This document shows, piece by piece, positions 1-64,000 of a DNA stretch of 64,000 bases. Below the pieces are notes generated by a model, which saw nothing but the letters and a program-made list of their open reading frames with translations, made no database searches and was not told the DNA's origin. Position 1 is the stretch's first letter. Each line of letters begins with the position of its first letter. The DNA is from an uncultured Erysipelotrichaceae bacterium (lineage in GTDB: Bacteria > Bacillota_I > Bacilli_A > Erysipelotrichales > Erysipelotrichaceae): assembly GCA_900314905.1 (NCBI GenBank), contig OMXA01000007.1, positions 27,208 to 91,207 on the forward strand, given 5' to 3'. Position numbers and translations under genes: made by a program.

Positions 1-1
1 T

Positions 2-436
2 ACCTTTGTCTGCCCGACAGAGCTCGAAGATCTCCAGAATAACTATGAGAGCTTCAAGAAGATCGGATGCGAAATCTATTCCGTATCCTGCGATACGCAC
101 TTCGTGCACAAGGCATGGCATGATCATTCGGAAGCGATTTCCAAGATCACATTCCCGATGATCGGCGATCCGACGCAGGCCCTGGCAAAGGACTTCGATG
201 TGCTGATCGAATCTGATGGTCTTGCAGAACGCGGAACATTCATCATCGATCCGGATGGAAAGATCGTGTCTTATGAAGTCAGTTCCGGCAGTGTCGGCAG
301 AAATGCTGACGAACTGCTCCGCAAGGTAGAGGCTTGCCAGTTTGTCCGTGAGAATGGCAATGAAGTATGCCCTGCTAAGTGGAGACCGGGTGCCAAGACG
401 CTGAAGCCGGGCATCGATCTCGTCGGAGCGATCTGA
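2..436 (+). CDS. ahpC: Peroxiredoxin AhpC, C-terminal part (5' end outside window)
   Basis: This is the C-terminal part of a 2-Cys peroxiredoxin (alkyl hydroperoxide reductase subunit C), a cytosolic enzyme that reduces hydrogen peroxide and organic peroxides. The frame is already open at base 2, inside the peroxidatic motif F-V-C-P-T-E. The resolving cysteine is near the end, in E-V-C-P-A-K-W. The 144 visible codons are about three quarters of the usual 187 or so residues, and the stop is intact. The reductase partner AhpF is not in the window and could lie upstream. A strong hairpin follows the stop, so the transcript probably ends here. Family assignment is firm; only the start is missing. 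Confidence 0.95.
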
Positions 437-465
437 GTTTCTTCCAAGATCCGCTTCCCTATCAG

Positions 466-508
466 AAAAGGAATGCAGAATCCTGTATCAGGACCATGCA
501 TTCCTTTT
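466..508. terminator. Bidirectional terminator between ahpC and the VanZ-like gene
   Basis: A 12-bp perfect stem (466-477 with 497-508) has A-rich and T-rich ends on both strands. It sits between the converging ahpC and the minus-strand VanZ-like gene, so it can serve both. Confidence 0.85.
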
Positions 509-515
509 CATGCTG

Positions 516-983
516 TCAGGATGGAGTCTTCGGGTGACAGAACAGATCTTTCAGGATCAGAAACAGCACATAGCAGAGAAAGCCACCCAAAAGACAGCCG
601 CTGCAGTCAATCAGCATATCTGTGAACTGGCTGCTTCGCCCCGCAACGTGAAGCTGGATCTTCTCGTCCGCAAACGGGACACTGAACAGAAACAGCAGAA
701 AGTTCAGCGATCGGTGATAAAACAGCGGACAGATATGCATGGCCAGCACGACCAGAAAGCCAAGTCCGGCAAACTCCGTGAAATGGGCAAGCTTGCGGAC
801 ATAGTGATGGAAGGTGCTGAAATCCGCATACAGGCCGAAATGCTGAAGAATATTCATCAGGTAATGCGTGACTCTGGAAGAAAGCGCATCGCTTGCCGAA
901 GCGACCATCAGAGAATTGCGGAAGATCAGCCAGATATAGAAGCCGACCAGAATCCAGATCCACCAGTGTTTTCTAGGTTTCAA
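516..983 (-). CDS. VanZ-like membrane protein
   Basis: A 155-residue membrane protein of the VanZ-like family. Family members include the teicoplanin-resistance accessory protein VanZ, but most have no defined role. Seen here: an N-terminal membrane segment (about residues 8-22), the family signature R-K-L-A-H-F-T-E-F near residues 63-71, two central hydrophobic segments, and a late D-x-L-I-D-x-x-G motif before the last segment. The start is a TTG: on the minus strand AAGGAGGTG lies five bases upstream of it, and no ATG is available in frame. There is no vancomycin-resistance context, so a resistance role is not implied. It converges on ahpC and diverges from the YitT-like gene. Confidence 0.85.
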   Translation of the reverse strand: MKPRKHWWIWILVGFYIWLIFRNSLMVASASDALSSRVTHYLMNILQHFGLYADFSTFHHYVRKLAHFTEFAGLGFLVVLAMHICPLFYHRSLNFLLFLFSVPFADEKIQLHVAGRSSQFTDMLIDCSGCLLGGFLCYVLFLILKDLFCHPKTPS

Positions 984-1033
984 ATGGCACCTCCTTCAAG
1001 TGTTCCCGTATGATACCACAGTTTGCAGGGGCA

Positions 1034-1042
1034 TGTTATAAT
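1034..1042 (+). promoter_or_regulatory. Extended -10 promoter for the YitT-like gene
   Basis: TG-T-TATAAT is an extended -10 element with TATAAT at 1037-1042. No good -35 is seen. Only eight bases separate it from the GTG start at 1051, so the transcript may begin at the start codon. Confidence 0.6.
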
Positions 1043-1050
1043 CTGAAGTC

Positions 1051-1914
1051 GTGAAGAAACCGGCTCGCAAGGAAATCAAGGATATTGTTCTGGTGATTGC
1101 AGGGACGTTTCTGCTGTGTCTTTCGGTAGAGATGTTCATCCTGCCTTTTCATGTGCTTTCCGGCGGTGTTGCGGGAATTGCAGTTGCTGTGCAGCCGCTG
1201 ACCAGAATGTCGCCGACGCTGATTGCCAATATTCTGACGCTGGTGCTGCTGGAGGTCGGGTCATTGACGCTCGGACGCCAGTTCTTTCTGAAAACAGCTC
1301 TGTCTTCTCTGTGCTATCCGGTCTTCAACAGCCTGCTGGCAAGAACTGTGCCGATTCCGGATATCGATCCGGTCCTGGCTTCGTTCTATGCGGGTCTGCT
1401 CGGAGGCGTCGGTGTCGGTCTGGTCATGCGGACCGGGGCAAGCACTGGCGGAATGGATGTGCCGCCGCTGATCGTGCATAAATATACCGGGATTCAAGTC
1501 AGCACGCTGGTCCTGATCACGGATGGACTGACAGTTCTGCTTGGCTGGTTCACGTATGGCTTGAGTGCGGTTCTGATCGGTCTCATCTCCGTGTTTGCGA
1601 CGTCCTGGGCAATCAATCAGGTGCTGAGTTATGGAGAAGGTGCGGTTTCCAAGTCTGTGCAGATCATCAGCGGTCAATGGAAAGAAATTTCCCAGGCAAT
1701 TTCGGATGAACTCGAGAGAGGCTCCACCGTTTTCAATGCCAGAGGGACATATCAGGGAGAGGAACGCGTCGTGCTCTTATGCGTAGTTTCTCATCAGCAG
1801 TATTCAAAATTGCTGGAAATCATCAATCGGTATGACAAGAAAGCATTCGTGATCACAACGGATGCCACGGACATGCATGGAGAGGGGTTTACCTACCCGA
1901 GTTTCCATCTGTGA
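1051..1914 (+). CDS. YitT family membrane protein (DUF161 plus DUF2179)
   Basis: A 287-residue protein of the YitT family. Five or so membrane helices span residues 10-200 and a soluble DUF2179 domain covers about 205-285. The glycine-rich family segments are clear (L-S-G-G-V-A-G-I near residue 37, T-G-A-S-T-G-G-M-D near 129). Function in bacteria is not established; the soluble domain resembles small-molecule or nucleotide-binding ferredoxin-like folds (inference). The GTG at 1051 is the only start that keeps the conserved N-terminus, yet it has no Shine-Dalgarno sequence and lies right after an extended -10, which suggests a leaderless or nearly leaderless message. Divergent from the VanZ-like gene. 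Confidence 0.85.
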   Translation: MKKPARKEIKDIVLVIAGTFLLCLSVEMFILPFHVLSGGVAGIAVAVQPLTRMSPTLIANILTLVLLEVGSLTLGRQFFLKTALSSLCYPVFNSLLARTVPIPDIDPVLASFYAGLLGGVGVGLVMRTGASTGGMDVPPLIVHKYTGIQVSTLVLITDGLTVLLGWFTYGLSAVLIGLISVFATSWAINQVLSYGEGAVSKSVQIISGQWKEISQAISDELERGSTVFNARGTYQGEERVVLLCVVSHQQYSKLLEIINRYDKKAFVITTDATDMHGEGFTYPSFHL

Positions 1915-1919
1915 TTCTT

Positions 1920-1948
1920 TTGCAGAGAACATGGTCCTGCCTTATAAT
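1920..1948 (+). promoter_or_regulatory. Sigma-A type promoter of the ftsEX operon
   Basis: TTGCAG (1920-1925), a 17-base spacer, then TATAAT (1943-1948). It lies 31 bases upstream of ftsE, which has AGGAGGAGG at 1968-1976. Confidence 0.8.
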
Positions 1949-1979
1949 GAATTGACATCTGACGACAGGAGGAGGACGG

Positions 1980-2672
1980 ATGATCGAGTGCTCGCATGTC
2001 TACAAGAAATACAGAAACGGCGTCAACGCGCTTTATGATATCAATCTGAAAGTTGATCAGGGCGAATTCGTCTATATCATCGGGCCGACTGGCTCCGGCA
2101 AGTCCACATTGATCAAGCTGCTGGATGGGGAAGAAATCCCGACGAAGGGAACTGTTCGTGTGGTCGGAATCGATGTCGGCAAGCTCAGGCATTCGAAGGT
2201 GCCGATCTATCGGCGCAATATCGGAGTCGTGTTCCAGGATTTCCGGCTGCTGCCGACGAAGACGGTTTTCGAGAATATTTCGTATGCTCTGGAAGTGATC
2301 AACATGGATAAAAGACTGATCCGCCGCAGAGTGCGTTCCGTGATGAATCTGGTCGGACTGGATGATAAAGGAAACAGTTTTCCGCATGAACTGTCCGGCG
2401 GTCAGCAGCAGCGTGTGGCGATTGCCAGAGCGATTGCAAACCGCCCGAAGGTGCTGATTGCGGATGAACCGACCGGAAACCTGGACCCGGCAATGTCGGA
2501 TGAAATCATGGGTCTGCTTGCCAAGATCAACCGGGAATACGGGACGACGATTCTGATGGTCACGCATGATCTCACTATCGTGAATAAGTATCGCAAGCGC
2601 ACGGTGGTTCTGGAACATGGGCATATTGTCGCAGACCTTGCGGAAGGAGGATATGTTCAGCATGATCAGTAG
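1980..2672 (+). CDS. ftsE: Cell division ATP-binding protein FtsE
   Basis: ATPase subunit of the FtsEX complex, which sits at the cytoplasmic face of the membrane and transmits ATP-driven movement through FtsX to a cell wall hydrolase outside. The 230 residues carry a Walker A (G-P-T-G-S-G-K-S, about residues 36-43), Q-loop, signature L-S-G-G-Q-Q-Q-R and Walker B with D-E-P-T-G-N-L-D. Length is normal. A promoter lies just upstream, so this gene heads the operon ftsE-ftsX-M23 hydrolase. ftsX starts inside its last codons. Confidence 0.96.
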
Positions 2673-3570
2673 AATCTTCCGCCCGATCCGGGAAGGATTC
2701 CGCGGGGTAGGCCGGCATGGTGCAATGTCTTTCTCGGCTGCTTCTGCGGTTACGATTACGCTGGTGATCATCAGCCTGTTCATGCTGTTCACCATGAATA
2801 TGAACCAGGTGACATCCGGTCTGGAACAGTCGATTCAGATTTCTGTCATGGTCGACTATGACTATGAGTCAGCAGAACAGGAAGACCGGATCAGTCTGGC
2901 GATTCAGGATATTCCGGAAGTCACGAATGTGACCTATTACACCAAGGATCAGGAATACCAGTATTACATGGACAGCTTCACGGATGAGGCGACCAGAAAA
3001 GTCATGACTCCCTTTGAAGGGGATGAGAATCCGTTCCATGATTCGTTTTATGTGGAAATCAGCGATGGCACGAAACTGAAGCAGGTTGCGGATCAGATTT
3101 CTGAGATTGAAGGGGTATCTGCCGTCAACTTCGGCGGCATGAGTGCGACCGAGCTGGTCAGCGTGCTGAGGACGATCCGCTATGGCGGGCTGATTCTGGC
3201 ACTGTCGCTGTCGATTCTGGCGATTTTCCTGATTCAGAATACGATCAAGCTCACGATTCTTGCCCGGGCTGATGAGATTGCGATCATGCGCAATGTCGGC
3301 GCAACGAATAACTTCATCCGTTCTCCGTTTGTCGTGGAAGGCATCATCATCGGAGCCCTCGGCTCGATTGTTCCGATGGTGCTGACCTATTATGGCTACC
3401 GCTATCTTTATCAGTATACCGGGGGCTATGTGATCACGCAGATGTTCTCGCTGATTCCGCCGGAAACGCTTGTGTGGAAAGTCAATGGAGTGCTGTTATT
3501 GACCGGAATGATTGTCGGTCTGATCGGTTCGTTCTTCTCGGTGACAAAATACCTGAGGTGGAAGCGCTGA
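2662..3570 (+). CDS. ftsX: Cell division permease-like protein FtsX
   Basis: Membrane partner of FtsE. About 302 residues: a cytoplasmic start (R-P-I-R-E-G-F), a first membrane helix, a large extracellular loop that in other species binds the hydrolase, and three C-terminal helices in the FtsX permease fold. Two ATGs are possible, at 2653 and 2662. GGAGG ends at 2650, leaving two bases before the first and eleven before the second; the second is preferred. It overlaps ftsE by 11 bases and its stop overlaps the next start, consistent with translational coupling and a fixed FtsEX-hydrolase unit. Confidence 0.94.
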   Translation: MISRIFRPIREGFRGVGRHGAMSFSAASAVTITLVIISLFMLFTMNMNQVTSGLEQSIQISVMVDYDYESAEQEDRISLAIQDIPEVTNVTYYTKDQEYQYYMDSFTDEATRKVMTPFEGDENPFHDSFYVEISDGTKLKQVADQISEIEGVSAVNFGGMSATELVSVLRTIRYGGLILALSLSILAIFLIQNTIKLTILARADEIAIMRNVGATNNFIRSPFVVEGIIIGALGSIVPMVLTYYGYRYLYQYTGGYVITQMFSLIPPETLVWKVNGVLLLTGMIVGLIGSFFSVTKYLRWKR

Positions 3571-5012
3571 TGAGAAAACTGTTCAGAATACTGCTTTCGG
3601 CATGGCTGGCAGTCAATATGCCGCTGACAGTTCTGGCAGAGGGGGAAGACAGCGGAGATCCGGATCATCCTTATTCAGATACGGAATACTGGGGAAATCT
3701 ATGCACGAGTTCCGGTTCTGCAAATCAGGCGGCCTGCACGGCGTACCTGCAGTATCAGTCCGGACATAGTTCAGATCTTTCGCAGAAGCTCAAGGACATC
3801 GAAAGTCAGCGGGCTGAGATTGCTGAGAATATCACTTATTATGCTTCTCTGGTTCAGGATTATCAGAATCAGGCAGACGCATTGAATGGTGATATTGCAA
3901 GTCTGAATGCGCAGATCGCAGAGATGAATGGCAGGATTTCGGTCAAGGAAGCAGAGATCTCAAGTCTGGAAGCAGAGATCGAAGCGAATCAGAAAGAAAT
4001 CGATCAGGCGGAAAGCAAGATCAAGGCACGCATGGCCTATCAGCAGCAGACGATGCGGCTGAATCAGTATCTGGATGTGCTGATGGGGGCAAAGACGTTT
4101 GATGAGCTGATCCGGATTGCAAATGGACTCAGCGCAATTACGGAATATGACAATAAAACGATGGAAGACCTGGCGGATCAGATCAGCAAGCTGAATGCAG
4201 ATAAAGAAAAACTGGATTCGGATAAGGCGGATCTGGAGCAGCAGAAGGCACAGCTGGATACGGCCAAGCAGGAAGTCGTGGACAAGCAGAATCAGATCCT
4301 GACCCTGAAGTATCAGGCTCAGGTAATCGAAGAAGAATATCAGCAGAAGAGTGCCGATCTCGAAGCAGAAGGCAACCGGATTGCGGCAGATATTGAGTCC
4401 ATCCGTGCGCAGATGGCTGAGATCAGCGAAGCACTCAATGAAGTTGCTGCGACGTCAGGATGGACGTATCCGGTACCAGGTGTTTCGATCAACCCGAATG
4501 CCGGAACGTGGCATTATGCCAGCGGCGGTGTTCACCTGGGAGCCGATTTCTCGGGTGCGCTTGGTTCTTCGGTCGTGGCAGTCGGCAATGGCGTTGTGAT
4601 CAACAGTGCCAATGGCTGCGGATACGGAAATCTCGGCAATGGCTGCGGCTCGCAATACGGCGGAAGCTGGGGCGGCGGCAACCAGGTATATCTTCTGACG
4701 AAGATCAACGGAAATCTGTATGCAGTCAAGTATCTGCACCTGCTGGCAGGCTCTCCGCTTGCCAAGGGGACGATTGTCACTGCCGGTCAGCAGATCGGGC
4801 TGCTTGGTTCTTCCGGCAACAGCACGGGACCGCATTGCCATATCGAGGTGTTCTACCTTGGCAGTGCCGATCAGTTTGCAAGCTATGCCCAGAGCTGGAA
4901 TGGCGATCTGGCCTTCGGCTGCGGCTGGGGTTCGGCAGCACTGAATCGCCTATGCGAAAATGGTGTGGGTGCACCGTGCCGAGTCAAGCCGGAATCCGTG
5001 TTCGGCGGATGA
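3570..5012 (+). CDS. Secreted coiled-coil M23 peptidase, probable FtsEX-dependent murein hydrolase
   Basis: A 480-residue exported hydrolase of the EnvC/PcsB/CwlO functional type. There is a signal peptide (residues 1-23, cleavage after V-L-A), a long coiled coil (about 66-295), and a C-terminal LytM/M23 domain with the zinc ligands H322 and D326 (H-L-G-A-D) and the H-x-H pair H422/H424 (G-P-H-C-H). All M23 ligands are kept, so it should be an active endopeptidase, unlike the degenerate LytM of EnvC. The ATG overlaps the ftsX stop. The gene order says that FtsEX controls it (inference). A Gly-rich insert with three cysteines (about residues 350-370) sits inside the M23 domain. A terminator follows. 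Confidence 0.9.
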   Translation: MRKLFRILLSAWLAVNMPLTVLAEGEDSGDPDHPYSDTEYWGNLCTSSGSANQAACTAYLQYQSGHSSDLSQKLKDIESQRAEIAENITYYASLVQDYQNQADALNGDIASLNAQIAEMNGRISVKEAEISSLEAEIEANQKEIDQAESKIKARMAYQQQTMRLNQYLDVLMGAKTFDELIRIANGLSAITEYDNKTMEDLADQISKLNADKEKLDSDKADLEQQKAQLDTAKQEVVDKQNQILTLKYQAQVIEEEYQQKSADLEAEGNRIAADIESIRAQMAEISEALNEVAATSGWTYPVPGVSINPNAGTWHYASGGVHLGADFSGALGSSVVAVGNGVVINSANGCGYGNLGNGCGSQYGGSWGGGNQVYLLTKINGNLYAVKYLHLLAGSPLAKGTIVTAGQQIGLLGSSGNSTGPHCHIEVFYLGSADQFASYAQSWNGDLAFGCGWGSAALNRLCENGVGAPCRVKPESVFGG

Positions 5013-5022
5013 ATTCATCAGG

Positions 5023-5050
5023 GTACCGGAGCTTCCGGTACTTTGTTTTT
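5023..5050 (+). terminator. Terminator of the ftsEX operon
   Basis: An 8-bp perfect stem (5023-5030 with 5034-5041) is followed by TTTGTTTTT. Confidence 0.9.
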
Positions 5051-5118
5051 GGAAGGGATTCATTCTGCTTTCTGCATCTAGCGCAAGAGTATAGAATAGG
5101 AGCAGTGCGAGGATAGCC

Positions 5119-6654
5119 ATGGAAGAAGAAAAGAATGAGAAAGAGCCTGAGATCATGCACCTGTCGACGGATCAGCATCCGAAGAATGATCAGTCAGAAA
5201 CAAAGAAGCTCCGCCGGCAGAACAGAACTCTGAAGACCTGGCTGGCGGTGCTTTCGATTGCGGTATTTCTGGTCGGCTGGCTGCTGGGCAGTCTGATCCC
5301 GCTTCCGAATATGACTGGCGTGAGGTCCTTGCTTTCAACGGCTGGCAAGGCTTCTTCATCTGACAAGATCAATGTGGTCATGAACCTGATGGAGAACAGC
5401 TGGTTCTTTGCGGATTCGATTGAGGATCTTGATACCAGACTGACGGATCAGGCCCTGAAAGGCATTACCGCAAATCAGGAAGATCTTCATACCGAATACA
5501 TGTCTGCCGATGAGATCACGCAATTCACGCAATCGATCAACCGGAACTTTGTCGGCATCGGCGTGCAGTTCACCAACAGCGATGGCATTCCGCTGGTCAC
5601 GAAGGTCATCCGCAGCTCACCGGCGGAGGCTGCTGGCGTTCAGGCAGGGGATATCATCTATTCCGTAGATGGCACAAAAGTGGAAGGGATGACTTCTGAT
5701 GAAATCCGGGGACTGGTGCAGGGAGAAGAGGGCACCAAGGTTACCGTGGTTTTCAAGCGCGGGGATGAACTGGTCACGATGGAGATCACCAGAGCGGAGG
5801 TTTCCAATACGATTGATGGCCGGATCACGGAGGAAGGAGATGGCTACCTGCAGATTCTGCAGTTCGGAGAAGGAACCGCAGGCCAGCTGAAGTCCTATCT
5901 CGATGAGTTTGAAGAAAAAGGAGTCACCAGGCTGATCATCGACTTGCGGGATGACGGCGGCGGATACCTGGATGCGCTGAAGGGGGTTCTCAGCTATTTT
6001 CTGAAGGAGAACACGCTGATTCTGCAGCGGGAATACTCAGATGGAACCCTGATGAAAACCTATACAGATAAAGGCCAGTACACCTCCTTCGGACCGATTG
6101 TGCTGCTGGTGAATGGAAATACTGCTTCGGCAGCGGAAGCGTTCACGCTGGCCATGAAAGAACAGAGAGATGATGTGACCATCGTCGGAGAGACGACGTA
6201 TGGAAAAGGAACGGTTCAGATCACGAAGTATTTCGATGATGGCAGTGCACTGAAATATACCGATTCGAAATGGATGTCTCCGGAAGGAGTATGGGTCAAT
6301 GGCACCGGCATTGTTCCGGATGAAGAAGTGAAGCTCCCGGAGGTGCTCTATACGAGCTATACCGCAATGGAGGAAGGCGATTCCTATGCGCTGGATTCGG
6401 TTTCTGATTATACGAAGGAAGCACAGATGCTGCTGCAGTATCTTGGCTATGAGGCGGATCGCACCGATGGGTATTTTGATGAATCGACGCAGAATGCAAT
6501 TCTGAAGTATCAGCAGGATCATGAAATGGAAGAGACCGGAATCCTGAACAAAGATGTCTATGAGAGACTGATTTCAGCAGTGGTGCTGGACTGGCAGACG
6601 AATGAGGATCATGATCCGCAGCTTGCAAAGGCAAAGGAGATTCTACATGGCTGA
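5119..6654 (+). CDS. S41 family C-terminal processing peptidase (CtpA-like) with peptidoglycan-binding domain
   Basis: A membrane-anchored carboxyl-terminal processing protease, acting outside the membrane. Order of parts: a charged cytoplasmic stretch (1-38), one membrane helix (about 41-61), an N-terminal helical part, a PDZ domain (about 140-225), the S41 catalytic domain with nucleophile S337 in N-T-A-S-A-A-E and general base K363 in Y-G-K-G, then a C-terminal PG_binding_1 domain (about 430-490, with Q-N-A-I-L-K-Y-Q-Q). This layout matches the CtpA/CtpB group of Bacillota. Substrate unknown. It overlaps uvrB by eight bases, so the two are probably co-transcribed. The start is chosen because the ATG at 5119 precedes the full cytoplasmic tail; the ribosome site is weak. 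Confidence 0.93.
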
Positions 6655-8623
6655 TCATTTTGAACTGGTTTCGCCGTTTTCTCCGACTGGCGATCAGCCG
6701 CAGGCAATTGATCAGCTGGTCGAAGGACTGAAAGAAGGAAAAAAAGAACAGGTGCTGGAAGGTGCTACCGGCACTGGAAAGACCTTCACCATGGCAAATG
6801 TCATAGCCAGAGTCAATCGGCCTACTCTGGTCTTTTCTCATAACAAGACCCTGGCCGGACAGCTTTACAGCGAATTCAAGGAACTGTTTCCGCACAACCG
6901 GGTCGAATACTTTGTCTCGAACTTCGACTACTATCAGCCTGAGGCTTATATGCCGAAAACCGACATGTATATCGAGAAGACGGCGGCGATCAATGAAGAG
7001 CTGGATATGTTCCGCGAGTCTGCTCTGAATTCGCTGCTCGAGCGCAGAGATACGATTGTGGTGGCATCGGTCGCCTGCATCTATGCTGCTTCGGATCCGA
7101 AGCAGTACAAGGATATGTTCTTCACGATCCGGGTAGGAGAAACCTATGATCGCAATACGCTGCTGCGCAAGTTCATCAGTCTGCAGTACCGCCGCAATGA
7201 TCAGGACCAGCTGCGCGGAACGCTGCGGGTGCGCGGAGATGTGATTGAAGTCACGCCGAGCTATACCGATCAGTTCAATATCCGCATCGAGATGTTCGGC
7301 GATGAGATCGACCGGATTTCGGAAGTGGATCCGGTAACCGGACATACCCAGCAGGCTTATCAGTTCTACAATATCTTTCCTGCTTCCGGATATGCGCGCT
7401 CTAAGGAAACGATGGAACGGGCATGCAATGATATCGAAGCAGAGCTCGAGGACAGACTGAAATATTTCCGCTCAGAGGGGAAGCTGCTGGAAGCCGAACG
7501 TCTGGAGCAGAGAACCAGATTTGACCTGGAAGCACTCCGGGAGAATGGCTACTGTTCCGGCATCGAGAACTATTCCATGCATATTGACGGAAGAGTTCCG
7601 GGACAGAGGCCATGGAATCTGTTTGATTATTTTCCGAAGGACTTCCTGCTGTTTGTGGATGAGTCGCATGTTTCTCTGCCGCAGGTCAGAGGAATGTACA
7701 ATGGCGATCATCAGCGCAAGCAGGTACTGGTGGATTACGGGTTCCGCCTGCCTTCTGCTCTGGAAAACAGACCGATGAAGTTTGATGAATGGGAGTCCAT
7801 GATCAACCAGGTAGTCTACTGCAGTGCTACCCCAGGAGATTATGAGCTGGATCATGTGAATCATGAAGTCGTGGAGCAGATCATCCGTCCGACCGGACTG
7901 CTCGATCCGAAAATCACCGTCAAGCCGACAAAAGGACAGGTGGATGATATCTGCGATCAGATTGATGCCCGCATTGCCCGCAATGAACGGGTGCTGATCA
8001 CGACGCTGACCGTACGCATGGCCGAGGATCTGACCCAGTATCTGAAGGATCGTTCTTATAAAGTTGCTTATCTGCATCATGAGACCAAGACGCTGGAACG
8101 TTCGGAAGTGATCCGGAATCTGAGACTTGGCAAGATTGATGTCATCGTCGGCATCAACCTGCTTAGAGAAGGCCTGGACATTCCGGAGGTTTCTCTGGTC
8201 TGCATCCTGGATGCAGATAAGGAAGGATTCCTGCGTTCGGAACGTTCGCTGATTCAGACAATCGGCCGGGCAGCCCGCAATGCCAATGGTGAAGTCATCA
8301 TGTATGCGGATGTCATGACGGATTCGATGAAGCATGCGATTGATGAAACCAATCGCAGACGGACTATTCAGGAAGCATATAACAGAGAACATGGCATCAC
8401 GCCGAAAACGGTCATCAAGCCGGTCGAGGAAGCGATCCGCGGCAAGGAAACCAAGGAGATGGCCGCAAAGTATCTGAAAAAGAAGAACAAGCTCGGAAAG
8501 AAGGACAAGGAATCTCTGATTGCTGATATGGAAGCAGAGATGAAAGAAGCAGCTAAGTCTCTCGACTTTGAACGGGCAGCGGAGCTGCGCGATATGATTT
8601 TCGAGCTGAAAGCAGAAGATTGA
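6647..8623 (+). CDS. uvrB: Excinuclease ABC subunit B, UvrB
   Basis: DNA damage recognition subunit of nucleotide excision repair. The 658 residues have the Walker A motif G-A-T-G-T-G-K-T (39-46), the Y-rich beta-hairpin region, the D-E-S-H box, helicase motifs V and VI, and the C-terminal UVR motif (last 35 residues) that binds UvrC. AAAGGAGA lies six bases before the ATG at 6647. It overlaps the end of the S41 gene. uvrA, which often follows uvrB, is absent here. A long hairpin with a T tract follows. Confidence 0.97.
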
Positions 8624-8658
8624 GCAATTGCTTTCTTAAATTTCATTTAAGATCCATC

Positions 8659-8720
8659 AGCCGAATTCCATGAAAAGCGCATGGTTATGCACTTTTCTGA
8701 AGAATTCAGCTTTTCTTTCC
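8659..8720 (+). terminator. Probable terminator after uvrB
   Basis: A long interrupted hairpin pairs 8659-8682 with 8687-8711 (segments GAATTC, GAAAAG and GCAT with their complements; loop at 8683-8686), followed by TTTTCTTT. Confidence 0.65.
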
Positions 8721-8786
8721 TGACTTGGTTCGGTTGCGGCAGAATCGTCCGCATTTTAAAATGAAGCAGATACGGGGGAAGTGCGC

Positions 8787-10475
8787 ATGGCAGAGAAAAA
8801 GGATTTCATGGCTGAGCTTGCCAAGGAAGTAGACGCAAAGAAGCATGGCCGGAATGTGAAAATTGATACGGTTGATGATTTTGTCCCGAAAAAGCGTCTC
8901 GTCAGAGAAACTGAATATGACCGGGAAGAAGATTATACGGCACCAGTGAAAAAGAAGCCGGGAACCGATCTGGATGAGATGGTCCGGATGGAGGAACCGA
9001 AGAAGCTGAAGACGTTTTCGGATGAGCTGAAAGACAATTCCGGATTTGATGAAAAAGAGGCGTATGGAGATCCGGATTCCCCGGATTCGTTTGCAGAAGA
9101 AGAACGGGTGAAGATTGAGAAGCCGAAGCGGCATCTGTCAGCAGGAGGAAAGATTCTGATTGCGGCAGCTGCAGCGGCTGCGGCTTTCCTGATCTACTGG
9201 TTCGGATTTGCTCCGCATATCGTGATGCAGGACTTTGTCGGAAAGGATCTCAATTCTGTCTCTGCCTGGGCAAAGCAGAATAAGATGGATGCCGGCGTGG
9301 TCGCAACGGCTACGCCCGAATACAGCATGGAGATCGATAAAGACCTGATTCTTTCGCAGAGTGTTTCTGCCGGGACAAAGATCAGGAAGGATACTCCGGT
9401 GACCTTCACGCTCTCGCTTGGACCGGATCCGGATGAGGCTGTGACGTTTCCGGATATCAGGAATATGACTCAGAGCGAGATCACGGACTGGATCAATGAA
9501 AATAAGCTTCTGAAGACCAAGGTTACCACACAATACAGCACGACAGTGGAAAGCGGTGCAGTGATTTCCTATGATCTGAAGAATGCGGATGAATCTTCCT
9601 TTACCAGGGGAACGACCTTGAATATCATCTGTTCCAAAGGTGCTGCGCCGGCTGGACAGGTTACGGTCGAGAGCTGGGTGAATAAGGAATTCGCAGGGGC
9701 AAACGGCTGGGCTGCGTCCAAGAAGCTGACTGTCAACAAGCAGGAGACTTATTCTGACAAGGTGGATTCCGGATTAGTCATTTCCCAGTCTCCGGAGGCT
9801 GGTCAGACCCTGGAAGAAGGCGGGACGATCACCTTTGTGGTTTCCAAAGGCAAAGGGGTGACCGTTCCGAATCTGGTCGGCTATACCAAGGAACAGCTGG
9901 ACGCCTGGACGGCGGATAAGAACAATGATGTCACGGTAGTCACCAAGTCTATCTATAATGAGGCGCCCGCAGGTTCTGTCATTTCCCAGTCCATCAATGC
10001 CGGTACTGTCGTAGACAGCGGAACAGTTCTGGAGCTGACGGTTTCTCTGTATCTTCCGATCCTGCAGACGAACAGCCGCCAGTGGCTTGGCAAGGATTAT
10101 CTGGAACTGAAAGCATGGGTGGATGATGTGAATTCCAAAGGAGCGAATATCCAGGCTGGCGAATATGGTGCAGATTATCAGCCGACGACCAGCGATGAAT
10201 ATCCGACGCCGGGCCAGATCACAAAATATGCCTGCAGCTATGGAACAAGTGATGTCGGCAATGGCTGTGAACGCCCGCTGTCTCTGAATGCACGCATTGC
10301 ATATCAGGTATCGACAGGACCGAAGACCGCTGCCACCCCGACGCCTGCGCCGACGGCAGAACCGACGACCGCTCCGAGCAGCTCAGGCTCTAATAATCCT
10401 GATGCTGTACCGGTCTCGCCGGGATCCAGTTCTTCGCCGGAAGCATCTGCTTCTCCGACGGCAGAAACTCATTGA
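8787..10475 (+). CDS. Kinase-less PASTA domain membrane protein
   Basis: A 562-residue bitopic protein. A charged cytoplasmic region (1-118) is followed by one membrane helix (121-140) and at least four extracellular PASTA-like repeats (about 143-450), recognisable by recurring S-Q-S-x-x-A-G and S-x-G motifs. The C-terminal 50 residues are Pro/Thr/Ser-rich and probably wall-spanning. PASTA repeats normally sense peptidoglycan fragments on PrkC-type kinases or penicillin-binding proteins; here neither catalytic domain is present. The cytoplasmic part does not look like a kinase. GGGGGAA lies six bases before the ATG at 8787. The ABC permease and ATPase follow within 45 bases, so a joint envelope-sensing role is possible (inference). 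Confidence 0.8.
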   Translation: MAEKKDFMAELAKEVDAKKHGRNVKIDTVDDFVPKKRLVRETEYDREEDYTAPVKKKPGTDLDEMVRMEEPKKLKTFSDELKDNSGFDEKEAYGDPDSPDSFAEEERVKIEKPKRHLSAGGKILIAAAAAAAAFLIYWFGFAPHIVMQDFVGKDLNSVSAWAKQNKMDAGVVATATPEYSMEIDKDLILSQSVSAGTKIRKDTPVTFTLSLGPDPDEAVTFPDIRNMTQSEITDWINENKLLKTKVTTQYSTTVESGAVISYDLKNADESSFTRGTTLNIICSKGAAPAGQVTVESWVNKEFAGANGWAASKKLTVNKQETYSDKVDSGLVISQSPEAGQTLEEGGTITFVVSKGKGVTVPNLVGYTKEQLDAWTADKNNDVTVVTKSIYNEAPAGSVISQSINAGTVVDSGTVLELTVSLYLPILQTNSRQWLGKDYLELKAWVDDVNSKGANIQAGEYGADYQPTTSDEYPTPGQITKYACSYGTSDVGNGCERPLSLNARIAYQVSTGPKTAATPTPAPTAEPTTAPSSSGSNNPDAVPVSPGSSSSPEASASPTAETH

Positions 10476-10519
10476 GAACAGAATCAGATCAAGATAGAAA
10501 TGAAGGGAGGGTCTGAACT

Positions 10520-12079
10520 TTGAATGCTCTGAAACGCGCCTGGGCTTATGTAAGACGCAAGCCAACCAAAACCATACTTCTGATGATCACGTTCTTCCTG
10601 ATCGGGAATCTGGTGATTCTCGGCCTTGGCATTTCTGAAGCGGCTGAAAATGCGAAGATCCTTACCAGGAAGTCCATGCGGGCCGTCGTGAGTTATGAAG
10701 TGGATTACAACTCGTATTACAACTACGTGAATACTCTGACGGATGAAGATGAGATCAATCAGGCGTATCAGAATTCACCGACCATTGACGCTTCACTTGC
10801 TCAGGAACTGTCCAGGGATGAGCGGGTCATTGCGTTCAACTACATGGTTAATACAACTGCCTACAGCGTCGGATTTGACAATGTGCCGGTCGGCAATGAG
10901 GAGAACCGGGGAACTTCTACGTATACCGATGAGAATGGCAATACGGTAGAGTACCGGGATCCGAATATCATGATCTATGCGAACATGTATCCGAATATGA
11001 TTGAATTTGCGGAAGGAACCTTCAATGTGGTTTCCGGAAACATGTTCACGCAGAGCGATATCGATGACGCAAAGAATGTTGTCCTGATCACGCAGGAACT
11101 TGCCGATCAGAATAATCTGAAGGTCGGCGATACCATCACCCTGACGACTCTGGATACCTATTCCCAGCAGGATTATCTCAATGGCGGTGCGACTGCAGAT
11201 GAGCTGAACCTCGAACTGGAAATCTGCGGCATCTACACGACCAAGAACGATGTGGATCCGAGCTCAGAGAATTATAAATGGATGTCCCCCTATGAATCGC
11301 CGAAGAATATCGTGCTCATGCCGATGACATCTTATGCAGAATACATGAAGAAGCAGATCGAGGTTGCGGTTAAGGTTCATCCGGAATATTACGAGGGAGT
11401 GAACCTGGAAGATATCGAAGCGGCAGTGAGTGTTCCGACCAAGGTTGTGTATCTGCTCGATGATCCGCTCCATGTCGACCAGTTCGTGGCAGATCATAGC
11501 AGCAGCCTGGCACCTTATACGATTCTCAATGCGAACAATGAGACCTTCAAGAAGATGGCCAGACCCCTTGATACGCTGAGCTTCTTTGCCAATATCGTGG
11601 TCTGGATCGTGGTCGTCAATGCGGTAGTGATCATTTCTCTGGTGACTGCGCTGACGCTCAAGACCAGAGAATACGAGATCGGTGTACTGCTTTCGATCGG
11701 CGTGTCCAAGGCAAAAATCGTGCTGCAGCTGTTCGCGGAGCTGTTCGTGATTGCAGTCATCGGATTCGGGCTTGCTTCGATATCCGGTTCTCTGCTTGCC
11801 GGCAAGGTTGGCGAGACTGTGCTGAATTATCAGACAGCTTCGGATGCCCAGTATGAGACGGATGACAATGATGGCGGCTATTACTTCAGCGACAGCACCG
11901 ATTATTTCACGGAGGTGACGCAGGAAGATCTGCTTTCTCAGTACCATGTGTCTGTTTCGCCGCTGCTGATCGGGAAGATCTATCTGCTCGGAACGGGAGT
12001 CGTGCTGATTGCAATCATTATTCCTTCCTTCATGATCATGCGTCTGAATCCGAAGCAGATTCTTCTGGAGCAGAACTGA
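10520..12079 (+). CDS. FtsX-like/MacB-type ABC transporter permease
   Basis: A 519-residue permease: one N-terminal helix (about 18-38), a large extracellular domain (about 40-350) and three C-terminal helices (about 365-505) in the FtsX permease fold. It pairs with the ATPase ten bases downstream. Such pairs are mechanotransmitters or export machines for peptides, lipoproteins or antimicrobials rather than importers; the substrate cannot be read from sequence. The start is TTG at 10520: GGGAGG ends nine bases before it and the nearby ATG is out of frame. The extracellular domain has many Tyr and Asn residues. Confidence 0.85.
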   Translation: MNALKRAWAYVRRKPTKTILLMITFFLIGNLVILGLGISEAAENAKILTRKSMRAVVSYEVDYNSYYNYVNTLTDEDEINQAYQNSPTIDASLAQELSRDERVIAFNYMVNTTAYSVGFDNVPVGNEENRGTSTYTDENGNTVEYRDPNIMIYANMYPNMIEFAEGTFNVVSGNMFTQSDIDDAKNVVLITQELADQNNLKVGDTITLTTLDTYSQQDYLNGGATADELNLELEICGIYTTKNDVDPSSENYKWMSPYESPKNIVLMPMTSYAEYMKKQIEVAVKVHPEYYEGVNLEDIEAAVSVPTKVVYLLDDPLHVDQFVADHSSSLAPYTILNANNETFKKMARPLDTLSFFANIVVWIVVVNAVVIISLVTALTLKTREYEIGVLLSIGVSKAKIVLQLFAELFVIAVIGFGLASISGSLLAGKVGETVLNYQTASDAQYETDDNDGGYYFSDSTDYFTEVTQEDLLSQYHVSVSPLLIGKIYLLGTGVVLIAIIIPSFMIMRLNPKQILLEQN

Positions 12080-12089
12080 GGAGGACACT

Positions 12090-12764
12090 ATGGGAACGAT
12101 ACTGAAACTGGAAGATCTCTGCTATGGCTATATTGACGGCGGCTACAAGCGCGAGATCCTGAAGCATCTCTCCTACAGCTTTGAAGAAGGAACGTTCTAT
12201 ACGATCCTGGGCCCTTCCGGATCAGGCAAGACGACCTTGCTGTCGATCATGGCAGGCCTGGATAAGCAGGAAAGCGGACATGTTTATTATCAGGAGGAAG
12301 ATATCGATCAGATGGGGCTGTATAAATACCGCCGCAACAAGATCGGGGTGGTCTTCCAGTCTTATAACCTGATCACCTATCTCACCGGCCTGGAGAATAT
12401 CCTGGTGGCGATGACGGAAACGGACAATGATATTCCTGGGAACCATAAGGACATGGCATATGCACTGCTGAATATGGTGGGCATTGCCAATACGAAGGCA
12501 GATCGGCTTGTCACGCATCTTTCCGGCGGAGAACAGCAGAGAATTGCGATTGCCAGAGCAATTGCCGGAAACGTTGATCTGATCTTCGCGGATGAGCCGA
12601 CTGGCAATCTGGATACGGAGACGGAGCAGGAGATCATCAAGCTGTTCCAGATGCTGAGCGAGAAGTTCGGCAAGACCATCATTGCCGTTACACACTCGAA
12701 TGAAGTCTCCAAGCTCAGCGATCACCGAGTGCTGCTGAAGAACGGTGTGCTGCAGGATCTGTAA
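12090..12764 (+). CDS. ABC transporter ATP-binding protein (MacB/LolD type)
   Basis: ATPase partner of the upstream permease, 224 residues. It has Walker A (G-P-S-G-S-G-K-T, about 43-50), Q-loop V-V-F-Q-S, signature L-S-G-G-E-Q-Q-R and Walker B ending D-E-P-T-G-N-L-D. This is the type 4B (FtsE/MacB/LolD) pattern, matching a FtsX-like permease. GGAGG precedes the ATG at good spacing. The operon PASTA protein-permease-ATPase ends at a terminator shared with the patatin gene. Confidence 0.92.
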   Translation: MGTILKLEDLCYGYIDGGYKREILKHLSYSFEEGTFYTILGPSGSGKTTLLSIMAGLDKQESGHVYYQEEDIDQMGLYKYRRNKIGVVFQSYNLITYLTGLENILVAMTETDNDIPGNHKDMAYALLNMVGIANTKADRLVTHLSGGEQQRIAIARAIAGNVDLIFADEPTGNLDTETEQEIIKLFQMLSEKFGKTIIAVTHSNEVSKLSDHRVLLKNGVLQDL

Positions 12765-12768
12765 ACCG

Positions 12769-12826
12769 AAAAGAAGCCTTGTGTCCTGAATGGAGGATTC
12801 TCCATCCGGATGCAAAGCTTCTTTTT
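12769..12826. terminator. Bidirectional terminator between ATPase and patatin genes
   Basis: Nine complementary bases (12769-12777 with 12817-12825) frame an inner GGAG/CTCC hairpin, with a T run on each strand, between converging genes. Confidence 0.8.
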
Positions 12827-12845
12827 CGATCAGAATATCCGGGAT

Positions 12846-13685
12846 TCAGAGATTCAGAAATGCGGGGATCTTTTCTGCTTCCTTCTGCCCTTTGTGATAG
12901 AGATCAATGATCTTCTGCCGGTCTTTGGTCAGCGTGTCCATGCCTTCAATGCTGTCCGGAGCAAGGATCAGAATTTTCCCCTGCCGTTCGAGACTGATTG
13001 CTTCATCCAGCTCACGGTTGTAAGTCTCTGCCCGTTTCTTCAGCGCTTCAGCAGCCATCGGCCATTTCTTCAAGAACCATGCGAACTTCTGATCCTTTGA
13101 GGAATTGCGGTAATAGTGCCGCGGTCTTGTGAGGATGACGATGACCTTCTCGCAGCCGGCATCGAATGCCTTCTGAAATGGAATGGGGTCAGAGAGTCCC
13201 CCATCGAAATAGATACCGCCTTTCCATGCATAAGGCTTGGAAGCAACCGGTACGCAGCTGCTGGCTTTGATTGCGCCATAGTCATCCTGCACCATATCAT
13301 GAGAATCAAAGTATACTGGCTTGCCTGTCACAGCGTCTGTCGCAACGATGCGGAAAGTTCTGCCGCTTTTCATGATCTGTTCGAAGTTCAGCGGGTTCTC
13401 GCCCCCTGAATTCGTCAGCGCATCCCCATAGATATATTCCAGATCAATATAGTTTCCTTTGGTGATCATGTTGCGGAAGCTCATGTAGTCTTTCCGGAAA
13501 CTGTAATTGGTGTAGAACTGATAGTTCCTTCCCTTCTGACCTGCCAGGAAAGATGCTTCATTTGCGCTGCCGGCAGAAACACCGATGAGATAATCAAATG
13601 AGACTCCATGATCCAGGCACCAGTCAAAGATGCCTGCTCCGAAGATGCCGCGTTCTCCGCCTCCTACGTCCACGATTCCATTCAT
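12846..13685 (-). CDS. Patatin-like phospholipase
   Basis: A 279-residue predicted lipid acyl hydrolase of the bacterial patatin/RssA family. It keeps the oxyanion loop G-G-G-E-R-G (residues 8-13), the nucleophile elbow G-V-S-A-G-S (Ser near residue 37) and the D-G-G motif (Asp near 161), so the Ser-Asp dyad is complete. No signal peptide or membrane helix is seen, so it should be cytosolic. The ATG at 13685 has AGAGGGGA upstream. It stands alone on the minus strand, divergent from the Lrp gene. Its in vivo substrate is unknown. Confidence 0.9.
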   Translation of the reverse strand: MNGIVDVGGGERGIFGAGIFDWCLDHGVSFDYLIGVSAGSANEASFLAGQKGRNYQFYTNYSFRKDYMSFRNMITKGNYIDLEYIYGDALTNSGGENPLNFEQIMKSGRTFRIVATDAVTGKPVYFDSHDMVQDDYGAIKASSCVPVASKPYAWKGGIYFDGGLSDPIPFQKAFDAGCEKVIVILTRPRHYYRNSSKDQKFAWFLKKWPMAAEALKKRAETYNRELDEAISLERQGKILILAPDSIEGMDTLTKDRQKIIDLYHKGQKEAEKIPAFLNL

Positions 13686-13846
13686 GAAAATGTCCCCTCT
13701 TTACGCAAGGATTCTATCATCTGGAAGAGGATCATGAAAACTTCATTCGAGGCAATCTGTATAGACTTCCTGGCAGTTCAATTCTCCTGTTTCTTTCAGG
13801 AACAGGGATGCTAGAATAAAGGCATTATCCGGATGGAGGGTTTATT

Positions 13847-14335
13847 ATGGATGAACTGGCAATGCTGCACCTGCTTGAAAATGACCCGCAGATTTCAGCT
13901 GAAGATCTGGCAGATGCACTGAATGAGAAGGAAGCGGATGTCCTGCGTGCAAAAGAGCGGCTGGAAAAGGACAAAGTAATCTGCGGCTATCATACGGTGA
14001 TCAACTGGGACAAGACCAATGATGAGCGCTGCAGCGCGGTCATTGAAGTCAGCGCGAAGCCGGAACGTGACGTAGGCTACGATGCCATTGCAGAGCGTAT
14101 CGCGCGCTTTGATGAGGTGACCAGCCTGTATCTCATGAGCGGGAAGTCGGAATTCCTGGTGACGATTGAAGGCAAAACGATGAGGGAGATCGGCGATTTC
14201 GTCGGGCAGAAACTGGCGCCGATTGAAGGCGTCACTTCCACTGTGACCTGCTTCATGCTGAAAAAATACAAAGTAGAAGGCATGATGCTGGAAGAAGAGC
14301 CGCTTAAGGATGAAAGGCAGATTGTCCATGAGTGA
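13847..14335 (+). CDS. Lrp/AsnC family transcriptional regulator
   Basis: A 162-residue regulator with an N-terminal winged helix (about residues 1-55) and a C-terminal RAM/ACT-like ligand-binding domain (about 60-145) that usually binds amino acids and drives oligomer assembly. It overlaps the aminotransferase by eight bases. A comparable Lrp-aminotransferase pair in Bacillus subtilis is yugG-yugH (alaR-alaT), where the regulator controls alanine synthesis; the same logic is likely here (inference). An extended -10 (TG-C-TAGAAT, ending 13817) and GGAGGG precede the ATG. Confidence 0.9.
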   Translation: MDELAMLHLLENDPQISAEDLADALNEKEADVLRAKERLEKDKVICGYHTVINWDKTNDERCSAVIEVSAKPERDVGYDAIAERIARFDEVTSLYLMSGKSEFLVTIEGKTMREIGDFVGQKLAPIEGVTSTVTCFMLKKYKVEGMMLEEEPLKDERQIVHE

Positions 14336-15497
14336 AAGCTATCTGAGCGATCGCGTCAAAGACATGCCGGAATCTCTGCTCTGGAAATTCTTTTCCCTGG
14401 CAAGGCAGACTCCGGGTGTCATTTCGCTGTCAGTCGGCGAACCGGATTTTCCGACGCCCTGGCATATCAGCGAAGAAGGAATCTATGCCATTGAAAAGGG
14501 ACGTACGTATTACCCGCCTTCCAAGGGCCTGGAGCAGTTAAGAAAAGGAGTTCCGGAATACTACCGCAGAAGATTCGGCGTCGAAGGCTATGAAACCGAG
14601 AATGTTCTGGTGACATGCGGTGCTTCGGAAGCGATTGATCTGGCTTGCCGCTGTGTGCTGAATCCGGGCGATGAGTGCATCGTTCTGGATCCTGGCTATA
14701 TTGCATATGAGCCTGCAGTTCTTCTGGCTGGGGCTGTTCCGGTCTATCTGAAGCTGAAGGAGAGCGAAGGCTTCAAGGTTACTCCGGAGGCACTGGAAGC
14801 CTGCATCACCGATAAGACGAAGATGATCATCCTGAACTATCCGTGCAATCCGACCGGCGGAATCATGGAGAAAACGGACTATGAGAAGATCATCCCGATT
14901 CTGAAGAAGCATCATATCTATACGCTGAATGATGAGATCTATCTGGAACTGACCTATGGCGGCGAGCGGTATTCCATGGCAAGATTTGAAGACATGCGTG
15001 ATCAGATGATGATCGTCTCAGGGTTCTCCAAGGCATATTCCATGACCGGATGGAGACTTGGCTATGTGCTGGCCAGCAAAGAGATGATCAATGCCATGAC
15101 GACCATCCATCAGTACACGACAATGGGTCCGGCTACGCCGGCTCAGTTTGCGGCAATCGAAGCGATTTCGAAGCGCTCGGATCATGACATTGATCTGCAT
15201 TGTGAGTCGTTCAAAGCCAGAAGAAACTTCCTGGTCAGCCAACTGAATAAGATGGGCCTTCATACACCGATGCCGGAAGGTGCATTCTATGTGTTTGCTA
15301 ACATCACGCCGACCGGACTTTCCAGCTATGACTTCTGCGTGCGCCTGCTGCAGGAAGAAAAGGTGTGCGTGATTCCAGGTAATGCGTTCGGTCCAAGCGG
15401 TGAGGGGTTTGTCCGGATTTCCTATGCATACAGCCTGGAAGAACTGAAGTCGGCCTGTGCCCATATTCAGAATTTCCTGAAGCAGTTCGGCTTATGA
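14328..15497 (+). CDS. PLP-dependent class I/II aminotransferase
   Basis: A 389-residue cytosolic aminotransferase of fold type I. The PLP lysine is in [15 protein letters not shown]. The N-terminal G-E-P-D-F-P-T-P, the central N-Y-P-C-N-P-T-G-G and the late R-I-S-Y (substrate carboxylate arginine) are all present. It belongs to the AspC/PatA/AlaT-like subgroup, so alanine or aspartate is a likely substrate, but sequence alone does not decide. The ATG at 14328 is preferred because AAAGG lies at good spacing and it overlaps the regulator stop. It is coupled to the DUF1653 gene through ATGA. Confidence 0.92.
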
Positions 15498-15757
15498 GCG
15501 ACCGTAGTTTTGTTCCGGGAGAAATCGTGAAGCATTTCAAGCGGGAACTCCATCCGGAAGGATCGACTTATCTGTACCGGATCATGGGCGTTGCAGAGCA
15601 GACTGAAACCGGAGAACAGCTGATGGTCTACCAGGCCCTTTACGGAGACTGCAGGCTTTATGCAAGGCCCCTTGAGATGTTTCTGAGCGAAGTGGATCAT
15701 AAGAAATATCCGGAGATTGTCCAGAAGTACCGGTTTGAGAAATATACTGGCAGATAA
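15494..15757 (+). CDS. DUF1653 domain protein
   Basis: A small 87-residue protein made almost entirely of one DUF1653 domain, a beta-rich fold often found alone in bacteria. Typical features are the start G-E-I-V-K-H-F-K, the Y-R-I-M-G-V-A segment and the L-Y-A-R-P-L-E-M-F pattern. No function is established. The ATG overlaps the aminotransferase stop (ATGA), so it is the third gene of the Lrp-aminotransferase operon. Confidence 0.85.
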
Positions 15758-15850
15758 GGATGGAGAGCTGGATAGACGCAAAAGGCATTTTCAAGTAACC
15801 GGCGAGAAAGCCTAAGTGCTTCAGCTTTGGGATGAAAGCCGGAACATGTT

Positions 15851-15873
15851 CAGCAGAAACACTCTTTCTGCTG
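15851..15873 (+). repeat. Perfect 9-bp hairpin beside the tnpB relic
   Basis: 15851-15859 pairs exactly with 15865-15873 around a five-base loop. There is no T tract after it. It lies 23 bases upstream of the tnpB-like start, where IS200/IS605 elements carry a subterminal palindrome, so it may be an old left end. Confidence 0.55.
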
Positions 15874-15895
15874 CGTATCCGATAATAGGAGCACA

Positions 15896-16030
15896 GTGGT
15901 AAAAGGATACAAGTTCAGATTAGAACCGAATGAAACTCAGAAGAAGCAGATCCAGGAAACACTTGATTCTGCTTGTTTTGTGTCGAAAAGTATATGGTGC
16001 TATTTTCGAAAGACGGGCGATTTCATTTGA
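15896..16030 (+). pseudogene. TnpB (IS200/IS605 OrfB) N-terminal relic
   Basis: 44 codons from a GTG start read V-K-G-Y-K-F-R-L-E-P-N-E-T-Q-K-K-Q and then D-S-A-C-F-V. This matches the N-terminal helix-turn-helix of TnpB proteins (K-x-x-K-F-R-L-Y-P-x-x-x-Q ... C-x-F-V-Y-N). The frame ends at a TGA at 16028; full TnpB is around 370-430 residues and no nuclease motif follows. It is a remnant, not a functional RNA-guided nuclease. Shorter matches in the next frame up to about 16145 may be further debris, but I could not identify them. Confidence 0.75.
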
Positions 16031-16100
16031 CTCCATCAGGGAAAATGTGCAGGCCTGCTCAATCATTGATAGCAAAATCGCAGATGCAGGAAAATTAAGA

Positions 16101-16129
16101 TTGCAGAAGTTCTTTGAACCTGTTATGAT
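16101..16129 (+). promoter_or_regulatory. Promoter of rpsF-ssb-rpsR
   Basis: TTGCAG (16101-16106), a 17-base spacer and TATGAT (16124-16129). The 5' leader of about 65 bases contains a small AGATT/AATCT hairpin; a specific S6:S18 binding fold could not be recognised. Confidence 0.75.
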
Positions 16130-16201
16130 TCTCTCCGTGAGTTAGATTTTTTAATCTGCTCCTTGCCTGTATAGGCCATTAGTCCAGAAGGAGGTGCTAG
16201 A

Positions 16202-16525
16202 ATGAGCAAGTACGAAGTCATGTACATCATCAATGCGGGTGTCGAGGACGACAAGCGCGCTGCTCTCATCGAAAGCCTTAACGGAATTATCACCAGAGAA
16301 GGTGGCAAGGTCGTTAATGTCAACGAATGGGGCATGCGGGATTTCGCCTACCGTATTGACGATATGACCAAAGGTTACTACGTCGTAGTGAACTTTGAGG
16401 CAGACAATGCCGGCGTCAAGGAATTTGATCGTCTGATGCGTATCAATCCGAACGTTGTGCGTTTCCTGATCGTCAACATGGATGAAGTAAAAGAAAACAA
16501 ACCTGCTGCCAAGGAGGCTAAGTAA
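16202..16525 (+). CDS. rpsF: 30S ribosomal protein S6
   Basis: 107 residues with the S6 signature Y-E-V-M-Y-I-I near the start and the R-F-L-I-V strand before a short charged tail. S6 binds the central domain of 16S rRNA as a heterodimer with S18, whose gene is two genes downstream. AAGGAGGTG precedes the ATG. It begins the conserved rpsF-ssb-rpsR operon and its stop overlaps the ssb start. Confidence 0.97.
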   Translation: MSKYEVMYIINAGVEDDKRAALIESLNGIITREGGKVVNVNEWGMRDFAYRIDDMTKGYYVVVNFEADNAGVKEFDRLMRINPNVVRFLIVNMDEVKENKPAAKEAK

Positions 16526-17058
16526 TGGCCGGCAGCATCAACAGTGTCGTTCTGGTCGGAAGACTGACCAGAGATGCGGAAGTGCGCAAGACCCAGTCAG
16601 GTCTTTCTGTCGCTACGTTCACGGTTGCCTGCGATCGCAGGTTCTCTTCCCAGAATGGGAATCAGAGCCAGAATGGTCAGCAGCCGACAGCTGATTTCAT
16701 CAGCTGCGTGGCATGGAGACAGCAGGCTGATTTCCTGGGAAGCTATGCTCACAAGGGCTCGCTCGTAGGAGTCCAGGGTTCTATTCAGACGCGGAATTAC
16801 ACCGCTCAGGATGGAAGAAAGGTATACGTTACAGAAGTAATCTGCGATCGTGTGCAGCTCCTGGAATCAAAGAATGCAAGCCAGTCCAGAAGTGATACCG
16901 GCAGCTACGGATACGGAAACTACGGCAACGAGCCGCAGGATCCGTACGCTGGCGGGATGAACCATGGATCTGCCGATACTGGTGCGCAGCCGTCCGCTTC
17001 GGATGGCTTCAACACAGGTCCGAGTCTCGATATCTCGAGCGACGATCTGCCTTTCTGA
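16525..17058 (+). CDS. ssb: Single-stranded DNA-binding protein
   Basis: A 177-residue SSB: an OB fold over residues 1-112 (N-S-V-V-L-V-G-R-L-T-R-D at the start), a Ser/Gly/Asn-rich linker, and the acidic C-terminal tip S-D-D-L-P-F that recruits replication and repair proteins. The ATG overlaps the rpsF stop, and rpsR follows 21 bases later. Normal for the family. Confidence 0.97.
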   Translation: MAGSINSVVLVGRLTRDAEVRKTQSGLSVATFTVACDRRFSSQNGNQSQNGQQPTADFISCVAWRQQADFLGSYAHKGSLVGVQGSIQTRNYTAQDGRKVYVTEVICDRVQLLESKNASQSRSDTGSYGYGNYGNEPQDPYAGGMNHGSADTGAQPSASDGFNTGPSLDISSDDLPF

Positions 17059-17079
17059 AAAAAAGAAGGAGAGTAAACC

Positions 17080-17310
17080 ATGGCATTCAAGAAACAGAGA
17101 ATGGGTGGCCGCAAGGTATGCTATTTCACCAAGAATAACATCACCTATATCGACTATAAGGATGTTGAGCTGCTGAAGAAGTTCGTTTCCGCCAACGGCA
17201 AGATCATTCCGCGCCGTGTCACGGGGACCAGCGCTAAGTACCAGCGTCAGCTTGCTGTCGCTGTAAAGCGTGCTCGTCAGATGGCTCTGCTGCCATACGT
17301 CGGAGACTGA
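17080..17310 (+). CDS. rpsR: 30S ribosomal protein S18
   Basis: A 76-residue basic protein with the S18 pattern [11 protein letters not shown] and I-I-P-R-R-V-T-G-T. One cysteine (C15) is kept near the N-terminus; the full zinc-binding C+ motif is absent. It partners S6. AAGGAGAG precedes the ATG. A strong terminator follows. Confidence 0.97.
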
Positions 17311-17321
17311 CCAATCAATCG

Positions 17322-17349
17322 CCAGGCCTGAACAAGGTCTGGTTTTTTT
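17322..17349 (+). terminator. Terminator of rpsF-ssb-rpsR
   Basis: An 8-bp stem with one G-U pair (17322-17329 with 17335-17342) is followed by seven T. Confidence 0.9.
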
Positions 17350-17378
17350 GTGTTTTCGTAGATTTACACAAGTAGACC

Positions 17379-17407
17379 TTGACATAGAACGCATAGTTAT
17401 TTATTCT
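17379..17407 (+). promoter_or_regulatory. Promoter of the BlaI/M56 operon
   Basis: TTGACA (17379-17384), 17 bases, TATTCT (17402-17407). The consensus -35 suggests a strong promoter that needs repression. Confidence 0.75.
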
Positions 17408-17417
17408 AAGTTTGAGC

Positions 17418-17427
17418 TACTTAAGTA
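17418..17427 (+). promoter_or_regulatory. Candidate BlaI-type operator
   Basis: TACTTAAGTA is a perfect 10-bp palindrome lying a few bases after the expected transcription start and 19 bases before the start codon, the right place for self-repression by the BlaI-like product. An imperfect half-site (ACAAGTAG, 17368-17375) lies upstream of the -35. Confidence 0.5.
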
Positions 17428-17446
17428 AACCTGAAGGGGTATCGCC

Positions 17447-17821
17447 ATGAATCATTCATTAAGCAATGCAGAGATCAAGATTGCGGAGATTGTCTGGGAA
17501 CATCCGGGGATTTCTTCTATGGAGACTGTTCGTCTATGCGCTGAAAAGTTTGGATGGAAGAAGTCTACCGTATTCACCCTGATCCGCAGAATGAGTCAGA
17601 AGAAACTGCTCTTGTCTCTGGATCACTGTCTGGAGATGACAATTTCCAGACAGAAGTATCTGGATGAGATGGCTTCGGAAGTGATCCAGGATGATTTTTC
17701 CGGTTCTCTGCCGTTGTTTCTGACTTCCTTCATGCGGGCAAATACGCTTTCGGAAGCGGAAGTGAAGGAACTGAAGAAACTGATTTCCGATTATCCGGGG
17801 AAGGAGGAACATGATGGTTGA
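17447..17821 (+). CDS. BlaI/MecI family transcriptional repressor
   Basis: A 124-residue repressor with the N-terminal winged helix of the BlaI/MecI/CopY group (S-N-A-E-I-K-I-A-E-I-V-W, then the recognition helix K-K-S-T-V-F-T-L-I-R-R) and a C-terminal dimerisation part (about 85-120). In known systems an M56 sensor protease triggers its cleavage or release. It overlaps the downstream M56 gene by 11 bases. No beta-lactamase or mecA gene is nearby. Confidence 0.9.
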   Translation: MNHSLSNAEIKIAEIVWEHPGISSMETVRLCAEKFGWKKSTVFTLIRRMSQKKLLLSLDHCLEMTISRQKYLDEMASEVIQDDFSGSLPLFLTSFMRANTLSEAEVKELKKLISDYPGKEEHDG

Positions 17822-19178
17822 TGTGCTGTTTCGCTGCATCCTCAATATGTCTATTACTGCTTCATTGACGATTGCTGTGGTGATTGGCGCAAGAGCTCTG
17901 CTCAGAAAATCACGCCGGGTCTGGTCGGTTTTCCTCTGGGTTCCGGTATTATTCCGGCTGCTCTGTCCGTTTTCCTGGAAGAGCCCGGTTTCTGCGGTTG
18001 CTTTCACGCCTGCAGAAACCATGACGCTTCCCTCCGGGAGCGGGAATACTTCGATGGTCAACTATGTAGATCTTCCGGAGTCTGCGGTTTCTTCCCAGGG
18101 AATCTCCTTTTTCCGGATTGTCAGCATCATCTGGATCGTCGGGGTAGTATTGCTGCTTTGTTATTCGATTCTTTCTGAAGTGAAACTGGTGAGCAGACTG
18201 CCGCCTGCAGATCAGGAGAATGTCGTGGAAGATCTGACAATTTCTTCTCCTTTCCTGCATGGCATCCTCAAGCCGGTGATTTATATTCCTTCCGGGCTTA
18301 CGGAAGAAGAGAAGGGAACCATCCTTCTGCATGAGCGCTGTCATATCCGGAATCTGGATCCATTGTTTAAACTTCTCTTCTGGCTGGCAGTGATTCTGCA
18401 CTGGTTCAATCCGATGGTATGGATCGCTTTCCGGCTGATGAGCGAAGATCTGGAGAGCCGCTGCGATGAGTATGTTCTTTCGCATAGTACTGTTACGCCG
18501 CCGGCTTATGCAGAGCTTCTGCTTCGCTTTGCGGCTGGAAATGAAACATCTGCAGGCCAGGGAAGAACTTCCTTCTCCATGGAAGATTCAAAGAACAGAA
18601 TTATTCATGTTCTGAAGTATGAACACCGTTCTGAAAAATGGATTGCAGTTTCCGCCGCATTGATCGTGGTGCTCTGCACTGCGGCATGTGCTTCTAATCC
18701 TGCTGCTTCAGTTCCTGCCGGGACTGCAGATATGTCTGCATATCGGGAAATCGGGGCCAGAAGAAATCAGTTCAATGAAGTGGATATCAACGGGCTGCTC
18801 GAGTTCTTTGAGAATCAGGAAACTGGCTTGATTTACATCGGAAGACCGGATCTGGAATATTGCCAGGGGACGGTACCGGTTCTCAATCAGGTTGCCGCAG
18901 ACCAGGGACTCACAGTTCTATATCTGGATGATAAGAAACTCATTGACCTAGCCCCGGATGATTCTTATTTCATGCAGAATTGGTATCAGCTCTGTAATGA
19001 CCTCGGGCCGGCTGGAGATCCCAGAGGCCTTATCTCCATGCCGGTGGCCGCATGGGTAGAGAATGGAGAATTGGTCCGATATGAATCGGTTGCCCCGGAT
19101 TCCTATGGAAAGAAACTGACTGCGTTGGAAAAGCAGACAGTCTATGATTCCTATCGGAATCTGATTCCGGCTTCATGA
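17811..19178 (+). CDS. M56 (BlaR1-like) membrane metallopeptidase with thioredoxin-like C-terminal domain
   Basis: A 455-residue partner of the BlaI-like repressor. Residues 1-270 are the M56 module: membrane helices and the zinc motif H174-E-R-C-H178 with W-F-N-P and C-D-E downstream. After a helix at about 277-294 ending in a lipobox-like A-A-C, there is no penicillin-binding sensor domain. Instead, residues about 320-455 resemble a thioredoxin-like fold of the bacteriocin transport accessory type (G-L-I-Y-I-G-R-P-D-L-E-Y-C). The first cysteine of the expected C-x-x-C is Leu and only C351 remains. The signal it senses is therefore unlikely to be a beta-lactam (inference). AAGGAGG precedes ATGATG at 17811. 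Confidence 0.8.
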   Translation: MMVDVLFRCILNMSITASLTIAVVIGARALLRKSRRVWSVFLWVPVLFRLLCPFSWKSPVSAVAFTPAETMTLPSGSGNTSMVNYVDLPESAVSSQGISFFRIVSIIWIVGVVLLLCYSILSEVKLVSRLPPADQENVVEDLTISSPFLHGILKPVIYIPSGLTEEEKGTILLHERCHIRNLDPLFKLLFWLAVILHWFNPMVWIAFRLMSEDLESRCDEYVLSHSTVTPPAYAELLLRFAAGNETSAGQGRTSFSMEDSKNRIIHVLKYEHRSEKWIAVSAALIVVLCTAACASNPAASVPAGTADMSAYREIGARRNQFNEVDINGLLEFFENQETGLIYIGRPDLEYCQGTVPVLNQVAADQGLTVLYLDDKKLIDLAPDDSYFMQNWYQLCNDLGPAGDPRGLISMPVAAWVENGELVRYESVAPDSYGKKLTALEKQTVYDSYRNLIPAS

Positions 19179-19269
19179 CTAAGTGGATAGAAAAATAGAA
19201 TGTTGCTAGTTTTCGGAACTGCTTACTAGGAAAATGATTTGTAAATTGTCGGTTTTGTTGGAGAAACTT

Positions 19270-19671
19270 ATGAAATAATTGTTGACAATAGTTATTTCCC
19301 TCTTTGCGTGTATTATTACTGTCACTCCGGTTAGGGCTTCGGAAAATATATCTGATGAGCCAGGAGACCCAATAGACAACAATGATTATGCTATTCGGAT
19401 GATTTCGGGGTCTACGTACTTCACGTTTATGATGCCGAACTCCCGCCCACAAGGAATGGTAGGTATTAGTGCATCTGGAACGATTACGTTGGATGCAAAT
19501 AACCAAGGAGTTTCAGCAGATATTACCATTGAATATGGGCCGAAAGAGTTTTATACGGTTTCAACTTCTCATTACATTAGTGGCTCTCAAGTAATTGTGA
19601 ACTATACAGCTACAGCAAAAGCTTGGTACTACGATCCTTACACTACAAGTGGCTCATTTGTGGTCAGTTAA
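19270..19671 (+). pseudogene. Small secreted protein gene with a stop at codon 3
   Basis: GGAGA lies seven bases before ATG-AAA-TAA; the same frame then stays open for 130 codons. Ignoring the stop, the start would be a textbook signal peptide (M-K-x-L-L-T-I-V-I-S-L-F, cleavage near V-R-A), followed by about 105 residues of beta-rich mature protein with no cysteine or known domain. Two TTG codons directly after the stop could restart translation but would remove the positively charged n-region. The rest has no other lesion, so the mutation may be recent, or start-stop reinitiation may be used. No family was recognised. A terminator follows. Confidence 0.6.
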
Positions 19672-19703
19672 TTAACCCTCTTGTGATATTATCTTTCAGC
19701 ACT

Positions 19704-19738
19704 GGTTCAGATGCAATCTTCTGTATCTGAACCTTTTT
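19704..19738 (+). terminator. Terminator after the small secreted protein gene
   Basis: A 9-bp perfect stem (19704-19712 with 19725-19733) is followed by TTTTT. Confidence 0.9.
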
Positions 19739-19759
19739 CTGTGCTGCTTTGTGCACCAA

Positions 19760-19788
19760 ATGCAGGCCTGCTTTCAGCATGTTATAAT
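19760..19788 (+). promoter_or_regulatory. Promoter of the yybS-gdpP-rplI-dnaB operon
   Basis: ATGCAG (19760-19765), a 17-base spacer and TATAAT (19783-19788) with an upstream TG, giving an extended -10. Confidence 0.7.
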
Positions 19789-19838
19789 AACAGGCAGTCC
19801 TGAAGTCTTTTTATCGTACGTTTGAGAGGTGTCTTCTT

Positions 19839-20786
19839 ATGAATCACAGTGTTCGGAAATTGACAGATGGGGCAATGATGATCGCGATCGTCGGCGTATT
19901 CCTGCTGATTGACCGCCAGCTTGGCGGGGCGCTCAGCAGTATGCTGATGTTTCTTCTGCCGCTGCCGATAGTATTCTATTCAGCTAAATATGGCATGAAG
20001 GATAGCTGGGTCGTTCTGATTGCAATGGTGCTGCTTTCCTTTATTGTCAGCACACCTGCCTCAATCTTCTATGTTGCTTCAGAGTCTCTGGTCGGTATGC
20101 TTTATGGCTCCGGCACCAAGGCGCATATGCCGATGCGACGGCTGGTGCTATTGACGATGCTTGCTGGCATCTTCATCAATATCATCGATCTGGTCGTGAT
20201 CGGGGCAATGCTCGGCTATGGCCTGGCAGAGAATGTAAAGGATCTGATGACAATGGTGGATCAGTTTTTTGCAACAGCCAATGTTGCAGTTCCCGCAACC
20301 GTAGACATGACGTCATTTGTGACGAATATCATCTTCATCGGTACAGCCTTGACTGGTGTGCTGCAGGGGCTGGTCACGCATCTGCTGAGCAGGCTTCTGC
20401 TGAAGCGGCTGCGGTTTCCGGTGGAAATGCCTAAGCCGCTTGGCTCGTATTATCCGCCGAAGTGGAGCGGGTATCTCGGGCTTGCCGGGTTCATGCTCTA
20501 TTACTATACGCTGGTGCGGCCGCTTTCATCGGCTCTGCTGCAGAATTTCTCGCAGGCGTTCGGAATGTGCGGGTATCTGTATCTGGTGGTCTATGGCTGC
20601 ATTGCGGTGGTGCTTCAGGTATCGCTGTTTCATCCGAAGGCAAAGGTGCTGGCAGGGGTCCTGACGTTCTTCTTGATTTTCTCGTTTCCGATGTTTCTGT
20701 TGATTCTCGGGTTCCTGTATATCACGACGGACTTCCATAAGCGGATGCTGGAAGGAGCTGGAGTTCATGCAAAAGAAGATGAGTGA
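19839..20786 (+). CDS. YybS-like membrane protein (DUF2232)
   Basis: A 315-residue protein with about eight membrane helices of the DUF2232/YybS family. No biochemical function is established. In Bacillus its gene precedes gdpP, rplI and dnaC, and the same order is kept here, which supports the assignment more than any single motif. GAGAGGTG precedes the ATG. It overlaps gdpP by 20 bases, implying coupling. Some relatives resemble energy-coupling S components, but no substrate can be named. Confidence 0.85.
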   Translation: MNHSVRKLTDGAMMIAIVGVFLLIDRQLGGALSSMLMFLLPLPIVFYSAKYGMKDSWVVLIAMVLLSFIVSTPASIFYVASESLVGMLYGSGTKAHMPMRRLVLLTMLAGIFINIIDLVVIGAMLGYGLAENVKDLMTMVDQFFATANVAVPATVDMTSFVTNIIFIGTALTGVLQGLVTHLLSRLLLKRLRFPVEMPKPLGSYYPPKWSGYLGLAGFMLYYYTLVRPLSSALLQNFSQAFGMCGYLYLVVYGCIAVVLQVSLFHPKAKVLAGVLTFFLIFSFPMFLLILGFLYITTDFHKRMLEGAGVHAKEDE

Positions 20787-22740
20787 TCTGAAACGGTTCC
20801 TGATCATTGTGGTAGGGATTCAGGCGGTTCTGCTGTTTGTTTTCCGAACGGGCCTGGAACAGGGCATCATGACTGCGACGCTGATCCTGATCCTGGAAGC
20901 AGTGCTGTTCTACTATCTGACGGACCGGTTTGAGGCGATGAGCGAAGAGCGCTCAACGGGAATCAGCGAAGTGCTCGGCAATGCTGCCAATGATGCATTC
21001 CTGTTTGCAGAGACCGGCATGATCATGTATGACGATGATCATGTGATCACGTGGATGAGCGAACTATTCGAAAAGCGTGGCATCAACCGGGTCGGGCGAA
21101 AAGTGCTTTCCTGGCTGCCGGAAGCGGAGACGCTGCTGGATGGAACGTCTGACCGGATCAGCGTGCAGCTGGATGATCGGGTTTATGAGATTACCCGCAA
21201 GGAAGACGAGCCGGTACTGTTCTTCAAGGATGTGACGGACCTTTCCCGTACGAAAGAATCTCTGGAAGAGGGGCGTACCGTCATCGGCATGGCTTCGCTG
21301 GACAACTATGAGGAATCCACCCAGTATGAAGATGACAGCGTGGCGACAGCAATCTCGGTTGCGGTCAGAACTCCGATCACGGAATACTGCAAGGAACATG
21401 GCATCCTGGTCAAGCGGGTCAATAACTACCGGTACTTCATGGTGCTGAACGAGAAGATCTTCAGCGACCTGGCTGCGGATCATTTCAGCGTTCTGACTTC
21501 GGTTCGCAAAGCTGCGCAGAAACAGGATGTTTCCATCACGCTCTCGCTTGCCTTTGCAAGAGGAGAAGTGTCTTATGAAGAACTGGATGATATGGTATCC
21601 AGGCTCATGGACCTTGCTCAGAGCAGAGGCGGGGACCAGGTGGCAGTGCAGAAGGTCGGCGAAGAAGTGAAATACTTCGGCGGTTCTTCTGAAGCGACGG
21701 AAAAGCGCAGCAGAGTCCGGGTGCGGGTGATGGCGCATACCTTGAGAGAACTGATTTCCCGTTCCTCCAATGTCATCATCTGCGGCCATAAGGTCATGGA
21801 TTTTGACTGCATGGGGGCGGCGATCGGAATCTCGAGAATTGCCCAGGCGCTTCATAAGCCTGCGGTCATTATTGAAAAGACCGGCGGCGTGGAGGACAAG
21901 CTGAAATCCGTTATCACGAAGAATCTGGACGAGCTGAATCAGGAAGTGAAGTTCGTCACCGAAAGCGAAGCCCTCAACCAGCTGCAGGAGAAGACGCTTG
22001 TAGTCATGGTAGATCACCATAATGTGCGGACTTCGAATGGTGCGGCTGTATTGGAGCGGGCAAAGAATGTTGCGGTCATCGATCATCATCGCCGCAGCAC
22101 GGAAATGGGCGTGAAACCGGTTCTGGTCTACATTGAAGCCGGGGCCAGCTCAGCATGCGAACTGATTACGGAACTGTTCCCGTATATTTCCAACCGGATT
22201 GAGATCAGCGAGCTGGATGCGGATATCATGCTTGCAGGCATGACGATCGATACTGGACATTTCCATGTCCGCACAGGATCCAGAACGTTCGATGCGGCTT
22301 CGAATCTGAGAAGACTTGGGGCAGATCCGCAGGAAGTCGATGAGTTTCTGAAAGATACCTATGAGGAGTTTGCAATCAAGGCAGCCGTGACCGCGGTCAG
22401 CGAGCGCTATGAACATGGAGTGATCATCACGCCATACAAAGGGAAATCGCTCAGCCGGACACTGCTTTCGCAGACAGCGGATGATCTGCTGGAAATACAG
22501 GATGTCGATGCAGTCTTTGTGATTGCAAAAGATACGGAAGGGCTCACCTGCATCAGTGCCCGTTCCAACGGGAAAGTCAATGTGCAGGTGATTATGGAAG
22601 CGATGAAGGGCGGCGGTCATATGACGGCTGCGGCAGTTCAGCGGACGAACAGTTCAGTGGACGATATGAAGAAAGAACTGATTCAGGTTCTGAATGGATA
22701 TTTCAAGGAGGCACAGGATGAAGGTAATACTGAAAAGTGA
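20767..22740 (+). CDS. gdpP: Cyclic-di-AMP phosphodiesterase GdpP
   Basis: A 657-residue membrane enzyme that hydrolyses c-di-AMP to pApA and so tunes potassium and wall homeostasis. It has two N-terminal helices (about 8-55), a PAS-like domain (about 75-150), a degenerate GGDEF domain (about 170-300), then DHH (D-F-D-C-M-G, V-D-H-H, I-D-H-H-R-R) and DHHA1 with G-G-G-H-M-T-A-A-A. All metal-binding motifs are present. AAGGAG lies eight bases before the ATG. It overlaps rplI by 23 bases. Confidence 0.96.
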
Positions 22741-23164
22741 TGTGAAGAAGGTTGGAAAGAAAGGCGAAATTGTCGAAGTAGCGGATGGATATGCACGCAA
22801 CTTTCTGATTGCCAGAGGGCTGGCAGTGCCCTCCACGGAAAAGAGCAGAGAGATTCTTGCAGAGCAGAAAGAACTGGAAAAAGAAGAAGATGCCAGAAAG
22901 AAGGCAGAAGCCGAAGAGCTTGCTAAGAAGCTTGAAAGCATCATGCTGGAATTCAGAGTGAATGCGAATAAGGATGGCCGGGTGTTTGGCTCTGTTTCGA
23001 CGAAGCAGATTGTCGAAGAACTTGCAAAGAAAGGGATCCGGGTTGATAAGCGCAAGATTCTGGATACGTATCCGATCAGTGCGCTCGGCGTCACGAAGGT
23101 CCGGGTGGAACTGTATAAAGGTATGATCGGCACCATCAGCTGCCAGGTTAAGGGAACGGAATAA
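22718..23164 (+). CDS. rplI: 50S ribosomal protein L9
   Basis: 148 residues in the standard L9 layout: N-terminal RNA-binding domain (M-K-V-I-L-K ... G-Y-A-R-N-F-L), a long connecting helix rich in Glu and Lys, and the C-terminal domain with G-R-V-F-G-S-V. AAGGAGG precedes the ATG at 22718, inside the end of gdpP. The gdpP-rplI-dnaB order is conserved in Bacillota. Confidence 0.97.
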
Positions 23165-23167
23165 ACT

Positions 23168-24541
23168 ATGCCGATGCGGACCATGCCATCAGCTCCTGAA
23201 GCGGAAGCGAGTCTGCTCGGAACGATGATGCTGTATGATCGCTCTGCTCGTGATGCGATCGAAGAAGGCTTGTCGGAAGAGGATTTCTACGTCGATGTGA
23301 ATCGGCGTATTTACCATGCGGCACTGAGTCTGTACCGGGAAGGAAAGCAGGTAGACCTGACCTCAGTTTCCACGCGTCTCAAGGACACCGGGGAACTGGA
23401 TACTGTAGGCGGGATTGCATATCTTGCAAATCTGACGAATGCAGCGGTTACCAGCTACAACACGAAGAGCTATGTTCAGATGATCCGGGATAAGGCACTG
23501 ACCCGCAACATGATTCTGGCTTGCCAGAAGATTGCGGAAGAAGGCCTGGAAGGCCAGACCGATGTCAATGCCTACATGGATGAAGCGGAAAAAGCGATCA
23601 CGGATGTTTCCCGCAACCGCCGCACGACGGAATTCAAGAGCACGCCGGAACTGATGACCGGAGTTCTGGATCAGATTCACCGGATGTCTGATAATCGTTC
23701 TGATGTGACCGGAATCCGGACAGGGTTCCGGGATCTGGATCATCTGACGCATGGCTTTCAGCCAGGCGATCTGATTATTCTGGCTGCACGTCCTTCTATG
23801 GGAAAGACGGCGGTGGCATTGAACCTTGCCATGAACATTGCTGCTTATCAGCCGGACCGTGCCGTTGCGATCTTCTCGCTCGAAATGAGCGCAGAATCGC
23901 TGGCAATGCGTCTGTTATCAGGAAGAAGCCGGGTTCCGGGTGACAATCTCAAGACGGGAAGACTCGATAATGATCAATGGAACCGAGTCAATGAAGGTGC
24001 TGCCAGCCTGAGAAAGAACAAGATCTATATCGATGATACTTCCGGGATCAAGACGGCAGAGATTTTCTCGAAGTGCCGGAAGCTGCAGGCTGAGCAAGGT
24101 CTGAGCATGGTGCTCATCGACTATATTCAGCTGATCACCGGTTCTTCCAATGGCCGCGGCGGTGATTTCAATCGTCAGCAGGAGGTATCGGAGATTTCAC
24201 GTCAGCTCAAAGCTCTGGCAAGAGAACTGAAAGTTCCGGTCATTGCCTTGTCGCAGCTTTCCCGCTCGGTAGAATCGCGTGAAGACAAGAAGCCTCAGCT
24301 TTCTGATCTGCGTGAATCCGGCGCTATTGAACAGGATGCCGATCTGGTGATGCTGCTGTTCCGCAAGTCGTACTATGACGAAGAAGCGAAAGCACAGGCA
24401 GAGAAGACCGGAACTGAAGAACTGGAAATCAATGTGGCCAAGCACCGTAATGGTGCTACCCGCAAGGTATTCCTGATGTTCGAACCGAATACGAATGCCT
24501 TGATGAATCTTGACCGCAGACCGGATGGGGGCGGACAGTGA
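23168..24541 (+). CDS. dnaB: Replicative DNA helicase (DnaB; DnaC in Bacillus)
   Basis: A 457-residue hexameric helicase of the replication fork. An N-terminal primase-interacting domain (about 1-115) is followed by the RecA-like domain with Walker A A-R-P-S-M-G-K-T-A and Walker B V-L-I-D-Y-I-Q-L, plus the arginine-rich S-Q-L-S-R-S-V-E region. Length is normal and no intein is present. It starts three bases after rplI; the ribosome site is weak, consistent with coupling. Its stop overlaps the next ATG. Confidence 0.96.
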   Translation: MPMRTMPSAPEAEASLLGTMMLYDRSARDAIEEGLSEEDFYVDVNRRIYHAALSLYREGKQVDLTSVSTRLKDTGELDTVGGIAYLANLTNAAVTSYNTKSYVQMIRDKALTRNMILACQKIAEEGLEGQTDVNAYMDEAEKAITDVSRNRRTTEFKSTPELMTGVLDQIHRMSDNRSDVTGIRTGFRDLDHLTHGFQPGDLIILAARPSMGKTAVALNLAMNIAAYQPDRAVAIFSLEMSAESLAMRLLSGRSRVPGDNLKTGRLDNDQWNRVNEGAASLRKNKIYIDDTSGIKTAEIFSKCRKLQAEQGLSMVLIDYIQLITGSSNGRGGDFNRQQEVSEISRQLKALARELKVPVIALSQLSRSVESREDKKPQLSDLRESGAIEQDADLVMLLFRKSYYDEEAKAQAEKTGTEELEINVAKHRNGATRKVFLMFEPNTNALMNLDRRPDGGGQ

Positions 24542-26088
24542 TGAAGCGGATTCTTCAGATTCTCGGATGTCTTGCGGCATCCATTGCGATCGTGGTTTTT
24601 CTGCCGCGCATCATGCCTTCTCCTTCCGAAGAAAATGCGGCTGTCTCTGCAGAGGAAACAAGCATTCTTCCGCAGCAGGTGGAGAGCATCAATTCTTCTC
24701 CTGCGGAAATCTATCGGATTTACAGCAGCGGAAAGCTGATCGGGGTTCTGAAGAATCGTTCGAAGCTTGATGCGCTGCTGGATTCCATCTATGCAGAGGA
24801 GTATGCAGAAGAGTTTCCGCATTCAGAAGCTGCTCTTGGAAAAGATGTCTATCTGGTCAGCGAGCAGAGCTATTTCACGTATACCGATATTGATGATGAT
24901 ATCTGCAATTATCTCCGGGAGAACAATCTCTTTACTCTGAAGGCTGCTGAAGTCGAGTTCTCTGACAGCAATGGCATTTATGCAAAAATCTATGTGGGTA
25001 ATCAGTCCATGTATGAAGCGGCGATGAATACCTATCTGTCCTACTTCATCAGTTCTTCAGATCTTGCCCTGCTCAACAGCGGGCAGACCGTCCCGGAGCT
25101 GAGAGATTACGGCAGCCGGGCAACAAGTGTGAGCATTTCCCAGACCATCACGGTCCGGGATTCATATGCGCCTGCGTCTGAGATCCTCAATACCGAAGCA
25201 GATATTCTGGAATATCTCGAATACGGAAATGATACGGAAAAGGAATATTACACGGTTCAGAAGTACGATACGGTTGCCGGTGTCGGAGCGAAGAATCATG
25301 GCCTTTCAGCTACGCAGATCATGAATATCAATCGTGACAAGATCAGAAGCACGGACCAGGTTCTCAGCGAAGGCGAGCAGCTCTGCGTTACGTATTTCAA
25401 TTCTCCGATTGATATTGTCGTGAACCAGGAATCCATGCGCAAAGAAGTAGTCTATTTTGAAACCGTCTATCAGGAAGATCCGGATCTCAAGGAAGGCGAA
25501 GTGGAAACCTCGCAGGCTGGTTCCAATGGGTCCAGAAATGCACTGTATGGCGAGAAATGGATCAATGGAGTTCTGGTTTCCGGTTCTCTGATTTCCTATG
25601 CGGATACGCTGCAGCCGGTGAATGAAGTGGTTTCGATCGGAACAATGCAGATTCCGGGAGTCGGTACCGGACAGTTCCGCTGGCCGGTGGACAATCCATC
25701 AATTACCTGCCATTGGGGCTGCTATTATGGTCATCGGGCGATTGATATCCAGAATGCCTATGATCATTACGGAAATATCTATGCCGCCGATCGCGGTGTC
25801 ATTTCTGAGAATTCCTATAACTCGATCAACGGAAACTACGTGATCATCAATCATAACAATGGCTACTATACCTACTATGGTCATATGAATGTTCCAAGTC
25901 CGCTTGCTGTCGGAACGATTGTCGACAAGGGCGATGTGATTGGGCAGATCGGCATGACCGGCGTTGCGGCGGGACCGCATACGCACTTCTTCATTTTCTC
26001 ATTGACGCAGAATGCGGACGGTACGACAACTGCAGAGCGATATGATCCGTGTTCGCTCAGCAGCTTCCCGAGCTGTGACGGCGTATGA
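24541..26088 (+). CDS. Membrane-anchored M23 peptidase with LysM and G5 domains
   Basis: A 515-residue cell wall hydrolase. An N-terminal helix (about 3-20) is followed by a non-conserved extracellular region, a LysM domain (about 237-290), a G5 domain (about 300-365) and a C-terminal M23 domain with H and D in Y-G-H-R-A-I-D-I and the pair H-x-H in G-P-H-T-H. All zinc ligands are kept. LysM and G5 both bind the wall. It occupies the place where Bacillus has walR-walK-walH-walI before walJ; the two-component genes are absent here. The start overlaps the dnaB stop as TGATG. Confidence 0.88.
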   Translation: MKRILQILGCLAASIAIVVFLPRIMPSPSEENAAVSAEETSILPQQVESINSSPAEIYRIYSSGKLIGVLKNRSKLDALLDSIYAEEYAEEFPHSEAALGKDVYLVSEQSYFTYTDIDDDICNYLRENNLFTLKAAEVEFSDSNGIYAKIYVGNQSMYEAAMNTYLSYFISSSDLALLNSGQTVPELRDYGSRATSVSISQTITVRDSYAPASEILNTEADILEYLEYGNDTEKEYYTVQKYDTVAGVGAKNHGLSATQIMNINRDKIRSTDQVLSEGEQLCVTYFNSPIDIVVNQESMRKEVVYFETVYQEDPDLKEGEVETSQAGSNGSRNALYGEKWINGVLVSGSLISYADTLQPVNEVVSIGTMQIPGVGTGQFRWPVDNPSITCHWGCYYGHRAIDIQNAYDHYGNIYAADRGVISENSYNSINGNYVIINHNNGYYTYYGHMNVPSPLAVGTIVDKGDVIGQIGMTGVAAGPHTHFFIFSLTQNADGTTTAERYDPCSLSSFPSCDGV

Positions 26089-26915
26089 TGAAGTTTGCAA
26101 TGCTGGCATCCGGCTCCAGAGGAAACTGCTTTCTGCTGCAGGATGAGAATACGTTTCTGATGATTGACTGCGGCACGACAAAGAAATATCTCTCTGAAGC
26201 GTTTTCTGCTTCTGGGTTTTCCAGAGAAGATCTGGATGCGGTGCTGATCACGCACACGCATACGGACCATATCTCATGCCTGCGAATGTTTGAGGACTAT
26301 CCGATCTATGCTGCAGCAGATCTCGGGGAGGTTCCGTATACCCGGCTTAAGCCGATGGAGAAGTTCGCCCTGGAACATCTGACAATCCTGCCGCTTCCAT
26401 TGAGCCATGATGCACAGGATACAGTCGGGTATGTCATTGAAAGCTGGCAGGAGAAGCTGGTGTATATCACGGATACCGGGTATGTGAAGGATTCCTACCT
26501 GCCGCTTCTGAAAGGAGCAGACTACATCATTCTCGAAAGCAATCATGATGTGGAGATGCTCATGCAGACGAGAAGACCGCAGTATCTGAAAATGAGAATT
26601 GCTTCAGATTCCGGCCATCTCTGCAATGAAGACTGTGCTGCAATTCTGGATCAGATCGTGACGGAGCGCACGAAGCAGATCATCCTGGCCCATATCAGCC
26701 GGGAAGCAAATACGAGAGAACGTGCCCTGGAAGTGAACAGACAGGTTCTGGAACATCATCCGAACAGAAATCCGAACCTGCTGCTCTGTGCGGCAGGACA
26801 GTATGAAGTGATCAGAGGAGGAGCATGGAAAGATGAAGAAATGGATCCTGGCAGCTGCAGCTGCATTATTGATCTGGAACATCTATCTGACCGTATCAAT
26901 CAGAAATCTATCTGA
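26085..26915 (+). CDS. walJ: WalJ/YycJ metallo-beta-lactamase fold hydrolase
   Basis: A 276-residue metal-dependent hydrolase of the YycJ group, linked in other Bacillota to the WalKR regulon and to DNA-related exonuclease activity. It has the H-x-H-x-D-H signature (T-H-T-H-T-D-H-I) and later His and Asp ligands (L-S-H-D, I-T-D-T-G). ATGATG gives starts at 26085 or 26088. The C-terminus overlaps the downstream gene by 83 bases, and the last 30 residues look non-conserved; the true family core ends near residue 245. Confidence 0.9.
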   Translation: MMKFAMLASGSRGNCFLLQDENTFLMIDCGTTKKYLSEAFSASGFSREDLDAVLITHTHTDHISCLRMFEDYPIYAAADLGEVPYTRLKPMEKFALEHLTILPLPLSHDAQDTVGYVIESWQEKLVYITDTGYVKDSYLPLLKGADYIILESNHDVEMLMQTRRPQYLKMRIASDSGHLCNEDCAAILDQIVTERTKQIILAHISREANTRERALEVNRQVLEHHPNRNPNLLLCAAGQYEVIRGGAWKDEEMDPGSCSCIIDLEHLSDRINQKSI

Positions 26916-27936
26916 AAAAAGCCATTCTGCTTCTCCGGAAGCTACCTCGGATTCGCATGGAGCTTCTGTGGTATATAACACGACGATTGAAGGATATACG
27001 ACGGATATCACGGAGACCGCTGCCTCGGTGCAGCCGATGATCGTGCAGATCACTGTCAGATCAGAAGACAGCGAGGCGGCAGACCGCGTTTCCTCCGGTG
27101 TGATCTATTCAAGTTCGGATGATGAGTGCTGGATTCTGACTACTGCAGAGAATATTGCCGATGGCAATACGTACTTGATCACGTTCGACAGCGGTATCAC
27201 AATCCAGGCGGATTCTGCCGTCAGCGATCCATCTGCAGATATTGCGCTATTGCTCTGTCATCCTTCTTTCCCCACGACGCCGATCGAGATCGGGGATTCC
27301 TCTGCAGTCAAAGAAGGAGAATACGTGATTGCCGTCGGTTCTCATCCGATTGAAAACCAGAGCGGCAGTGTCTCTTTCGGGGTCGTTTCTCTGCCCGGAC
27401 AGGTGTTCAGGGCAGGCACCGAAGAACGGCAGCCATGGATTACCGAAGTATTCACGACAGATGCCGAGGTTTCAAGAACCGGCAGCGGCGGTCCGCTGAT
27501 CAATTTGTCCGGTCAGCTGATCGGCATGGTTTCATCTTCCATGACTTCTGCTAATTCGGCTGGCTTTTCGACTGCGATCACCTCTTCAGAGATTCTGTCT
27601 TCCGCGAAAGAACTGCAGAAAGAAGGAGCTGTTACCAGAGGCTATCTCGGAGCTGCTGCAGCGGATGTCGGCAGTCTTGCACTGTATCAGAAGAGTGCCT
27701 GGAATCTTTCGCTGGATTTAGTGGATGGAGTGCTTGTGACGGTCGTGGAACCTGGATCTCCAGCGGAGGAAGCAGGCATTCAGACAGGAGATGTGATCAT
27801 GAGTATCAATGAAACAGCGGTCCACAGTGCTGACGATCTGAAGGAGTTTCTCTACAATTCCGCTCCTGGAGATACCGTAACCGTTTCTCTGAGCCGGCAG
27901 TCGGCTGCGATCACGACGACTGCGACACTGCAATGA
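26833..27936 (+). CDS. HtrA-like trypsin-PDZ protein lacking the catalytic histidine
   Basis: A 367-residue membrane-anchored protein in the position of htrA between walJ and rlmH. It has one N-terminal helix (about 3-22), a trypsin-like domain (about 60-255) and a PDZ domain (about 275-365). The serine (S218, G-S-G-G-P-L) and aspartate (D136, D-P-S-A-D-I-A) of the triad are present. Where HtrA has T-N-x-H-V, this protein reads T-T-A-E-N-I, placing Glu at 106. The usual serine protease mechanism would not work. It may be a chaperone or regulator (inference). GGAGGAG precedes the ATG. Confidence 0.85.
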   Translation: MKKWILAAAAALLIWNIYLTVSIRNLSEKSHSASPEATSDSHGASVVYNTTIEGYTTDITETAASVQPMIVQITVRSEDSEAADRVSSGVIYSSSDDECWILTTAENIADGNTYLITFDSGITIQADSAVSDPSADIALLLCHPSFPTTPIEIGDSSAVKEGEYVIAVGSHPIENQSGSVSFGVVSLPGQVFRAGTEERQPWITEVFTTDAEVSRTGSGGPLINLSGQLIGMVSSSMTSANSAGFSTAITSSEILSSAKELQKEGAVTRGYLGAAAADVGSLALYQKSAWNLSLDLVDGVLVTVVEPGSPAEEAGIQTGDVIMSINETAVHSADDLKEFLYNSAPGDTVTVSLSRQSAAITTTATLQ

Positions 27937-28409
27937 TCCGCGTCATCGCGTGCGGCAGAGTGAGAGACCGCTGGCTGCAGGACGGCATTGCTGAGTATGC
28001 AAAACGCATTCGTCCCTATGATCGTCTGGAACTCATTGAAGTTCAGGATGAGATGGCACCGGAGAAGAACTCTGCCGCAGAAAATGAACAGGTCAAGAAG
28101 ATCGAAGGACAGCGTCTGCTGAAGCAGATTCATCCGCAGGAATTTGTGATTCTCCTGGATCTTGCAGGAAAAGAACTGGATTCTGAGAAGCTTGCTGCAA
28201 AGATCGATCAGCTGAATATTTCCGGAAAGAGCAGAATTGACTTCGTCATCGGCGGCTCGCTCGGCGTATCAGAGGAACTGATTCAGAGAGCAGATTTCCG
28301 CTGGAAGCTTTCTGCAAATACCTTTCCGCATCAGCTATGCAGACTGATCGTGCTGGAGCAGATCTACCGGAGTTTCAGGATTCTGCATCATGAGCCATAC
28401 CATAAGTGA
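27933..28409 (+). CDS. rlmH: 23S rRNA (pseudouridine1915-N3)-methyltransferase RlmH
   Basis: 158 residues of the SPOUT family. The enzyme uses S-adenosylmethionine to methylate pseudouridine 1915 in helix 69 of 23S rRNA. The knot region F-V-I-G-G-S-L-G and the C-terminal L-E-Q-I-Y-R-S-F-R-I are clear. The ATG overlaps the end of the HtrA-like gene by four bases. It ends the long operon that began at yybS; a strong hairpin follows about 100 bases later. Confidence 0.97.
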   Translation: MIRVIACGRVRDRWLQDGIAEYAKRIRPYDRLELIEVQDEMAPEKNSAAENEQVKKIEGQRLLKQIHPQEFVILLDLAGKELDSEKLAAKIDQLNISGKSRIDFVIGGSLGVSEELIQRADFRWKLSANTFPHQLCRLIVLEQIYRSFRILHHEPYHK

Positions 28410-28511
28410 AAAGAAGAATTAACCTGATACCAGCCGGCAATGCGACGCAGATGGATTTCTGCAATGCTTGTGATTGCGTATATGGATCCTGTCCTCTTGT
28501 CAGCACAGCAG

Positions 28512-28539
28512 AACCCCTCGCAGCATCCTGCGAGGGGTT
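28512..28539. terminator. Terminator between rlmH and the lipoprotein gene
   Basis: A perfect 12-bp GC-rich stem (28512-28523 with 28528-28539) with a four-base loop. The T tract is weak on the plus side, but the hairpin separates two converging genes. Confidence 0.75.
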
Positions 28540-28563
28540 CCTTCATTCTTCAGCAGATGCAGG

Positions 28564-28947
28564 TCATTCCGGAGCAGTGATTCGCTCTGCATTTTCGATG
28601 ACCGCAAAGGTATCCAGTGATTCCGCTGAAGTAGAAACGCGGATGGTATCCCCAGCCTGAATTTCAGAAGGATACAGATTTTCTACTTCAGAAAGATTCA
28701 GTTTCATCGGCTTATCTTCGACAAGAACTGTGAGCTCCTCACCGTTCTTTTCCGTTACTGCTGCGTCGATATAGTATTGCAGCGCTCCGGTATCTGAAGA
28801 AGCAGAGGCGACTTCGGTATTCTCCATAGAAGATGCTGTCGTCTGTGAAGTGGGAGAGACTGCTTGAGAATTGCTTCCGGAAGAAGCACATCCGACGATC
28901 AGAAAACAAGGAACAGCAGTCAGAAAAATGATCTTTTGAAATTTCAT
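28564..28947 (-). CDS. Small lipoprotein of unknown function
   Basis: A 127-residue predicted lipoprotein. The signal peptide ends in the lipobox I-V-G-C (Cys20). A Ser/Thr-rich linker is followed by a small beta-rich domain (about 55-125) with V-L-V-E-D-K-P and D-T-I-R-V patterns, resembling small OB-like or DUF3221-type folds only loosely. On the minus strand GGAGG lies eight bases before the ATG at 28947. No family assigned. Confidence 0.75.
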   Translation of the reverse strand: MKFQKIIFLTAVPCFLIVGCASSGSNSQAVSPTSQTTASSMENTEVASASSDTGALQYYIDAAVTEKNGEELTVLVEDKPMKLNLSEVENLYPSEIQAGDTIRVSTSAESLDTFAVIENAERITAPE

Positions 28948-29281
28948 AATGAATTCCTCCATTAACAGTGCAGATTTGTATGACTAAATGCTGGAAAAGA
29001 GAAGCGGGTACAGGTCTCTGAGATTTTCCCAGACCTGTGAGTCCTGTACAAGATGATTACCTCGAATACTCGGACGCATAAGGATAGAAACACAATATGT
29101 CCAGTCAATCCTTTTTTCTGAGATATCAGATTCCCCCCGATCATTGGCATCATTCCCTCTTCATAAAAGCTCAGTTCCTTTTTTCAATCATGATCGATCC
29201 TGTGATGATCAGTGCTCTGCAGCTGATCCCTCTTTGGCTGCACTCGCCAGGAAGCATTGTTTATTGTCTTCTCTTTTTCGT
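28948..29281. other. Non-coding gap between two minus-strand genes
   Basis: A gap of 334 bases with the lipoprotein ribosome site at its left edge. I see no convincing gene, RNA or terminator; short open frames here lack ribosome sites. Confidence 0.5.
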
Positions 29282-29557
29282 TCAATCACGCTTCAGCATG
29301 TCTTTCTGATATTCCTTAGACACTTCCATGGTGTACTGATACCATTCTTCGAAGTACTTCCTGAGTTTCTGGTCTTCAAGCTTGGCAGAATTCTTCTCAA
29401 TGTTTTCTTTCTCCCGATAGGAGTCAGATACAGGCATATTGTTTTCTGCTTTGTATTTTGCGACATTCTCAACCGCATGCATGCGTTCCTCGAAGAGTCT
29501 GACAAGCTGGTCATCGATTTCATTGATTCTGATACGGCTTTCCTGGAGTAAGTTCAT
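29282..29557 (-). CDS. Stand-alone chorismate mutase (AroQ class)
   Basis: A 91-residue all-helical chorismate mutase, converting chorismate to prephenate for Phe/Tyr synthesis. The first helix (R-I-R-I-N-E-I-D-D-Q-L-V-R-L) and the following A-K-Y-K-A-E-N, P-V-x-D and R-E-K-E segments match the AroQ fold and its active-site Arg, Lys and Glu residues. AAGGAAAA precedes the ATG at 29557. No other aromatic pathway gene is nearby, so its partners are elsewhere. Confidence 0.85.
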   Translation of the reverse strand: MNLLQESRIRINEIDDQLVRLFEERMHAVENVAKYKAENNMPVSDSYREKENIEKNSAKLEDQKLRKYFEEWYQYTMEVSKEYQKDMLKRD

Positions 29558-29984
29558 GGTAGTTTTCCTTTTTCTTTATTATAAGTGGTTTGCGTATCAA
29601 ACATCCATCCTTTCTGAAGCTCGGCAATGAATGCAGTCTGCTGTTCCGAATGAACTGAAATCTCATCCTCATCTGAAACGCAGCCATATCATTTCTGATC
29701 CGATCAGGATCATGCACCGCCTGGATCGAGTGAGGGAGATGCATCATCCGCTGTAATGCAGCTATTTCCTTCTGGTTTCCATGAATAGCCAGCAGACAAT
29801 CTGCAAATTCCCTGTATGCAGTTTTGTACCTTCTCTCTGAAAAAACTGCGAAGTGAAAGACTATCTGATCATTTTTCCAGAATCATATCAGGCCGCAGGA
29901 ATGTCTGATTTCTCTCTAGAAGAGAGCTTCCGCGTCTTAAAGACAGGAATCAGGTCTGGACAGAAATGGCTTTTCAGTCCAGGT

Positions 29985-30026
29985 GCAGGTTTGCGAAACG
30001 CAATTAAGCAGGTTTGCGAAACGCAA
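29985..30026 (+). promoter_or_regulatory. Two direct copies of a 13-bp palindrome upstream of ptsH
   Basis: TTGCGAAACGCAA occurs at 29991-30003 and 30014-30026, each inside an identical 19-base unit (29985-30003, 30008-30026), with a period of 23 bases. The second copy ends eight bases before the ptsH -35. It looks like a pair of operators for a dimeric regulator. Confidence 0.75.
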
Positions 30027-30034
30027 GTAAGCGC

Positions 30035-30063
30035 TTGTAGTTTGGCGGGGTCTGAAGTAAAAT
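30035..30063 (+). promoter_or_regulatory. Promoter of ptsH
   Basis: TTGTAG (30035-30040), a 17-base spacer and TAAAAT (30058-30063). The -35 overlaps a third small palindrome, AAGCGCTT. Confidence 0.7.
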
Positions 30064-30096
30064 GATCCTAGAATTGACCAGGAGGAGATAAAAACT

Positions 30097-30363
30097 ATGA
30101 AGCAGATATCTGTAACTGTTGTGGATCCGGTAGGACTTCACGCACGCCCTGCTACTGTTGCAGTCAACGCAGCCAGCAAGTTCAAGAGCGAAGTCAAGGT
30201 TGCTTACAAGGGACGTACCGTTAACATGAAGTCCATCATGGGCGTGATGTCACTGGGCATTCCGACACAGTCTGAGATCACCGTTACCTGCGATGGCGAC
30301 GATGAAGACGTTGCGATCAAGACGATTGAAGAAGTGCTTCGTGCTCAGAAAGTCATTGCTTGA
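30097..30363 (+). CDS. ptsH: Phosphocarrier protein HPr
   Basis: An 88-residue phosphocarrier of the sugar phosphotransferase system. H15 in G-L-H-A-R-P-A is the site phosphorylated by enzyme I; S46 in M-K-S-I-M-G is the regulatory site of HPr kinase. Both are kept, so it can act in transport and in CcpA-type control. AGGAGGAG precedes the ATG. It is a single-gene unit with its own terminator; ptsI is not adjacent, which is unusual because ptsH and ptsI are commonly together. Confidence 0.97.
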   Translation: MKQISVTVVDPVGLHARPATVAVNAASKFKSEVKVAYKGRTVNMKSIMGVMSLGIPTQSEITVTCDGDDEDVAIKTIEEVLRAQKVIA

Positions 30364-30384
30364 TTGACTGAAGCAATCCGAACA

Positions 30385-30414
30385 GGAAGATGCCGCTGAG
30401 CATCTTCCTTTTTT
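30385..30414 (+). terminator. Terminator of ptsH
   Basis: A 9-bp perfect stem (30385-30393 with 30400-30408) is followed by six T. Confidence 0.92.
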
Positions 30415-30435
30415 AGAAAAAAGGAGATAATTGGT

Positions 30436-32118
30436 ATGTATCAGGAGGAGTATGAGCGCTGGTGTTCTGCAGATCTGGAGGATATCGATCTTTCGAATGA
30501 GCTTCGTGAAATCCGCGGAGATGAGAATGCGATCAAAGATCGGTTTGCTGCAGCCCTGAAGTTCGGCACCGCCGGCTTACGCGGAACGCTCGGAGCGGGC
30601 ACAAACAGGATGAATATCTGGGTGGTCCGTCAGGCAACGCAGGGAGTGGCGGACTGGGTGAAGACCCAGGGCGGAACGCAGACCGTCGCCATCAGCTATG
30701 ATTCCCGGCTCAAGGGATGGACCTTTGCCAGAGATGCGGCTGGAGTTCTGGCTGCCAATGGCATCCATGTAAGGATTTATGATGAGCTGATGCCGGTTCC
30801 GGCACTGAGCTTTGCTACGAGGTATTATCACTGCAATGCCGGCATCATGATCACGGCTTCCCATAACCCAGCCCAGTATAATGGCTATAAGGCTTATGGA
30901 CCGGATGGCTGCCAGATGACGGATGATGCGGCTGGCGTGGTCTATGCGCAGATTCAGAAGACGGATGTGCTGACTGGCGCGAAGTATATGCCATTCCGGG
31001 AGGGCGTTGAGAAGGGATTGATCAGATTTGTCCAGGATGACTGCATCCAGGCGCTCTATGAGGCAATTGAATCCCGTCAGGTCCGGCCGGGTCTCTGCCG
31101 GACTGCCGGACTGAAGCTGGTATATTCTCCGCTGAACGGAACCGGTCTGGTCCCGGTAACCCATGTGCTGAGAGATATCGGCATCACGGATATTACAATT
31201 GTTCCGGAACAGGAATACCCGAATGGCTATTTCACAACCTGCCCGTATCCGAATCCGGAAATCCGCGAGGCTTTGCAGAAAGGCCTGGAGCTTGCCGAAA
31301 AAACCGGGGCAGATCTGATGCTGGCAACGGATCCGGATGCGGATCGCGTCGGCATTGCGATGAAGTGCCCGGATGGTTCTTATGAGCTGGTCTCCGGCAA
31401 TGAGATGGGCGTGCTGCTGCTGGACTATATCTGTGCTGGCAGAATTGAAAAGGGAACAATGCCTGAGAAACCGGTTGCGGTCATGTCAATTGTCAGCACG
31501 CCGCTAGCAGATAAGGTTGCAGAGCATTATGGCGTAGAGCTTCGTCATACGCTGACAGGCTTCAAGTGGATCGGCGATCAGATTGCACAGCTGGAAGCTG
31601 CTGGCGAAACGGATCGCTTCATCTTCGGATTTGAAGAGAGCTATGGCTATCTGGCCGGACCGTATGTCCGCGATAAGGATGCAGTGGTCGGAAGTATGCT
31701 GATCTGCGAGATGGCGGCGTATTATCGTTCGATCGGTTCTTCGATCAAGCAGCGGCTGGAAGAGATCTATCAGCAGTATGGTCGCTATCTGAACAAGGTT
31801 GACAGCTATTCGTTCCCGGGTCTTTCCGGCATGGATAAGATGGCTGGCATCATGGAAGATCTGCGGAAGAACCCGCCAGCAGAGTTTGCAGGGGATAAGG
31901 TCGTCAAGGCAATCGATTACGAAAAGCCGGAAGAAACCGGTCTGCCGAAGGCAAATGTGCTGACGTATCATCTGGAAGATGGTGCGACGGTAGTGGTTCG
32001 TCCTTCCGGAACGGAACCGAAGATCAAGACCTACTTCACGACACTTGGCAGAACGCTTGCGGAAGCAGAGGCAGAAAAAGAAAGGCTTGCAGAGGCACTG
32101 AAGCCGATTCTGAAATAG
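30436..32118 (+). CDS. pgcA: Alpha-phosphoglucomutase/phosphomannomutase
   Basis: A 560-residue cytosolic mutase interconverting glucose 1-phosphate and glucose 6-phosphate (relatives also use mannose phosphates). The phosphoserine is S142 in T-A-S-H-N-P; the metal loop D-P-D-A-D-R, the sugar loop G-F-E-E-S-Y-G and the phosphate loop R-P-S-G-T-E-P are all present. Length fits the PgcA group of Bacillota. It supplies glucose 1-phosphate to GlgC and recovers it from GlgP, both encoded nearby. AAGGAGAT precedes the ATG. Confidence 0.94.
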   Translation: MYQEEYERWCSADLEDIDLSNELREIRGDENAIKDRFAAALKFGTAGLRGTLGAGTNRMNIWVVRQATQGVADWVKTQGGTQTVAISYDSRLKGWTFARDAAGVLAANGIHVRIYDELMPVPALSFATRYYHCNAGIMITASHNPAQYNGYKAYGPDGCQMTDDAAGVVYAQIQKTDVLTGAKYMPFREGVEKGLIRFVQDDCIQALYEAIESRQVRPGLCRTAGLKLVYSPLNGTGLVPVTHVLRDIGITDITIVPEQEYPNGYFTTCPYPNPEIREALQKGLELAEKTGADLMLATDPDADRVGIAMKCPDGSYELVSGNEMGVLLLDYICAGRIEKGTMPEKPVAVMSIVSTPLADKVAEHYGVELRHTLTGFKWIGDQIAQLEAAGETDRFIFGFEESYGYLAGPYVRDKDAVVGSMLICEMAAYYRSIGSSIKQRLEEIYQQYGRYLNKVDSYSFPGLSGMDKMAGIMEDLRKNPPAEFAGDKVVKAIDYEKPEETGLPKANVLTYHLEDGATVVVRPSGTEPKIKTYFTTLGRTLAEAEAEKERLAEALKPILK

Positions 32119-32125
32119 ATTCCTG

Positions 32126-32152
32126 AGGAACTGTGTAGAGCAGTTCCTTTTT
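32126..32152 (+). terminator. Terminator after the phosphoglucomutase gene
   Basis: An 8-bp stem (32126-32133 with 32141-32148) runs into five T. An extended -10 (TG-G-TACAAT, ending 32160) for the next gene follows at once. Confidence 0.88.
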
Positions 32153-32187
32153 GGTACAATAATCAGGAAAGAATTGGCGGGGACAAG

Positions 32188-32829
32188 ATGAACAAGGTAC
32201 TGGCAGCCATCGCAGGGACTTTTTTTCTGCTGGCAGGAGTTTACGACTGCTTTGATTCAGCACATCATGGAAAGCGCAGGCTGAAGCCATTTCTGATGCC
32301 GCTCCTGACGGTGTTCTACGTAACTTCTGCGGATGAGATTTCCTGGCTTGTGACAGCAGGACTTCTGCTGGGCGGAATCGGCGATACGCTGCTGATTCAT
32401 AAGCAGAATGGAAAAGCTCTGCTTGGCGGAACGGCTGCGTTTCTTGGCGGTCATCTATGCTATGCGCTGCGGTTCCTGCAGGATTGCAGATGGGGCATCA
32501 TTCCGGAATGGTCGGTTCTGGTACTGCTTGGATATGCCGGGTATGCAGCAGTATTTGCACCGCGCCTGCTCAGGCATGTGGAAAAGAAGCTTCTTGCCCC
32601 GGTGGCTGCCTATATGATCGGTCTTCTTGCGATGAGCATCCTTGCATTTGGGAGGTTCAGCAGCGGTGCCGATTCCGGCAGGCTTCTGGTCTGGCTGGGG
32701 TCTGTATGCTTTCTGCTTTCAGATACGATTCTTTCTTTTTCTATTTTTGCCAGAGGGAGTCATCGCGGAGTCATGGAAACATATCTTGCTGCACAGACTC
32801 TGATCGCGATTGGCTTTCTTCATGCTTGA
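32188..32829 (+). CDS. YhhN family membrane protein (lysoplasmalogenase-like)
   Basis: A 213-residue protein with seven or eight membrane helices of the YhhN/TMEM86 family. Family marks are G-G-I-G-D-T-L-L (about residue 64) and L-L-S-D-T-I-L-S (about 178), which hold the proposed catalytic aspartates, and M-E-T-Y-L-A-A-Q near the end. Characterised members cleave lysoplasmalogens; whether this organism makes plasmalogens is unknown. An extended -10 lies just upstream and the ribosome site is weak. Confidence 0.85.
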   Translation: MNKVLAAIAGTFFLLAGVYDCFDSAHHGKRRLKPFLMPLLTVFYVTSADEISWLVTAGLLLGGIGDTLLIHKQNGKALLGGTAAFLGGHLCYALRFLQDCRWGIIPEWSVLVLLGYAGYAAVFAPRLLRHVEKKLLAPVAAYMIGLLAMSILAFGRFSSGADSGRLLVWLGSVCFLLSDTILSFSIFARGSHRGVMETYLAAQTLIAIGFLHA

Positions 32830-32887
32830 ATTCCTGCGATATACTTGAATGTACAGAACATCATCAGAAACGGGAGGGTGCGTAATC

Positions 32888-34750
32888 ATGGATCAGGCAC
32901 AGATCATTGAAGAATTCCATCAAGGCCGATGCATCAGAGCTTATCAGCTGTTCGGTGCGCATTTTGCCTATGAAGGTGGAGAGGGGGTGCGCTTCACGGT
33001 CTATGCGCCTCATGCGCATTCCGTCAGTGTGATCGGCAGCTTCAATGACTGGGATGGAAATGCGGATCGCATGACCAGGACAGACTTCAAGGGGGTCTGG
33101 TCGGTTTTCGTGAAAGGTGTGAAGGAGTGGGATTCCTATAAATATCATATCGAAGACAAGAATGGAGCATTTCTCGATAAGTCGGATCCGTATGCCTTCT
33201 ACAGTGAGACTCCTCCGGAAACTGCATCAAAGGTCTACAGCCTGCATGATCTCTGCTGGAGCGATCAGGACTGGATGAAGCAGAGATCAGTGAATTTCGA
33301 TCGTCCGGTTTCGATCTATGAAGTCTATGCCGGGGGCTGGAAGAAAAATGGAAAATACCCGTATACTTACCCGATGATGCAGCAGAATCTGATTCCGTAT
33401 GTGAAAGAACATGGCTTTACGCATATCGAGATGATGCCGCTGACCGAGTATCCGTTTGATGGCTCCTGGGGCTATCAGGCAAGCGGCTATTTCAGCGTGA
33501 CGTCCAGATATGGAAACCCGACGGAGTTTGCGGCGTTTGTCAATGCATGCCACCAGGCGGGCATCGGGGTGATCATCGATATGGTTCCGGTTCATTTCGT
33601 CAGAGATGCATATGGCCTCAGAAACTTTGATGGACAGCCTCTGTATGAGTATCAGAAGCGCAGTGATGCCGAGAGCCAGTGGGGTACCCTGAACTTCGAT
33701 CTCTGGAACGAAGAAGTGCGTTCCTTTCTGATCTCTTCGATGATCTTCTGGTGTGAGACCTATCATGTGGATGGCATTCGCATGGATGCAGTTTCCAACA
33801 TGATCTACTGGGGAGGAAATCGGGACAGGGGTGAGAATTCCGGGGCGATTGATTTCATGAAGCGCATGAATTACTACGTGAAGAAGGAATTCCCTCAGGT
33901 CATGATGATTGCAGAGGATTCTTCTGATTATCCCAGCGTGACCGCAAGTACGCTGGATGGTGGACTTGGGTTTGATTACAAGTGGGATCTCGGCTGGATG
34001 AATGATACGCTGAGGTATTATTCCGAAGATCCGATCTACCGATCTTATGATCATTCAAAGCTGACGTTCTCGATGGCCTATTTCTACAGCGAGAAGTTTC
34101 TGATGCCCTTGAGCCATGACGAGAATGTGCATGGCAAGAAGACGATCATCGACCGGATGTGGGGAAACTATGATCAGAAGTTCTCGCAGGTAAGAAATCT
34201 TTATGCGTATATGTATGCACACCCTGGCAAGAAGCTGAATTTCATGGGCAATGAGATTGCGAGCTTCCGGGAGTTTGATGAGAAACGGGAACTCGACTGG
34301 CTATTGCTGAAGTATCCGAGGCACCAGGCTTTTCAGAGATATTTCACTGATCTGAACCGGATATATCTGGCACATTCGTGTCTGAGCAGGTATGATTATG
34401 ACTACTGCGGATTCCGCTGGATTGATGCCGATGATGCGGCGCATTCGGTATTCTCGTTCTATCGGGAAGATGAGAAGGAGATTCTGGTATGCGTGCTGAA
34501 CATGACACCGGTCTCATATGAGCGTTTCACGATCGGGGTTCCGCAGCAGGGATCTTATTCGGAAATACTGAATTCTGAAAAAGATATTTATGATGGCTGC
34601 AACATGTGCAACTTCCGGCCTTTGAAGTCCGCAAAGTCTGAGAACCGGAAATGGAGCAGTCAGATCACCATCCGGCTGGCTCCATTTGCGGCAGTCTGGC
34701 TGGTTCATGAAAAGAAGAATAGAAGCGAGGGGCAAGATGTTCAGAAATAA
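32888..34750 (+). CDS. glgB: 1,4-alpha-glucan branching enzyme GlgB
   Basis: A 620-residue GH13 enzyme that makes alpha-1,6 branches in glycogen. An N-terminal CBM48 domain (about 30-115, V-I-G-S-F-N-D-W) precedes the barrel with region I D-M-V-P-V-H-F-V, nucleophile Asp in G-I-R-M-D-A-V, acid Glu in I-A-E-D-S-S, and H-D-E in L-S-H-D-E-N-V. It lacks the extra N1 domain, as is common in Bacillota. GGGAGGG precedes the ATG at 32888. It overlaps glgP by 14 bases. Confidence 0.96.
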   Translation: MDQAQIIEEFHQGRCIRAYQLFGAHFAYEGGEGVRFTVYAPHAHSVSVIGSFNDWDGNADRMTRTDFKGVWSVFVKGVKEWDSYKYHIEDKNGAFLDKSDPYAFYSETPPETASKVYSLHDLCWSDQDWMKQRSVNFDRPVSIYEVYAGGWKKNGKYPYTYPMMQQNLIPYVKEHGFTHIEMMPLTEYPFDGSWGYQASGYFSVTSRYGNPTEFAAFVNACHQAGIGVIIDMVPVHFVRDAYGLRNFDGQPLYEYQKRSDAESQWGTLNFDLWNEEVRSFLISSMIFWCETYHVDGIRMDAVSNMIYWGGNRDRGENSGAIDFMKRMNYYVKKEFPQVMMIAEDSSDYPSVTASTLDGGLGFDYKWDLGWMNDTLRYYSEDPIYRSYDHSKLTFSMAYFYSEKFLMPLSHDENVHGKKTIIDRMWGNYDQKFSQVRNLYAYMYAHPGKKLNFMGNEIASFREFDEKRELDWLLLKYPRHQAFQRYFTDLNRIYLAHSCLSRYDYDYCGFRWIDADDAAHSVFSFYREDEKEILVCVLNMTPVSYERFTIGVPQQGSYSEILNSEKDIYDGCNMCNFRPLKSAKSENRKWSSQITIRLAPFAAVWLVHEKKNRSEGQDVQK

Positions 34751-37139
34751 GCAGGAGTTCAAGAAAGAGTTCAGTCAGAGACTGATTGAAGCGTATGGCA
34801 CGACCGTAGATCAGACGCATCCGACCGAGAAGTATCTGGTCTTAGGCGAAATGGTCCGTGATTATGCAAGCGTCAACTGGAAGGATACCAAAGTGGCAGT
34901 ATCCGAAAAGCAGGCGAAGCAGGTGTATTACTTTTCCATGGAGTTTCTGCTCGGGAGGATGCTGACGAGCAATCTGAGAAATCTCGGGATCTATGACATT
35001 GTCACCGAAGGACTGGAAGAACTTGGCATTGATTATGAAAATCTGGCTTCCATGGAACGAGATGCGGGGCTTGGAAATGGCGGCCTCGGCAGACTTGCCG
35101 CATGTTTCATGGATAGTGCTGCGACGGAGAATCTGCCGGTGAACGGAAACTGCATCCGCTATCAGTGCGGTCTGTTCCGTCAGAAGATCGATAACCAGGG
35201 CAATCAGGTTGAGGTTCCGGATATGTGGATGCGGATCGGCAACCCATGGGAAGTGCGCAAGCTGAAGCATTCCGTGGATGTGAAGTTCTGGGGAAATGTG
35301 GAAGTTCATGGCGATGAGAATGGAAATCTGCATTTCAATCATGTGAATGCAGAGCATATCCTCGCAGTTCCGTATGACATGCCCATGATCGGGGCAGGCA
35401 CGAAGATGACCAACACGCTGCGCTTATGGAGTGCGGAAGCAGCAGATGAGTCGCCTTCGTGGATGGATTACCGGGAATATCTCTCTGAAGTCAATCAGAT
35501 CTGCCTGAATGTGTATCCGGATGATTCGACGGAAGAAGGAAAGTATCTCCGTCTGAAGCAGCAGTATTTCTTTGTCAGTGCAGGCATTGATTCGATCATC
35601 AACACGCATCTGAAGCAGTATGATACGCTGGACAATCTCGGCGAGAAGGTCAGTGTTCAGCTGAATGATACGCATCCGGTGCTGGCTATCCCGGAACTGA
35701 TGCGGGTGCTGATGGATAACTACGGATATTCCTGGGATAAGGCTCAGGAAATCACGATGTCGGTGATGTCCTATACCAACCACACGGTCATGAGCGAAGC
35801 ACTGGAGAAGTGGCCGGTGGAATATGTTCAGAAGCTGCTTCCGAGAATCTATATGATCATCGATGAGCTCAACAGCAGATACGGACGTTTCCTGAATGAA
35901 CGCTATCCGAATCGTCAGGATCTCTGGTACAGCACGCGCATCATTGACAATGGCATGATTCATATGGCTCGGCTTGCGGTCATCATGTCGCACGCAGTCA
36001 ATGGTGTGGCAGAGATTCATACCGGACTGCTTGAGAGCGAGCTGTTCCATGAGTATTACTCCATGTGGCCTGAGAAGTTCACGAACAAGACCAACGGCAT
36101 CACCCCGCGCAGATGGATGCTATACAGCAACCCGGAACTCAGGGAACTGCTGAAGAGCCATATCGGCAGAGGATTCGAGACTGATTTCTCGAAGATCGAA
36201 AAGCTCATGAATCATGTCGATGAGCCGAAGCTTCAGGAAGAGTTCCTTAAGGTGAAGCAGCAGCGCAAGGAGATTCTTGCGGCATATATTCAGAGATCAA
36301 CCGGAATCATCGTGGATCCCTCTTCGATCTTTGACAGCCAGGCAAAGCGCCTGCATGCATATAAGCGTCAGCTGCTGAACATCATGCATGTGATCTATCT
36401 CTACCAGAGAATCAAAAGCGATCCTGGTTTCAGAATCTATCCGCATACGTTCATTTTCGCTGCCAAGGCAGCTCCTTCCTATGTATTTGCCAAGAAGGTC
36501 ATCAAGCTGATCAGCTGTGTATCGAAGGTCGTCAACAGTGATCCTGATGTCAATGGGATGCTGAAGGTGGTATTCCTCCCGAACTACAGTGTCTCGATGA
36601 GCGAGGTGCTGATGAACGGTTCTGATGTCAGTGAGCAGATCAGCACGGCAGGCAAGGAAGCAAGCGGCACCGGCAATATGAAATTCATGATGAATGGTGC
36701 AATTACCCTTGGCACCCTGGATGGTGCTACGGTCGAGATCGATCGTCTGGTGGGACGTGAGAATGATGTGATCTTCGGAATGACGGTCGAGGAAATCGAG
36801 AGCTTCCGGCAGACGTACCGGGCAATGGACTATGTCAATGGCGATGAGCGGATCAGAAAGGTTCTGAATACATTCATTGACGGAACCTGGAATGGCGACC
36901 GGGATGATTTCCGGACGATCTATGATGAACTGCTCATGAAGAATGATGAGTACTTTGTCCTGGCAGATTTCGATTCATACGTGCAGGCGCAGGAGCAGAT
37001 CTCGGCGCGCTATCAGGATCGCTATGCGTGGGCAAGAAGCTGCCTGGTCAATATTGCAAAGTCCGGCTACTTCTCCAGCGATCGCACGATCTGCCAGTAT
37101 GCGGATGAAATCTGGAATGTGAAGCCGCTGAAATTCTGA
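34737..37139 (+). CDS. glgP: Glycogen phosphorylase GlgP
   Basis: An 800-residue PLP enzyme (GT35) that releases glucose 1-phosphate from glycogen ends. The PLP lysine is in G-T-G-N-M-K-F near the C-terminus; the G-N-G-G-L-G-R loop near the N-terminus is also clear. Length is normal. The ATG at 34737 lies within the end of glgB, so branching and breakdown enzymes are made from one message. A terminator-like hairpin separates it from pulA. Confidence 0.97.
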   Translation: MFRNKQEFKKEFSQRLIEAYGTTVDQTHPTEKYLVLGEMVRDYASVNWKDTKVAVSEKQAKQVYYFSMEFLLGRMLTSNLRNLGIYDIVTEGLEELGIDYENLASMERDAGLGNGGLGRLAACFMDSAATENLPVNGNCIRYQCGLFRQKIDNQGNQVEVPDMWMRIGNPWEVRKLKHSVDVKFWGNVEVHGDENGNLHFNHVNAEHILAVPYDMPMIGAGTKMTNTLRLWSAEAADESPSWMDYREYLSEVNQICLNVYPDDSTEEGKYLRLKQQYFFVSAGIDSIINTHLKQYDTLDNLGEKVSVQLNDTHPVLAIPELMRVLMDNYGYSWDKAQEITMSVMSYTNHTVMSEALEKWPVEYVQKLLPRIYMIIDELNSRYGRFLNERYPNRQDLWYSTRIIDNGMIHMARLAVIMSHAVNGVAEIHTGLLESELFHEYYSMWPEKFTNKTNGITPRRWMLYSNPELRELLKSHIGRGFETDFSKIEKLMNHVDEPKLQEEFLKVKQQRKEILAAYIQRSTGIIVDPSSIFDSQAKRLHAYKRQLLNIMHVIYLYQRIKSDPGFRIYPHTFIFAAKAAPSYVFAKKVIKLISCVSKVVNSDPDVNGMLKVVFLPNYSVSMSEVLMNGSDVSEQISTAGKEASGTGNMKFMMNGAITLGTLDGATVEIDRLVGRENDVIFGMTVEEIESFRQTYRAMDYVNGDERIRKVLNTFIDGTWNGDRDDFRTIYDELLMKNDEYFVLADFDSYVQAQEQISARYQDRYAWARSCLVNIAKSGYFSSDRTICQYADEIWNVKPLKF

Positions 37140-37170
37140 TTGCCTAAGCGAATAAATGCATTTATGATAG

Positions 37171-37195
37171 GGACGCAGAAACTGCGTCCTTTTTT
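37171..37195 (+). terminator. Terminator between glgP and pulA
   Basis: An 8-bp perfect stem (37171-37178 with 37182-37189) with a three-base loop and six T. It lies inside an otherwise tight gene cluster and leaves only 43 bases before the pulA start. Confidence 0.9.
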
Positions 37196-37238
37196 CAGCT
37201 TTCTGAGTACGGGAAAAGGGCGCTGGAAAGAGAAAAAT

Positions 37239-39368
37239 ATGAGTGTGATCGAAGCGTTCCTGGATGATTATGGAAAGGTGCTGGTGACTGTCAGCAAGAT
37301 TTTCTATAACGGGAGTGCAGGCGGATTCTATATCACGGATGACTTCGGGCTCTATTCTGAATGCGTGATCAGGGGAGTGGAAGAGCACGAACGGGAAGTG
37401 CGCTATCACCTGACCATCCCGGCAGATCTGCCGTTCGGAAGGAACTATTACATCCATGAAGAGCAGGGACAGTGCGTTGTGCTTCAGAATCGCTTCATTG
37501 TCCGTACTGCGCAGTTTGATAAAGAGTTCAATTACAGCGGCGATGATCTTGGCGCAAGATGGACCAGAAGCGGGACCTCATTTGGATTATGGGCACCAAC
37601 CTCGGTCCGGGTATTCGTGCGTATCCAGCATGGCGGAGTGCTGCGGATGGTTCCGATGAAGCGGACGGATCATGGCGTGTTCCGCGCCTACGTATCGGGA
37701 GATCTGTCCGAGGCGCTTTACCGCTATGTGCTGGAACGGGATGGAAAGACCGCGGAGTCGCTGGATCCCTATGGATTCAGCACCTCGGCAAATGGCAGGG
37801 ATTCCGCGGTCATCAATCTTGCCAGAGTGCTTGATATCCCTGATCCCGGTGTTAAGAAACCCCTGGAAAGTCCTGCTGATGCGGTGATCTATGAGTGCAG
37901 TGTCAGAGATGTGACCAGCTCGATTCTGACGGGCACCAGGGAACATGGAAACTTTGAGGCATTATGCCAGAGCGGCACGTCTTACCGCAATCAGCCGACC
38001 GGGTTTGATTATCTGTGCAGCCTCGGCATCACGCATATTCAGCTGCAGCCGGTGATTGATTTCTCAACGGTGGATGAAGAACATCCTGACCGCAATTACA
38101 ACTGGGGCTATGACCCTGCGCAGATCATCGGCCTGGAAGGCTCGTATTCCAGAAATCCGGAAGATCCGTATTCCAGAATGATGGGACTGCGGAAAGTGAC
38201 AGCAGCGTTCCATGAACATGGCATCCGGGTAATTCTTGATGTCGTGTACAACCATATGTATGATATGGAGCAGAGTGCGCTGAACTGTACCGTACCGTAT
38301 TATTTCTTCCGGTATACGGATTCGGGCTACCTGTCCAATGGTAGCTATTGCGGCAATGATCTGGACAGCGAACGCCCGATGATGAGAAAGCTGCTGATCT
38401 ATGCGGTGAAGTTCCTGATGAACACCTACGGAGTGGATGGGTTCCGGTTTGATCTGATGGGCATCCTGGATGTCAGCACGATGAATCAGCTGAACCGCGC
38501 AGCGCATGCGATCCGCAGCGATGCGATGATCTATGGCGAAGGCTGGGATATGCCCACTGCGCTCAGCGAAGAGCGCAAGGCAAAGATCTACAACCAGCAT
38601 CAGATGCCGGGAATCGGCCATTTCAATGATACGTTCCGGGATGTGGCAAAAGGCCCGACCAGCGATGATCGCAAATACGATACCGGCTACCTGACCGGGA
38701 ATACGGGGCTGGCGTTTGAGATGTGCAGTGCCCTGACTGGCAATACTCTGGATCAGCCCTATTTCATGCGCTTTGATTCGCCGATTCAGTCGGTGAATGC
38801 CATGGAGACACATGATAATGCGACAGCCTGGGATAAGATGCATTTCTGCTGTGCGGAGGAGCCGCGTGAAATCCGCATGATGCGCCAGAAGATGATGATC
38901 CTTGCGACCATGTGTGCCCAGGGCATTCCATTCCTGCATGCAGGCATGGAATTCTGCGGCACGAAGAAAGACTGCTCGAATTCCTATAATGCCGGCGATG
39001 AGATCAATGGTATGAACTGGGAACGCATGATCTTCAATGAAGATCTAGTGGAATATACGAAGAAAGCAATTTCCCTGAGGCGAAGCTGGAAGGCATTCAG
39101 GCTCTGTACCCGTCAGCAGATTGAGCAGTATGTGCATTTCTCGATCGCAGATGATTCTGTGATCTTCTATGATATCGATCTTGCGGATGAGGCCCATCAT
39201 TCCTCAGGCGTGCGGGTGATTCTGAATCCTTCTGCGGTGAATCGGGAGTATCGGTTTGATGAGCCATGGCAGGTCGTATTCGGGGCAGATGGGGAATGCC
39301 TTTCGGTGTATTCCAATGAGGTCTCTGTTCCGGCTTACACGATCTTTGTGTGCTCCAGGAGGCACTGA
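37239..39368 (+). CDS. pulA: Type I pullulanase (debranching enzyme)
   Basis: A 709-residue GH13_14 enzyme that cleaves alpha-1,6 links in pullulan or branched glycogen fragments. Family marks: Y-N-W-G-Y-D-P (type I pullulanase), D-V-V-Y-N-H (region I), nucleophile Asp in G-F-R-F-D-L-M, acid Glu in G-E-G-W-D, and E-T-H-D-N-A in region IV, where many have S-H-D-N. There is no signal peptide, so it acts inside the cell with GlgP. The start at 37239 is chosen because upstream codons lie in the terminator; GGAAAGAGA precedes it. Confidence 0.93.
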   Translation: MSVIEAFLDDYGKVLVTVSKIFYNGSAGGFYITDDFGLYSECVIRGVEEHEREVRYHLTIPADLPFGRNYYIHEEQGQCVVLQNRFIVRTAQFDKEFNYSGDDLGARWTRSGTSFGLWAPTSVRVFVRIQHGGVLRMVPMKRTDHGVFRAYVSGDLSEALYRYVLERDGKTAESLDPYGFSTSANGRDSAVINLARVLDIPDPGVKKPLESPADAVIYECSVRDVTSSILTGTREHGNFEALCQSGTSYRNQPTGFDYLCSLGITHIQLQPVIDFSTVDEEHPDRNYNWGYDPAQIIGLEGSYSRNPEDPYSRMMGLRKVTAAFHEHGIRVILDVVYNHMYDMEQSALNCTVPYYFFRYTDSGYLSNGSYCGNDLDSERPMMRKLLIYAVKFLMNTYGVDGFRFDLMGILDVSTMNQLNRAAHAIRSDAMIYGEGWDMPTALSEERKAKIYNQHQMPGIGHFNDTFRDVAKGPTSDDRKYDTGYLTGNTGLAFEMCSALTGNTLDQPYFMRFDSPIQSVNAMETHDNATAWDKMHFCCAEEPREIRMMRQKMMILATMCAQGIPFLHAGMEFCGTKKDCSNSYNAGDEINGMNWERMIFNEDLVEYTKKAISLRRSWKAFRLCTRQQIEQYVHFSIADDSVIFYDIDLADEAHHSSGVRVILNPSAVNREYRFDEPWQVVFGADGECLSVYSNEVSVPAYTIFVCSRRH

Positions 39369-39421
39369 TGTTCTCTTGCGGAGATATGGCTGGGGTATAA
39401 TGGTTCAGTAAGGAGTTTACT

Positions 39422-41332
39422 ATGAAACAGATGCTGAAACAGATACTTCATGCAGTATGTGCTGCAGCTGTCATGGCGACAGTGATTTCTCCTGCCAGAG
39501 TCATGGCTGAGGAAAACACCGGGAATGCGGAGTTTGATGAATTTCTGAATCAGGAATTCATTGACGCAATGGAGAAGGATTACCTGACAATGCACTATCA
39601 GATCCGGGACTATGAAAAGGCCGGGATCACGAAGCCGGATCCGGTCATGCCGGATCAGTCTCTGCAGTCGTATCAGGATGCGGTACAGGAAGCTGATGCA
39701 TCGCTTGAAAAGCTGAAGGCATTTGATTTCGATTCGCTGAGTGAAGAACAGCAGGTGGATTATCAGGTTTATGAGAATTATCTTGAGAATATCGCTGCCC
39801 TGAATTCTTATCCGATGCTGGACCAGCTGTTCAATCCTTCTTACGGAATCCAGGAAAATCTGCTGACGAACTTCACGGAATTCATCTTTTATGACAAGCA
39901 GGACGTTGAAGATTATCTGAGCGTGCTGAAGACGGTTCCGGATTGCCTGGATCAGTGCCTGGACCTTACGAAGCAGCAGGCGGCGGCTGGCTATTTCCTG
40001 ACGGATTCCCAGCTGGATGACACCGAGGATTCGATTGCCAAATTCACCGAGAAGAAAGAGAATAATCAGCTGATTGTCATCTTCGAAGAAGAGATCGATG
40101 CGCTCGATTTCCTGAGTGAGGAGGAGAAGACTTCCTTTAAGGAACAGAATCGTGAGATCATTCTGAATCAGTTCATTCCGGCTTATGAACATGTCAGCGA
40201 AGAACTGGAGAAGCTGCGCGGTTCTGCAGACTATGAAGGCGGATTATGCAATTACAAGGAGGGCGGCAGTGATTATTACGAGGCGCTGGTCCGCTACAAG
40301 ACCAGCAGCTCTGACAGCATCCAGGATCTTCTGGATCAGTGCACGGATTTCCTGAATCAGGTCATCTATCAGTATATCGATCTGATGCGCAGCAGCGATC
40401 TGGACTCGGCTGAGCAGGAAACAGTAGGCATGGATACCCCGGAAGAGATTCTTTCCTATCTGGAGAGCATTCTGGATCAGTCTTATCCGGAAGGACCGGA
40501 GGTTGCTTATACTGCCAGCTATCTCGATCCGTCGGTCGCAAATGATTCTGTGGTTGCATATTACATGCAGCCGCCGATTGACGATATCAAGGATAATGTC
40601 ATCAAGATCAATGGTGATAATGTCAGCGATGAAAATGAACTGTATTCCACGCTTGCGCATGAAGGGTTCGGCGGTCATCTGTATCAGATCACATGGTTCC
40701 TCAATACGAATCCGAACAAAGTCCGCAGCCTCTGCTCCAATTCAGGTTATACGGAAGGCTGGGGCATGTATGCAGAGATTGTCGCGCTTTCGGATGCTCC
40801 GCAGCTGAGCGATGCGGCAATTGAGAATCTGCAGATCAATACCTCACTCAGCTACGTGCTGGATGCGGCTTGCGACCTGGCGGTCAATGGTCTCGGGTAT
40901 TCCGTGGAGGATGTTGCGGAATATCTGGATTCCCTCGGCCTCAATGCTTCGAATGCACAGTCTCTCTATGACTTTGTCATCAGCCAGCCTGGCACGATTC
41001 TGCCATATGGGATCGGTCTCATGAAGTTCCTGGATCTGCGCGAAGATGCCAAGGAAGCCCTTGGCAGCAAGTTCGATCTCAGGGAGTTCAATACCGTGCT
41101 GCTGACAGGCGGCGATCGCCCGTTCTCGATGGTGGAATCCGATGTGAAGGAATGGGTGAAGGAAAAGGGAGGAACCCTCGACTTCTCGAATACCAGTGCT
41201 CCATCTTCCCCTGCATCAGGAAACAGCGGTTCTTCCTTTCCGACAGCAGCGGTGATTCTGATTCTGGCAGCGGCTGCAGTCATTGCAGCGGCAGTGAAGA
41301 GGCGTGTTTCACGGCATGATCCGCTTCAGTAA
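39422..41332 (+). CDS. Exported DUF885 family metallopeptidase
   Basis: A 636-residue surface protein: signal peptide (1-29, cleavage after V-M-A), DUF885 domain (about 40-575), a Ser/Pro linker and a C-terminal membrane anchor (about 607-626) with basic tail. The zinc motif is A-H-E-G-F-G-G-H, with E-G-W-G-M-Y-A-E downstream, as in this predicted carboxypeptidase-like family. Substrate unknown. A TATAAT at 39396-39401 and AAGGAG precede the ATG. It overlaps the next lipoprotein gene by 17 bases. Confidence 0.88.
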   Translation: MKQMLKQILHAVCAAAVMATVISPARVMAEENTGNAEFDEFLNQEFIDAMEKDYLTMHYQIRDYEKAGITKPDPVMPDQSLQSYQDAVQEADASLEKLKAFDFDSLSEEQQVDYQVYENYLENIAALNSYPMLDQLFNPSYGIQENLLTNFTEFIFYDKQDVEDYLSVLKTVPDCLDQCLDLTKQQAAAGYFLTDSQLDDTEDSIAKFTEKKENNQLIVIFEEEIDALDFLSEEEKTSFKEQNREIILNQFIPAYEHVSEELEKLRGSADYEGGLCNYKEGGSDYYEALVRYKTSSSDSIQDLLDQCTDFLNQVIYQYIDLMRSSDLDSAEQETVGMDTPEEILSYLESILDQSYPEGPEVAYTASYLDPSVANDSVVAYYMQPPIDDIKDNVIKINGDNVSDENELYSTLAHEGFGGHLYQITWFLNTNPNKVRSLCSNSGYTEGWGMYAEIVALSDAPQLSDAAIENLQINTSLSYVLDAACDLAVNGLGYSVEDVAEYLDSLGLNASNAQSLYDFVISQPGTILPYGIGLMKFLDLREDAKEALGSKFDLREFNTVLLTGGDRPFSMVESDVKEWVKEKGGTLDFSNTSAPSSPASGNSGSSFPTAAVILILAAAAVIAAAVKRRVSRHDPLQ

Positions 41333-42587
41333 GTTCCTGGCTTCAGTTCTGTGCCTGGCAGTTGTGCTTTCTGGCTGCTCATCAGCCGAAGAACCATCAG
41401 TGCAGCAGACCTATGCCTCCGTGCGTTCCATGACGGAGGCGGTTTCCGCTGCAGTGAGAGAAGAAGACTGGAAGGCTCTTTCCGGCCTTTTTGCGCGCAG
41501 TTCTGCACAGAAGCATCGGGGAAAAGATCTGAAAGCTCTCTGGAGAAAACAGACCACGGCAGAACCAGGAGAATGCCTGGAGCAGGGGGTGGTATTTGAG
41601 GAGGATCGCAAAGGCGGTCAGCTGCTCTTTGCGGCTGGAGATCAGGAAGTACAGGCAGACTTCCGGCTTTCTGATTCCGGAAAAATCAGCTCACTGCAGT
41701 TTTTCCTTCGGTCCTCTCCACCGGTCATCGAGTCTTCTGATGCCTATACCGAGACCGAGGTTTCATTTGGAAAAGCAGTTTCGCTCAGGGAAATTCTGAC
41801 TCTGCCAGCAGATGCGGAATCTGCGCCGGTAGCGATTCTGATGCCGGAAGGCATGAAGGAATCCTGTGATGGTTCGGGGAGTGATGACAGTTTCCGGAAA
41901 GACCTTGCCCATGCATTAGCCCAGGCCGGGATTGCCAGCGTCCGCTGGAATACCAGGCTGGAAGAAGATCCGTATCTGATTCAGGATCCGTCGGAATATT
42001 CTCTGAATCGCATTCTGCTGGAAGATTTTGCCAGCGTCGTGCACAGCCTGGAGCAGTATCCGGTCAATGCGGCGGACATCATCTATATCGGGATCGGCAC
42101 CGGCGGTTCGCTTGGATATGATCTGGTGAATTCTCATTTTGAGATTTCCGGAGGGCTGGTATTGCTGAATGCACCGTACGAAGAAGATGGCATTTCGCTG
42201 CTTTCCAGATCAGAAGGGCTGAATGTCTCTGCAGAGGAAGTGAAGTATTCGATTGCGGCAGAACCGGAAACGGATCCGATGATCGGGGGATATCCGCTGA
42301 CCTACTGGAAGGACTGGAATACAGCGGGCGCATTGAACTATACCCCGAAGGTTTCCATGCCGATTGCAATTCTGCAGGGGGAAGCAGATCCGGAAGTGAC
42401 CATGTCTGCTGATTTTGAATCCTGGAAAAGCCAGAAGGGCTCTAATGTCTCCATGAAGAGCTATCCGGGTCTCGGCCATTATCTCCGCGGGGCAGATGGA
42501 TCGATCTCGTCTGAAGTTATTCAGGATCTGATCAGATGGCATCAGGGAGAAGATATTGAGAAAGAGGGGGAAGAAGATGATTCATAA
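41316..42587 (+). CDS. Lipoprotein with DUF3887-like and alpha/beta hydrolase domains, nucleophile missing
   Basis: A 423-residue predicted lipoprotein (lipobox V-L-S-G-C, Cys21). A DUF3887-like domain covers about 34-130 and an alpha/beta hydrolase domain about 160-420. Where related hydrolases have G-x-S-x-G-G, this one reads G259-I-G261-T-G-G, so the serine is replaced by Gly. The acid D358 (G-E-A-D-P-E-V) and H388 (G-L-G-H-Y) are kept. It is probably not an active serine hydrolase. The ATG at 41316 overlaps the DUF885 gene; its end overlaps ung by 11 bases. Confidence 0.75.
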   Translation: MIRFSKFLASVLCLAVVLSGCSSAEEPSVQQTYASVRSMTEAVSAAVREEDWKALSGLFARSSAQKHRGKDLKALWRKQTTAEPGECLEQGVVFEEDRKGGQLLFAAGDQEVQADFRLSDSGKISSLQFFLRSSPPVIESSDAYTETEVSFGKAVSLREILTLPADAESAPVAILMPEGMKESCDGSGSDDSFRKDLAHALAQAGIASVRWNTRLEEDPYLIQDPSEYSLNRILLEDFASVVHSLEQYPVNAADIIYIGIGTGGSLGYDLVNSHFEISGGLVLLNAPYEEDGISLLSRSEGLNVSAEEVKYSIAAEPETDPMIGGYPLTYWKDWNTAGALNYTPKVSMPIAILQGEADPEVTMSADFESWKSQKGSNVSMKSYPGLGHYLRGADGSISSEVIQDLIRWHQGEDIEKEGEEDDS

Positions 42588-43263
42588 TCACTGGTATCCC
42601 TGGCTGCAGGAAGAATGGCAGCAGCCGTATTTTCAGAAGCTCGCCGCATTCGTTCACGAGCAGTATCAGACACATCATGTCTATCCGCCGAAGGCTCAGG
42701 TTTTCAGCGCATTTGAGCATTGTGATTATCCGGATATCAAGGTTGTGATCCTCGGCCAGGACCCATATCATCAGCCAGGCCAGGCTCATGGCATGTGTTT
42801 TTCCGTAAGACCTGGGGTTCCGGTGCCGCCGTCGCTTCAGAATATCTACAAGGAGCTTCATGATGATCTTGGCTGCCGGATTCCGGATAACGGTTATCTG
42901 ATGCCATGGGCAGAGCAGGGGGTGTTCCTGCTCAACACGGTCATGACCGTGGAAGAATCCAGACCGAACAGTCATGCCGGGCAGGGATGGGAAACCTTCA
43001 CGGATCATGTGATCGCGAAGATCAATGAGCGGCAGCAGCCGGTGGTTTTCCTGCTCTGGGGGAGAAATGCCCGCAGCAAATCCTTGATGATTGATCATTC
43101 CAGACACCTTGTTCTGGAAGCAGCCCATCCTTCTCCGCTCAGTGCCTATCATGGCTTTTTCGGCTGCAGGCATTTTTCGAAAGCAGATGCGTTTCTCAAG
43201 GAACATGGGATGAAGCCGATTGACTGGCAGATCCCGGACCTGGATCATGTTTCAGAACATTGA
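42577..43263 (+). CDS. ung: Uracil-DNA glycosylase
   Basis: A 228-residue family 1 uracil-DNA glycosylase that removes uracil from DNA. Motif A is L-G-Q-D-P-Y-H (catalytic Asp) and motif B is H-P-S-P-L-S (catalytic His). Length is standard. AGAGGGGGAAGA precedes the ATG at 42577. It overlaps the upstream lipoprotein gene and folC, so it sits in the middle of a coupled operon of unrelated functions. Confidence 0.97.
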   Translation: MIHNHWYPWLQEEWQQPYFQKLAAFVHEQYQTHHVYPPKAQVFSAFEHCDYPDIKVVILGQDPYHQPGQAHGMCFSVRPGVPVPPSLQNIYKELHDDLGCRIPDNGYLMPWAEQGVFLLNTVMTVEESRPNSHAGQGWETFTDHVIAKINERQQPVVFLLWGRNARSKSLMIDHSRHLVLEAAHPSPLSAYHGFFGCRHFSKADAFLKEHGMKPIDWQIPDLDHVSEH

Positions 43264-44455
43264 CGAAGCAGTCGAGTGGGTCATGGCAAGGCATTTTCCT
43301 TCGCAAGGATTCTCAGCATTCGAGAGTGTCATGGCCTCACTCGGAAATCCGCAGGATTCCTTCAGATCCGTGCATGTGGCGGGAACAAATGGCAAGGGCA
43401 GCACGTGCTGCTATCTGCGTGATCTGCTGCATACCCGATATCAGAAAGTCGGGCTTTTTACTTCTCCGCATCTTGCTGCCCATCAGGACCGCATCCGGAT
43501 CAATGATGCATGGATTCCGGATGAGACGTTCCTGAGATTGCTGAATACGCACCTTGCCTGCATCGAAGCACATGCTCTGAACATGTTCGAGATTGATATG
43601 CTGCTGAGCGCATTCTGGTATCAGGAAGAACGAGTGGATATTGCAGTCTATGAGACCGGACTTGGCGGCAGGCTGGATCCGACTTCTGTCCTTCATCATC
43701 CGGATCTGTGCATCATCACGACGATCGGGTTTGATCATATGGCCTTATTAGGCAATACGCTTGCCGAGATTGCCAAAGAAAAGGCTGGTATCATCATGCC
43801 TCATTCCGAAGTGCTGGCCGGTTATCTGAAGCCGGAGGCAGAAGCGGTGATTGCGGCAGAAACGGAACGGAAAGATGGAGTTCTTCATTGTCTTCAGCCC
43901 TATGAGGATCTTGGAAGACAGAAGTTCCGCTTTGAGGAAACAGAGTATTCCCTGAAGGCTCTTCCGGAATATCAGAAGGCCAATGCATCGCTTGCCCTGA
44001 AGGCGGCGAAACTGCTTGGCATCGATATTCATAGCCGGTCTGCCATCCGGGCGGTTCATGACAGCTTCTGGCCAGGCAGGTTTGAAGCAGTGCACCAGCA
44101 TCCGCTGGTGATCCTGGATGGGGCTCATAATACCGAAGGCATGCTGGCGCTGACGGAATCGATGAAAGTACTTCCGCATCCATGCATTGCGGTGTTTTCT
44201 GCGCTGAAAGATAAGCAGGGGCCAAAGATGGAAGCGATGCTGAAGAAGGCGTGCGATGAAGTTATCGTGACGCAGTTTGAAAATCAGCGTGCAGATACTG
44301 CCGAACACCTTGCGGATCCTGAGGCAGAGATCGTCGCGGACTGGAAAGAAGCGGTCAGAAAAGGAATGGAGAATGCCGGGGATCGAGGATGCCTGGTCAT
44401 CTGCGGCTCGCTGTATCTGATCAGCCTGGTGCGGAAATTGTTTGTTCCGGATTGA
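43247..44455 (+). CDS. folC: Folylpolyglutamate synthase/dihydrofolate synthase
   Basis: A 402-residue Mur ligase-type enzyme that adds glutamate to folates. The P-loop is G-T-N-G-K-G-S; T-S-P-H-L follows, and Y-E-T-G-L-G-G-R-L-D-P-T is the ligase signature. The ATG at 43247 lies 17 bases inside ung. It is the last gene of this operon; a 573-base gap follows. Confidence 0.95.
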   Translation: MFQNIDEAVEWVMARHFPSQGFSAFESVMASLGNPQDSFRSVHVAGTNGKGSTCCYLRDLLHTRYQKVGLFTSPHLAAHQDRIRINDAWIPDETFLRLLNTHLACIEAHALNMFEIDMLLSAFWYQEERVDIAVYETGLGGRLDPTSVLHHPDLCIITTIGFDHMALLGNTLAEIAKEKAGIIMPHSEVLAGYLKPEAEAVIAAETERKDGVLHCLQPYEDLGRQKFRFEETEYSLKALPEYQKANASLALKAAKLLGIDIHSRSAIRAVHDSFWPGRFEAVHQHPLVILDGAHNTEGMLALTESMKVLPHPCIAVFSALKDKQGPKMEAMLKKACDEVIVTQFENQRADTAEHLADPEAEIVADWKEAVRKGMENAGDRGCLVICGSLYLISLVRKLFVPD

Positions 44456-45028
44456 CGGATCCCTTCTGAAAGCGTGCCATCTTATCCGGCGGGGAATGAA
44501 GTCTCCCTGTGAGAACTCCCGAACTGCTGATAAGCTGATGACTTCTGTGCGGGTTTTCTGCATGGAAAGCATCAGCTTTTCCTTGCGGGTTTCGGAAGAA
44601 AGGGGGAATGAATTGTCATGAGGCTGAGTTTATCACTGCTGCTTCTTGCAATCATCAGAATGTGCATGGTGCTGAGAAAGCAGGATGCATCCTCTGCCGA
44701 ACAGATGAGCCGGGGATTGGGGAAGCTCTCAAATGGCGCTCAGATCTTCCTGTTTGTTCTGCGGATGCAGGCATGGTGATCCTGCTTGCAATCGGACTGC
44801 TGTTCCGCCTGGCTCTGTGCTGATCAGCACGACGTCCCGGAAACTCTGCACGCATGATTGCCCGCTGGGGGAGAAAGCTGTTTCTGAATGGTCCTGAGAA
44901 GCCGGGAATCGCTGAGGATTCGGCAGATTTCCCGTTTCCTGCTCCCCATGGAACTGAACGATGGTATATAATGAAGCTGAAACAAGGGGAGAGCAGCCCC
45001 AATACCATTCAGGAGGCATAATTAAACT
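44456..45028. other. 573-base region between folC and glgC with potential RNA structure
   Basis: The left part (44464-44582) contains several competing stems: CTTATC 44481-44486 with GATAAG 44529-44534, GAAGTC 44498-44503 with GACTTC 44540-44545 (crossing the first), GCTGATG 44534-44540 with CATCAGC 44570-44576, and GGAAAGC 44564-44570 with GCTTTTCC. The middle has a doubtful small ORF. The right end has a TATAAT (44967-44972) and the glgC ribosome site. No named riboswitch class was recognised. Confidence 0.45.
44618..44779 (+). CDS. Doubtful small ORF, 53 residues
   Basis: An ATG preceded by AAGGGGG at a long spacing of about 12 bases opens a 53-codon frame with a hydrophobic start (M-R-L-S-L-S-L-L-L-L-A-I-I) and a second hydrophobic stretch. 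It could be a small membrane peptide. There is no family match I know and a second frame is also open here, so it may be chance. Confidence 0.25.
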   Translation: MRLSLSLLLLAIIRMCMVLRKQDASSAEQMSRGLGKLSNGAQIFLFVLRMQAW

Positions 45029-46162
45029 ATGAGAGCAAACACGATGGTGGCCATGATACTTGCAGGAGGAAGGGGATCACGCCTGCATGAGCTGACCAAG
45101 AAAGTCGCGAAGCCTGCTGTCCATTTCGGCGGCAAGTATCGGATTATTGACTTTCCGCTTAGCAACTGCGCGAACTCTGACATCAAAACAGTCGGCGTGC
45201 TGACTCAGTATGAGTCGGTGCTGCTGAATTCTTACGTGGCAAGAGACCATTACTGGGGACTTGATACCAATGATGGCGGTGTCTATGTGCTTACGCCGCG
45301 TGAGAAGGACGCGCAGAACTTTGAGGTATATCGCGGAACTGCCGACGCAATCACCGCAAACCTGGACTTCCTGGATTCAATGAATCCGGAGTATATCCTT
45401 GTGCTGTCAGGAGATCATATCTACAAGATGAATTATGATAAGATGCTCGACTACCATAAGGAAAAGCAGGCAGATGCGACGATTGCGGTACGTGAAGTGC
45501 CGTTAAAGGAAGCGAGCCGCTTCGGCATCATGAACTGCGACAAGGATGACATGATTGTCGAGTTCGAAGAGAAGCCTGCGCATCCCAAGAGCAATCTGGC
45601 ATCCATGGGAATCTATATCTTTACGTATAAGACGCTGAGAAAGTATCTGGTTGCGGATGCAAAGAATCCTGACAGCAATCATGATTTCGGCAAGGATATC
45701 ATTCCTGGCTATCTGCGCGATAAGAGACGCCTCACGGCGTATCGCTTCAAGGGCTACTGGAAGGATGTAGGAACCGTGGATTCGCTGTGGGAAGCGAACA
45801 TGGACCTGCTGAAAGATAATAATGAACTGGATCTCGGCGATTCCAACTGGAAGATCTATACCGAAGATGTCAATGCGATTCCGCAGTTCATCGGCCCGGA
45901 TGCGGAGATTTCCAACTGCTATATCACGCAGGGAAGCGTTATTCTCGGTGAGGCAAGGAATTCTGTCATCGGCACCAACTGCAGCATCGGCAAGGGTGCC
46001 AAGGTCATTGATTCCGTCATTCAGCCAGGCGCAAGAATCGGCGAGGGTGCAGTGGTAACCCGCTGCATCGTTGCGGATGATGTGGAGATCGCTCCGGGTG
46101 CAGTCGTTGGTGACAAGAACAGCGAGCATATCGAGCTCGTCGCAAGCAAGTTCGTAGAGTAA
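45029..46162 (+). CDS. glgC: Glucose-1-phosphate adenylyltransferase catalytic subunit GlgC
   Basis: A 377-residue ADP-glucose pyrophosphorylase, the first committed step of glycogen synthesis. The nucleotide-binding loop L-A-G-G-R-G-S-R-L is intact, followed by K-P-A-V-x-F-G-G and the glucose 1-phosphate site E-F-E-E-K-P. A C-terminal left-handed beta-helix spans about 290-370. AGGAGG precedes the ATG, and a TATAAT lies about 57 bases upstream. It heads the operon glgC-glgD-glgA. Confidence 0.97.
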
Positions 46163-46176
46163 GAGGGGGGAAAGAT

Positions 46177-47289
46177 ATGCGCGCACTGGGTATCATCAGT
46201 TTCGAAGACAATACAGCCACCATTCAGGGACTTGGCGACTATCGTCCGGTACCGGCAATTGCATTTATGGGCCGCTATCGGATCATCGACTTCATTCTCA
46301 GCAATATGACCAACAGCGGCATCGATAATGTGCAGGTCTACTGCAAGGAGAAGCCGCGCAACCTGATCGAGCATCTTGGCGATGGCAGCCACTACAATAT
46401 CAATTCCAAACGCGGCAAGCTGCGGATTCTGTATGGAGAGAAGACCTTCTCTTCAGAAGCTTATAACCATGATGTGGCTAACTACATGCTGAACATGCAG
46501 TACATCGAGGAAGATCCGAATCCGTATGTGGTGATTGCTCCGAGCTATTTCGTCTACAGCCTGGATTTCAATGAAGTGCTGAAGCAGCATATCAATTCCA
46601 AGGCAGATGTCACAGTGCTCTATACGGCAACCAGCCGCGGCAAGGAGTCATTCCTCGGCTGCGATACGCTGAACCTGGATAAGGTGAAGACGGTCATGGG
46701 CTTTGAGAAGAACCGCGGCAAGAGAAAGAACATCAACGTTTCGATGGAAGCGTATGTGATGACGAAGAAGCTGTTCATTGAGCTGGTCAAGAAGGCTGCC
46801 GATACTTCCAGCCTGTACTGGTTCAAGGATATTCTTGCAGATTCGGTTTCCGAACTGGATATGAGAGGCTATCAGGTCAGAGGCTATGTGGGCTGCCTGA
46901 ACAATCTGGAAGAGTATTTCCGCATTTCGATGGAGTTGAGAGATTACAAGACTGCTCAGCAGCTGTTCCGTCCAGGCTGGCCGATCTATACGCAGACCAA
47001 TGACTCCTGCCCGACGAAGTACACCGAGAATGCAGAAGTGCATGATTCGGTTGTGGCAAACGGAGCAGTGATTGACGGCAAGGTCGAGAAATCTCTGATC
47101 AGCCGCAATGTCACCATCTGCAAAGGTGCTGAAGTAGAGAACTGCATTATTCTGCCGGGTGCTTATATCGGTGAGAATGCCAAGCTGGATCACGTGGTGG
47201 TAGATAAGTATGCAATTGTCCACCATGTCAAGAAGCTGGCTGGCACGGATGCTGCACCGGTTTATGTGAAACGCAGAGATCGTATCTGA
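46177..47289 (+). CDS. glgD: Glucose-1-phosphate adenylyltransferase regulatory subunit GlgD
   Basis: A 370-residue partner of GlgC, typical of Bacillota. It has the same fold, but the nucleotide loop is lost: where GlgC has G-G-x-G-S-R-L this protein reads F-E-D-N-T-A-T. In characterised pairs GlgD is inactive alone and raises the activity of GlgC in a mixed tetramer. AGGGGGG precedes the ATG, 14 bases after glgC. Confidence 0.96.
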   Translation: MRALGIISFEDNTATIQGLGDYRPVPAIAFMGRYRIIDFILSNMTNSGIDNVQVYCKEKPRNLIEHLGDGSHYNINSKRGKLRILYGEKTFSSEAYNHDVANYMLNMQYIEEDPNPYVVIAPSYFVYSLDFNEVLKQHINSKADVTVLYTATSRGKESFLGCDTLNLDKVKTVMGFEKNRGKRKNINVSMEAYVMTKKLFIELVKKAADTSSLYWFKDILADSVSELDMRGYQVRGYVGCLNNLEEYFRISMELRDYKTAQQLFRPGWPIYTQTNDSCPTKYTENAEVHDSVVANGAVIDGKVEKSLISRNVTICKGAEVENCIILPGAYIGENAKLDHVVVDKYAIVHHVKKLAGTDAAPVYVKRRDRI

Positions 47290-47307
47290 CAGAAGGAGAA
47301 GGATCCA

Positions 47308-48762
47308 ATGGGAAGATCAATTCTATTCGCAGCAGGGGAAGGACTTCCATTCATCAAGACCGGAGGCCTTGCAGATGTCATCGGCAGTCTGCCGAAGGCA
47401 TTGGCGAAGCGCGGGCATGATGTACGGGTAGTGCTGCCGCTCTATAAGAAGATCATCGAGAAATATTACGATCAGCTGGAACGGCTCGGAACCATCCAGG
47501 TCCATTCCGGATGGATTGACCAGCCGGCTACCTATTACAAGGCGGAAGTGGACGGAGTTGTCTATTATTTCATCGAGCACCAGGGATACTTTGAGCGCGA
47601 TGGCCTGTATGGATATGAAGATGACGGTGAGCGGTTTGCATTCTTCCAGCGGGCAGCTCTGGACATGATCTATTTCATCAACTGGTGGCCGAACATCATT
47701 CATTCCAATGACTGGCAGACCGGCATGATTCCGCTGCTCTGCCATGCATGCTACGCGGATGATCCTCGCTATCAGGCAATCAAGCATGTCTATACGATCC
47801 ATAATCTTGCCTTCCAGGGAAATTTCGGAGTGGACATGCTGCCAAGCTGCCTTGGCCTGGACTACTATTACTTCGATAATGGTTCCATCAAGTTCGACAG
47901 CGGCATTTCTTTCATGAAAGCAGGCATCGTCTATGCAGACAAGATCACAACCGTTTCGCCGACTTATGCCAATGAGATTCTCTCAGAGTCTTATGGCGAA
48001 CGCATGGATTCCATCCTGAGATACCGCAGAGAAGATCTCTGGGGCATCGTCAACGGAATCGATACGACCGTCTGGAATCCGAAGACCGATCCTCGTCTGA
48101 CCAAGAATTATGATCTGCGTACCTATGTGTCGGGCAAGAAGGCAAATAAACTTGCATTGCAGGAAGAACTCGGGCTGAAGGTCACCAATGATGTCTGCGT
48201 CATCGGGCTTGTCTCTCGTCTGACGAACCAGAAAGGGGTCTATCTTATCACTGAGAAGCTCCGTGAGATTCTGGATATGGACGTTCAGTTCGTGGTACTG
48301 GGTACTGGCGAACAGAATGCAGAGAATGCGTTCAAGTGGATGGAAAGCGAATACAAGGGCAAGGCTGTCTACTATTGCGGCTATAACGAAGATCTTGCCC
48401 ATCGCATCTATGCCGGTGCGGATCTGTTCCTGATGCCTTCGCTCTATGAGCCTTGCGGCATCGGTCAGCTGATCGCCATGCATTACGGCACGCTGCCATT
48501 AGTTCGTGAAACCGGCGGCCTCAAGGATACGGTTCATCCGTATAACCAGTACACCGGCGAGGGCAACGGCTTCAGCTTCTGGGCGGCAAATGCCGATGAC
48601 ATGGTCTATACGCTGCATTGGGCAGTCGAACAGTACTACAATAACAAGCCAGGCTGGAAGGGCCTCATCAAGAGTGCCATGACCACGGATGTCAGCTGGG
48701 AACAGTCTGCTGGCATCTATGAAGAACTGTATTATCAGCTCTGCAACTGGCCAGATAACTGA
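47308..48762 (+). CDS. glgA: Glycogen synthase GlgA (ADP-glucose)
   Basis: A 484-residue GT5 glycosyltransferase that extends alpha-1,4-glucan from ADP-glucose. The N-terminal K-T-G-G-L-A-D-V loop, the H-N-L-A-F-Q-G segment and the C-terminal S-L-Y-E-P-C-G-I-G-Q motif (catalytic Glu) are clear. It follows glgD by 18 bases and ends the operon at a strong terminator. Confidence 0.97.
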   Translation: MGRSILFAAGEGLPFIKTGGLADVIGSLPKALAKRGHDVRVVLPLYKKIIEKYYDQLERLGTIQVHSGWIDQPATYYKAEVDGVVYYFIEHQGYFERDGLYGYEDDGERFAFFQRAALDMIYFINWWPNIIHSNDWQTGMIPLLCHACYADDPRYQAIKHVYTIHNLAFQGNFGVDMLPSCLGLDYYYFDNGSIKFDSGISFMKAGIVYADKITTVSPTYANEILSESYGERMDSILRYRREDLWGIVNGIDTTVWNPKTDPRLTKNYDLRTYVSGKKANKLALQEELGLKVTNDVCVIGLVSRLTNQKGVYLITEKLREILDMDVQFVVLGTGEQNAENAFKWMESEYKGKAVYYCGYNEDLAHRIYAGADLFLMPSLYEPCGIGQLIAMHYGTLPLVRETGGLKDTVHPYNQYTGEGNGFSFWAANADDMVYTLHWAVEQYYNNKPGWKGLIKSAMTTDVSWEQSAGIYEELYYQLCNWPDN

Positions 48763-48768
48763 GAAGTA

Positions 48769-48795
48769 AAAAAAGGTCACCGAATGACCTTTTTT
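48769..48795. terminator. Bidirectional terminator between glgA and minus-strand lipoprotein gene
   Basis: An 11-bp perfect stem (48769-48779 with 48785-48795) flanked by A and T runs. The stop codon of the minus-strand gene is embedded in it. Confidence 0.92.
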
Positions 48796-49330
48796 AATAA
48801 CTCATATTCTTGACTTCATATGCAACAAGATCGGCAGCGTTTGAAGTAACCTGTTCCATGAGTTCCGTGTAAGCAGAGTCTTCTGTCGCATACAGGTGAC
48901 GAGTGCCATCTGATATTGTCTTGAGACCGCTTTGGTAGAAATAGACGATCTTTCCATCTTCCGGCTGTACCATATAAACGAGATCGGATTGCGTGAATTC
49001 GATATCCGTTTCTGTGAAGGAGAAGGAAGTGATCTCTTTCTGAAGCAGTTCAATGTTGGTGGTGCCGGCCAGTTCAGACATCTTTAACCATTCCTGAACT
49101 GCCTCTGATTCGTCCACTGGTGATTGATTGCTCAGCCATCCGGTGGAGTAAGAGCGAGGTTTTCCATTGGCAGTGATGGTCAGGGGAAGTTCATACTGCA
49201 TCTCTAAAACATCATTCTTCAGAAATGCAGATACTGCCTCATCTGACTCAATCAGACTGGGAGAAGAAGTACATCCTGAAAGCAGGAACAGGGGAATCAC
49301 AATCATGGCAGTTCTCTGAATCAATTTCAT
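48794..49330 (-). CDS. Lipoprotein of unknown function
   Basis: A 178-residue predicted lipoprotein with the lipobox L-L-S-G-C (Cys20). The mature part is acidic with alternating helices and strands and carries no domain I recognise. On the minus strand AAGGAGG precedes the ATG at 49330. It is the last of three minus-strand genes (small membrane protein and a damaged lipoprotein gene lie upstream), all exported or membrane-bound, so this looks like an accessory cell-surface cluster. Confidence 0.75.
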   Translation of the reverse strand: MKLIQRTAMIVIPLFLLSGCTSSPSLIESDEAVSAFLKNDVLEMQYELPLTITANGKPRSYSTGWLSNQSPVDESEAVQEWLKMSELAGTTNIELLQKEITSFSFTETDIEFTQSDLVYMVQPEDGKIVYFYQSGLKTISDGTRHLYATEDSAYTELMEQVTSNAADLVAYEVKNMSY

Positions 49331-49351
49331 AGGTCCTCCTTGCATGCATGA

Positions 49352-49531
49352 TTACAGCGATGACTTATGCCTCATCGAAGAAGCGGTATATCGGATAACA
49401 ATCGGGCAGAGGAATGCGGTAACGCCGATTCTGATTGCTGAAACCAGTCCTTCTGCCGCCAGATAGACCAGAAAGAAGATCATAGCAATCATTAGCGACT
49501 GAATCAGTACGGTATACTTTCTGATTTTCAT
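49352..49531 (-). CDS. Small membrane protein, 59 residues
   Basis: A basic start (M-K-I-R-K-Y) leads to two hydrophobic helices (about 8-26 and 29-47) and a basic tail R-H-K. AAGGAAGAAC precedes the ATG at 49531. It lies 21 bases before the lipoprotein gene on the same strand and may be co-transcribed. No family known to me. Confidence 0.55.
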   Translation of the reverse strand: MKIRKYTVLIQSLMIAMIFFLVYLAAEGLVSAIRIGVTAFLCPIVIRYTASSMRHKSSL

Positions 49532-49681
49532 AAAGTTCTTCCTTTCTGTTCTGTGAAGTTTGTTTTCAGTGAGGAACATTCATGCATAATAAATGCTCTG
49601 ATGAGATGAATTCCTCACTTCAGAATAATGAATTCATTCTGATGAAGAACTTCAACTTCCTGTTTCTCTTCATCGGAAACA

Positions 49682-50299
49682 TCAGCAGATCCCATCTGAG
49701 GTATTGCAAAGCACATAGTTCTGAAAATCCACCCCATCAATCGATGCATAGTTCCAGTTGTACCAGTACAACCCATATCTGCTATCTGACTTCTGAAGCG
49801 GATTAGCAATTTCCCGGTTGAATTTCAGAGCAAGGTAAATCCGATCTCCTTCCTCTGCCTTTTCTCCGGTAATCCGCAATTCAAGATCCAGGAGCGGTGA
49901 CAGAACTTCGACTGATACAGAATCATCAGACTCTGTATCTCGGAAGGTAAACCAGGAATACCCATCTTCCGACGAAAGGTATTCTGCCTGGATCTGACCA
50001 GGAAACCTGGTAACTTCTGCCTCTGGTTCAGTATGGTGAATATAAGTCGGTGAGATTGCACTTTCATCGACAGCGGTATAGATGATTCCAGTATCGGCAT
50101 CCGTATAAGAAGTCGGTTCAGGAACAGATGTTTCTGAAGACGAGGATTCTGGTACTTCTGCAGTTCCAGAAGGAACTGCAGTGCTTTCTGATGTGGATTC
50201 CAGAGATGGAGATGGACTGCTGGAAACCTCTGCTGGTGAAGAACAAGAAGTAAGCAATAAAGAACTGAAAACCAGTATGATACTGAGAGAATTTCACAT
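49682..50299 (-). pseudogene. Lipoprotein gene with a stop at codon 2
   Basis: On the minus strand AAGGAAGG lies seven bases before ATG (50299-50297), and the very next codon is TGA (50296-50294). The same frame then continues for over 200 codons. Ignoring the stop, it would be a lipoprotein: N-S-L-S-I-I-L-V-F-S-S-L-L-L-L-T-S-C with the lipid cysteine at codon 19, a Ser/Pro/Glu-rich linker and a C-terminal beta-rich domain. A TTG at 50257 is the next possible start, but it would keep only four residues before the cysteine. A C-to-T change in CGA would explain the TGA. The reading frame shows no other damage. Confidence 0.65.
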
Positions 50300-50349
50300 G
50301 GCAATGCCTTCCTTTATCACTAACCTAGCAGAAAATCTGATTGGAAACA

Positions 50350-50790
50350 ATGACTGAGCGAACATTTTATCTAAAGGTTTTCTTAAGTTTCAGCAATTTC
50401 ATTTTCGTATGCCCGGCAAAATATCGTCGCGTCGTCATAGACAAAAATATCGACGAATCAATTAAGCAAATATGCGCAGGCATCGAACTTAGGTACGAAT
50501 GGATCGAGTTACTGGAAATCGGGACTGATAAAGATCATGTGCATTTTCTGATACAGTCGACACCAGATCATAGTCCAAGCGAGATCATTCGTACCGTAAA
50601 AAGTTTGATTGCCAGGCGCATATTTGCTGAACACCCTGAAGTTAAGAAACAGTTATGGGGAGGAGAATTCTGGAGAGACGGATATTGTGTCTCAGCGGTT
50701 GGTAAGAATACCAGCGAAAACACGGTCCGAGAATGCGTGAAGAATCAAGGTACACAAGATTCATACAGACAGCTTTACTTCAAGTTCTGA
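50350..50790 (+). pseudogene. IS200/IS605 Y1 transposase TnpA, catalytic Tyr replaced by Cys
   Basis: A 146-residue single-strand transposase of the HUH/Y1 family. The HUH pair is intact (H63-V-H65 in D-H-V-H-F-L-I), and A-K-Y-R-R-V-V-I near the N-terminus and W-R-D-G-Y later are typical. In the last helix, where active enzymes have E-Y-x-x-N-Q, this copy reads E-C129-V-K-N-Q. A single A-to-G change (TAC to TGC) would do this. Without the tyrosine it cannot cut DNA in the normal way. No tnpB follows; a folded structure does. There is no good ribosome site; the ATG at 50350 fits the family start. Confidence 0.8.
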
Positions 50791-50809
50791 TCGCCGCAGG
50801 ACGAAGATA

Positions 50810-50872
50810 CCCCGGGCCGGAAGGCTTGCCTTCCGGGCAAGCGCCAGTGGACGCTTGAGGCTTGTCCCGGGG
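50810..50872 (+). repeat. Nested palindrome forming a three-way junction after tnpA
   Basis: CCCCGGG (50810-50816) pairs with CCCGGGG (50866-50872). Inside are two hairpins: a 9-bp perfect one (50817-50825 with 50828-50836) and a 6-bp one (50838-50843 with 50852-50857). It lies 20 bases after tnpA, where IS200/IS605 elements carry the right-end structure. Confidence 0.75.
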
Positions 50873-50980
50873 AAATTCATTGATGTAACTACTTAATATT
50901 ATTAATTGATTTGGAACATCAGAATTTGGGTATAAGGATATAGTTATTGCAGCAATCTGACATTCCATAATCTTTAACTG

Positions 50981-51388
50981 CTAATTGTTTAAGGCAACTG
51001 AGCAATAAGTGGCATTTGTATTCTCAGAGGTGTAACTATCCGTATACCCGCCTTCTAATGCAAAATCATATCCGATTCCAGTAATGTCATAATATACTAC
51101 TTTTACACTATATCCACTAAGCCAGCCGTTACTTCCAAAACTTCCAAACTTATATTCTGTTCTTGCTATTCTATACGGAACTTTCACTGTTCCACGCAAT
51201 TCTCTTGCATAATTTCCGTTTCCACTAGCGCAAAAAGCAGAAATTAACGTGTCGCTCATGACAATCATTGGCTCATCAGGATTAATTGGATTTTCGGGAA
51301 CGTCTGTTTCATATGCTGATACAGGAAGCAGTGATGTTCCAAGAACAAGTGCAGCGACAGAAATCATTTTTAACAAATGTTTAATCAT
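50981..51388 (-). CDS. Small secreted protein of unknown function
   Basis: A 135-residue protein with a clear signal peptide (M-I-K-H-L-L-K ... cleavage after V-S-A near residue 25). The mature part (about 110 residues) is beta-rich, Tyr/Gly/Ser-rich, and has two cysteines that could form a disulfide. GGAGGAC precedes the ATG at 51388. It lies in the AT-rich block next to, and divergent from, the agr-like operon, so it could be a target of that system (inference). Its overall design recalls the damaged secreted protein at 19.3 kb, but the sequences are only loosely alike. Confidence 0.7.
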   Translation of the reverse strand: MIKHLLKMISVAALVLGTSLLPVSAYETDVPENPINPDEPMIVMSDTLISAFCASGNGNYARELRGTVKVPYRIARTEYKFGSFGSNGWLSGYSVKVVYYDITGIGYDFALEGGYTDSYTSENTNATYCSVALNN

Positions 51389-51803
51389 ATTGTCCTCCGT
51401 TCATCTTTTAATAAAAACAATAATCAAATAGAGTGAGTGATAAAAAGAATAAACGCTTCTCAACAAATTCCTGGTTTCCGCATTTTCCCCTCCTTTTCAT
51501 GATTACCGATGCAACCGGAATTGAAATTTCAAAACTCCGAAAATTTCCTAATTGCAAAATAAATTACTTACCAAAAACTTACAAATCAATCGTGAAAAAT
51601 TGAAGAGATTCAAGGAAATTAATCATGATGTATTAAACGTGAGAGGTGTTTATTGCTCAATATATTGAGATTTATTTGATATAAACCATGAGCAGAACAA
51701 CAACCATAATAAATTTTTCCGAGATTAACAAAAAAATGGATAATTTTCTTCATCACATAATTATCCCATAAATATGTAGATGGTTAAGCTTTAAATTAGA
51801 ATT

Positions 51804-51833
51804 CGTGAAAAAACGGCTTTCAAGCGTGAAAAA
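51804..51833 (+). promoter_or_regulatory. Direct repeat, probable LytTR response regulator site
   Basis: CGTGAAAAA at 51804-51812 and again, exactly, at 51825-51833. The 12-base gap (21-base period) is the spacing of AgrA/LytTR sites. The repeat ends 14 bases before the -35 of agrB. Confidence 0.75.
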
Positions 51834-51847
51834 TATAAATTGTATTT

Positions 51848-51875
51848 TTGACACCATCTATTAATTTGCTATGAT
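51848..51875 (+). promoter_or_regulatory. Promoter of the agr-like operon
   Basis: TTGACA (51848-51853), a 16-base spacer and TATGAT (51870-51875) with TG just upstream. The predicted start of transcription falls on or next to the agrB ATG at 51883. Confidence 0.75.
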
Positions 51876-51882
51876 TTTTAAC

Positions 51883-52449
51883 ATGAATGGCAAAGGACAT
51901 GATTTCTCGGGATTTAATAATGAGGAAAAAATGTATTTTCTGTATGGTGTGTATTCTGCAGTTTATGATTTTTTGGATTTTTTACCTGTTATTCTAATTG
52001 GAATTTTTTTGCTCCATGATCTTAGCTCTGCACTGACATTTATCATTGTGCTTTCTATATTAAGACAATATACTGGTGGCATTCATGCAAGTACAGTTTT
52101 TGGATGCGTAATTTCGTACTGTTTAGTTTACATTGCATATTATCAATTAAGTGAAATTTTTATGAGTTATTCTGAAATATATTTGATTGCTGTTTGCTGC
52201 GGTGAATATCAATTAGTTACAACTCCCACAATGAACAAGAATAAGCCAATGACAGATAAACAATTGCAGATATGTGGGGAGAAAGCTAGAGGTGTATTAT
52301 CTTTATTATTGATACTGATGCTGATTTCTTATTTTTGGTTTCCCACGTTTTCAGTTAGAATTGCAATGATTATTATTACCAATTTTCTCCTGATAATTGC
52401 TCAGCGGGTGGCAAATTATGAAAGTGATAAAGATTTCAATTCTAGATGA
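51883..52449 (+). CDS. agrB: AgrB-like autoinducer peptide-processing membrane protease
   Basis: A 188-residue membrane protein of the AgrB family, which in known systems cleaves the precursor AgrD and helps form and export a cyclic thiolactone or lactone peptide. The catalytic pair is H68 and C75 in G-G-I-H-A-S-T-V-F-G-C, with the family spacing of seven. Five or six helices are predicted. The ATG at 51871 lies within the -10 TATGAT, so the start is taken as 51883; a later ATG at 51931 has GAGG upstream but would cut into the conserved N-terminus. It overlaps the regulator gene by 32 bases. No agrD was found. Codon use is AT-rich, unlike most of the window. Confidence 0.88.
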   Translation: MNGKGHDFSGFNNEEKMYFLYGVYSAVYDFLDFLPVILIGIFLLHDLSSALTFIIVLSILRQYTGGIHASTVFGCVISYCLVYIAYYQLSEIFMSYSEIYLIAVCCGEYQLVTTPTMNKNKPMTDKQLQICGEKARGVLSLLLILMLISYFWFPTFSVRIAMIIITNFLLIIAQRVANYESDKDFNSR

Positions 52450-53125
52450 TGATCAAAATGATATTCAAAAGATTGCAAAGGTAGTGAATAATCAAACAGA
52501 TGATGAAATTTCTTTTGATATTGAAAGCTTTTCGAGTTCTTCTTACTTGAAGGAACCTTACCTCTCGGACTTATATATCGTAGATATTAAAATGCCTGAT
52601 GATTCGGGTTTTAGCATCGCTGAGAGGATATTGAGCAAAAATAATGGAGCAAAAATCATTTTCTGTACTGCACATGAAAGCTTTGTATTTGATTCCTACG
52701 ACTTAAATGTCTTTTACTTTGTTAGAAAAAGCCATCTTGAGAAAGATCTTAGAAGAGCAATTGAAAAATATCGAAAGATTTCAGCGGGATATTGGTATGC
52801 ACTTCATGGGCGCGAGAAAGCGGACTCCTTGATTCCTTTTAGTAAAGTAATGTATTTGCATACCCAGGGAAACAATACGTTGATTATGTGTGCGGATGGA
52901 AAAGAGTATGTTGATCATCATCCTTTGCGAACAGTTTCTCAGTCTTTTCCGGAGGATAGATTCTGTGCGATTTCTAGTTCTTGTGTTGTGAATTTAGCTT
53001 TTGCTACAAAGATTGAGCACAACAGTATTATTCTCTCTGATTCCAAGCATATTCCAATTAGTGGCGCGAGAATTATCAAAGTGAAACAGAAATATAATCA
53101 ATACCTGATGGAGATGATGGCATGA
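52418..53125 (+). CDS. AgrA-like response regulator (receiver plus LytTR)
   Basis: A 235-residue response regulator. The receiver domain (1-120) has acidic D10-D11-D12, the phosphoacceptor D56 in V-D-I-K-M-P, and a late Lys region. A LytTR DNA-binding domain covers about 130-232. Proteins of this kind bind 9-bp direct repeats 12-13 bp apart; such a repeat lies upstream of agrB, which suggests self-activation. The ATG is at 52418 with GGGTGG upstream. It overlaps agrB on the left and the kinase by four bases on the right. Confidence 0.92.
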   Translation: MKVIKISILDDDQNDIQKIAKVVNNQTDDEISFDIESFSSSSYLKEPYLSDLYIVDIKMPDDSGFSIAERILSKNNGAKIIFCTAHESFVFDSYDLNVFYFVRKSHLEKDLRRAIEKYRKISAGYWYALHGREKADSLIPFSKVMYLHTQGNNTLIMCADGKEYVDHHPLRTVSQSFPEDRFCAISSSCVVNLAFATKIEHNSIILSDSKHIPISGARIIKVKQKYNQYLMEMMA

Positions 53126-54414
53126 TTTTTGATGCAATAATCAATTTTCTTGAGGCCTGCCTTTATGGTGCATTTTTTTGGCGGATTTCCGACAAAAATC
53201 GGATGAAAAAAGTAATTGGTCTAGTGATATATATACCAGTTCATTTCCTCCTTTTTTCCTATGTTAATGCATCATCGATCATGGCTGGAAATCTAAGCGT
53301 GATCATATACCTGCTTGCTTATCTTTTTCTAACAATTGGTTCAGATTATTCACCGCAGGAAAAGTTGTTTTTCTCAATTATTCCTGACCTTGACACTGCA
53401 GTGATCAACACATATTTGATCCTATTTTCTTCTTATTTCTGGCTTGGAAAAATTGATGTTCTTCAGATGCTCGAGCATCATGGAACTAGCGTCACTCTTA
53501 TTTCTAAAGTTTTGCAGTTTTTCTGCTTCCGTTATTCTGCAGAGATTTTGAATCAAAAAAAAGATTATCTAGATAGAAAAGAATTTCTACTAGCCGCAGG
53601 AATTGGATTTTTATGCCTTACAATATTCAACTCGATTGAAGAGCTTTTGTTTTATCAAAGATTTGATGGAACAAAAATTGCGATTGCAGTTCTGTGTCTG
53701 GGGGCACTTGTTGTGCTTTCTGGGATTGAAATTGTGCTTGCCGTGAAACGAAATCAGAAGATACGCGAACAACAGAAAATTAATGATATGATCTCTCTTC
53801 AGTTGAGAAATACAAAAGAGAATATTAGAGTTTCAGAAGCATTATCACGGATAAAACACGATATTCGGCATATGGTTTCATTGCTTGCGGATAGTGGAGT
53901 TTCTGATGAGACTATCAGAGCATATGAGCAGGAGCTTAACTCTGCAGAAGTTCCTATTCAGACCGGAAGCCAGATTCTGAATTACATTCTGCAAACCGAA
54001 CAGGAAAGGGCTGCAGTAAAAGGAATACATCTTCATTGCATGTTAAATATTACGTCGAAGCCTTTTCTTTCTGAAGAAGATTTGATTGTGCTTGTGATGA
54101 ATAGTTTAGATAATGCAATTCAGCATATCAGCAATGGAAATGAAATAAAGTTTACGCTGAAGTCCAATGCAGAGGTTTTTTTGATTAAAGTAGAGAATCC
54201 CGTTGATCATCAGAGATTCGCAGATTATCTAGATTACCTAAAACAAGGGAAAAGAAGTAGAAAATATGGTCTTCGTTCAGCAAAGGTGATCGCAGAAAAA
54301 TATGGAGGCGACATTCTAGTGAAATGTGAAGATGGCGTGTTCTCTTTTTCTGCGGTGGCACATGCAGAAAAGGACAAACTGGAGGGGCGGAAGAGGCTCC
54401 TAGATAAGGATTAG
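53122..54414 (+). CDS. AgrC-like sensor histidine kinase (GHKL)
   Basis: A 430-residue membrane kinase. About six helices span residues 5-208. The phosphoacceptor region I-K-H246-D-I-R-H follows, then a GHKL ATPase domain (about 320-420) with the N box M-N-S-L-D-N-A and the G-L-R-S-A lid. This is the AgrC/ComD class, which senses a peptide at its membrane domain. It shares a four-base overlap with the regulator gene. The order B, regulator, kinase differs from Staphylococcus (B-D-C-A). The island ends here, and host-like composition resumes at pgk. Confidence 0.9.
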   Translation: MIFDAIINFLEACLYGAFFWRISDKNRMKKVIGLVIYIPVHFLLFSYVNASSIMAGNLSVIIYLLAYLFLTIGSDYSPQEKLFFSIIPDLDTAVINTYLILFSSYFWLGKIDVLQMLEHHGTSVTLISKVLQFFCFRYSAEILNQKKDYLDRKEFLLAAGIGFLCLTIFNSIEELLFYQRFDGTKIAIAVLCLGALVVLSGIEIVLAVKRNQKIREQQKINDMISLQLRNTKENIRVSEALSRIKHDIRHMVSLLADSGVSDETIRAYEQELNSAEVPIQTGSQILNYILQTEQERAAVKGIHLHCMLNITSKPFLSEEDLIVLVMNSLDNAIQHISNGNEIKFTLKSNAEVFLIKVENPVDHQRFADYLDYLKQGKRSRKYGLRSAKVIAEKYGGDILVKCEDGVFSFSAVAHAEKDKLEGRKRLLDKD

Positions 54415-54475
54415 ACGAATTGCTGAAAGTATCGTGGAAACGCCGCTTTGCTCGTTTACTCACATGTTTTCGGGG

Positions 54476-54484
54476 TGCTATAAT
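54476..54484 (+). promoter_or_regulatory. Extended -10 promoter of pgk-tpiA-eno
   Basis: TG-C-TATAAT with TATAAT at 54479-54484. No good -35 hexamer; the TG extension may replace it. Confidence 0.65.
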
Positions 54485-54515
54485 ATGAACGCAAAAAGGA
54501 GGAGATTCATCATAT

Positions 54516-55697
54516 ATGTCTAAGGTTACTGTTAAGGATCTGGACGTTAAGGGCAAGCACGTAATTGTTCGTGTGGATTTTAACGTTCCGCACAAGGGAG
54601 ATACGATTACGGATGACAATCGTATCCGTGCTGCACTGCCTACGATCAACTATCTGACTGAGAATGGAGCTAAGGTTCTTCTGCTCAGCCATCTGGGAAA
54701 GATCAAGACAGATGAAGACAAGGTTAAGAACGATATGTCCATTGTCGCTAAGCGCCTGGCAGAGCTGACTTCCGCACCGGTGAAGTTTGTCAATGCGACA
54801 AGAGGCCCGGAACTGGAAGAAGCAGTCAAGGCACAGGAAAATGGATCTATCGTACTGATGCAGAACACCCGTTATGAGAAGGGTGAAACCAAGAACGATC
54901 CGGAGCTTGGCAAGTACTGGGCTTCTCTGGGCGATGCGTTTGTTGAAGATGCATTCGGTTCTGTTCACAGAGCACATGCTTCCACGGTAGGCATTCCTTC
55001 CAACATGAAGGAAGTTGCTGTCGGTTTCCTGGTTGAAAAGGAACTGAACGTTCTGGGCAAGGCTCTGAATGATCCGCAGAGACCGTTTGTTGCGATTCTC
55101 GGCGGTGCAAAGGTTTCCGACAAGATCGGTGTCATTGAGAACCTGCTCAAGATTGCTGACAAAGTCCTGATCGGCGGCGGCATGTCTTATACGTTTGCTG
55201 CAGCAAATGGCGGCAAGATCGGCACTTCTCTCCTGGAAGCTGATAAGGAAGATCTTGCAAAGGAATTCATGGAAAAGGGCAAGGGTAAGCTGTTCCTGCC
55301 GGTTGATACGGTCATTGCAAATGATTTCGATAATCCTACGGATATCAAGACTGTCAAGGCTGGAGAAATTCCGGATGGATACATGGGACTGGATATCGGC
55401 CCGGCTACGGTAGCAGAGTTCCAGAAGGAACTTGCTGGTGCTAAGACCGTATTCTGGAATGGTCCGATGGGCGTATTCGAGAAGCCTGAGTTTGCTAAGG
55501 GAACCGAAGAGATCTGCAAGACTCTTGCTGAGCTTGATGGTGCTACGACAATTATCGGCGGCGGCGACAGTGCTTCGGCTGCGAAGAACCTTGGCTATGC
55601 AGATAAGTTCAGCCATATCTCCACGGGCGGCGGTGCTTCCCTCGAATATATGGAAGGAAAGGAGCTCCCGGGTGTTGCAATCATCCCGGAGAAGTAA
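54516..55697 (+). CDS. pgk: Phosphoglycerate kinase
   Basis: A 393-residue glycolytic kinase making ATP from 1,3-bisphosphoglycerate. R-V-D-F-N-V-P near the start, the nucleotide loop G-G-A-K-V-S-D and the C-terminal G-G-G-D-S-A motif are all intact. AGGAGGAGA precedes the ATG. gap is not in the window although it often precedes pgk. tpiA follows three bases after the stop. Confidence 0.97.
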
Positions 55698-55700
55698 TTC

Positions 55701-56453
55701 ATGTCTAGAAAACCAATTATCTTCGGCAACTGGAAGATGAACAAGACCCCGTCTGAGGCCCTGGAATTCTTCAATGGCATCAAGGGTTATGTAACCGGCG
55801 ATGAAAAAGCAGAGTATGGCATCGGTGCTCCGTATGTGGATCTCGATGTTGCAGTGAAGAATGCGGGGGCAGTGAAGGTTGCTGCTGAGAACTGCAATGA
55901 AGTTGACAGCGGTGCTTTCACCGGCGAGGTTTCTGTGCCGATGCTGAAGGAAATCGGCATCACCTACTGCATTATCGGACATTCTGAGCGCAGAACGTAT
56001 TATGCAGAGACCAGCGCACATTGTGCAAAGAAGGCTAAGCGTCTGTTTGAAGCGGGAATCACTCCGATTCTGTGCGTCGGGGAGACGGAAGCTGAATATG
56101 ATGCAGGAAAGACTGCGGAAGTTGTCAGAACAGAGCTGAAAGAGTCTCTGGAAGGACTGACAGCGGACGAAGTCTCGAGAATGGTCATTGCATATGAACC
56201 GATCTGGGCAATCGGCACAGGCAAGTCTGCAGATGTCAATACGGCAGAGAATTGCTGCAAGCTGGTCCGCGAGACGGTTAAGGAACTCTATGGCGATGCG
56301 GCTGCAGAGGGTGTGCGTGTCCAGTATGGCGGCAGTGTCAAGCCGACCAATATCAGCGAATATATGGCTTGCGAGGATATCGACGGCGCGCTGATCGGCG
56401 GAGCTTCTCTGAAGGTGGATTCTTTCAAGGCTCTCGTTGACGCAACTAAGTAA
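55701..56453 (+). CDS. tpiA: Triosephosphate isomerase
   Basis: A 250-residue TIM barrel enzyme. N-W-K-M-N at the start (Lys13 equivalent), I-G-H-S-E-R (catalytic His), and A-Y-E-P-I-W-A-I-G-T-G (catalytic Glu and loop 6) are present. It is directly downstream of pgk; eno follows after a hairpin. Confidence 0.97.
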   Translation: MSRKPIIFGNWKMNKTPSEALEFFNGIKGYVTGDEKAEYGIGAPYVDLDVAVKNAGAVKVAAENCNEVDSGAFTGEVSVPMLKEIGITYCIIGHSERRTYYAETSAHCAKKAKRLFEAGITPILCVGETEAEYDAGKTAEVVRTELKESLEGLTADEVSRMVIAYEPIWAIGTGKSADVNTAENCCKLVRETVKELYGDAAAEGVRVQYGGSVKPTNISEYMACEDIDGALIGGASLKVDSFKALVDATK

Positions 56454-56455
56454 GG

Positions 56456-57936
<1,481 letters not shown>

Positions 57937-57962
57937 TCTGGTTTGCTGAATCTCTATGGAAG

Positions 57963-57992
57963 ACTGTCTCTCATCCGAGACAGTTTTCTTTT
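57963..57992 (+). terminator. Terminator of pgk-tpiA-eno
   Basis: An 8-bp stem (57963-57970 with 57977-57984) is followed by a T-rich tract (TTTCTTTT). Confidence 0.85.
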
Positions 57993-57997
57993 CGGAT

Positions 57998-58026
57998 TCG
58001 TAGAAATCGGAAAGATATGCTACAAT
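57998..58026 (+). promoter_or_regulatory. Promoter of the 58.1-kb membrane protein gene
   Basis: TCGTAG, a 17-base spacer and TACAAT (58021-58026) with an upstream TG (extended -10). Confidence 0.55.
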
Positions 58027-58057
58027 GACGATCATTGGAGATGAGTAATACAAAGAT

Positions 58058-58573
58058 ATGAGTTCTGATTCACGACAAAAAGGCCTTAGTTCCGGGATTC
58101 TGGTGCTCTGCTGGGCTGGCTGCATTCTGCTGTTTTTCTTCATGGATCTTCTCGGAATTCTTCTGATGGAATTGCTGGCAAGGGGAGATAAGAAGCATTC
58201 AATTTCCAATGGCTGGATTACAGAGATATTCGGAATTGTTCTGATCATCTTTGAAGCTGTTTACATCTATGGTGCTGCTTCCGGAACGATAGCCGGACAG
58301 GCAAGCGTATTTGTTCTGGTGCTGACGCTGGCAGTCGCAATTGCGGTCACCTGGGATGCCCGCAGAGTGAGAATTGCAGGAAAACAGGTTCAGAGAGTTG
58401 AACATGCAATGGATGAAGAAGAGGATCTCAGAGGCATTGCCAATGAACTGGACATCAGCGAAGAAGATCTGATTGCTCTCCTGAAGAAACTTCAGAAGGA
58501 AGGATTCTTTGAAGATTATCTTCTTAATGAGGAAGATCATTCCTTTGCACCGGCTGAAACTCAGCTGAAATAG
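58058..58573 (+). CDS. Membrane protein with a small helical C-terminal domain, function unknown
   Basis: A 171-residue protein with four hydrophobic stretches in residues 10-105 and a cytoplasmic C-terminal part. That part (about 122-150) reads D-L-R-G-I-A-N-E-L-D-I-S-E-E-D-L and looks like a small winged-helix or PCI-type fold, as found at the ends of some membrane proteins of Bacillota. GGAGATGAG lies upstream of the ATG at longer than usual spacing. It stands between eno and secG with its own promoter. No function can be assigned. Confidence 0.6.
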   Translation: MSSDSRQKGLSSGILVLCWAGCILLFFFMDLLGILLMELLARGDKKHSISNGWITEIFGIVLIIFEAVYIYGAASGTIAGQASVFVLVLTLAVAIAVTWDARRVRIAGKQVQRVEHAMDEEEDLRGIANELDISEEDLIALLKKLQKEGFFEDYLLNEEDHSFAPAETQLK

Positions 58574-58611
58574 CACTCGGAATTCTGCTTGATGAACTGT
58601 TTTCCGCGTGT

Positions 58612-58640
58612 TTACAGAGGGCTTGGCATTCTGCTATAAT
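58612..58640 (+). promoter_or_regulatory. Promoter of secG-rnr-smpB
   Basis: TTACAG (58612-58617), a 17-base spacer and TATAAT (58635-58640) with TG upstream. Confidence 0.75.
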
Positions 58641-58673
58641 AGCGGAGCATTGGCGAAAGGAGCACGTATTCGG

Positions 58674-58898
58674 ATGCTTGACGCATTATTGATGATTGTT
58701 TCCGCAATGATCGTGATTATCACGCTTCTGCAGGGTGGAAAGTCAAATGGCATTTCCGGTGCGTTTACCGGGAACGGCGGCTTGAACCTGTTTGCGAACG
58801 TGAAGGAAAGAGGTTCTGAGAAGGTTGTTTCAAATGTCACAATGATTCTCGGTATCATCTTCTTCGTTCTGGTGATTGCGATCCGGGTTACGGAATAG
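58674..58898 (+). CDS. secG: Protein translocase subunit SecG
   Basis: A 74-residue subunit of the SecYEG channel with two membrane helices (about 4-24 and 53-71) joined by the conserved loop L-L-Q-G-G-K-S-N-G-I-S-G-A-F-T-G. GAAAGGAG lies 11 bases before the ATG at 58674; earlier starts would fall on the promoter. secG before rnr, smpB and ssrA is the common order in Bacillota. Confidence 0.93.
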   Translation: MLDALLMIVSAMIVIITLLQGGKSNGISGAFTGNGGLNLFANVKERGSEKVVSNVTMILGIIFFVLVIAIRVTE

Positions 58899-58907
58899 AA
58901 CAGAAAT

Positions 58908-58939
58908 ACAGCCGGTCAATGTGCCGGCTGTTATTTTTT
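58908..58939 (+). terminator. Terminator-like hairpin between secG and rnr
   Basis: An 8-bp perfect stem (58908-58915 with 58924-58931) followed by ATTTTTT. No separate promoter is evident before rnr, so partial read-through is likely. Confidence 0.85.
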
Positions 58940-58954
58940 CTGCAGGAGTGAAAG

Positions 58955-61234
58955 ATGGAAGAACTGAAGAAACAGATACTTGAACTGCTGAAAACTGCAA
59001 AGAACGGTCTTGACCGGGAAGGACTGAAAAAATCCCTGAATCTGACTGCGTCAGCAGATATTGTAGAACTCGGGAAGACTCTGGATCAGATGGAAGACGA
59101 CGATGAGCTGATCCGAACGGCAAATAATCGCTACAAGACCCTGGAACAGGCTGGCTATGTCAAGGGCATTCTCAAGATCAATAAACGCGGCACCGGGTTC
59201 GTGGATCGACCGGATCAGCCATCTATCCTGATCCGTGTTCCGGACCAGAAAGATGCTCTGAATGGCGATACCATTCTGACAAAGCCGATTCCGGATCTGA
59301 ATCCGGAAACCGGAGAAATCAGCTATACCGGAACGGTAATCCGGGTCCTGAAGCGTGCCCATACGCATGTGATCGGAACTTATGTGGACACGGTTTACGG
59401 ACTTCGTTTTCTTCCCGATGATATTCATCTGCAGAGTGTCAGAATGGAGATCACAGCACCTTCTGGCTTCCGCCCTGTCCCTGGTCTGAAAGTCATGATG
59501 CAGGTGGTGAAATTCGGATCGCCGCTTCAACTTGAAGTGTCGAAAACGCTCGGCAATAAAGATGATCCTGGGGTTGATATTCTTTCCGTCCTCCTGGACT
59601 ATGACATCACGATGGAATTCCCGGAAGATGCGATGAAGCAGGCAGAAGCGATCCCGCAGGAAGTTCAGCCTTCTGAAATGGAAGGAAGAGTTAATCTCAC
59701 CGGAGATACGATTGTCACCATCGACGGAAATGATTCCAAAGACTTTGATGACGCAGTAGGAGTTCAGGAGAATTCTGAGGGCTGGCTGCTGAAGGTCAGC
59801 ATCGCAGATGTTTCACACTATGTGACAGAAGGAAGTCCGCTTGATCGGGAGGCAGAAAGAAGAGGATGCTCTACGTATGTGACGGATCGGGTTGTGCCGA
59901 TGCTGCCGCATATTCTGAGCAATGGGATCTGCAGCCTGAATCCGCATGTGGTCAGGCTTACCAATACGTGCGAGATGCAGATAGGGAAAGACGGTTCTGT
60001 TAAGTCATATAAGCTCTATCCTTCCTTCATGCGTTCTGCCGAGCGTATGACCTATGATCATGTCAATGAGATCCTGCAGGGAAATGAAGAGAGAAAAGCA
60101 CAATATGCACATCTTGGAAATCTCTTCGAGACACTGGCTGCCTGTGCGGACGCGATCCGTGCTCATCGGAAACAGAAGGGCGCCATTGATTTCGATACGA
60201 CTGAATCCGAGATTCTCTGTGATGAAAAGGGCCACCCTTATGAGATCCGTCCGAAGCATCATGGTCATGCCGAAGAAATGATTGAAGACTGCATGATTGC
60301 AGCAAATGTCTGTGTGGCAGACTTCATGCATACACATGAATTCCCATGCGTTTACCGGATTCATGAAGAGCCTCAGAAAAAGAAGCTTCAGGATTTCACT
60401 AAGCTTTCATATCTGCTTGGGGTTCCGTTTTCTTCAAAGAACCTGAGTCCGAAAAATATCCAGCAGTATCTTTCTGGATGCAGAGATTCGGAAGAGTATC
60501 CGGTTCTTTCTCAGCAGTTGCTGAGAACTATGGCGAAAGCGAGATATGACAGTGTGTGTGCGGGACATTTCGGGCTGGCAGAACCGGAGTATCTGCACTT
60601 TACGTCTCCGATCCGACGTTATCCGGATCTGATCGTGCACCGTATGCTGCGGAAGTATGATTATGAACATTTCCAGGGAAATCCTTCTGCGGATCAGAAG
60701 AAAATGCAGGCTTATTCCGAAAGCTCCAGCGAACGGGAACGGGCAAGCCAGAGTGCAGAATTCGACTGCGACGATATGAAGAAGGCAGAGTACATGATGG
60801 ATCATATCGGTGAAACAGCCGAAGGCATCATTACCACTGTGACCAATTTCGGATTCTTCGTGCAGCTGCCGAATACGGTGGAAGGCATGGTCCGCGTGAA
60901 TGCGATGTCGGATGACTTCTATCATTTTGATGAGAAGAAGATGTGTCTGCGCGGGGAGCGTACACGGACGGAGTACCGGGTAGGGCAGACTGTCAGGATC
61001 AAGGTGCTTGGCGCTTCTAAGGATGCAAAGACTGTAGACTTCGGCTTGCAGAATATGAAGACCGCCAGAAAGCCTGCACCAGTTTCTGCTGGCACGAAAT
61101 ACTCCACCAGATCCAGAGCGGCACGGAAGTCAGAACAGGTTGAGGAACCGTATTCCTCTTATGATTATGGCAAGCATTTCCGCTATGGCAGAGATGCGAG
61201 AAGGAAGCAGAATGGCAGAAAAAAATACCGGTGA
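58955..61234 (+). CDS. rnr: Ribonuclease R
   Basis: A 759-residue processive 3'-5' exoribonuclease that can degrade structured RNA and works with tmRNA in quality control. Order: N-terminal helix-turn-helix-like domain (1-70), cold-shock domains, RNB catalytic domain with D-G-N-D-S-K-D-F-D-D (metal aspartates), an S1 domain (about 618-700) and a basic tail. AGGAG precedes the ATG. It overlaps smpB by 23 bases. Confidence 0.96.
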   Translation: MEELKKQILELLKTAKNGLDREGLKKSLNLTASADIVELGKTLDQMEDDDELIRTANNRYKTLEQAGYVKGILKINKRGTGFVDRPDQPSILIRVPDQKDALNGDTILTKPIPDLNPETGEISYTGTVIRVLKRAHTHVIGTYVDTVYGLRFLPDDIHLQSVRMEITAPSGFRPVPGLKVMMQVVKFGSPLQLEVSKTLGNKDDPGVDILSVLLDYDITMEFPEDAMKQAEAIPQEVQPSEMEGRVNLTGDTIVTIDGNDSKDFDDAVGVQENSEGWLLKVSIADVSHYVTEGSPLDREAERRGCSTYVTDRVVPMLPHILSNGICSLNPHVVRLTNTCEMQIGKDGSVKSYKLYPSFMRSAERMTYDHVNEILQGNEERKAQYAHLGNLFETLAACADAIRAHRKQKGAIDFDTTESEILCDEKGHPYEIRPKHHGHAEEMIEDCMIAANVCVADFMHTHEFPCVYRIHEEPQKKKLQDFTKLSYLLGVPFSSKNLSPKNIQQYLSGCRDSEEYPVLSQQLLRTMAKARYDSVCAGHFGLAEPEYLHFTSPIRRYPDLIVHRMLRKYDYEHFQGNPSADQKKMQAYSESSSERERASQSAEFDCDDMKKAEYMMDHIGETAEGIITTVTNFGFFVQLPNTVEGMVRVNAMSDDFYHFDEKKMCLRGERTRTEYRVGQTVRIKVLGASKDAKTVDFGLQNMKTARKPAPVSAGTKYSTRSRAARKSEQVEEPYSSYDYGKHFRYGRDARRKQNGRKKYR

Positions 61235-61679
61235 GAAAAATATAGCAGTCAATCGCAGAGCGAGACATGACTATTTTCTCGAAGAAACGTTTGAAACGGG
61301 CATCGAGCTGACCGGAACTGAAATCAAATCCGTGCGGGCAGGACATGTGCAGTTCAAGGATGCCTACATCTCAATCTACAAAGGTGAAGCATGGATCAAA
61401 GGCATGCATATATCTGCATATACTTATGGCAGCATCTTCAATGTTGATGAAGAACGTGATCGCAAGCTGCTGCTTCATAAGTATGAGATCCGCAAGCTTT
61501 ACGATAAGGTGCGCCTGAAGGGATATACGCTGGTGCCGGTACGCATGTATCTGAAGAATGGACGGGCAAAAATGGAGATTGCTTTAGCAAAAGGAAAGAA
61601 TCTCTATGACAAGCGTCAGAATCAGAAGCTTCGCGATGCAAAGCGGGAAATGGAAAAAGCTCTGAAGTTTCATCGCTAG
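61212..61679 (+). CDS. smpB: SsrA-binding protein SmpB
   Basis: A 155-residue tmRNA partner that delivers it to stalled ribosomes. N-R-R-A-R-H-D-Y-F near the start, G-T-E-I-K-S-V-R, and the basic tail K-G-K-N-L-Y-D-K-R are the family marks. GAAGGAAG precedes the ATG at 61212, inside the end of rnr. ssrA follows directly. Confidence 0.97.
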   Translation: MAEKNTGEKNIAVNRRARHDYFLEETFETGIELTGTEIKSVRAGHVQFKDAYISIYKGEAWIKGMHISAYTYGSIFNVDEERDRKLLLHKYEIRKLYDKVRLKGYTLVPVRMYLKNGRAKMEIALAKGKNLYDKRQNQKLRDAKREMEKALKFHR

Positions 61680-61687
61680 TCTGGTTC

Positions 61688-61716
61688 TTGCAAAATCAGG
61701 ATGCAGATGCTATAAA
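61688..61716 (+). promoter_or_regulatory. Promoter of ssrA
   Basis: TTGCAA (61688-61693), a 17-base spacer and TATAAA (61711-61716) with TG upstream. A hairpin (61721-61727 with 61732-61738) lies between it and the mature tmRNA. Confidence 0.75.
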
Positions 61717-61747
61717 GATAACGCATCTCAGGATGCGTGTCTTTCAT

Positions 61748-62107
61748 GGGGCTGTCATGGTTTCGACAGGTTTATGTCTGATTCAGGATGCAGTGGAGCG
61801 GTGACCTAATCACTACTAAATTTAAACGCTAATAACAATAGCACAAGCTTTGCTTTCGCTGCTTAATTGACGCTAGACGCGTCTGCAGCGCCCGATCCGT
61901 GTATTAGCCGTTCTGCTCGGATTGTGTAATCAAAACGGATAAGGTGATCCTGAAGCCTGTAGGGGGATCCCGACAATTTACAGGCAGATTCAGCAGATGA
62001 TTCGTGTATTGTTCTGTCTGCTGTCTTACCTTACAGTGCAATAAACTGTAGATTCCTGAATGTGGGACTATTCTTGGACACGGGTTCGACTCCCGTCAGC
62101 TCCACCA
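61748..62107 (+). ncRNA. ssrA: Transfer-messenger RNA (tmRNA)
   Basis: A one-piece tmRNA of 360 bases. The 5' GGGGCTG pairs with 3' CAGCTCC (seven pairs, one G-U), and CCA is encoded. The T arm has G-G-T-T-C-G-A near the 3' end. The tag frame starts at GCT 61828 and ends at TAA 61864-61866, encoding A-N-N-N-S-T-S-F-A-F-A-A. The end F-A-F-A-A differs from the common Y-A-L-A-A but keeps the Ala-Ala protease signal. It follows smpB; RNase R and SmpB are encoded just upstream. Confidence 0.97.
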
Positions 62108-62240
62108 TTGTAAAATCAGCCTTTCGAGGCAGCAATACTGTAAAAGTGTCGGTTTCCGGCAGATGGATGCTGGATGTGCAGATTGATGCGGGCCCTCACT
62201 TTTTTCTTTACTGTGTTTCAATAAAAAAGGAGAAGATCAG

Positions 62241-63242
62241 ATGAGAACAACGTCGATCATGGTACAGAATCTTTGTGTTCCGTGCAGCTGCAGGTGCAGA
62301 TACTGTCTTTTATCATGGGATGGAAGACCGGTTGGCATCTCCTGGGACAAAGGTGCATCTTTTGCGCAAAGATTCATTAACGAAGTGAGACATTCACACC
62401 CTGAAATAAACATCTCGTTTACATTTGGTTATTCCATGGACCATCCTCGTCTTCATGAAGCGATCACCTTCCTGAAAGAGATTGGCAGTCCTCAGGCACA
62501 GTTCCTGCAGTGTGACGGAATGCGGATGAGAAACGAAGCAGAATGTGATGATCTAATGAGGGTGCTAAAAGAAGAAGGAGTGCAGGATCTGAATTTTACT
62601 TTCTATGGTCAGAAAGAATACCATGACCGTTTTGCCTCAAGAAAAGGAGACTATGATCTGCTGATGCGTATGATCCGGGCTGCGTTAAGTCATGGACTGC
62701 AGGTTTCAGCAGGCATTCCTCTTACTGCGGAGAATATATCTCAGGCTGATGTTCTGACAGAAGATCTGAAAAAGCATGGTGTTGAGAAGATCACCATGTT
62801 TGTGCCGCATGAAGAGGGAAGAGGTATCACGCTTTCGGATATCCGGCTGGATGAAACAGACCTTGCAGGATTATCCGAAGAATCTTTAAAGCTGCTGAAC
62901 CGCAGTGTGTACCGCAGTGAACGCGACTGGATCACCGGCATGGATATTCCGGAAGAAAAAGGGAGAATGCTGCTGATCTCGCTGAGACCGGACAATATTG
63001 AACGGTATGAACGGATGCGTGCAGAGGAGATCATTCAGGAGATCGAGGAACTGGATGACTGGTACTATGACTCCTTTCCGGACTTTCTTGATCTTGCAAG
63101 GATGTACGGAGATCCCCAAAGCGGCAGAATGTATCGATTCCGTGATTTGTTTTACCACTATCGGAAGCTGTATGAGAAAGATCACGGTATACAGGTATAC
63201 GATGTGACAGATGAACGTCAGTCCGGCAGCAGAAGGTATTAG
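62241..63242 (+). CDS. Radical SAM protein of unknown specificity
   Basis: A 333-residue predicted radical SAM enzyme. The N-terminal cluster motif is C15-x3-C19-x2-C22, with additional cysteines at 12 and 17. A barrel covers about 10-200; residues 200-333 have no domain I recognise. There is no peptide precursor, partner or maturase gene beside it, so the substrate is unknown. AAAAGGAGAAG precedes the ATG. It lies alone between the tmRNA and a degenerate copy of the tmRNA 3' end, which suggests arrival by integration at ssrA. Confidence 0.8.
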   Translation: MRTTSIMVQNLCVPCSCRCRYCLLSWDGRPVGISWDKGASFAQRFINEVRHSHPEINISFTFGYSMDHPRLHEAITFLKEIGSPQAQFLQCDGMRMRNEAECDDLMRVLKEEGVQDLNFTFYGQKEYHDRFASRKGDYDLLMRMIRAALSHGLQVSAGIPLTAENISQADVLTEDLKKHGVEKITMFVPHEEGRGITLSDIRLDETDLAGLSEESLKLLNRSVYRSERDWITGMDIPEEKGRMLLISLRPDNIERYERMRAEEIIQEIEELDDWYYDSFPDFLDLARMYGDPQSGRMYRFRDLFYHYRKLYEKDHGIQVYDVTDERQSGSRRY

Positions 63243-63305
63243 CCGTTTTACAGGCAATACATCAGGACAAAATAATCTGCCGCCGCAAACAGGAGGTTCT
63301 GCTGA

Positions 63306-63326
63306 ACTCCCGCCAGGCCCACCATT
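63306..63326 (+). repeat. Degenerate copy of the tmRNA 3' end (possible attachment site)
   Basis: 21 bases match the tmRNA end at 62089-62109 in 18 positions, including the final CCACCATT. Six bases upstream of the copy lies GGTTC, as in the T arm of ssrA, though with extra bases between. It may be the far attachment site of an element that integrated into ssrA. Confidence 0.5.
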
Positions 63327-63333
63327 TAAAGAG

Positions 63334-63362
63334 GAAAGCTTGGAATAATCTGAGCTTTTTCT
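63334..63362 (+). terminator. Probable terminator after the radical SAM gene
   Basis: AAAGCT (63335-63340) pairs with AGCTTT (63353-63358), followed by a T run. The stem is short and the loop long. Confidence 0.5.
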
Positions 63363-63608
63363 TTATCTCTTTCTGATCCGGAGAATAAGACGATTCTCCC
63401 TGAGGATTAAAAGGAATGCCAAGAGCCTTCACATAGTCATGCGGTCTTTCTTAATGCTCGACAGGATGGCTCTGCGGAACAAGAATAAACGGGATATTAG
63501 TGCGTTTGCAAAGCATCGCTTGCCTGGCTGAATACTGCCTGCAAGCACAGCTTTCTTGAAGAACCTGCCCATGTCAGGTAAACCGGAAGAGCCGGAAGGA
63601 GAAAAGGT

Positions 63609-64000
63609 ATGGAATTTTCAGAACAGATCAGAGAACTCAGGAAAGAGAATCATCTGACCCAGGAAGAGATGGCCGCACGGCTGCACGTGACCCGTCAGGC
63701 TGTATCCAACTGGAAAACGGGAAGAATCTTCCTGATATCGAGATGCTGATGGAAATCTCGCTGACCTTTCAGATCTCTCTGGACCGGCTCATATTCGGAG
63801 GAGAAGAGAAGATGAATGACATGGCAGAAAAACTGATTGATGATGGCAGTGAAGGAAGACGCGCAAAAAGAAATATGGCTGCTTCCCTGTCCGGAGCAGG
63901 TCTTGTGATTGCAGGCGTATTGCTGTTTCTGATGAAAGGCGCATCTGTGGAATATATAGATGCAGCAGGCATCCTGCATGAGAACTTCTGGATGATCGGG
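63609..64000 (+). pseudogene. XRE-family regulator with membrane tail, frameshifted (3' end outside window)
   Basis: GGAGAAAAGG precedes an ATG that opens a Cro/C1-type helix-turn-helix (E-M-A-A-R-L-H-V-T-R-Q-A-V-S-N-W). The frame hits a TGA at 63747. The expected continuation (N-G-K-N-L-P-D-I-E-M-L) is in the next frame from about 63715 and then stays open to the window end, with a membrane helix. The break is at T-G-G-A-A-A-A-C, where one G is missing relative to W-E-N-G. So a one-base deletion split the gene, unless it is a sequencing error. Such regulators with membrane segments are common in Bacillota. Confidence 0.75.

Follow-up and report, generated by a model that had tools for sequence, protein, structure and literature searches.

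A putative divergent agrD gene beside the agrB, regulator and kinase genes of an uncultured Erysipelotrichaceae bacterium

In the staphylococcal agr locus the precursor gene agrD lies inside the agrBDCA operon and the divergent unit is RNAIII. The window analysed here, a 64 kb stretch of DNA from an uncultured Erysipelotrichaceae bacterium, contains an agrB followed by a regulator and a kinase gene, with no agrD adjoining agrB on its strand. A sequence-only reading of the window had reported no agrD candidate upstream either, and had described an orphan AgrB whose peptide substrate was encoded elsewhere or was very atypical. This raises the question of whether the locus has its own precursor and, if so, where that precursor is encoded.

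The agrB, regulator and kinase genes and the block that carries them

The three genes are genuine and lie in the order agrB, regulator, kinase (B-A-C) between positions 51871 and 54414, as domain matches confirm in agreement with the earlier assignment. Specifically, agrB (51883..52449, plus strand) encodes a membrane peptidase with a match to PF04647 (E 1.4e-20) and is the only AgrB match in the source genome. Its predicted model has six helices and a mean pLDDT of 88, and none of the 246 matches of the model in the PDB reaches E 0.001. The listed open reading frame opens at 51871, but the best promoter-like site (51848-51875) has its −10 hexamer over that ATG, so that 51883 or 51931 are likelier starts; of these we favour 51883, with 51931, which follows a GAGG, as the alternative. 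Counted from 51883 the catalytic residues are H68 and C75 (H72 and C79 in the listed frame), and both are invariant in 16/16 aligned AgrBs. The regulator (52418..53125, plus strand) has receiver and LytTR domain matches, with the receiver Asp and Lys invariant in 12/12, and its ATG at 52418 gives the 32-nucleotide overlap with the end of agrB (52449) noted earlier. The membrane GHKL kinase of AgrC type (53122..54414, plus strand) overlaps the regulator by 4 nucleotides, and its H246 and N327/N331 are invariant in 16/16. The order B-A-C is unusual, as had been said, when set against agrBDCA, but it is common in this clade.

The genes stand in DNA that was probably inserted, a block between glgA and pgk (48763..54515). 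All 13 of the lowest-GC 500-nucleotide windows of the 64 kb fall within 51001-54500, which bears out the contrast with the flanks that had been described. Long pgk matches were available from 26 relatives (three partial pgk loci being excluded); in 11 of these the end of glgA lies 16-207 nucleotides before pgk, whereas in the window the two genes are 5.75 kb apart and the intervening DNA is lower in GC and includes an open reading frame for an IS200-like transposase (Y1_Tnp domain match; 50341..50790, plus strand), which adjoins the block of agr genes. Upstream of pgk the four relatives nearest by that gene carry other genes, so this place is variable. Taken together these data support as probable the earlier suggestion of transfer, and the agr block was likely acquired in this way. 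Within 48763-50340 the block also holds two minus-strand frames for lipoprotein-like or exported proteins (48794-49345 and 49682-50257).

A probable agrD-like gene on the opposite strand

The finding that the sequence-only reading had named as one that would refute it, a conserved agrD-like frame in this region, within about 2 kb of agrB, was made on comparison with relatives. In the window the corresponding frame, which the sequence-only reading had overlooked, is at 51619..51753 on the minus strand, divergent from agrB and on the far side of a direct repeat, and could be aligned with 20 relatives. Its position and orientation are those of the D genes (as we call this family) seen in relatives. 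It would encode a 44-residue precursor, MKKIIHFFVNLGKIYYGCCSAHGLYQINLNILSNKHLSRLIHHD, with an amphipathic N-terminus, the core CCSAHGLYQ and a tail, starting from the ATG at 51753 or possibly from a GTG that precedes it at 51756.

In the alignment of 21 D peptides the Ser and Gln are invariant and most members share two elements, S-x-x-[GA]-x-[YF]-Q as the core and D-x-R-x-L-K after it. Four of eight pairs have low dN/dS, at 0.03 (L054/L056), 0.03 (L068/L069), 0.08 (L069/L070) and 0.11 (L068/L070); three further pairs gave 0.25, 0.44 and 0.28, and in the eighth dS was saturated. D is a real gene under purifying selection in these relatives. Comparison with a set of five AgrD-type peptides from collinear loci, among them one that reaches 34.5 bits with TIGR04223, gave the family an hhalign probability of 96.7% and E 4.3e-10. 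The divergent D of L058, although truncated at the end of its contig, has 20.9 bits against TIGR04223 and passes its cut-off of 19; four of the 21 members match this profile at E<=1, one of them known to exceed the cut-off. On these profile comparisons the divergent D family is AgrD-like.

The window copy is a more diverged case. It keeps the Ser, Gly, Tyr, Gln and Leu of the family and lacks its Asp, Arg and Lys. With the window frame held out, a profile of 11 relatives ranked it first among 897 window frames at a weak E of 0.29, and two of the 775 window frames below 100 residues contain the motif S..[GA].[YF]Q. (In the later D-profile searches of genome, genus, family and order its E-values are inflated, since the frame was itself in the alignments used.) It has no match to TIGR04223, and by our estimate its length alone would not make such an open frame improbable. 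Close relatives of the exact window locus were not found among 61 genomes, in which the best AgrB has 32% identity, nor in a second search. We consider the window agrD very probably a diverged member of the divergent D family, and it is by way of this weakly scoring copy that the locus would encode an AgrD precursor.

It could be argued instead that this AgrB has lost its own precursor and acts on an atypical peptide from elsewhere, the minus-strand frame being a decayed relic or a chance frame. This would be consistent with the weak held-out score, with a ribosome-binding site that is weak in the window and strong in many relatives' D genes, and with L059, a B-A-C locus with no recognisable D in the divergent upstream position. 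However, the frame is placed and oriented as in the family and retains both the invariant Ser and Gln and the Tyr, and it is the only D-family match in the source genome at E<=1 (in a profile whose alignment included it). No other AgrD in that genome exceeds the TIGR04223 cut-off, the matches being only at E of 1 or more, and sub-cut-off matches to this profile also occur in 10/14 control genomes; the genome thus offers no rival candidate peptide. Loss of the precursor therefore seems to us improbable, and the sequence-only picture of an orphan AgrB is not supported, as a conserved divergent D is present. Among other small frames near agrB on both strands, none was seen to recur in relatives except D, and a plus-strand frame ending in CSIY (51552-51668) was not among the D-profile matches. 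At the D position of L059, near L059:3960-4538 (minus strand), there is a 26-codon frame with a strong ribosome-binding site and no D core, followed by a lipoprotein-like gene.

The divergent arrangement recurs in the genus. In the same genus 15 loci share the window's order of agrB, regulator and kinase, 14 of them with all three genes (agrB of L072 is in two frames) and one, L057, ending after B-A at a contig end. A complete divergent D lies within 200 nucleotides of the agrB frame in 10/15 (L052, L053, L054, L056, L057, L062, L063, L066, L070, L072); of the remainder, L058 has the D cut by the contig end, in L068 and L069 it lies 2.1 kb upstream, L059 is described above, and L060 has just 94 nucleotides of DNA upstream of agrB. 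Across 71 genus genomes 32 AgrB matches exceed the cut-off. Read from match coordinates, 18 of them have D divergently upstream (within about 2.2 kb), six have it collinear, after agrB (in two of the six at no better than E 0.095 and 0.53), and for eight D was not found, one of the eight (G084:C62) being at a contig end. At E<=0.001 D is present in 16/17 genus genomes with an AgrB over the cut-off versus 2/54 without; the first of these figures is partly circular, because loci of this kind supplied the D profile.

Family-wide, D was found in 25/273 genomes and 6/59 genera, and an order-wide draw of 295 added one match outside the family, a weak one (7.8e-4). In other genera the divergent D / B-A-C layout is seen in L217, L218, L221 and L224, where agrB is short, while L225 and L226 have all of B-A-C-D on a single strand. 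Collinear loci of the same family, with related D peptides and the same AgrB family as the window, are G026, G030 and G074 (B then D) and G103:C2 and G232 (B-A-C-D); their D is on the strand of agrB, whereas that of the window is opposite. Anaerorhabdus furcosa ATCC 25662 (G103, NZ_FUWY01000001.1) has one divergent and one collinear locus, and a third D that adjoins a kinase fragment (L222). The sister contigs are named Solobacterium sp. or Erysipelotrichaceae bacterium, many of them from rumen or gut samples.

The intergenic repeat and the proposed circuit

Between agrD and agrB lies the direct repeat CGTGAAAAA-N12-CGTGAAAAA (51804..51833), so that the LytTR-type repeat reported upstream of agrB is real. 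It has 9 exact bases at period 21, a result matched by a fraction of about 0.003 of 300 shuffles, and it occurs in exact form once in the source genome, with five other places at 2-3 mismatches (three for a backwards control). It is a probable binding site of the LytTR regulator. A fixed consensus, GTGANAAACGG, misses the window site, and our claim is thus limited to the repeat itself. Exact repeats of at least 7 bases at period 20-22 were found in 8/18 loci (the window, L053, L054, L056, L058, L062, L066, L133) and in none of the other 10. The repeat of L056, 11 bases at period 21, was absent from a first scan because its agrB frame opens too early. D copies with no adjoining AgrB match have 7-9 bases at period 20-21 in the second and third copies of L111, L112, L113 (where D is near a contig end) and L114, and 6 bases in L115 and the second copy of L218, these being raw counts.

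A sigma-70-like promoter for agrBAC, TTGACA-16-TATGAT (51848..51875, plus strand), has 11/12 consensus matches. On the minus strand a weaker promoter-like site for agrD, TTAACC-16-GATAAT (51760..51787), has 9/12 with a TG before the second hexamer, and taken alone is not above chance; nor is the promoter scan overall, with 15 sites versus 14.4 expected from shuffles. With both predicted promoters transcription would begin at the start codon itself or beside it (51753 for agrD, 51883 for agrB), so the agrD and agrB mRNAs could both be leaderless.

We propose, with considerable though not full confidence, that the locus is a complete agr-type quorum-sensing circuit which is split and divergent and uses a Ser-type ring signal. 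According to this model agrD (51753-51619, minus strand) would give a short precursor, from which AgrB would cut the C-terminal tail and close a ring on the conserved Ser, forming a lactone. In the window copy two Cys stand just before this Ser, which makes its ring chemistry uncertain, and a thiolactone on one of them is conceivable. The exported cyclic peptide would be sensed by the AgrC-like kinase, which would phosphorylate the LytTR regulator; this in turn may bind the 21-bp-phased repeat and activate agrBAC, and probably also the agrD operon, which may include an exported protein.

The components of this model, AgrB, an AgrD-like precursor, an AgrC-like kinase and a LytTR regulator, are shared with the agrBDCA / RNAIII system of Staphylococcus aureus. 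The window differs in that agrD is itself the divergent unit, that the order is B-A-C, that the conserved ring candidate is a Ser, and that in place of RNAIII the divergent unit has a gene for a protein, P0005. The Enterococcus fsr signal is a lactone, and the ring predicted from the window sequence would resemble it, and the agr signals of S. intermedius/pseudintermedius, in being a Ser-based lactone; the peptide core of the window's family, S-x-x-G-x-Y-Q, and the gene layout differ. For S. pseudintermedius one report gives the agr signal as a Ser-based lactone (PMC3673130), and an account of S. aureus has the regulator acting on two divergent units, P2 and P3 (PMC8748961), as we propose for the regulator of the window. 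Gene order also varies among clostridial agr loci, and the AgrD profile TIGR04223 is related to the D family; the C. difficile locus is named agrACDB in one source (PMC3754575), and going by this operon name D adjoins B, whereas in the window it is divergent. The agr system is known; its divergent-D layout, conserved in a clade, is a variant of which we found no description in the open-licence literature searched.

Exported partners of D and what the layout would mean

Downstream of agrD by 230 nucleotides and on the same strand is P0005 (50981..51388, minus strand), a 135-residue protein with a signal-peptide-like N-terminus and a possible member of the agrD operon. Neither Pfam nor NCBIfam gave a match for it, and the one PDB row obtained (E 0.36) is not a credible relative. 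In the same genus it has two relatives, at 48% and 37%, and D was seen beside neither of them. In a comparison of 14 exported partners P0005 matched none at E<=0.01. Among these partners those of L063 and L113 are related (25%, 2e-18) and two other pairs are alike in the signal region only; nine partners scanned with Pfam gave weak matches only. The best of these, a sub-cut-off one to a matrixin-like metallopeptidase, is that of the exported protein downstream of D in L066 (L066:5276-5941).

By a rough signal-peptide rule an exported gene follows 16/33 D's versus 9/42 control window genes. Two of the 16 (L063, L076) were matched at internal starts, the N-termini of both being exported-looking by eye. 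By eye the same holds for the rule-negative L113, L114, L115, L226 and L065 (482 nt), and not for L053, L054, L056, L062, L068, L069, L070, L072, the third copy of L111, L116 and L228; in L225 the gene after D is 823 nt distant. Outside the 33 stand the second copies of L111 and L218, L058, L117 (same as L116), L223 and the collinear L120 and L079. An exported or lipoprotein gene overlaps D in L052, L111, L113 and L222, and four frames of two genomes are in-frame fusions in which D is joined to an exported domain with its signal peptide or lipobox (L057:1535-1918, L063:895-1716 and L114:2265-3035 in one genome, L220:2476-3237 in another). One genome (L111 = G021:C119, L112, L113, L052) has six D matches, several overlapping an exported-protein gene, and one exported protein each from L111 and L115, the latter in another genome, have an SG[ST]G[TS]EDDPY stretch in common. 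The coupling of D to such effectors is a pattern seen in these sequences, and any mechanism linking them would be putative.

One may ask whether D is a signal at all, since a D-like peptide that mainly serves as a processed leader for an exported effector, with AgrB as its maturation protease, would fit the frequent exported or lipoprotein gene after D, the four fusions and the D copies that exist apart from agrB in relatives. Against this, most of the loci looked at have, next to agrB, a cognate kinase and a LytTR regulator with invariant catalytic residues, and part of the loci have the LytTR-type repeat between D and agrB. We regard a role mainly as a leader as very improbable, and prefer the quorum-sensing circuit. 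A tentative extension of it, towards which we lean less than away, is that in this family the agr precursor has left the agrB operon and heads exported-effector units, co-encoded or sometimes fused, as several cassettes in some genomes, a few of them behind a repeat of the agrBAC type. Signal and public good would then be made together, possibly as one chain cut by AgrB.

A divergent D escapes annotation that expects agrD to adjoin agrB on its strand, and such AgrB genes would consequently be labelled orphans. If our reading is correct, a group of rumen and gut relatives would signal through a divergent circuit with cyclic peptides of the Ser type, and the fusions of D to effectors would tie the signal directly to the secreted product. 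Anaerorhabdus furcosa ATCC 25662, a named strain with both layouts, makes tests in culture feasible.
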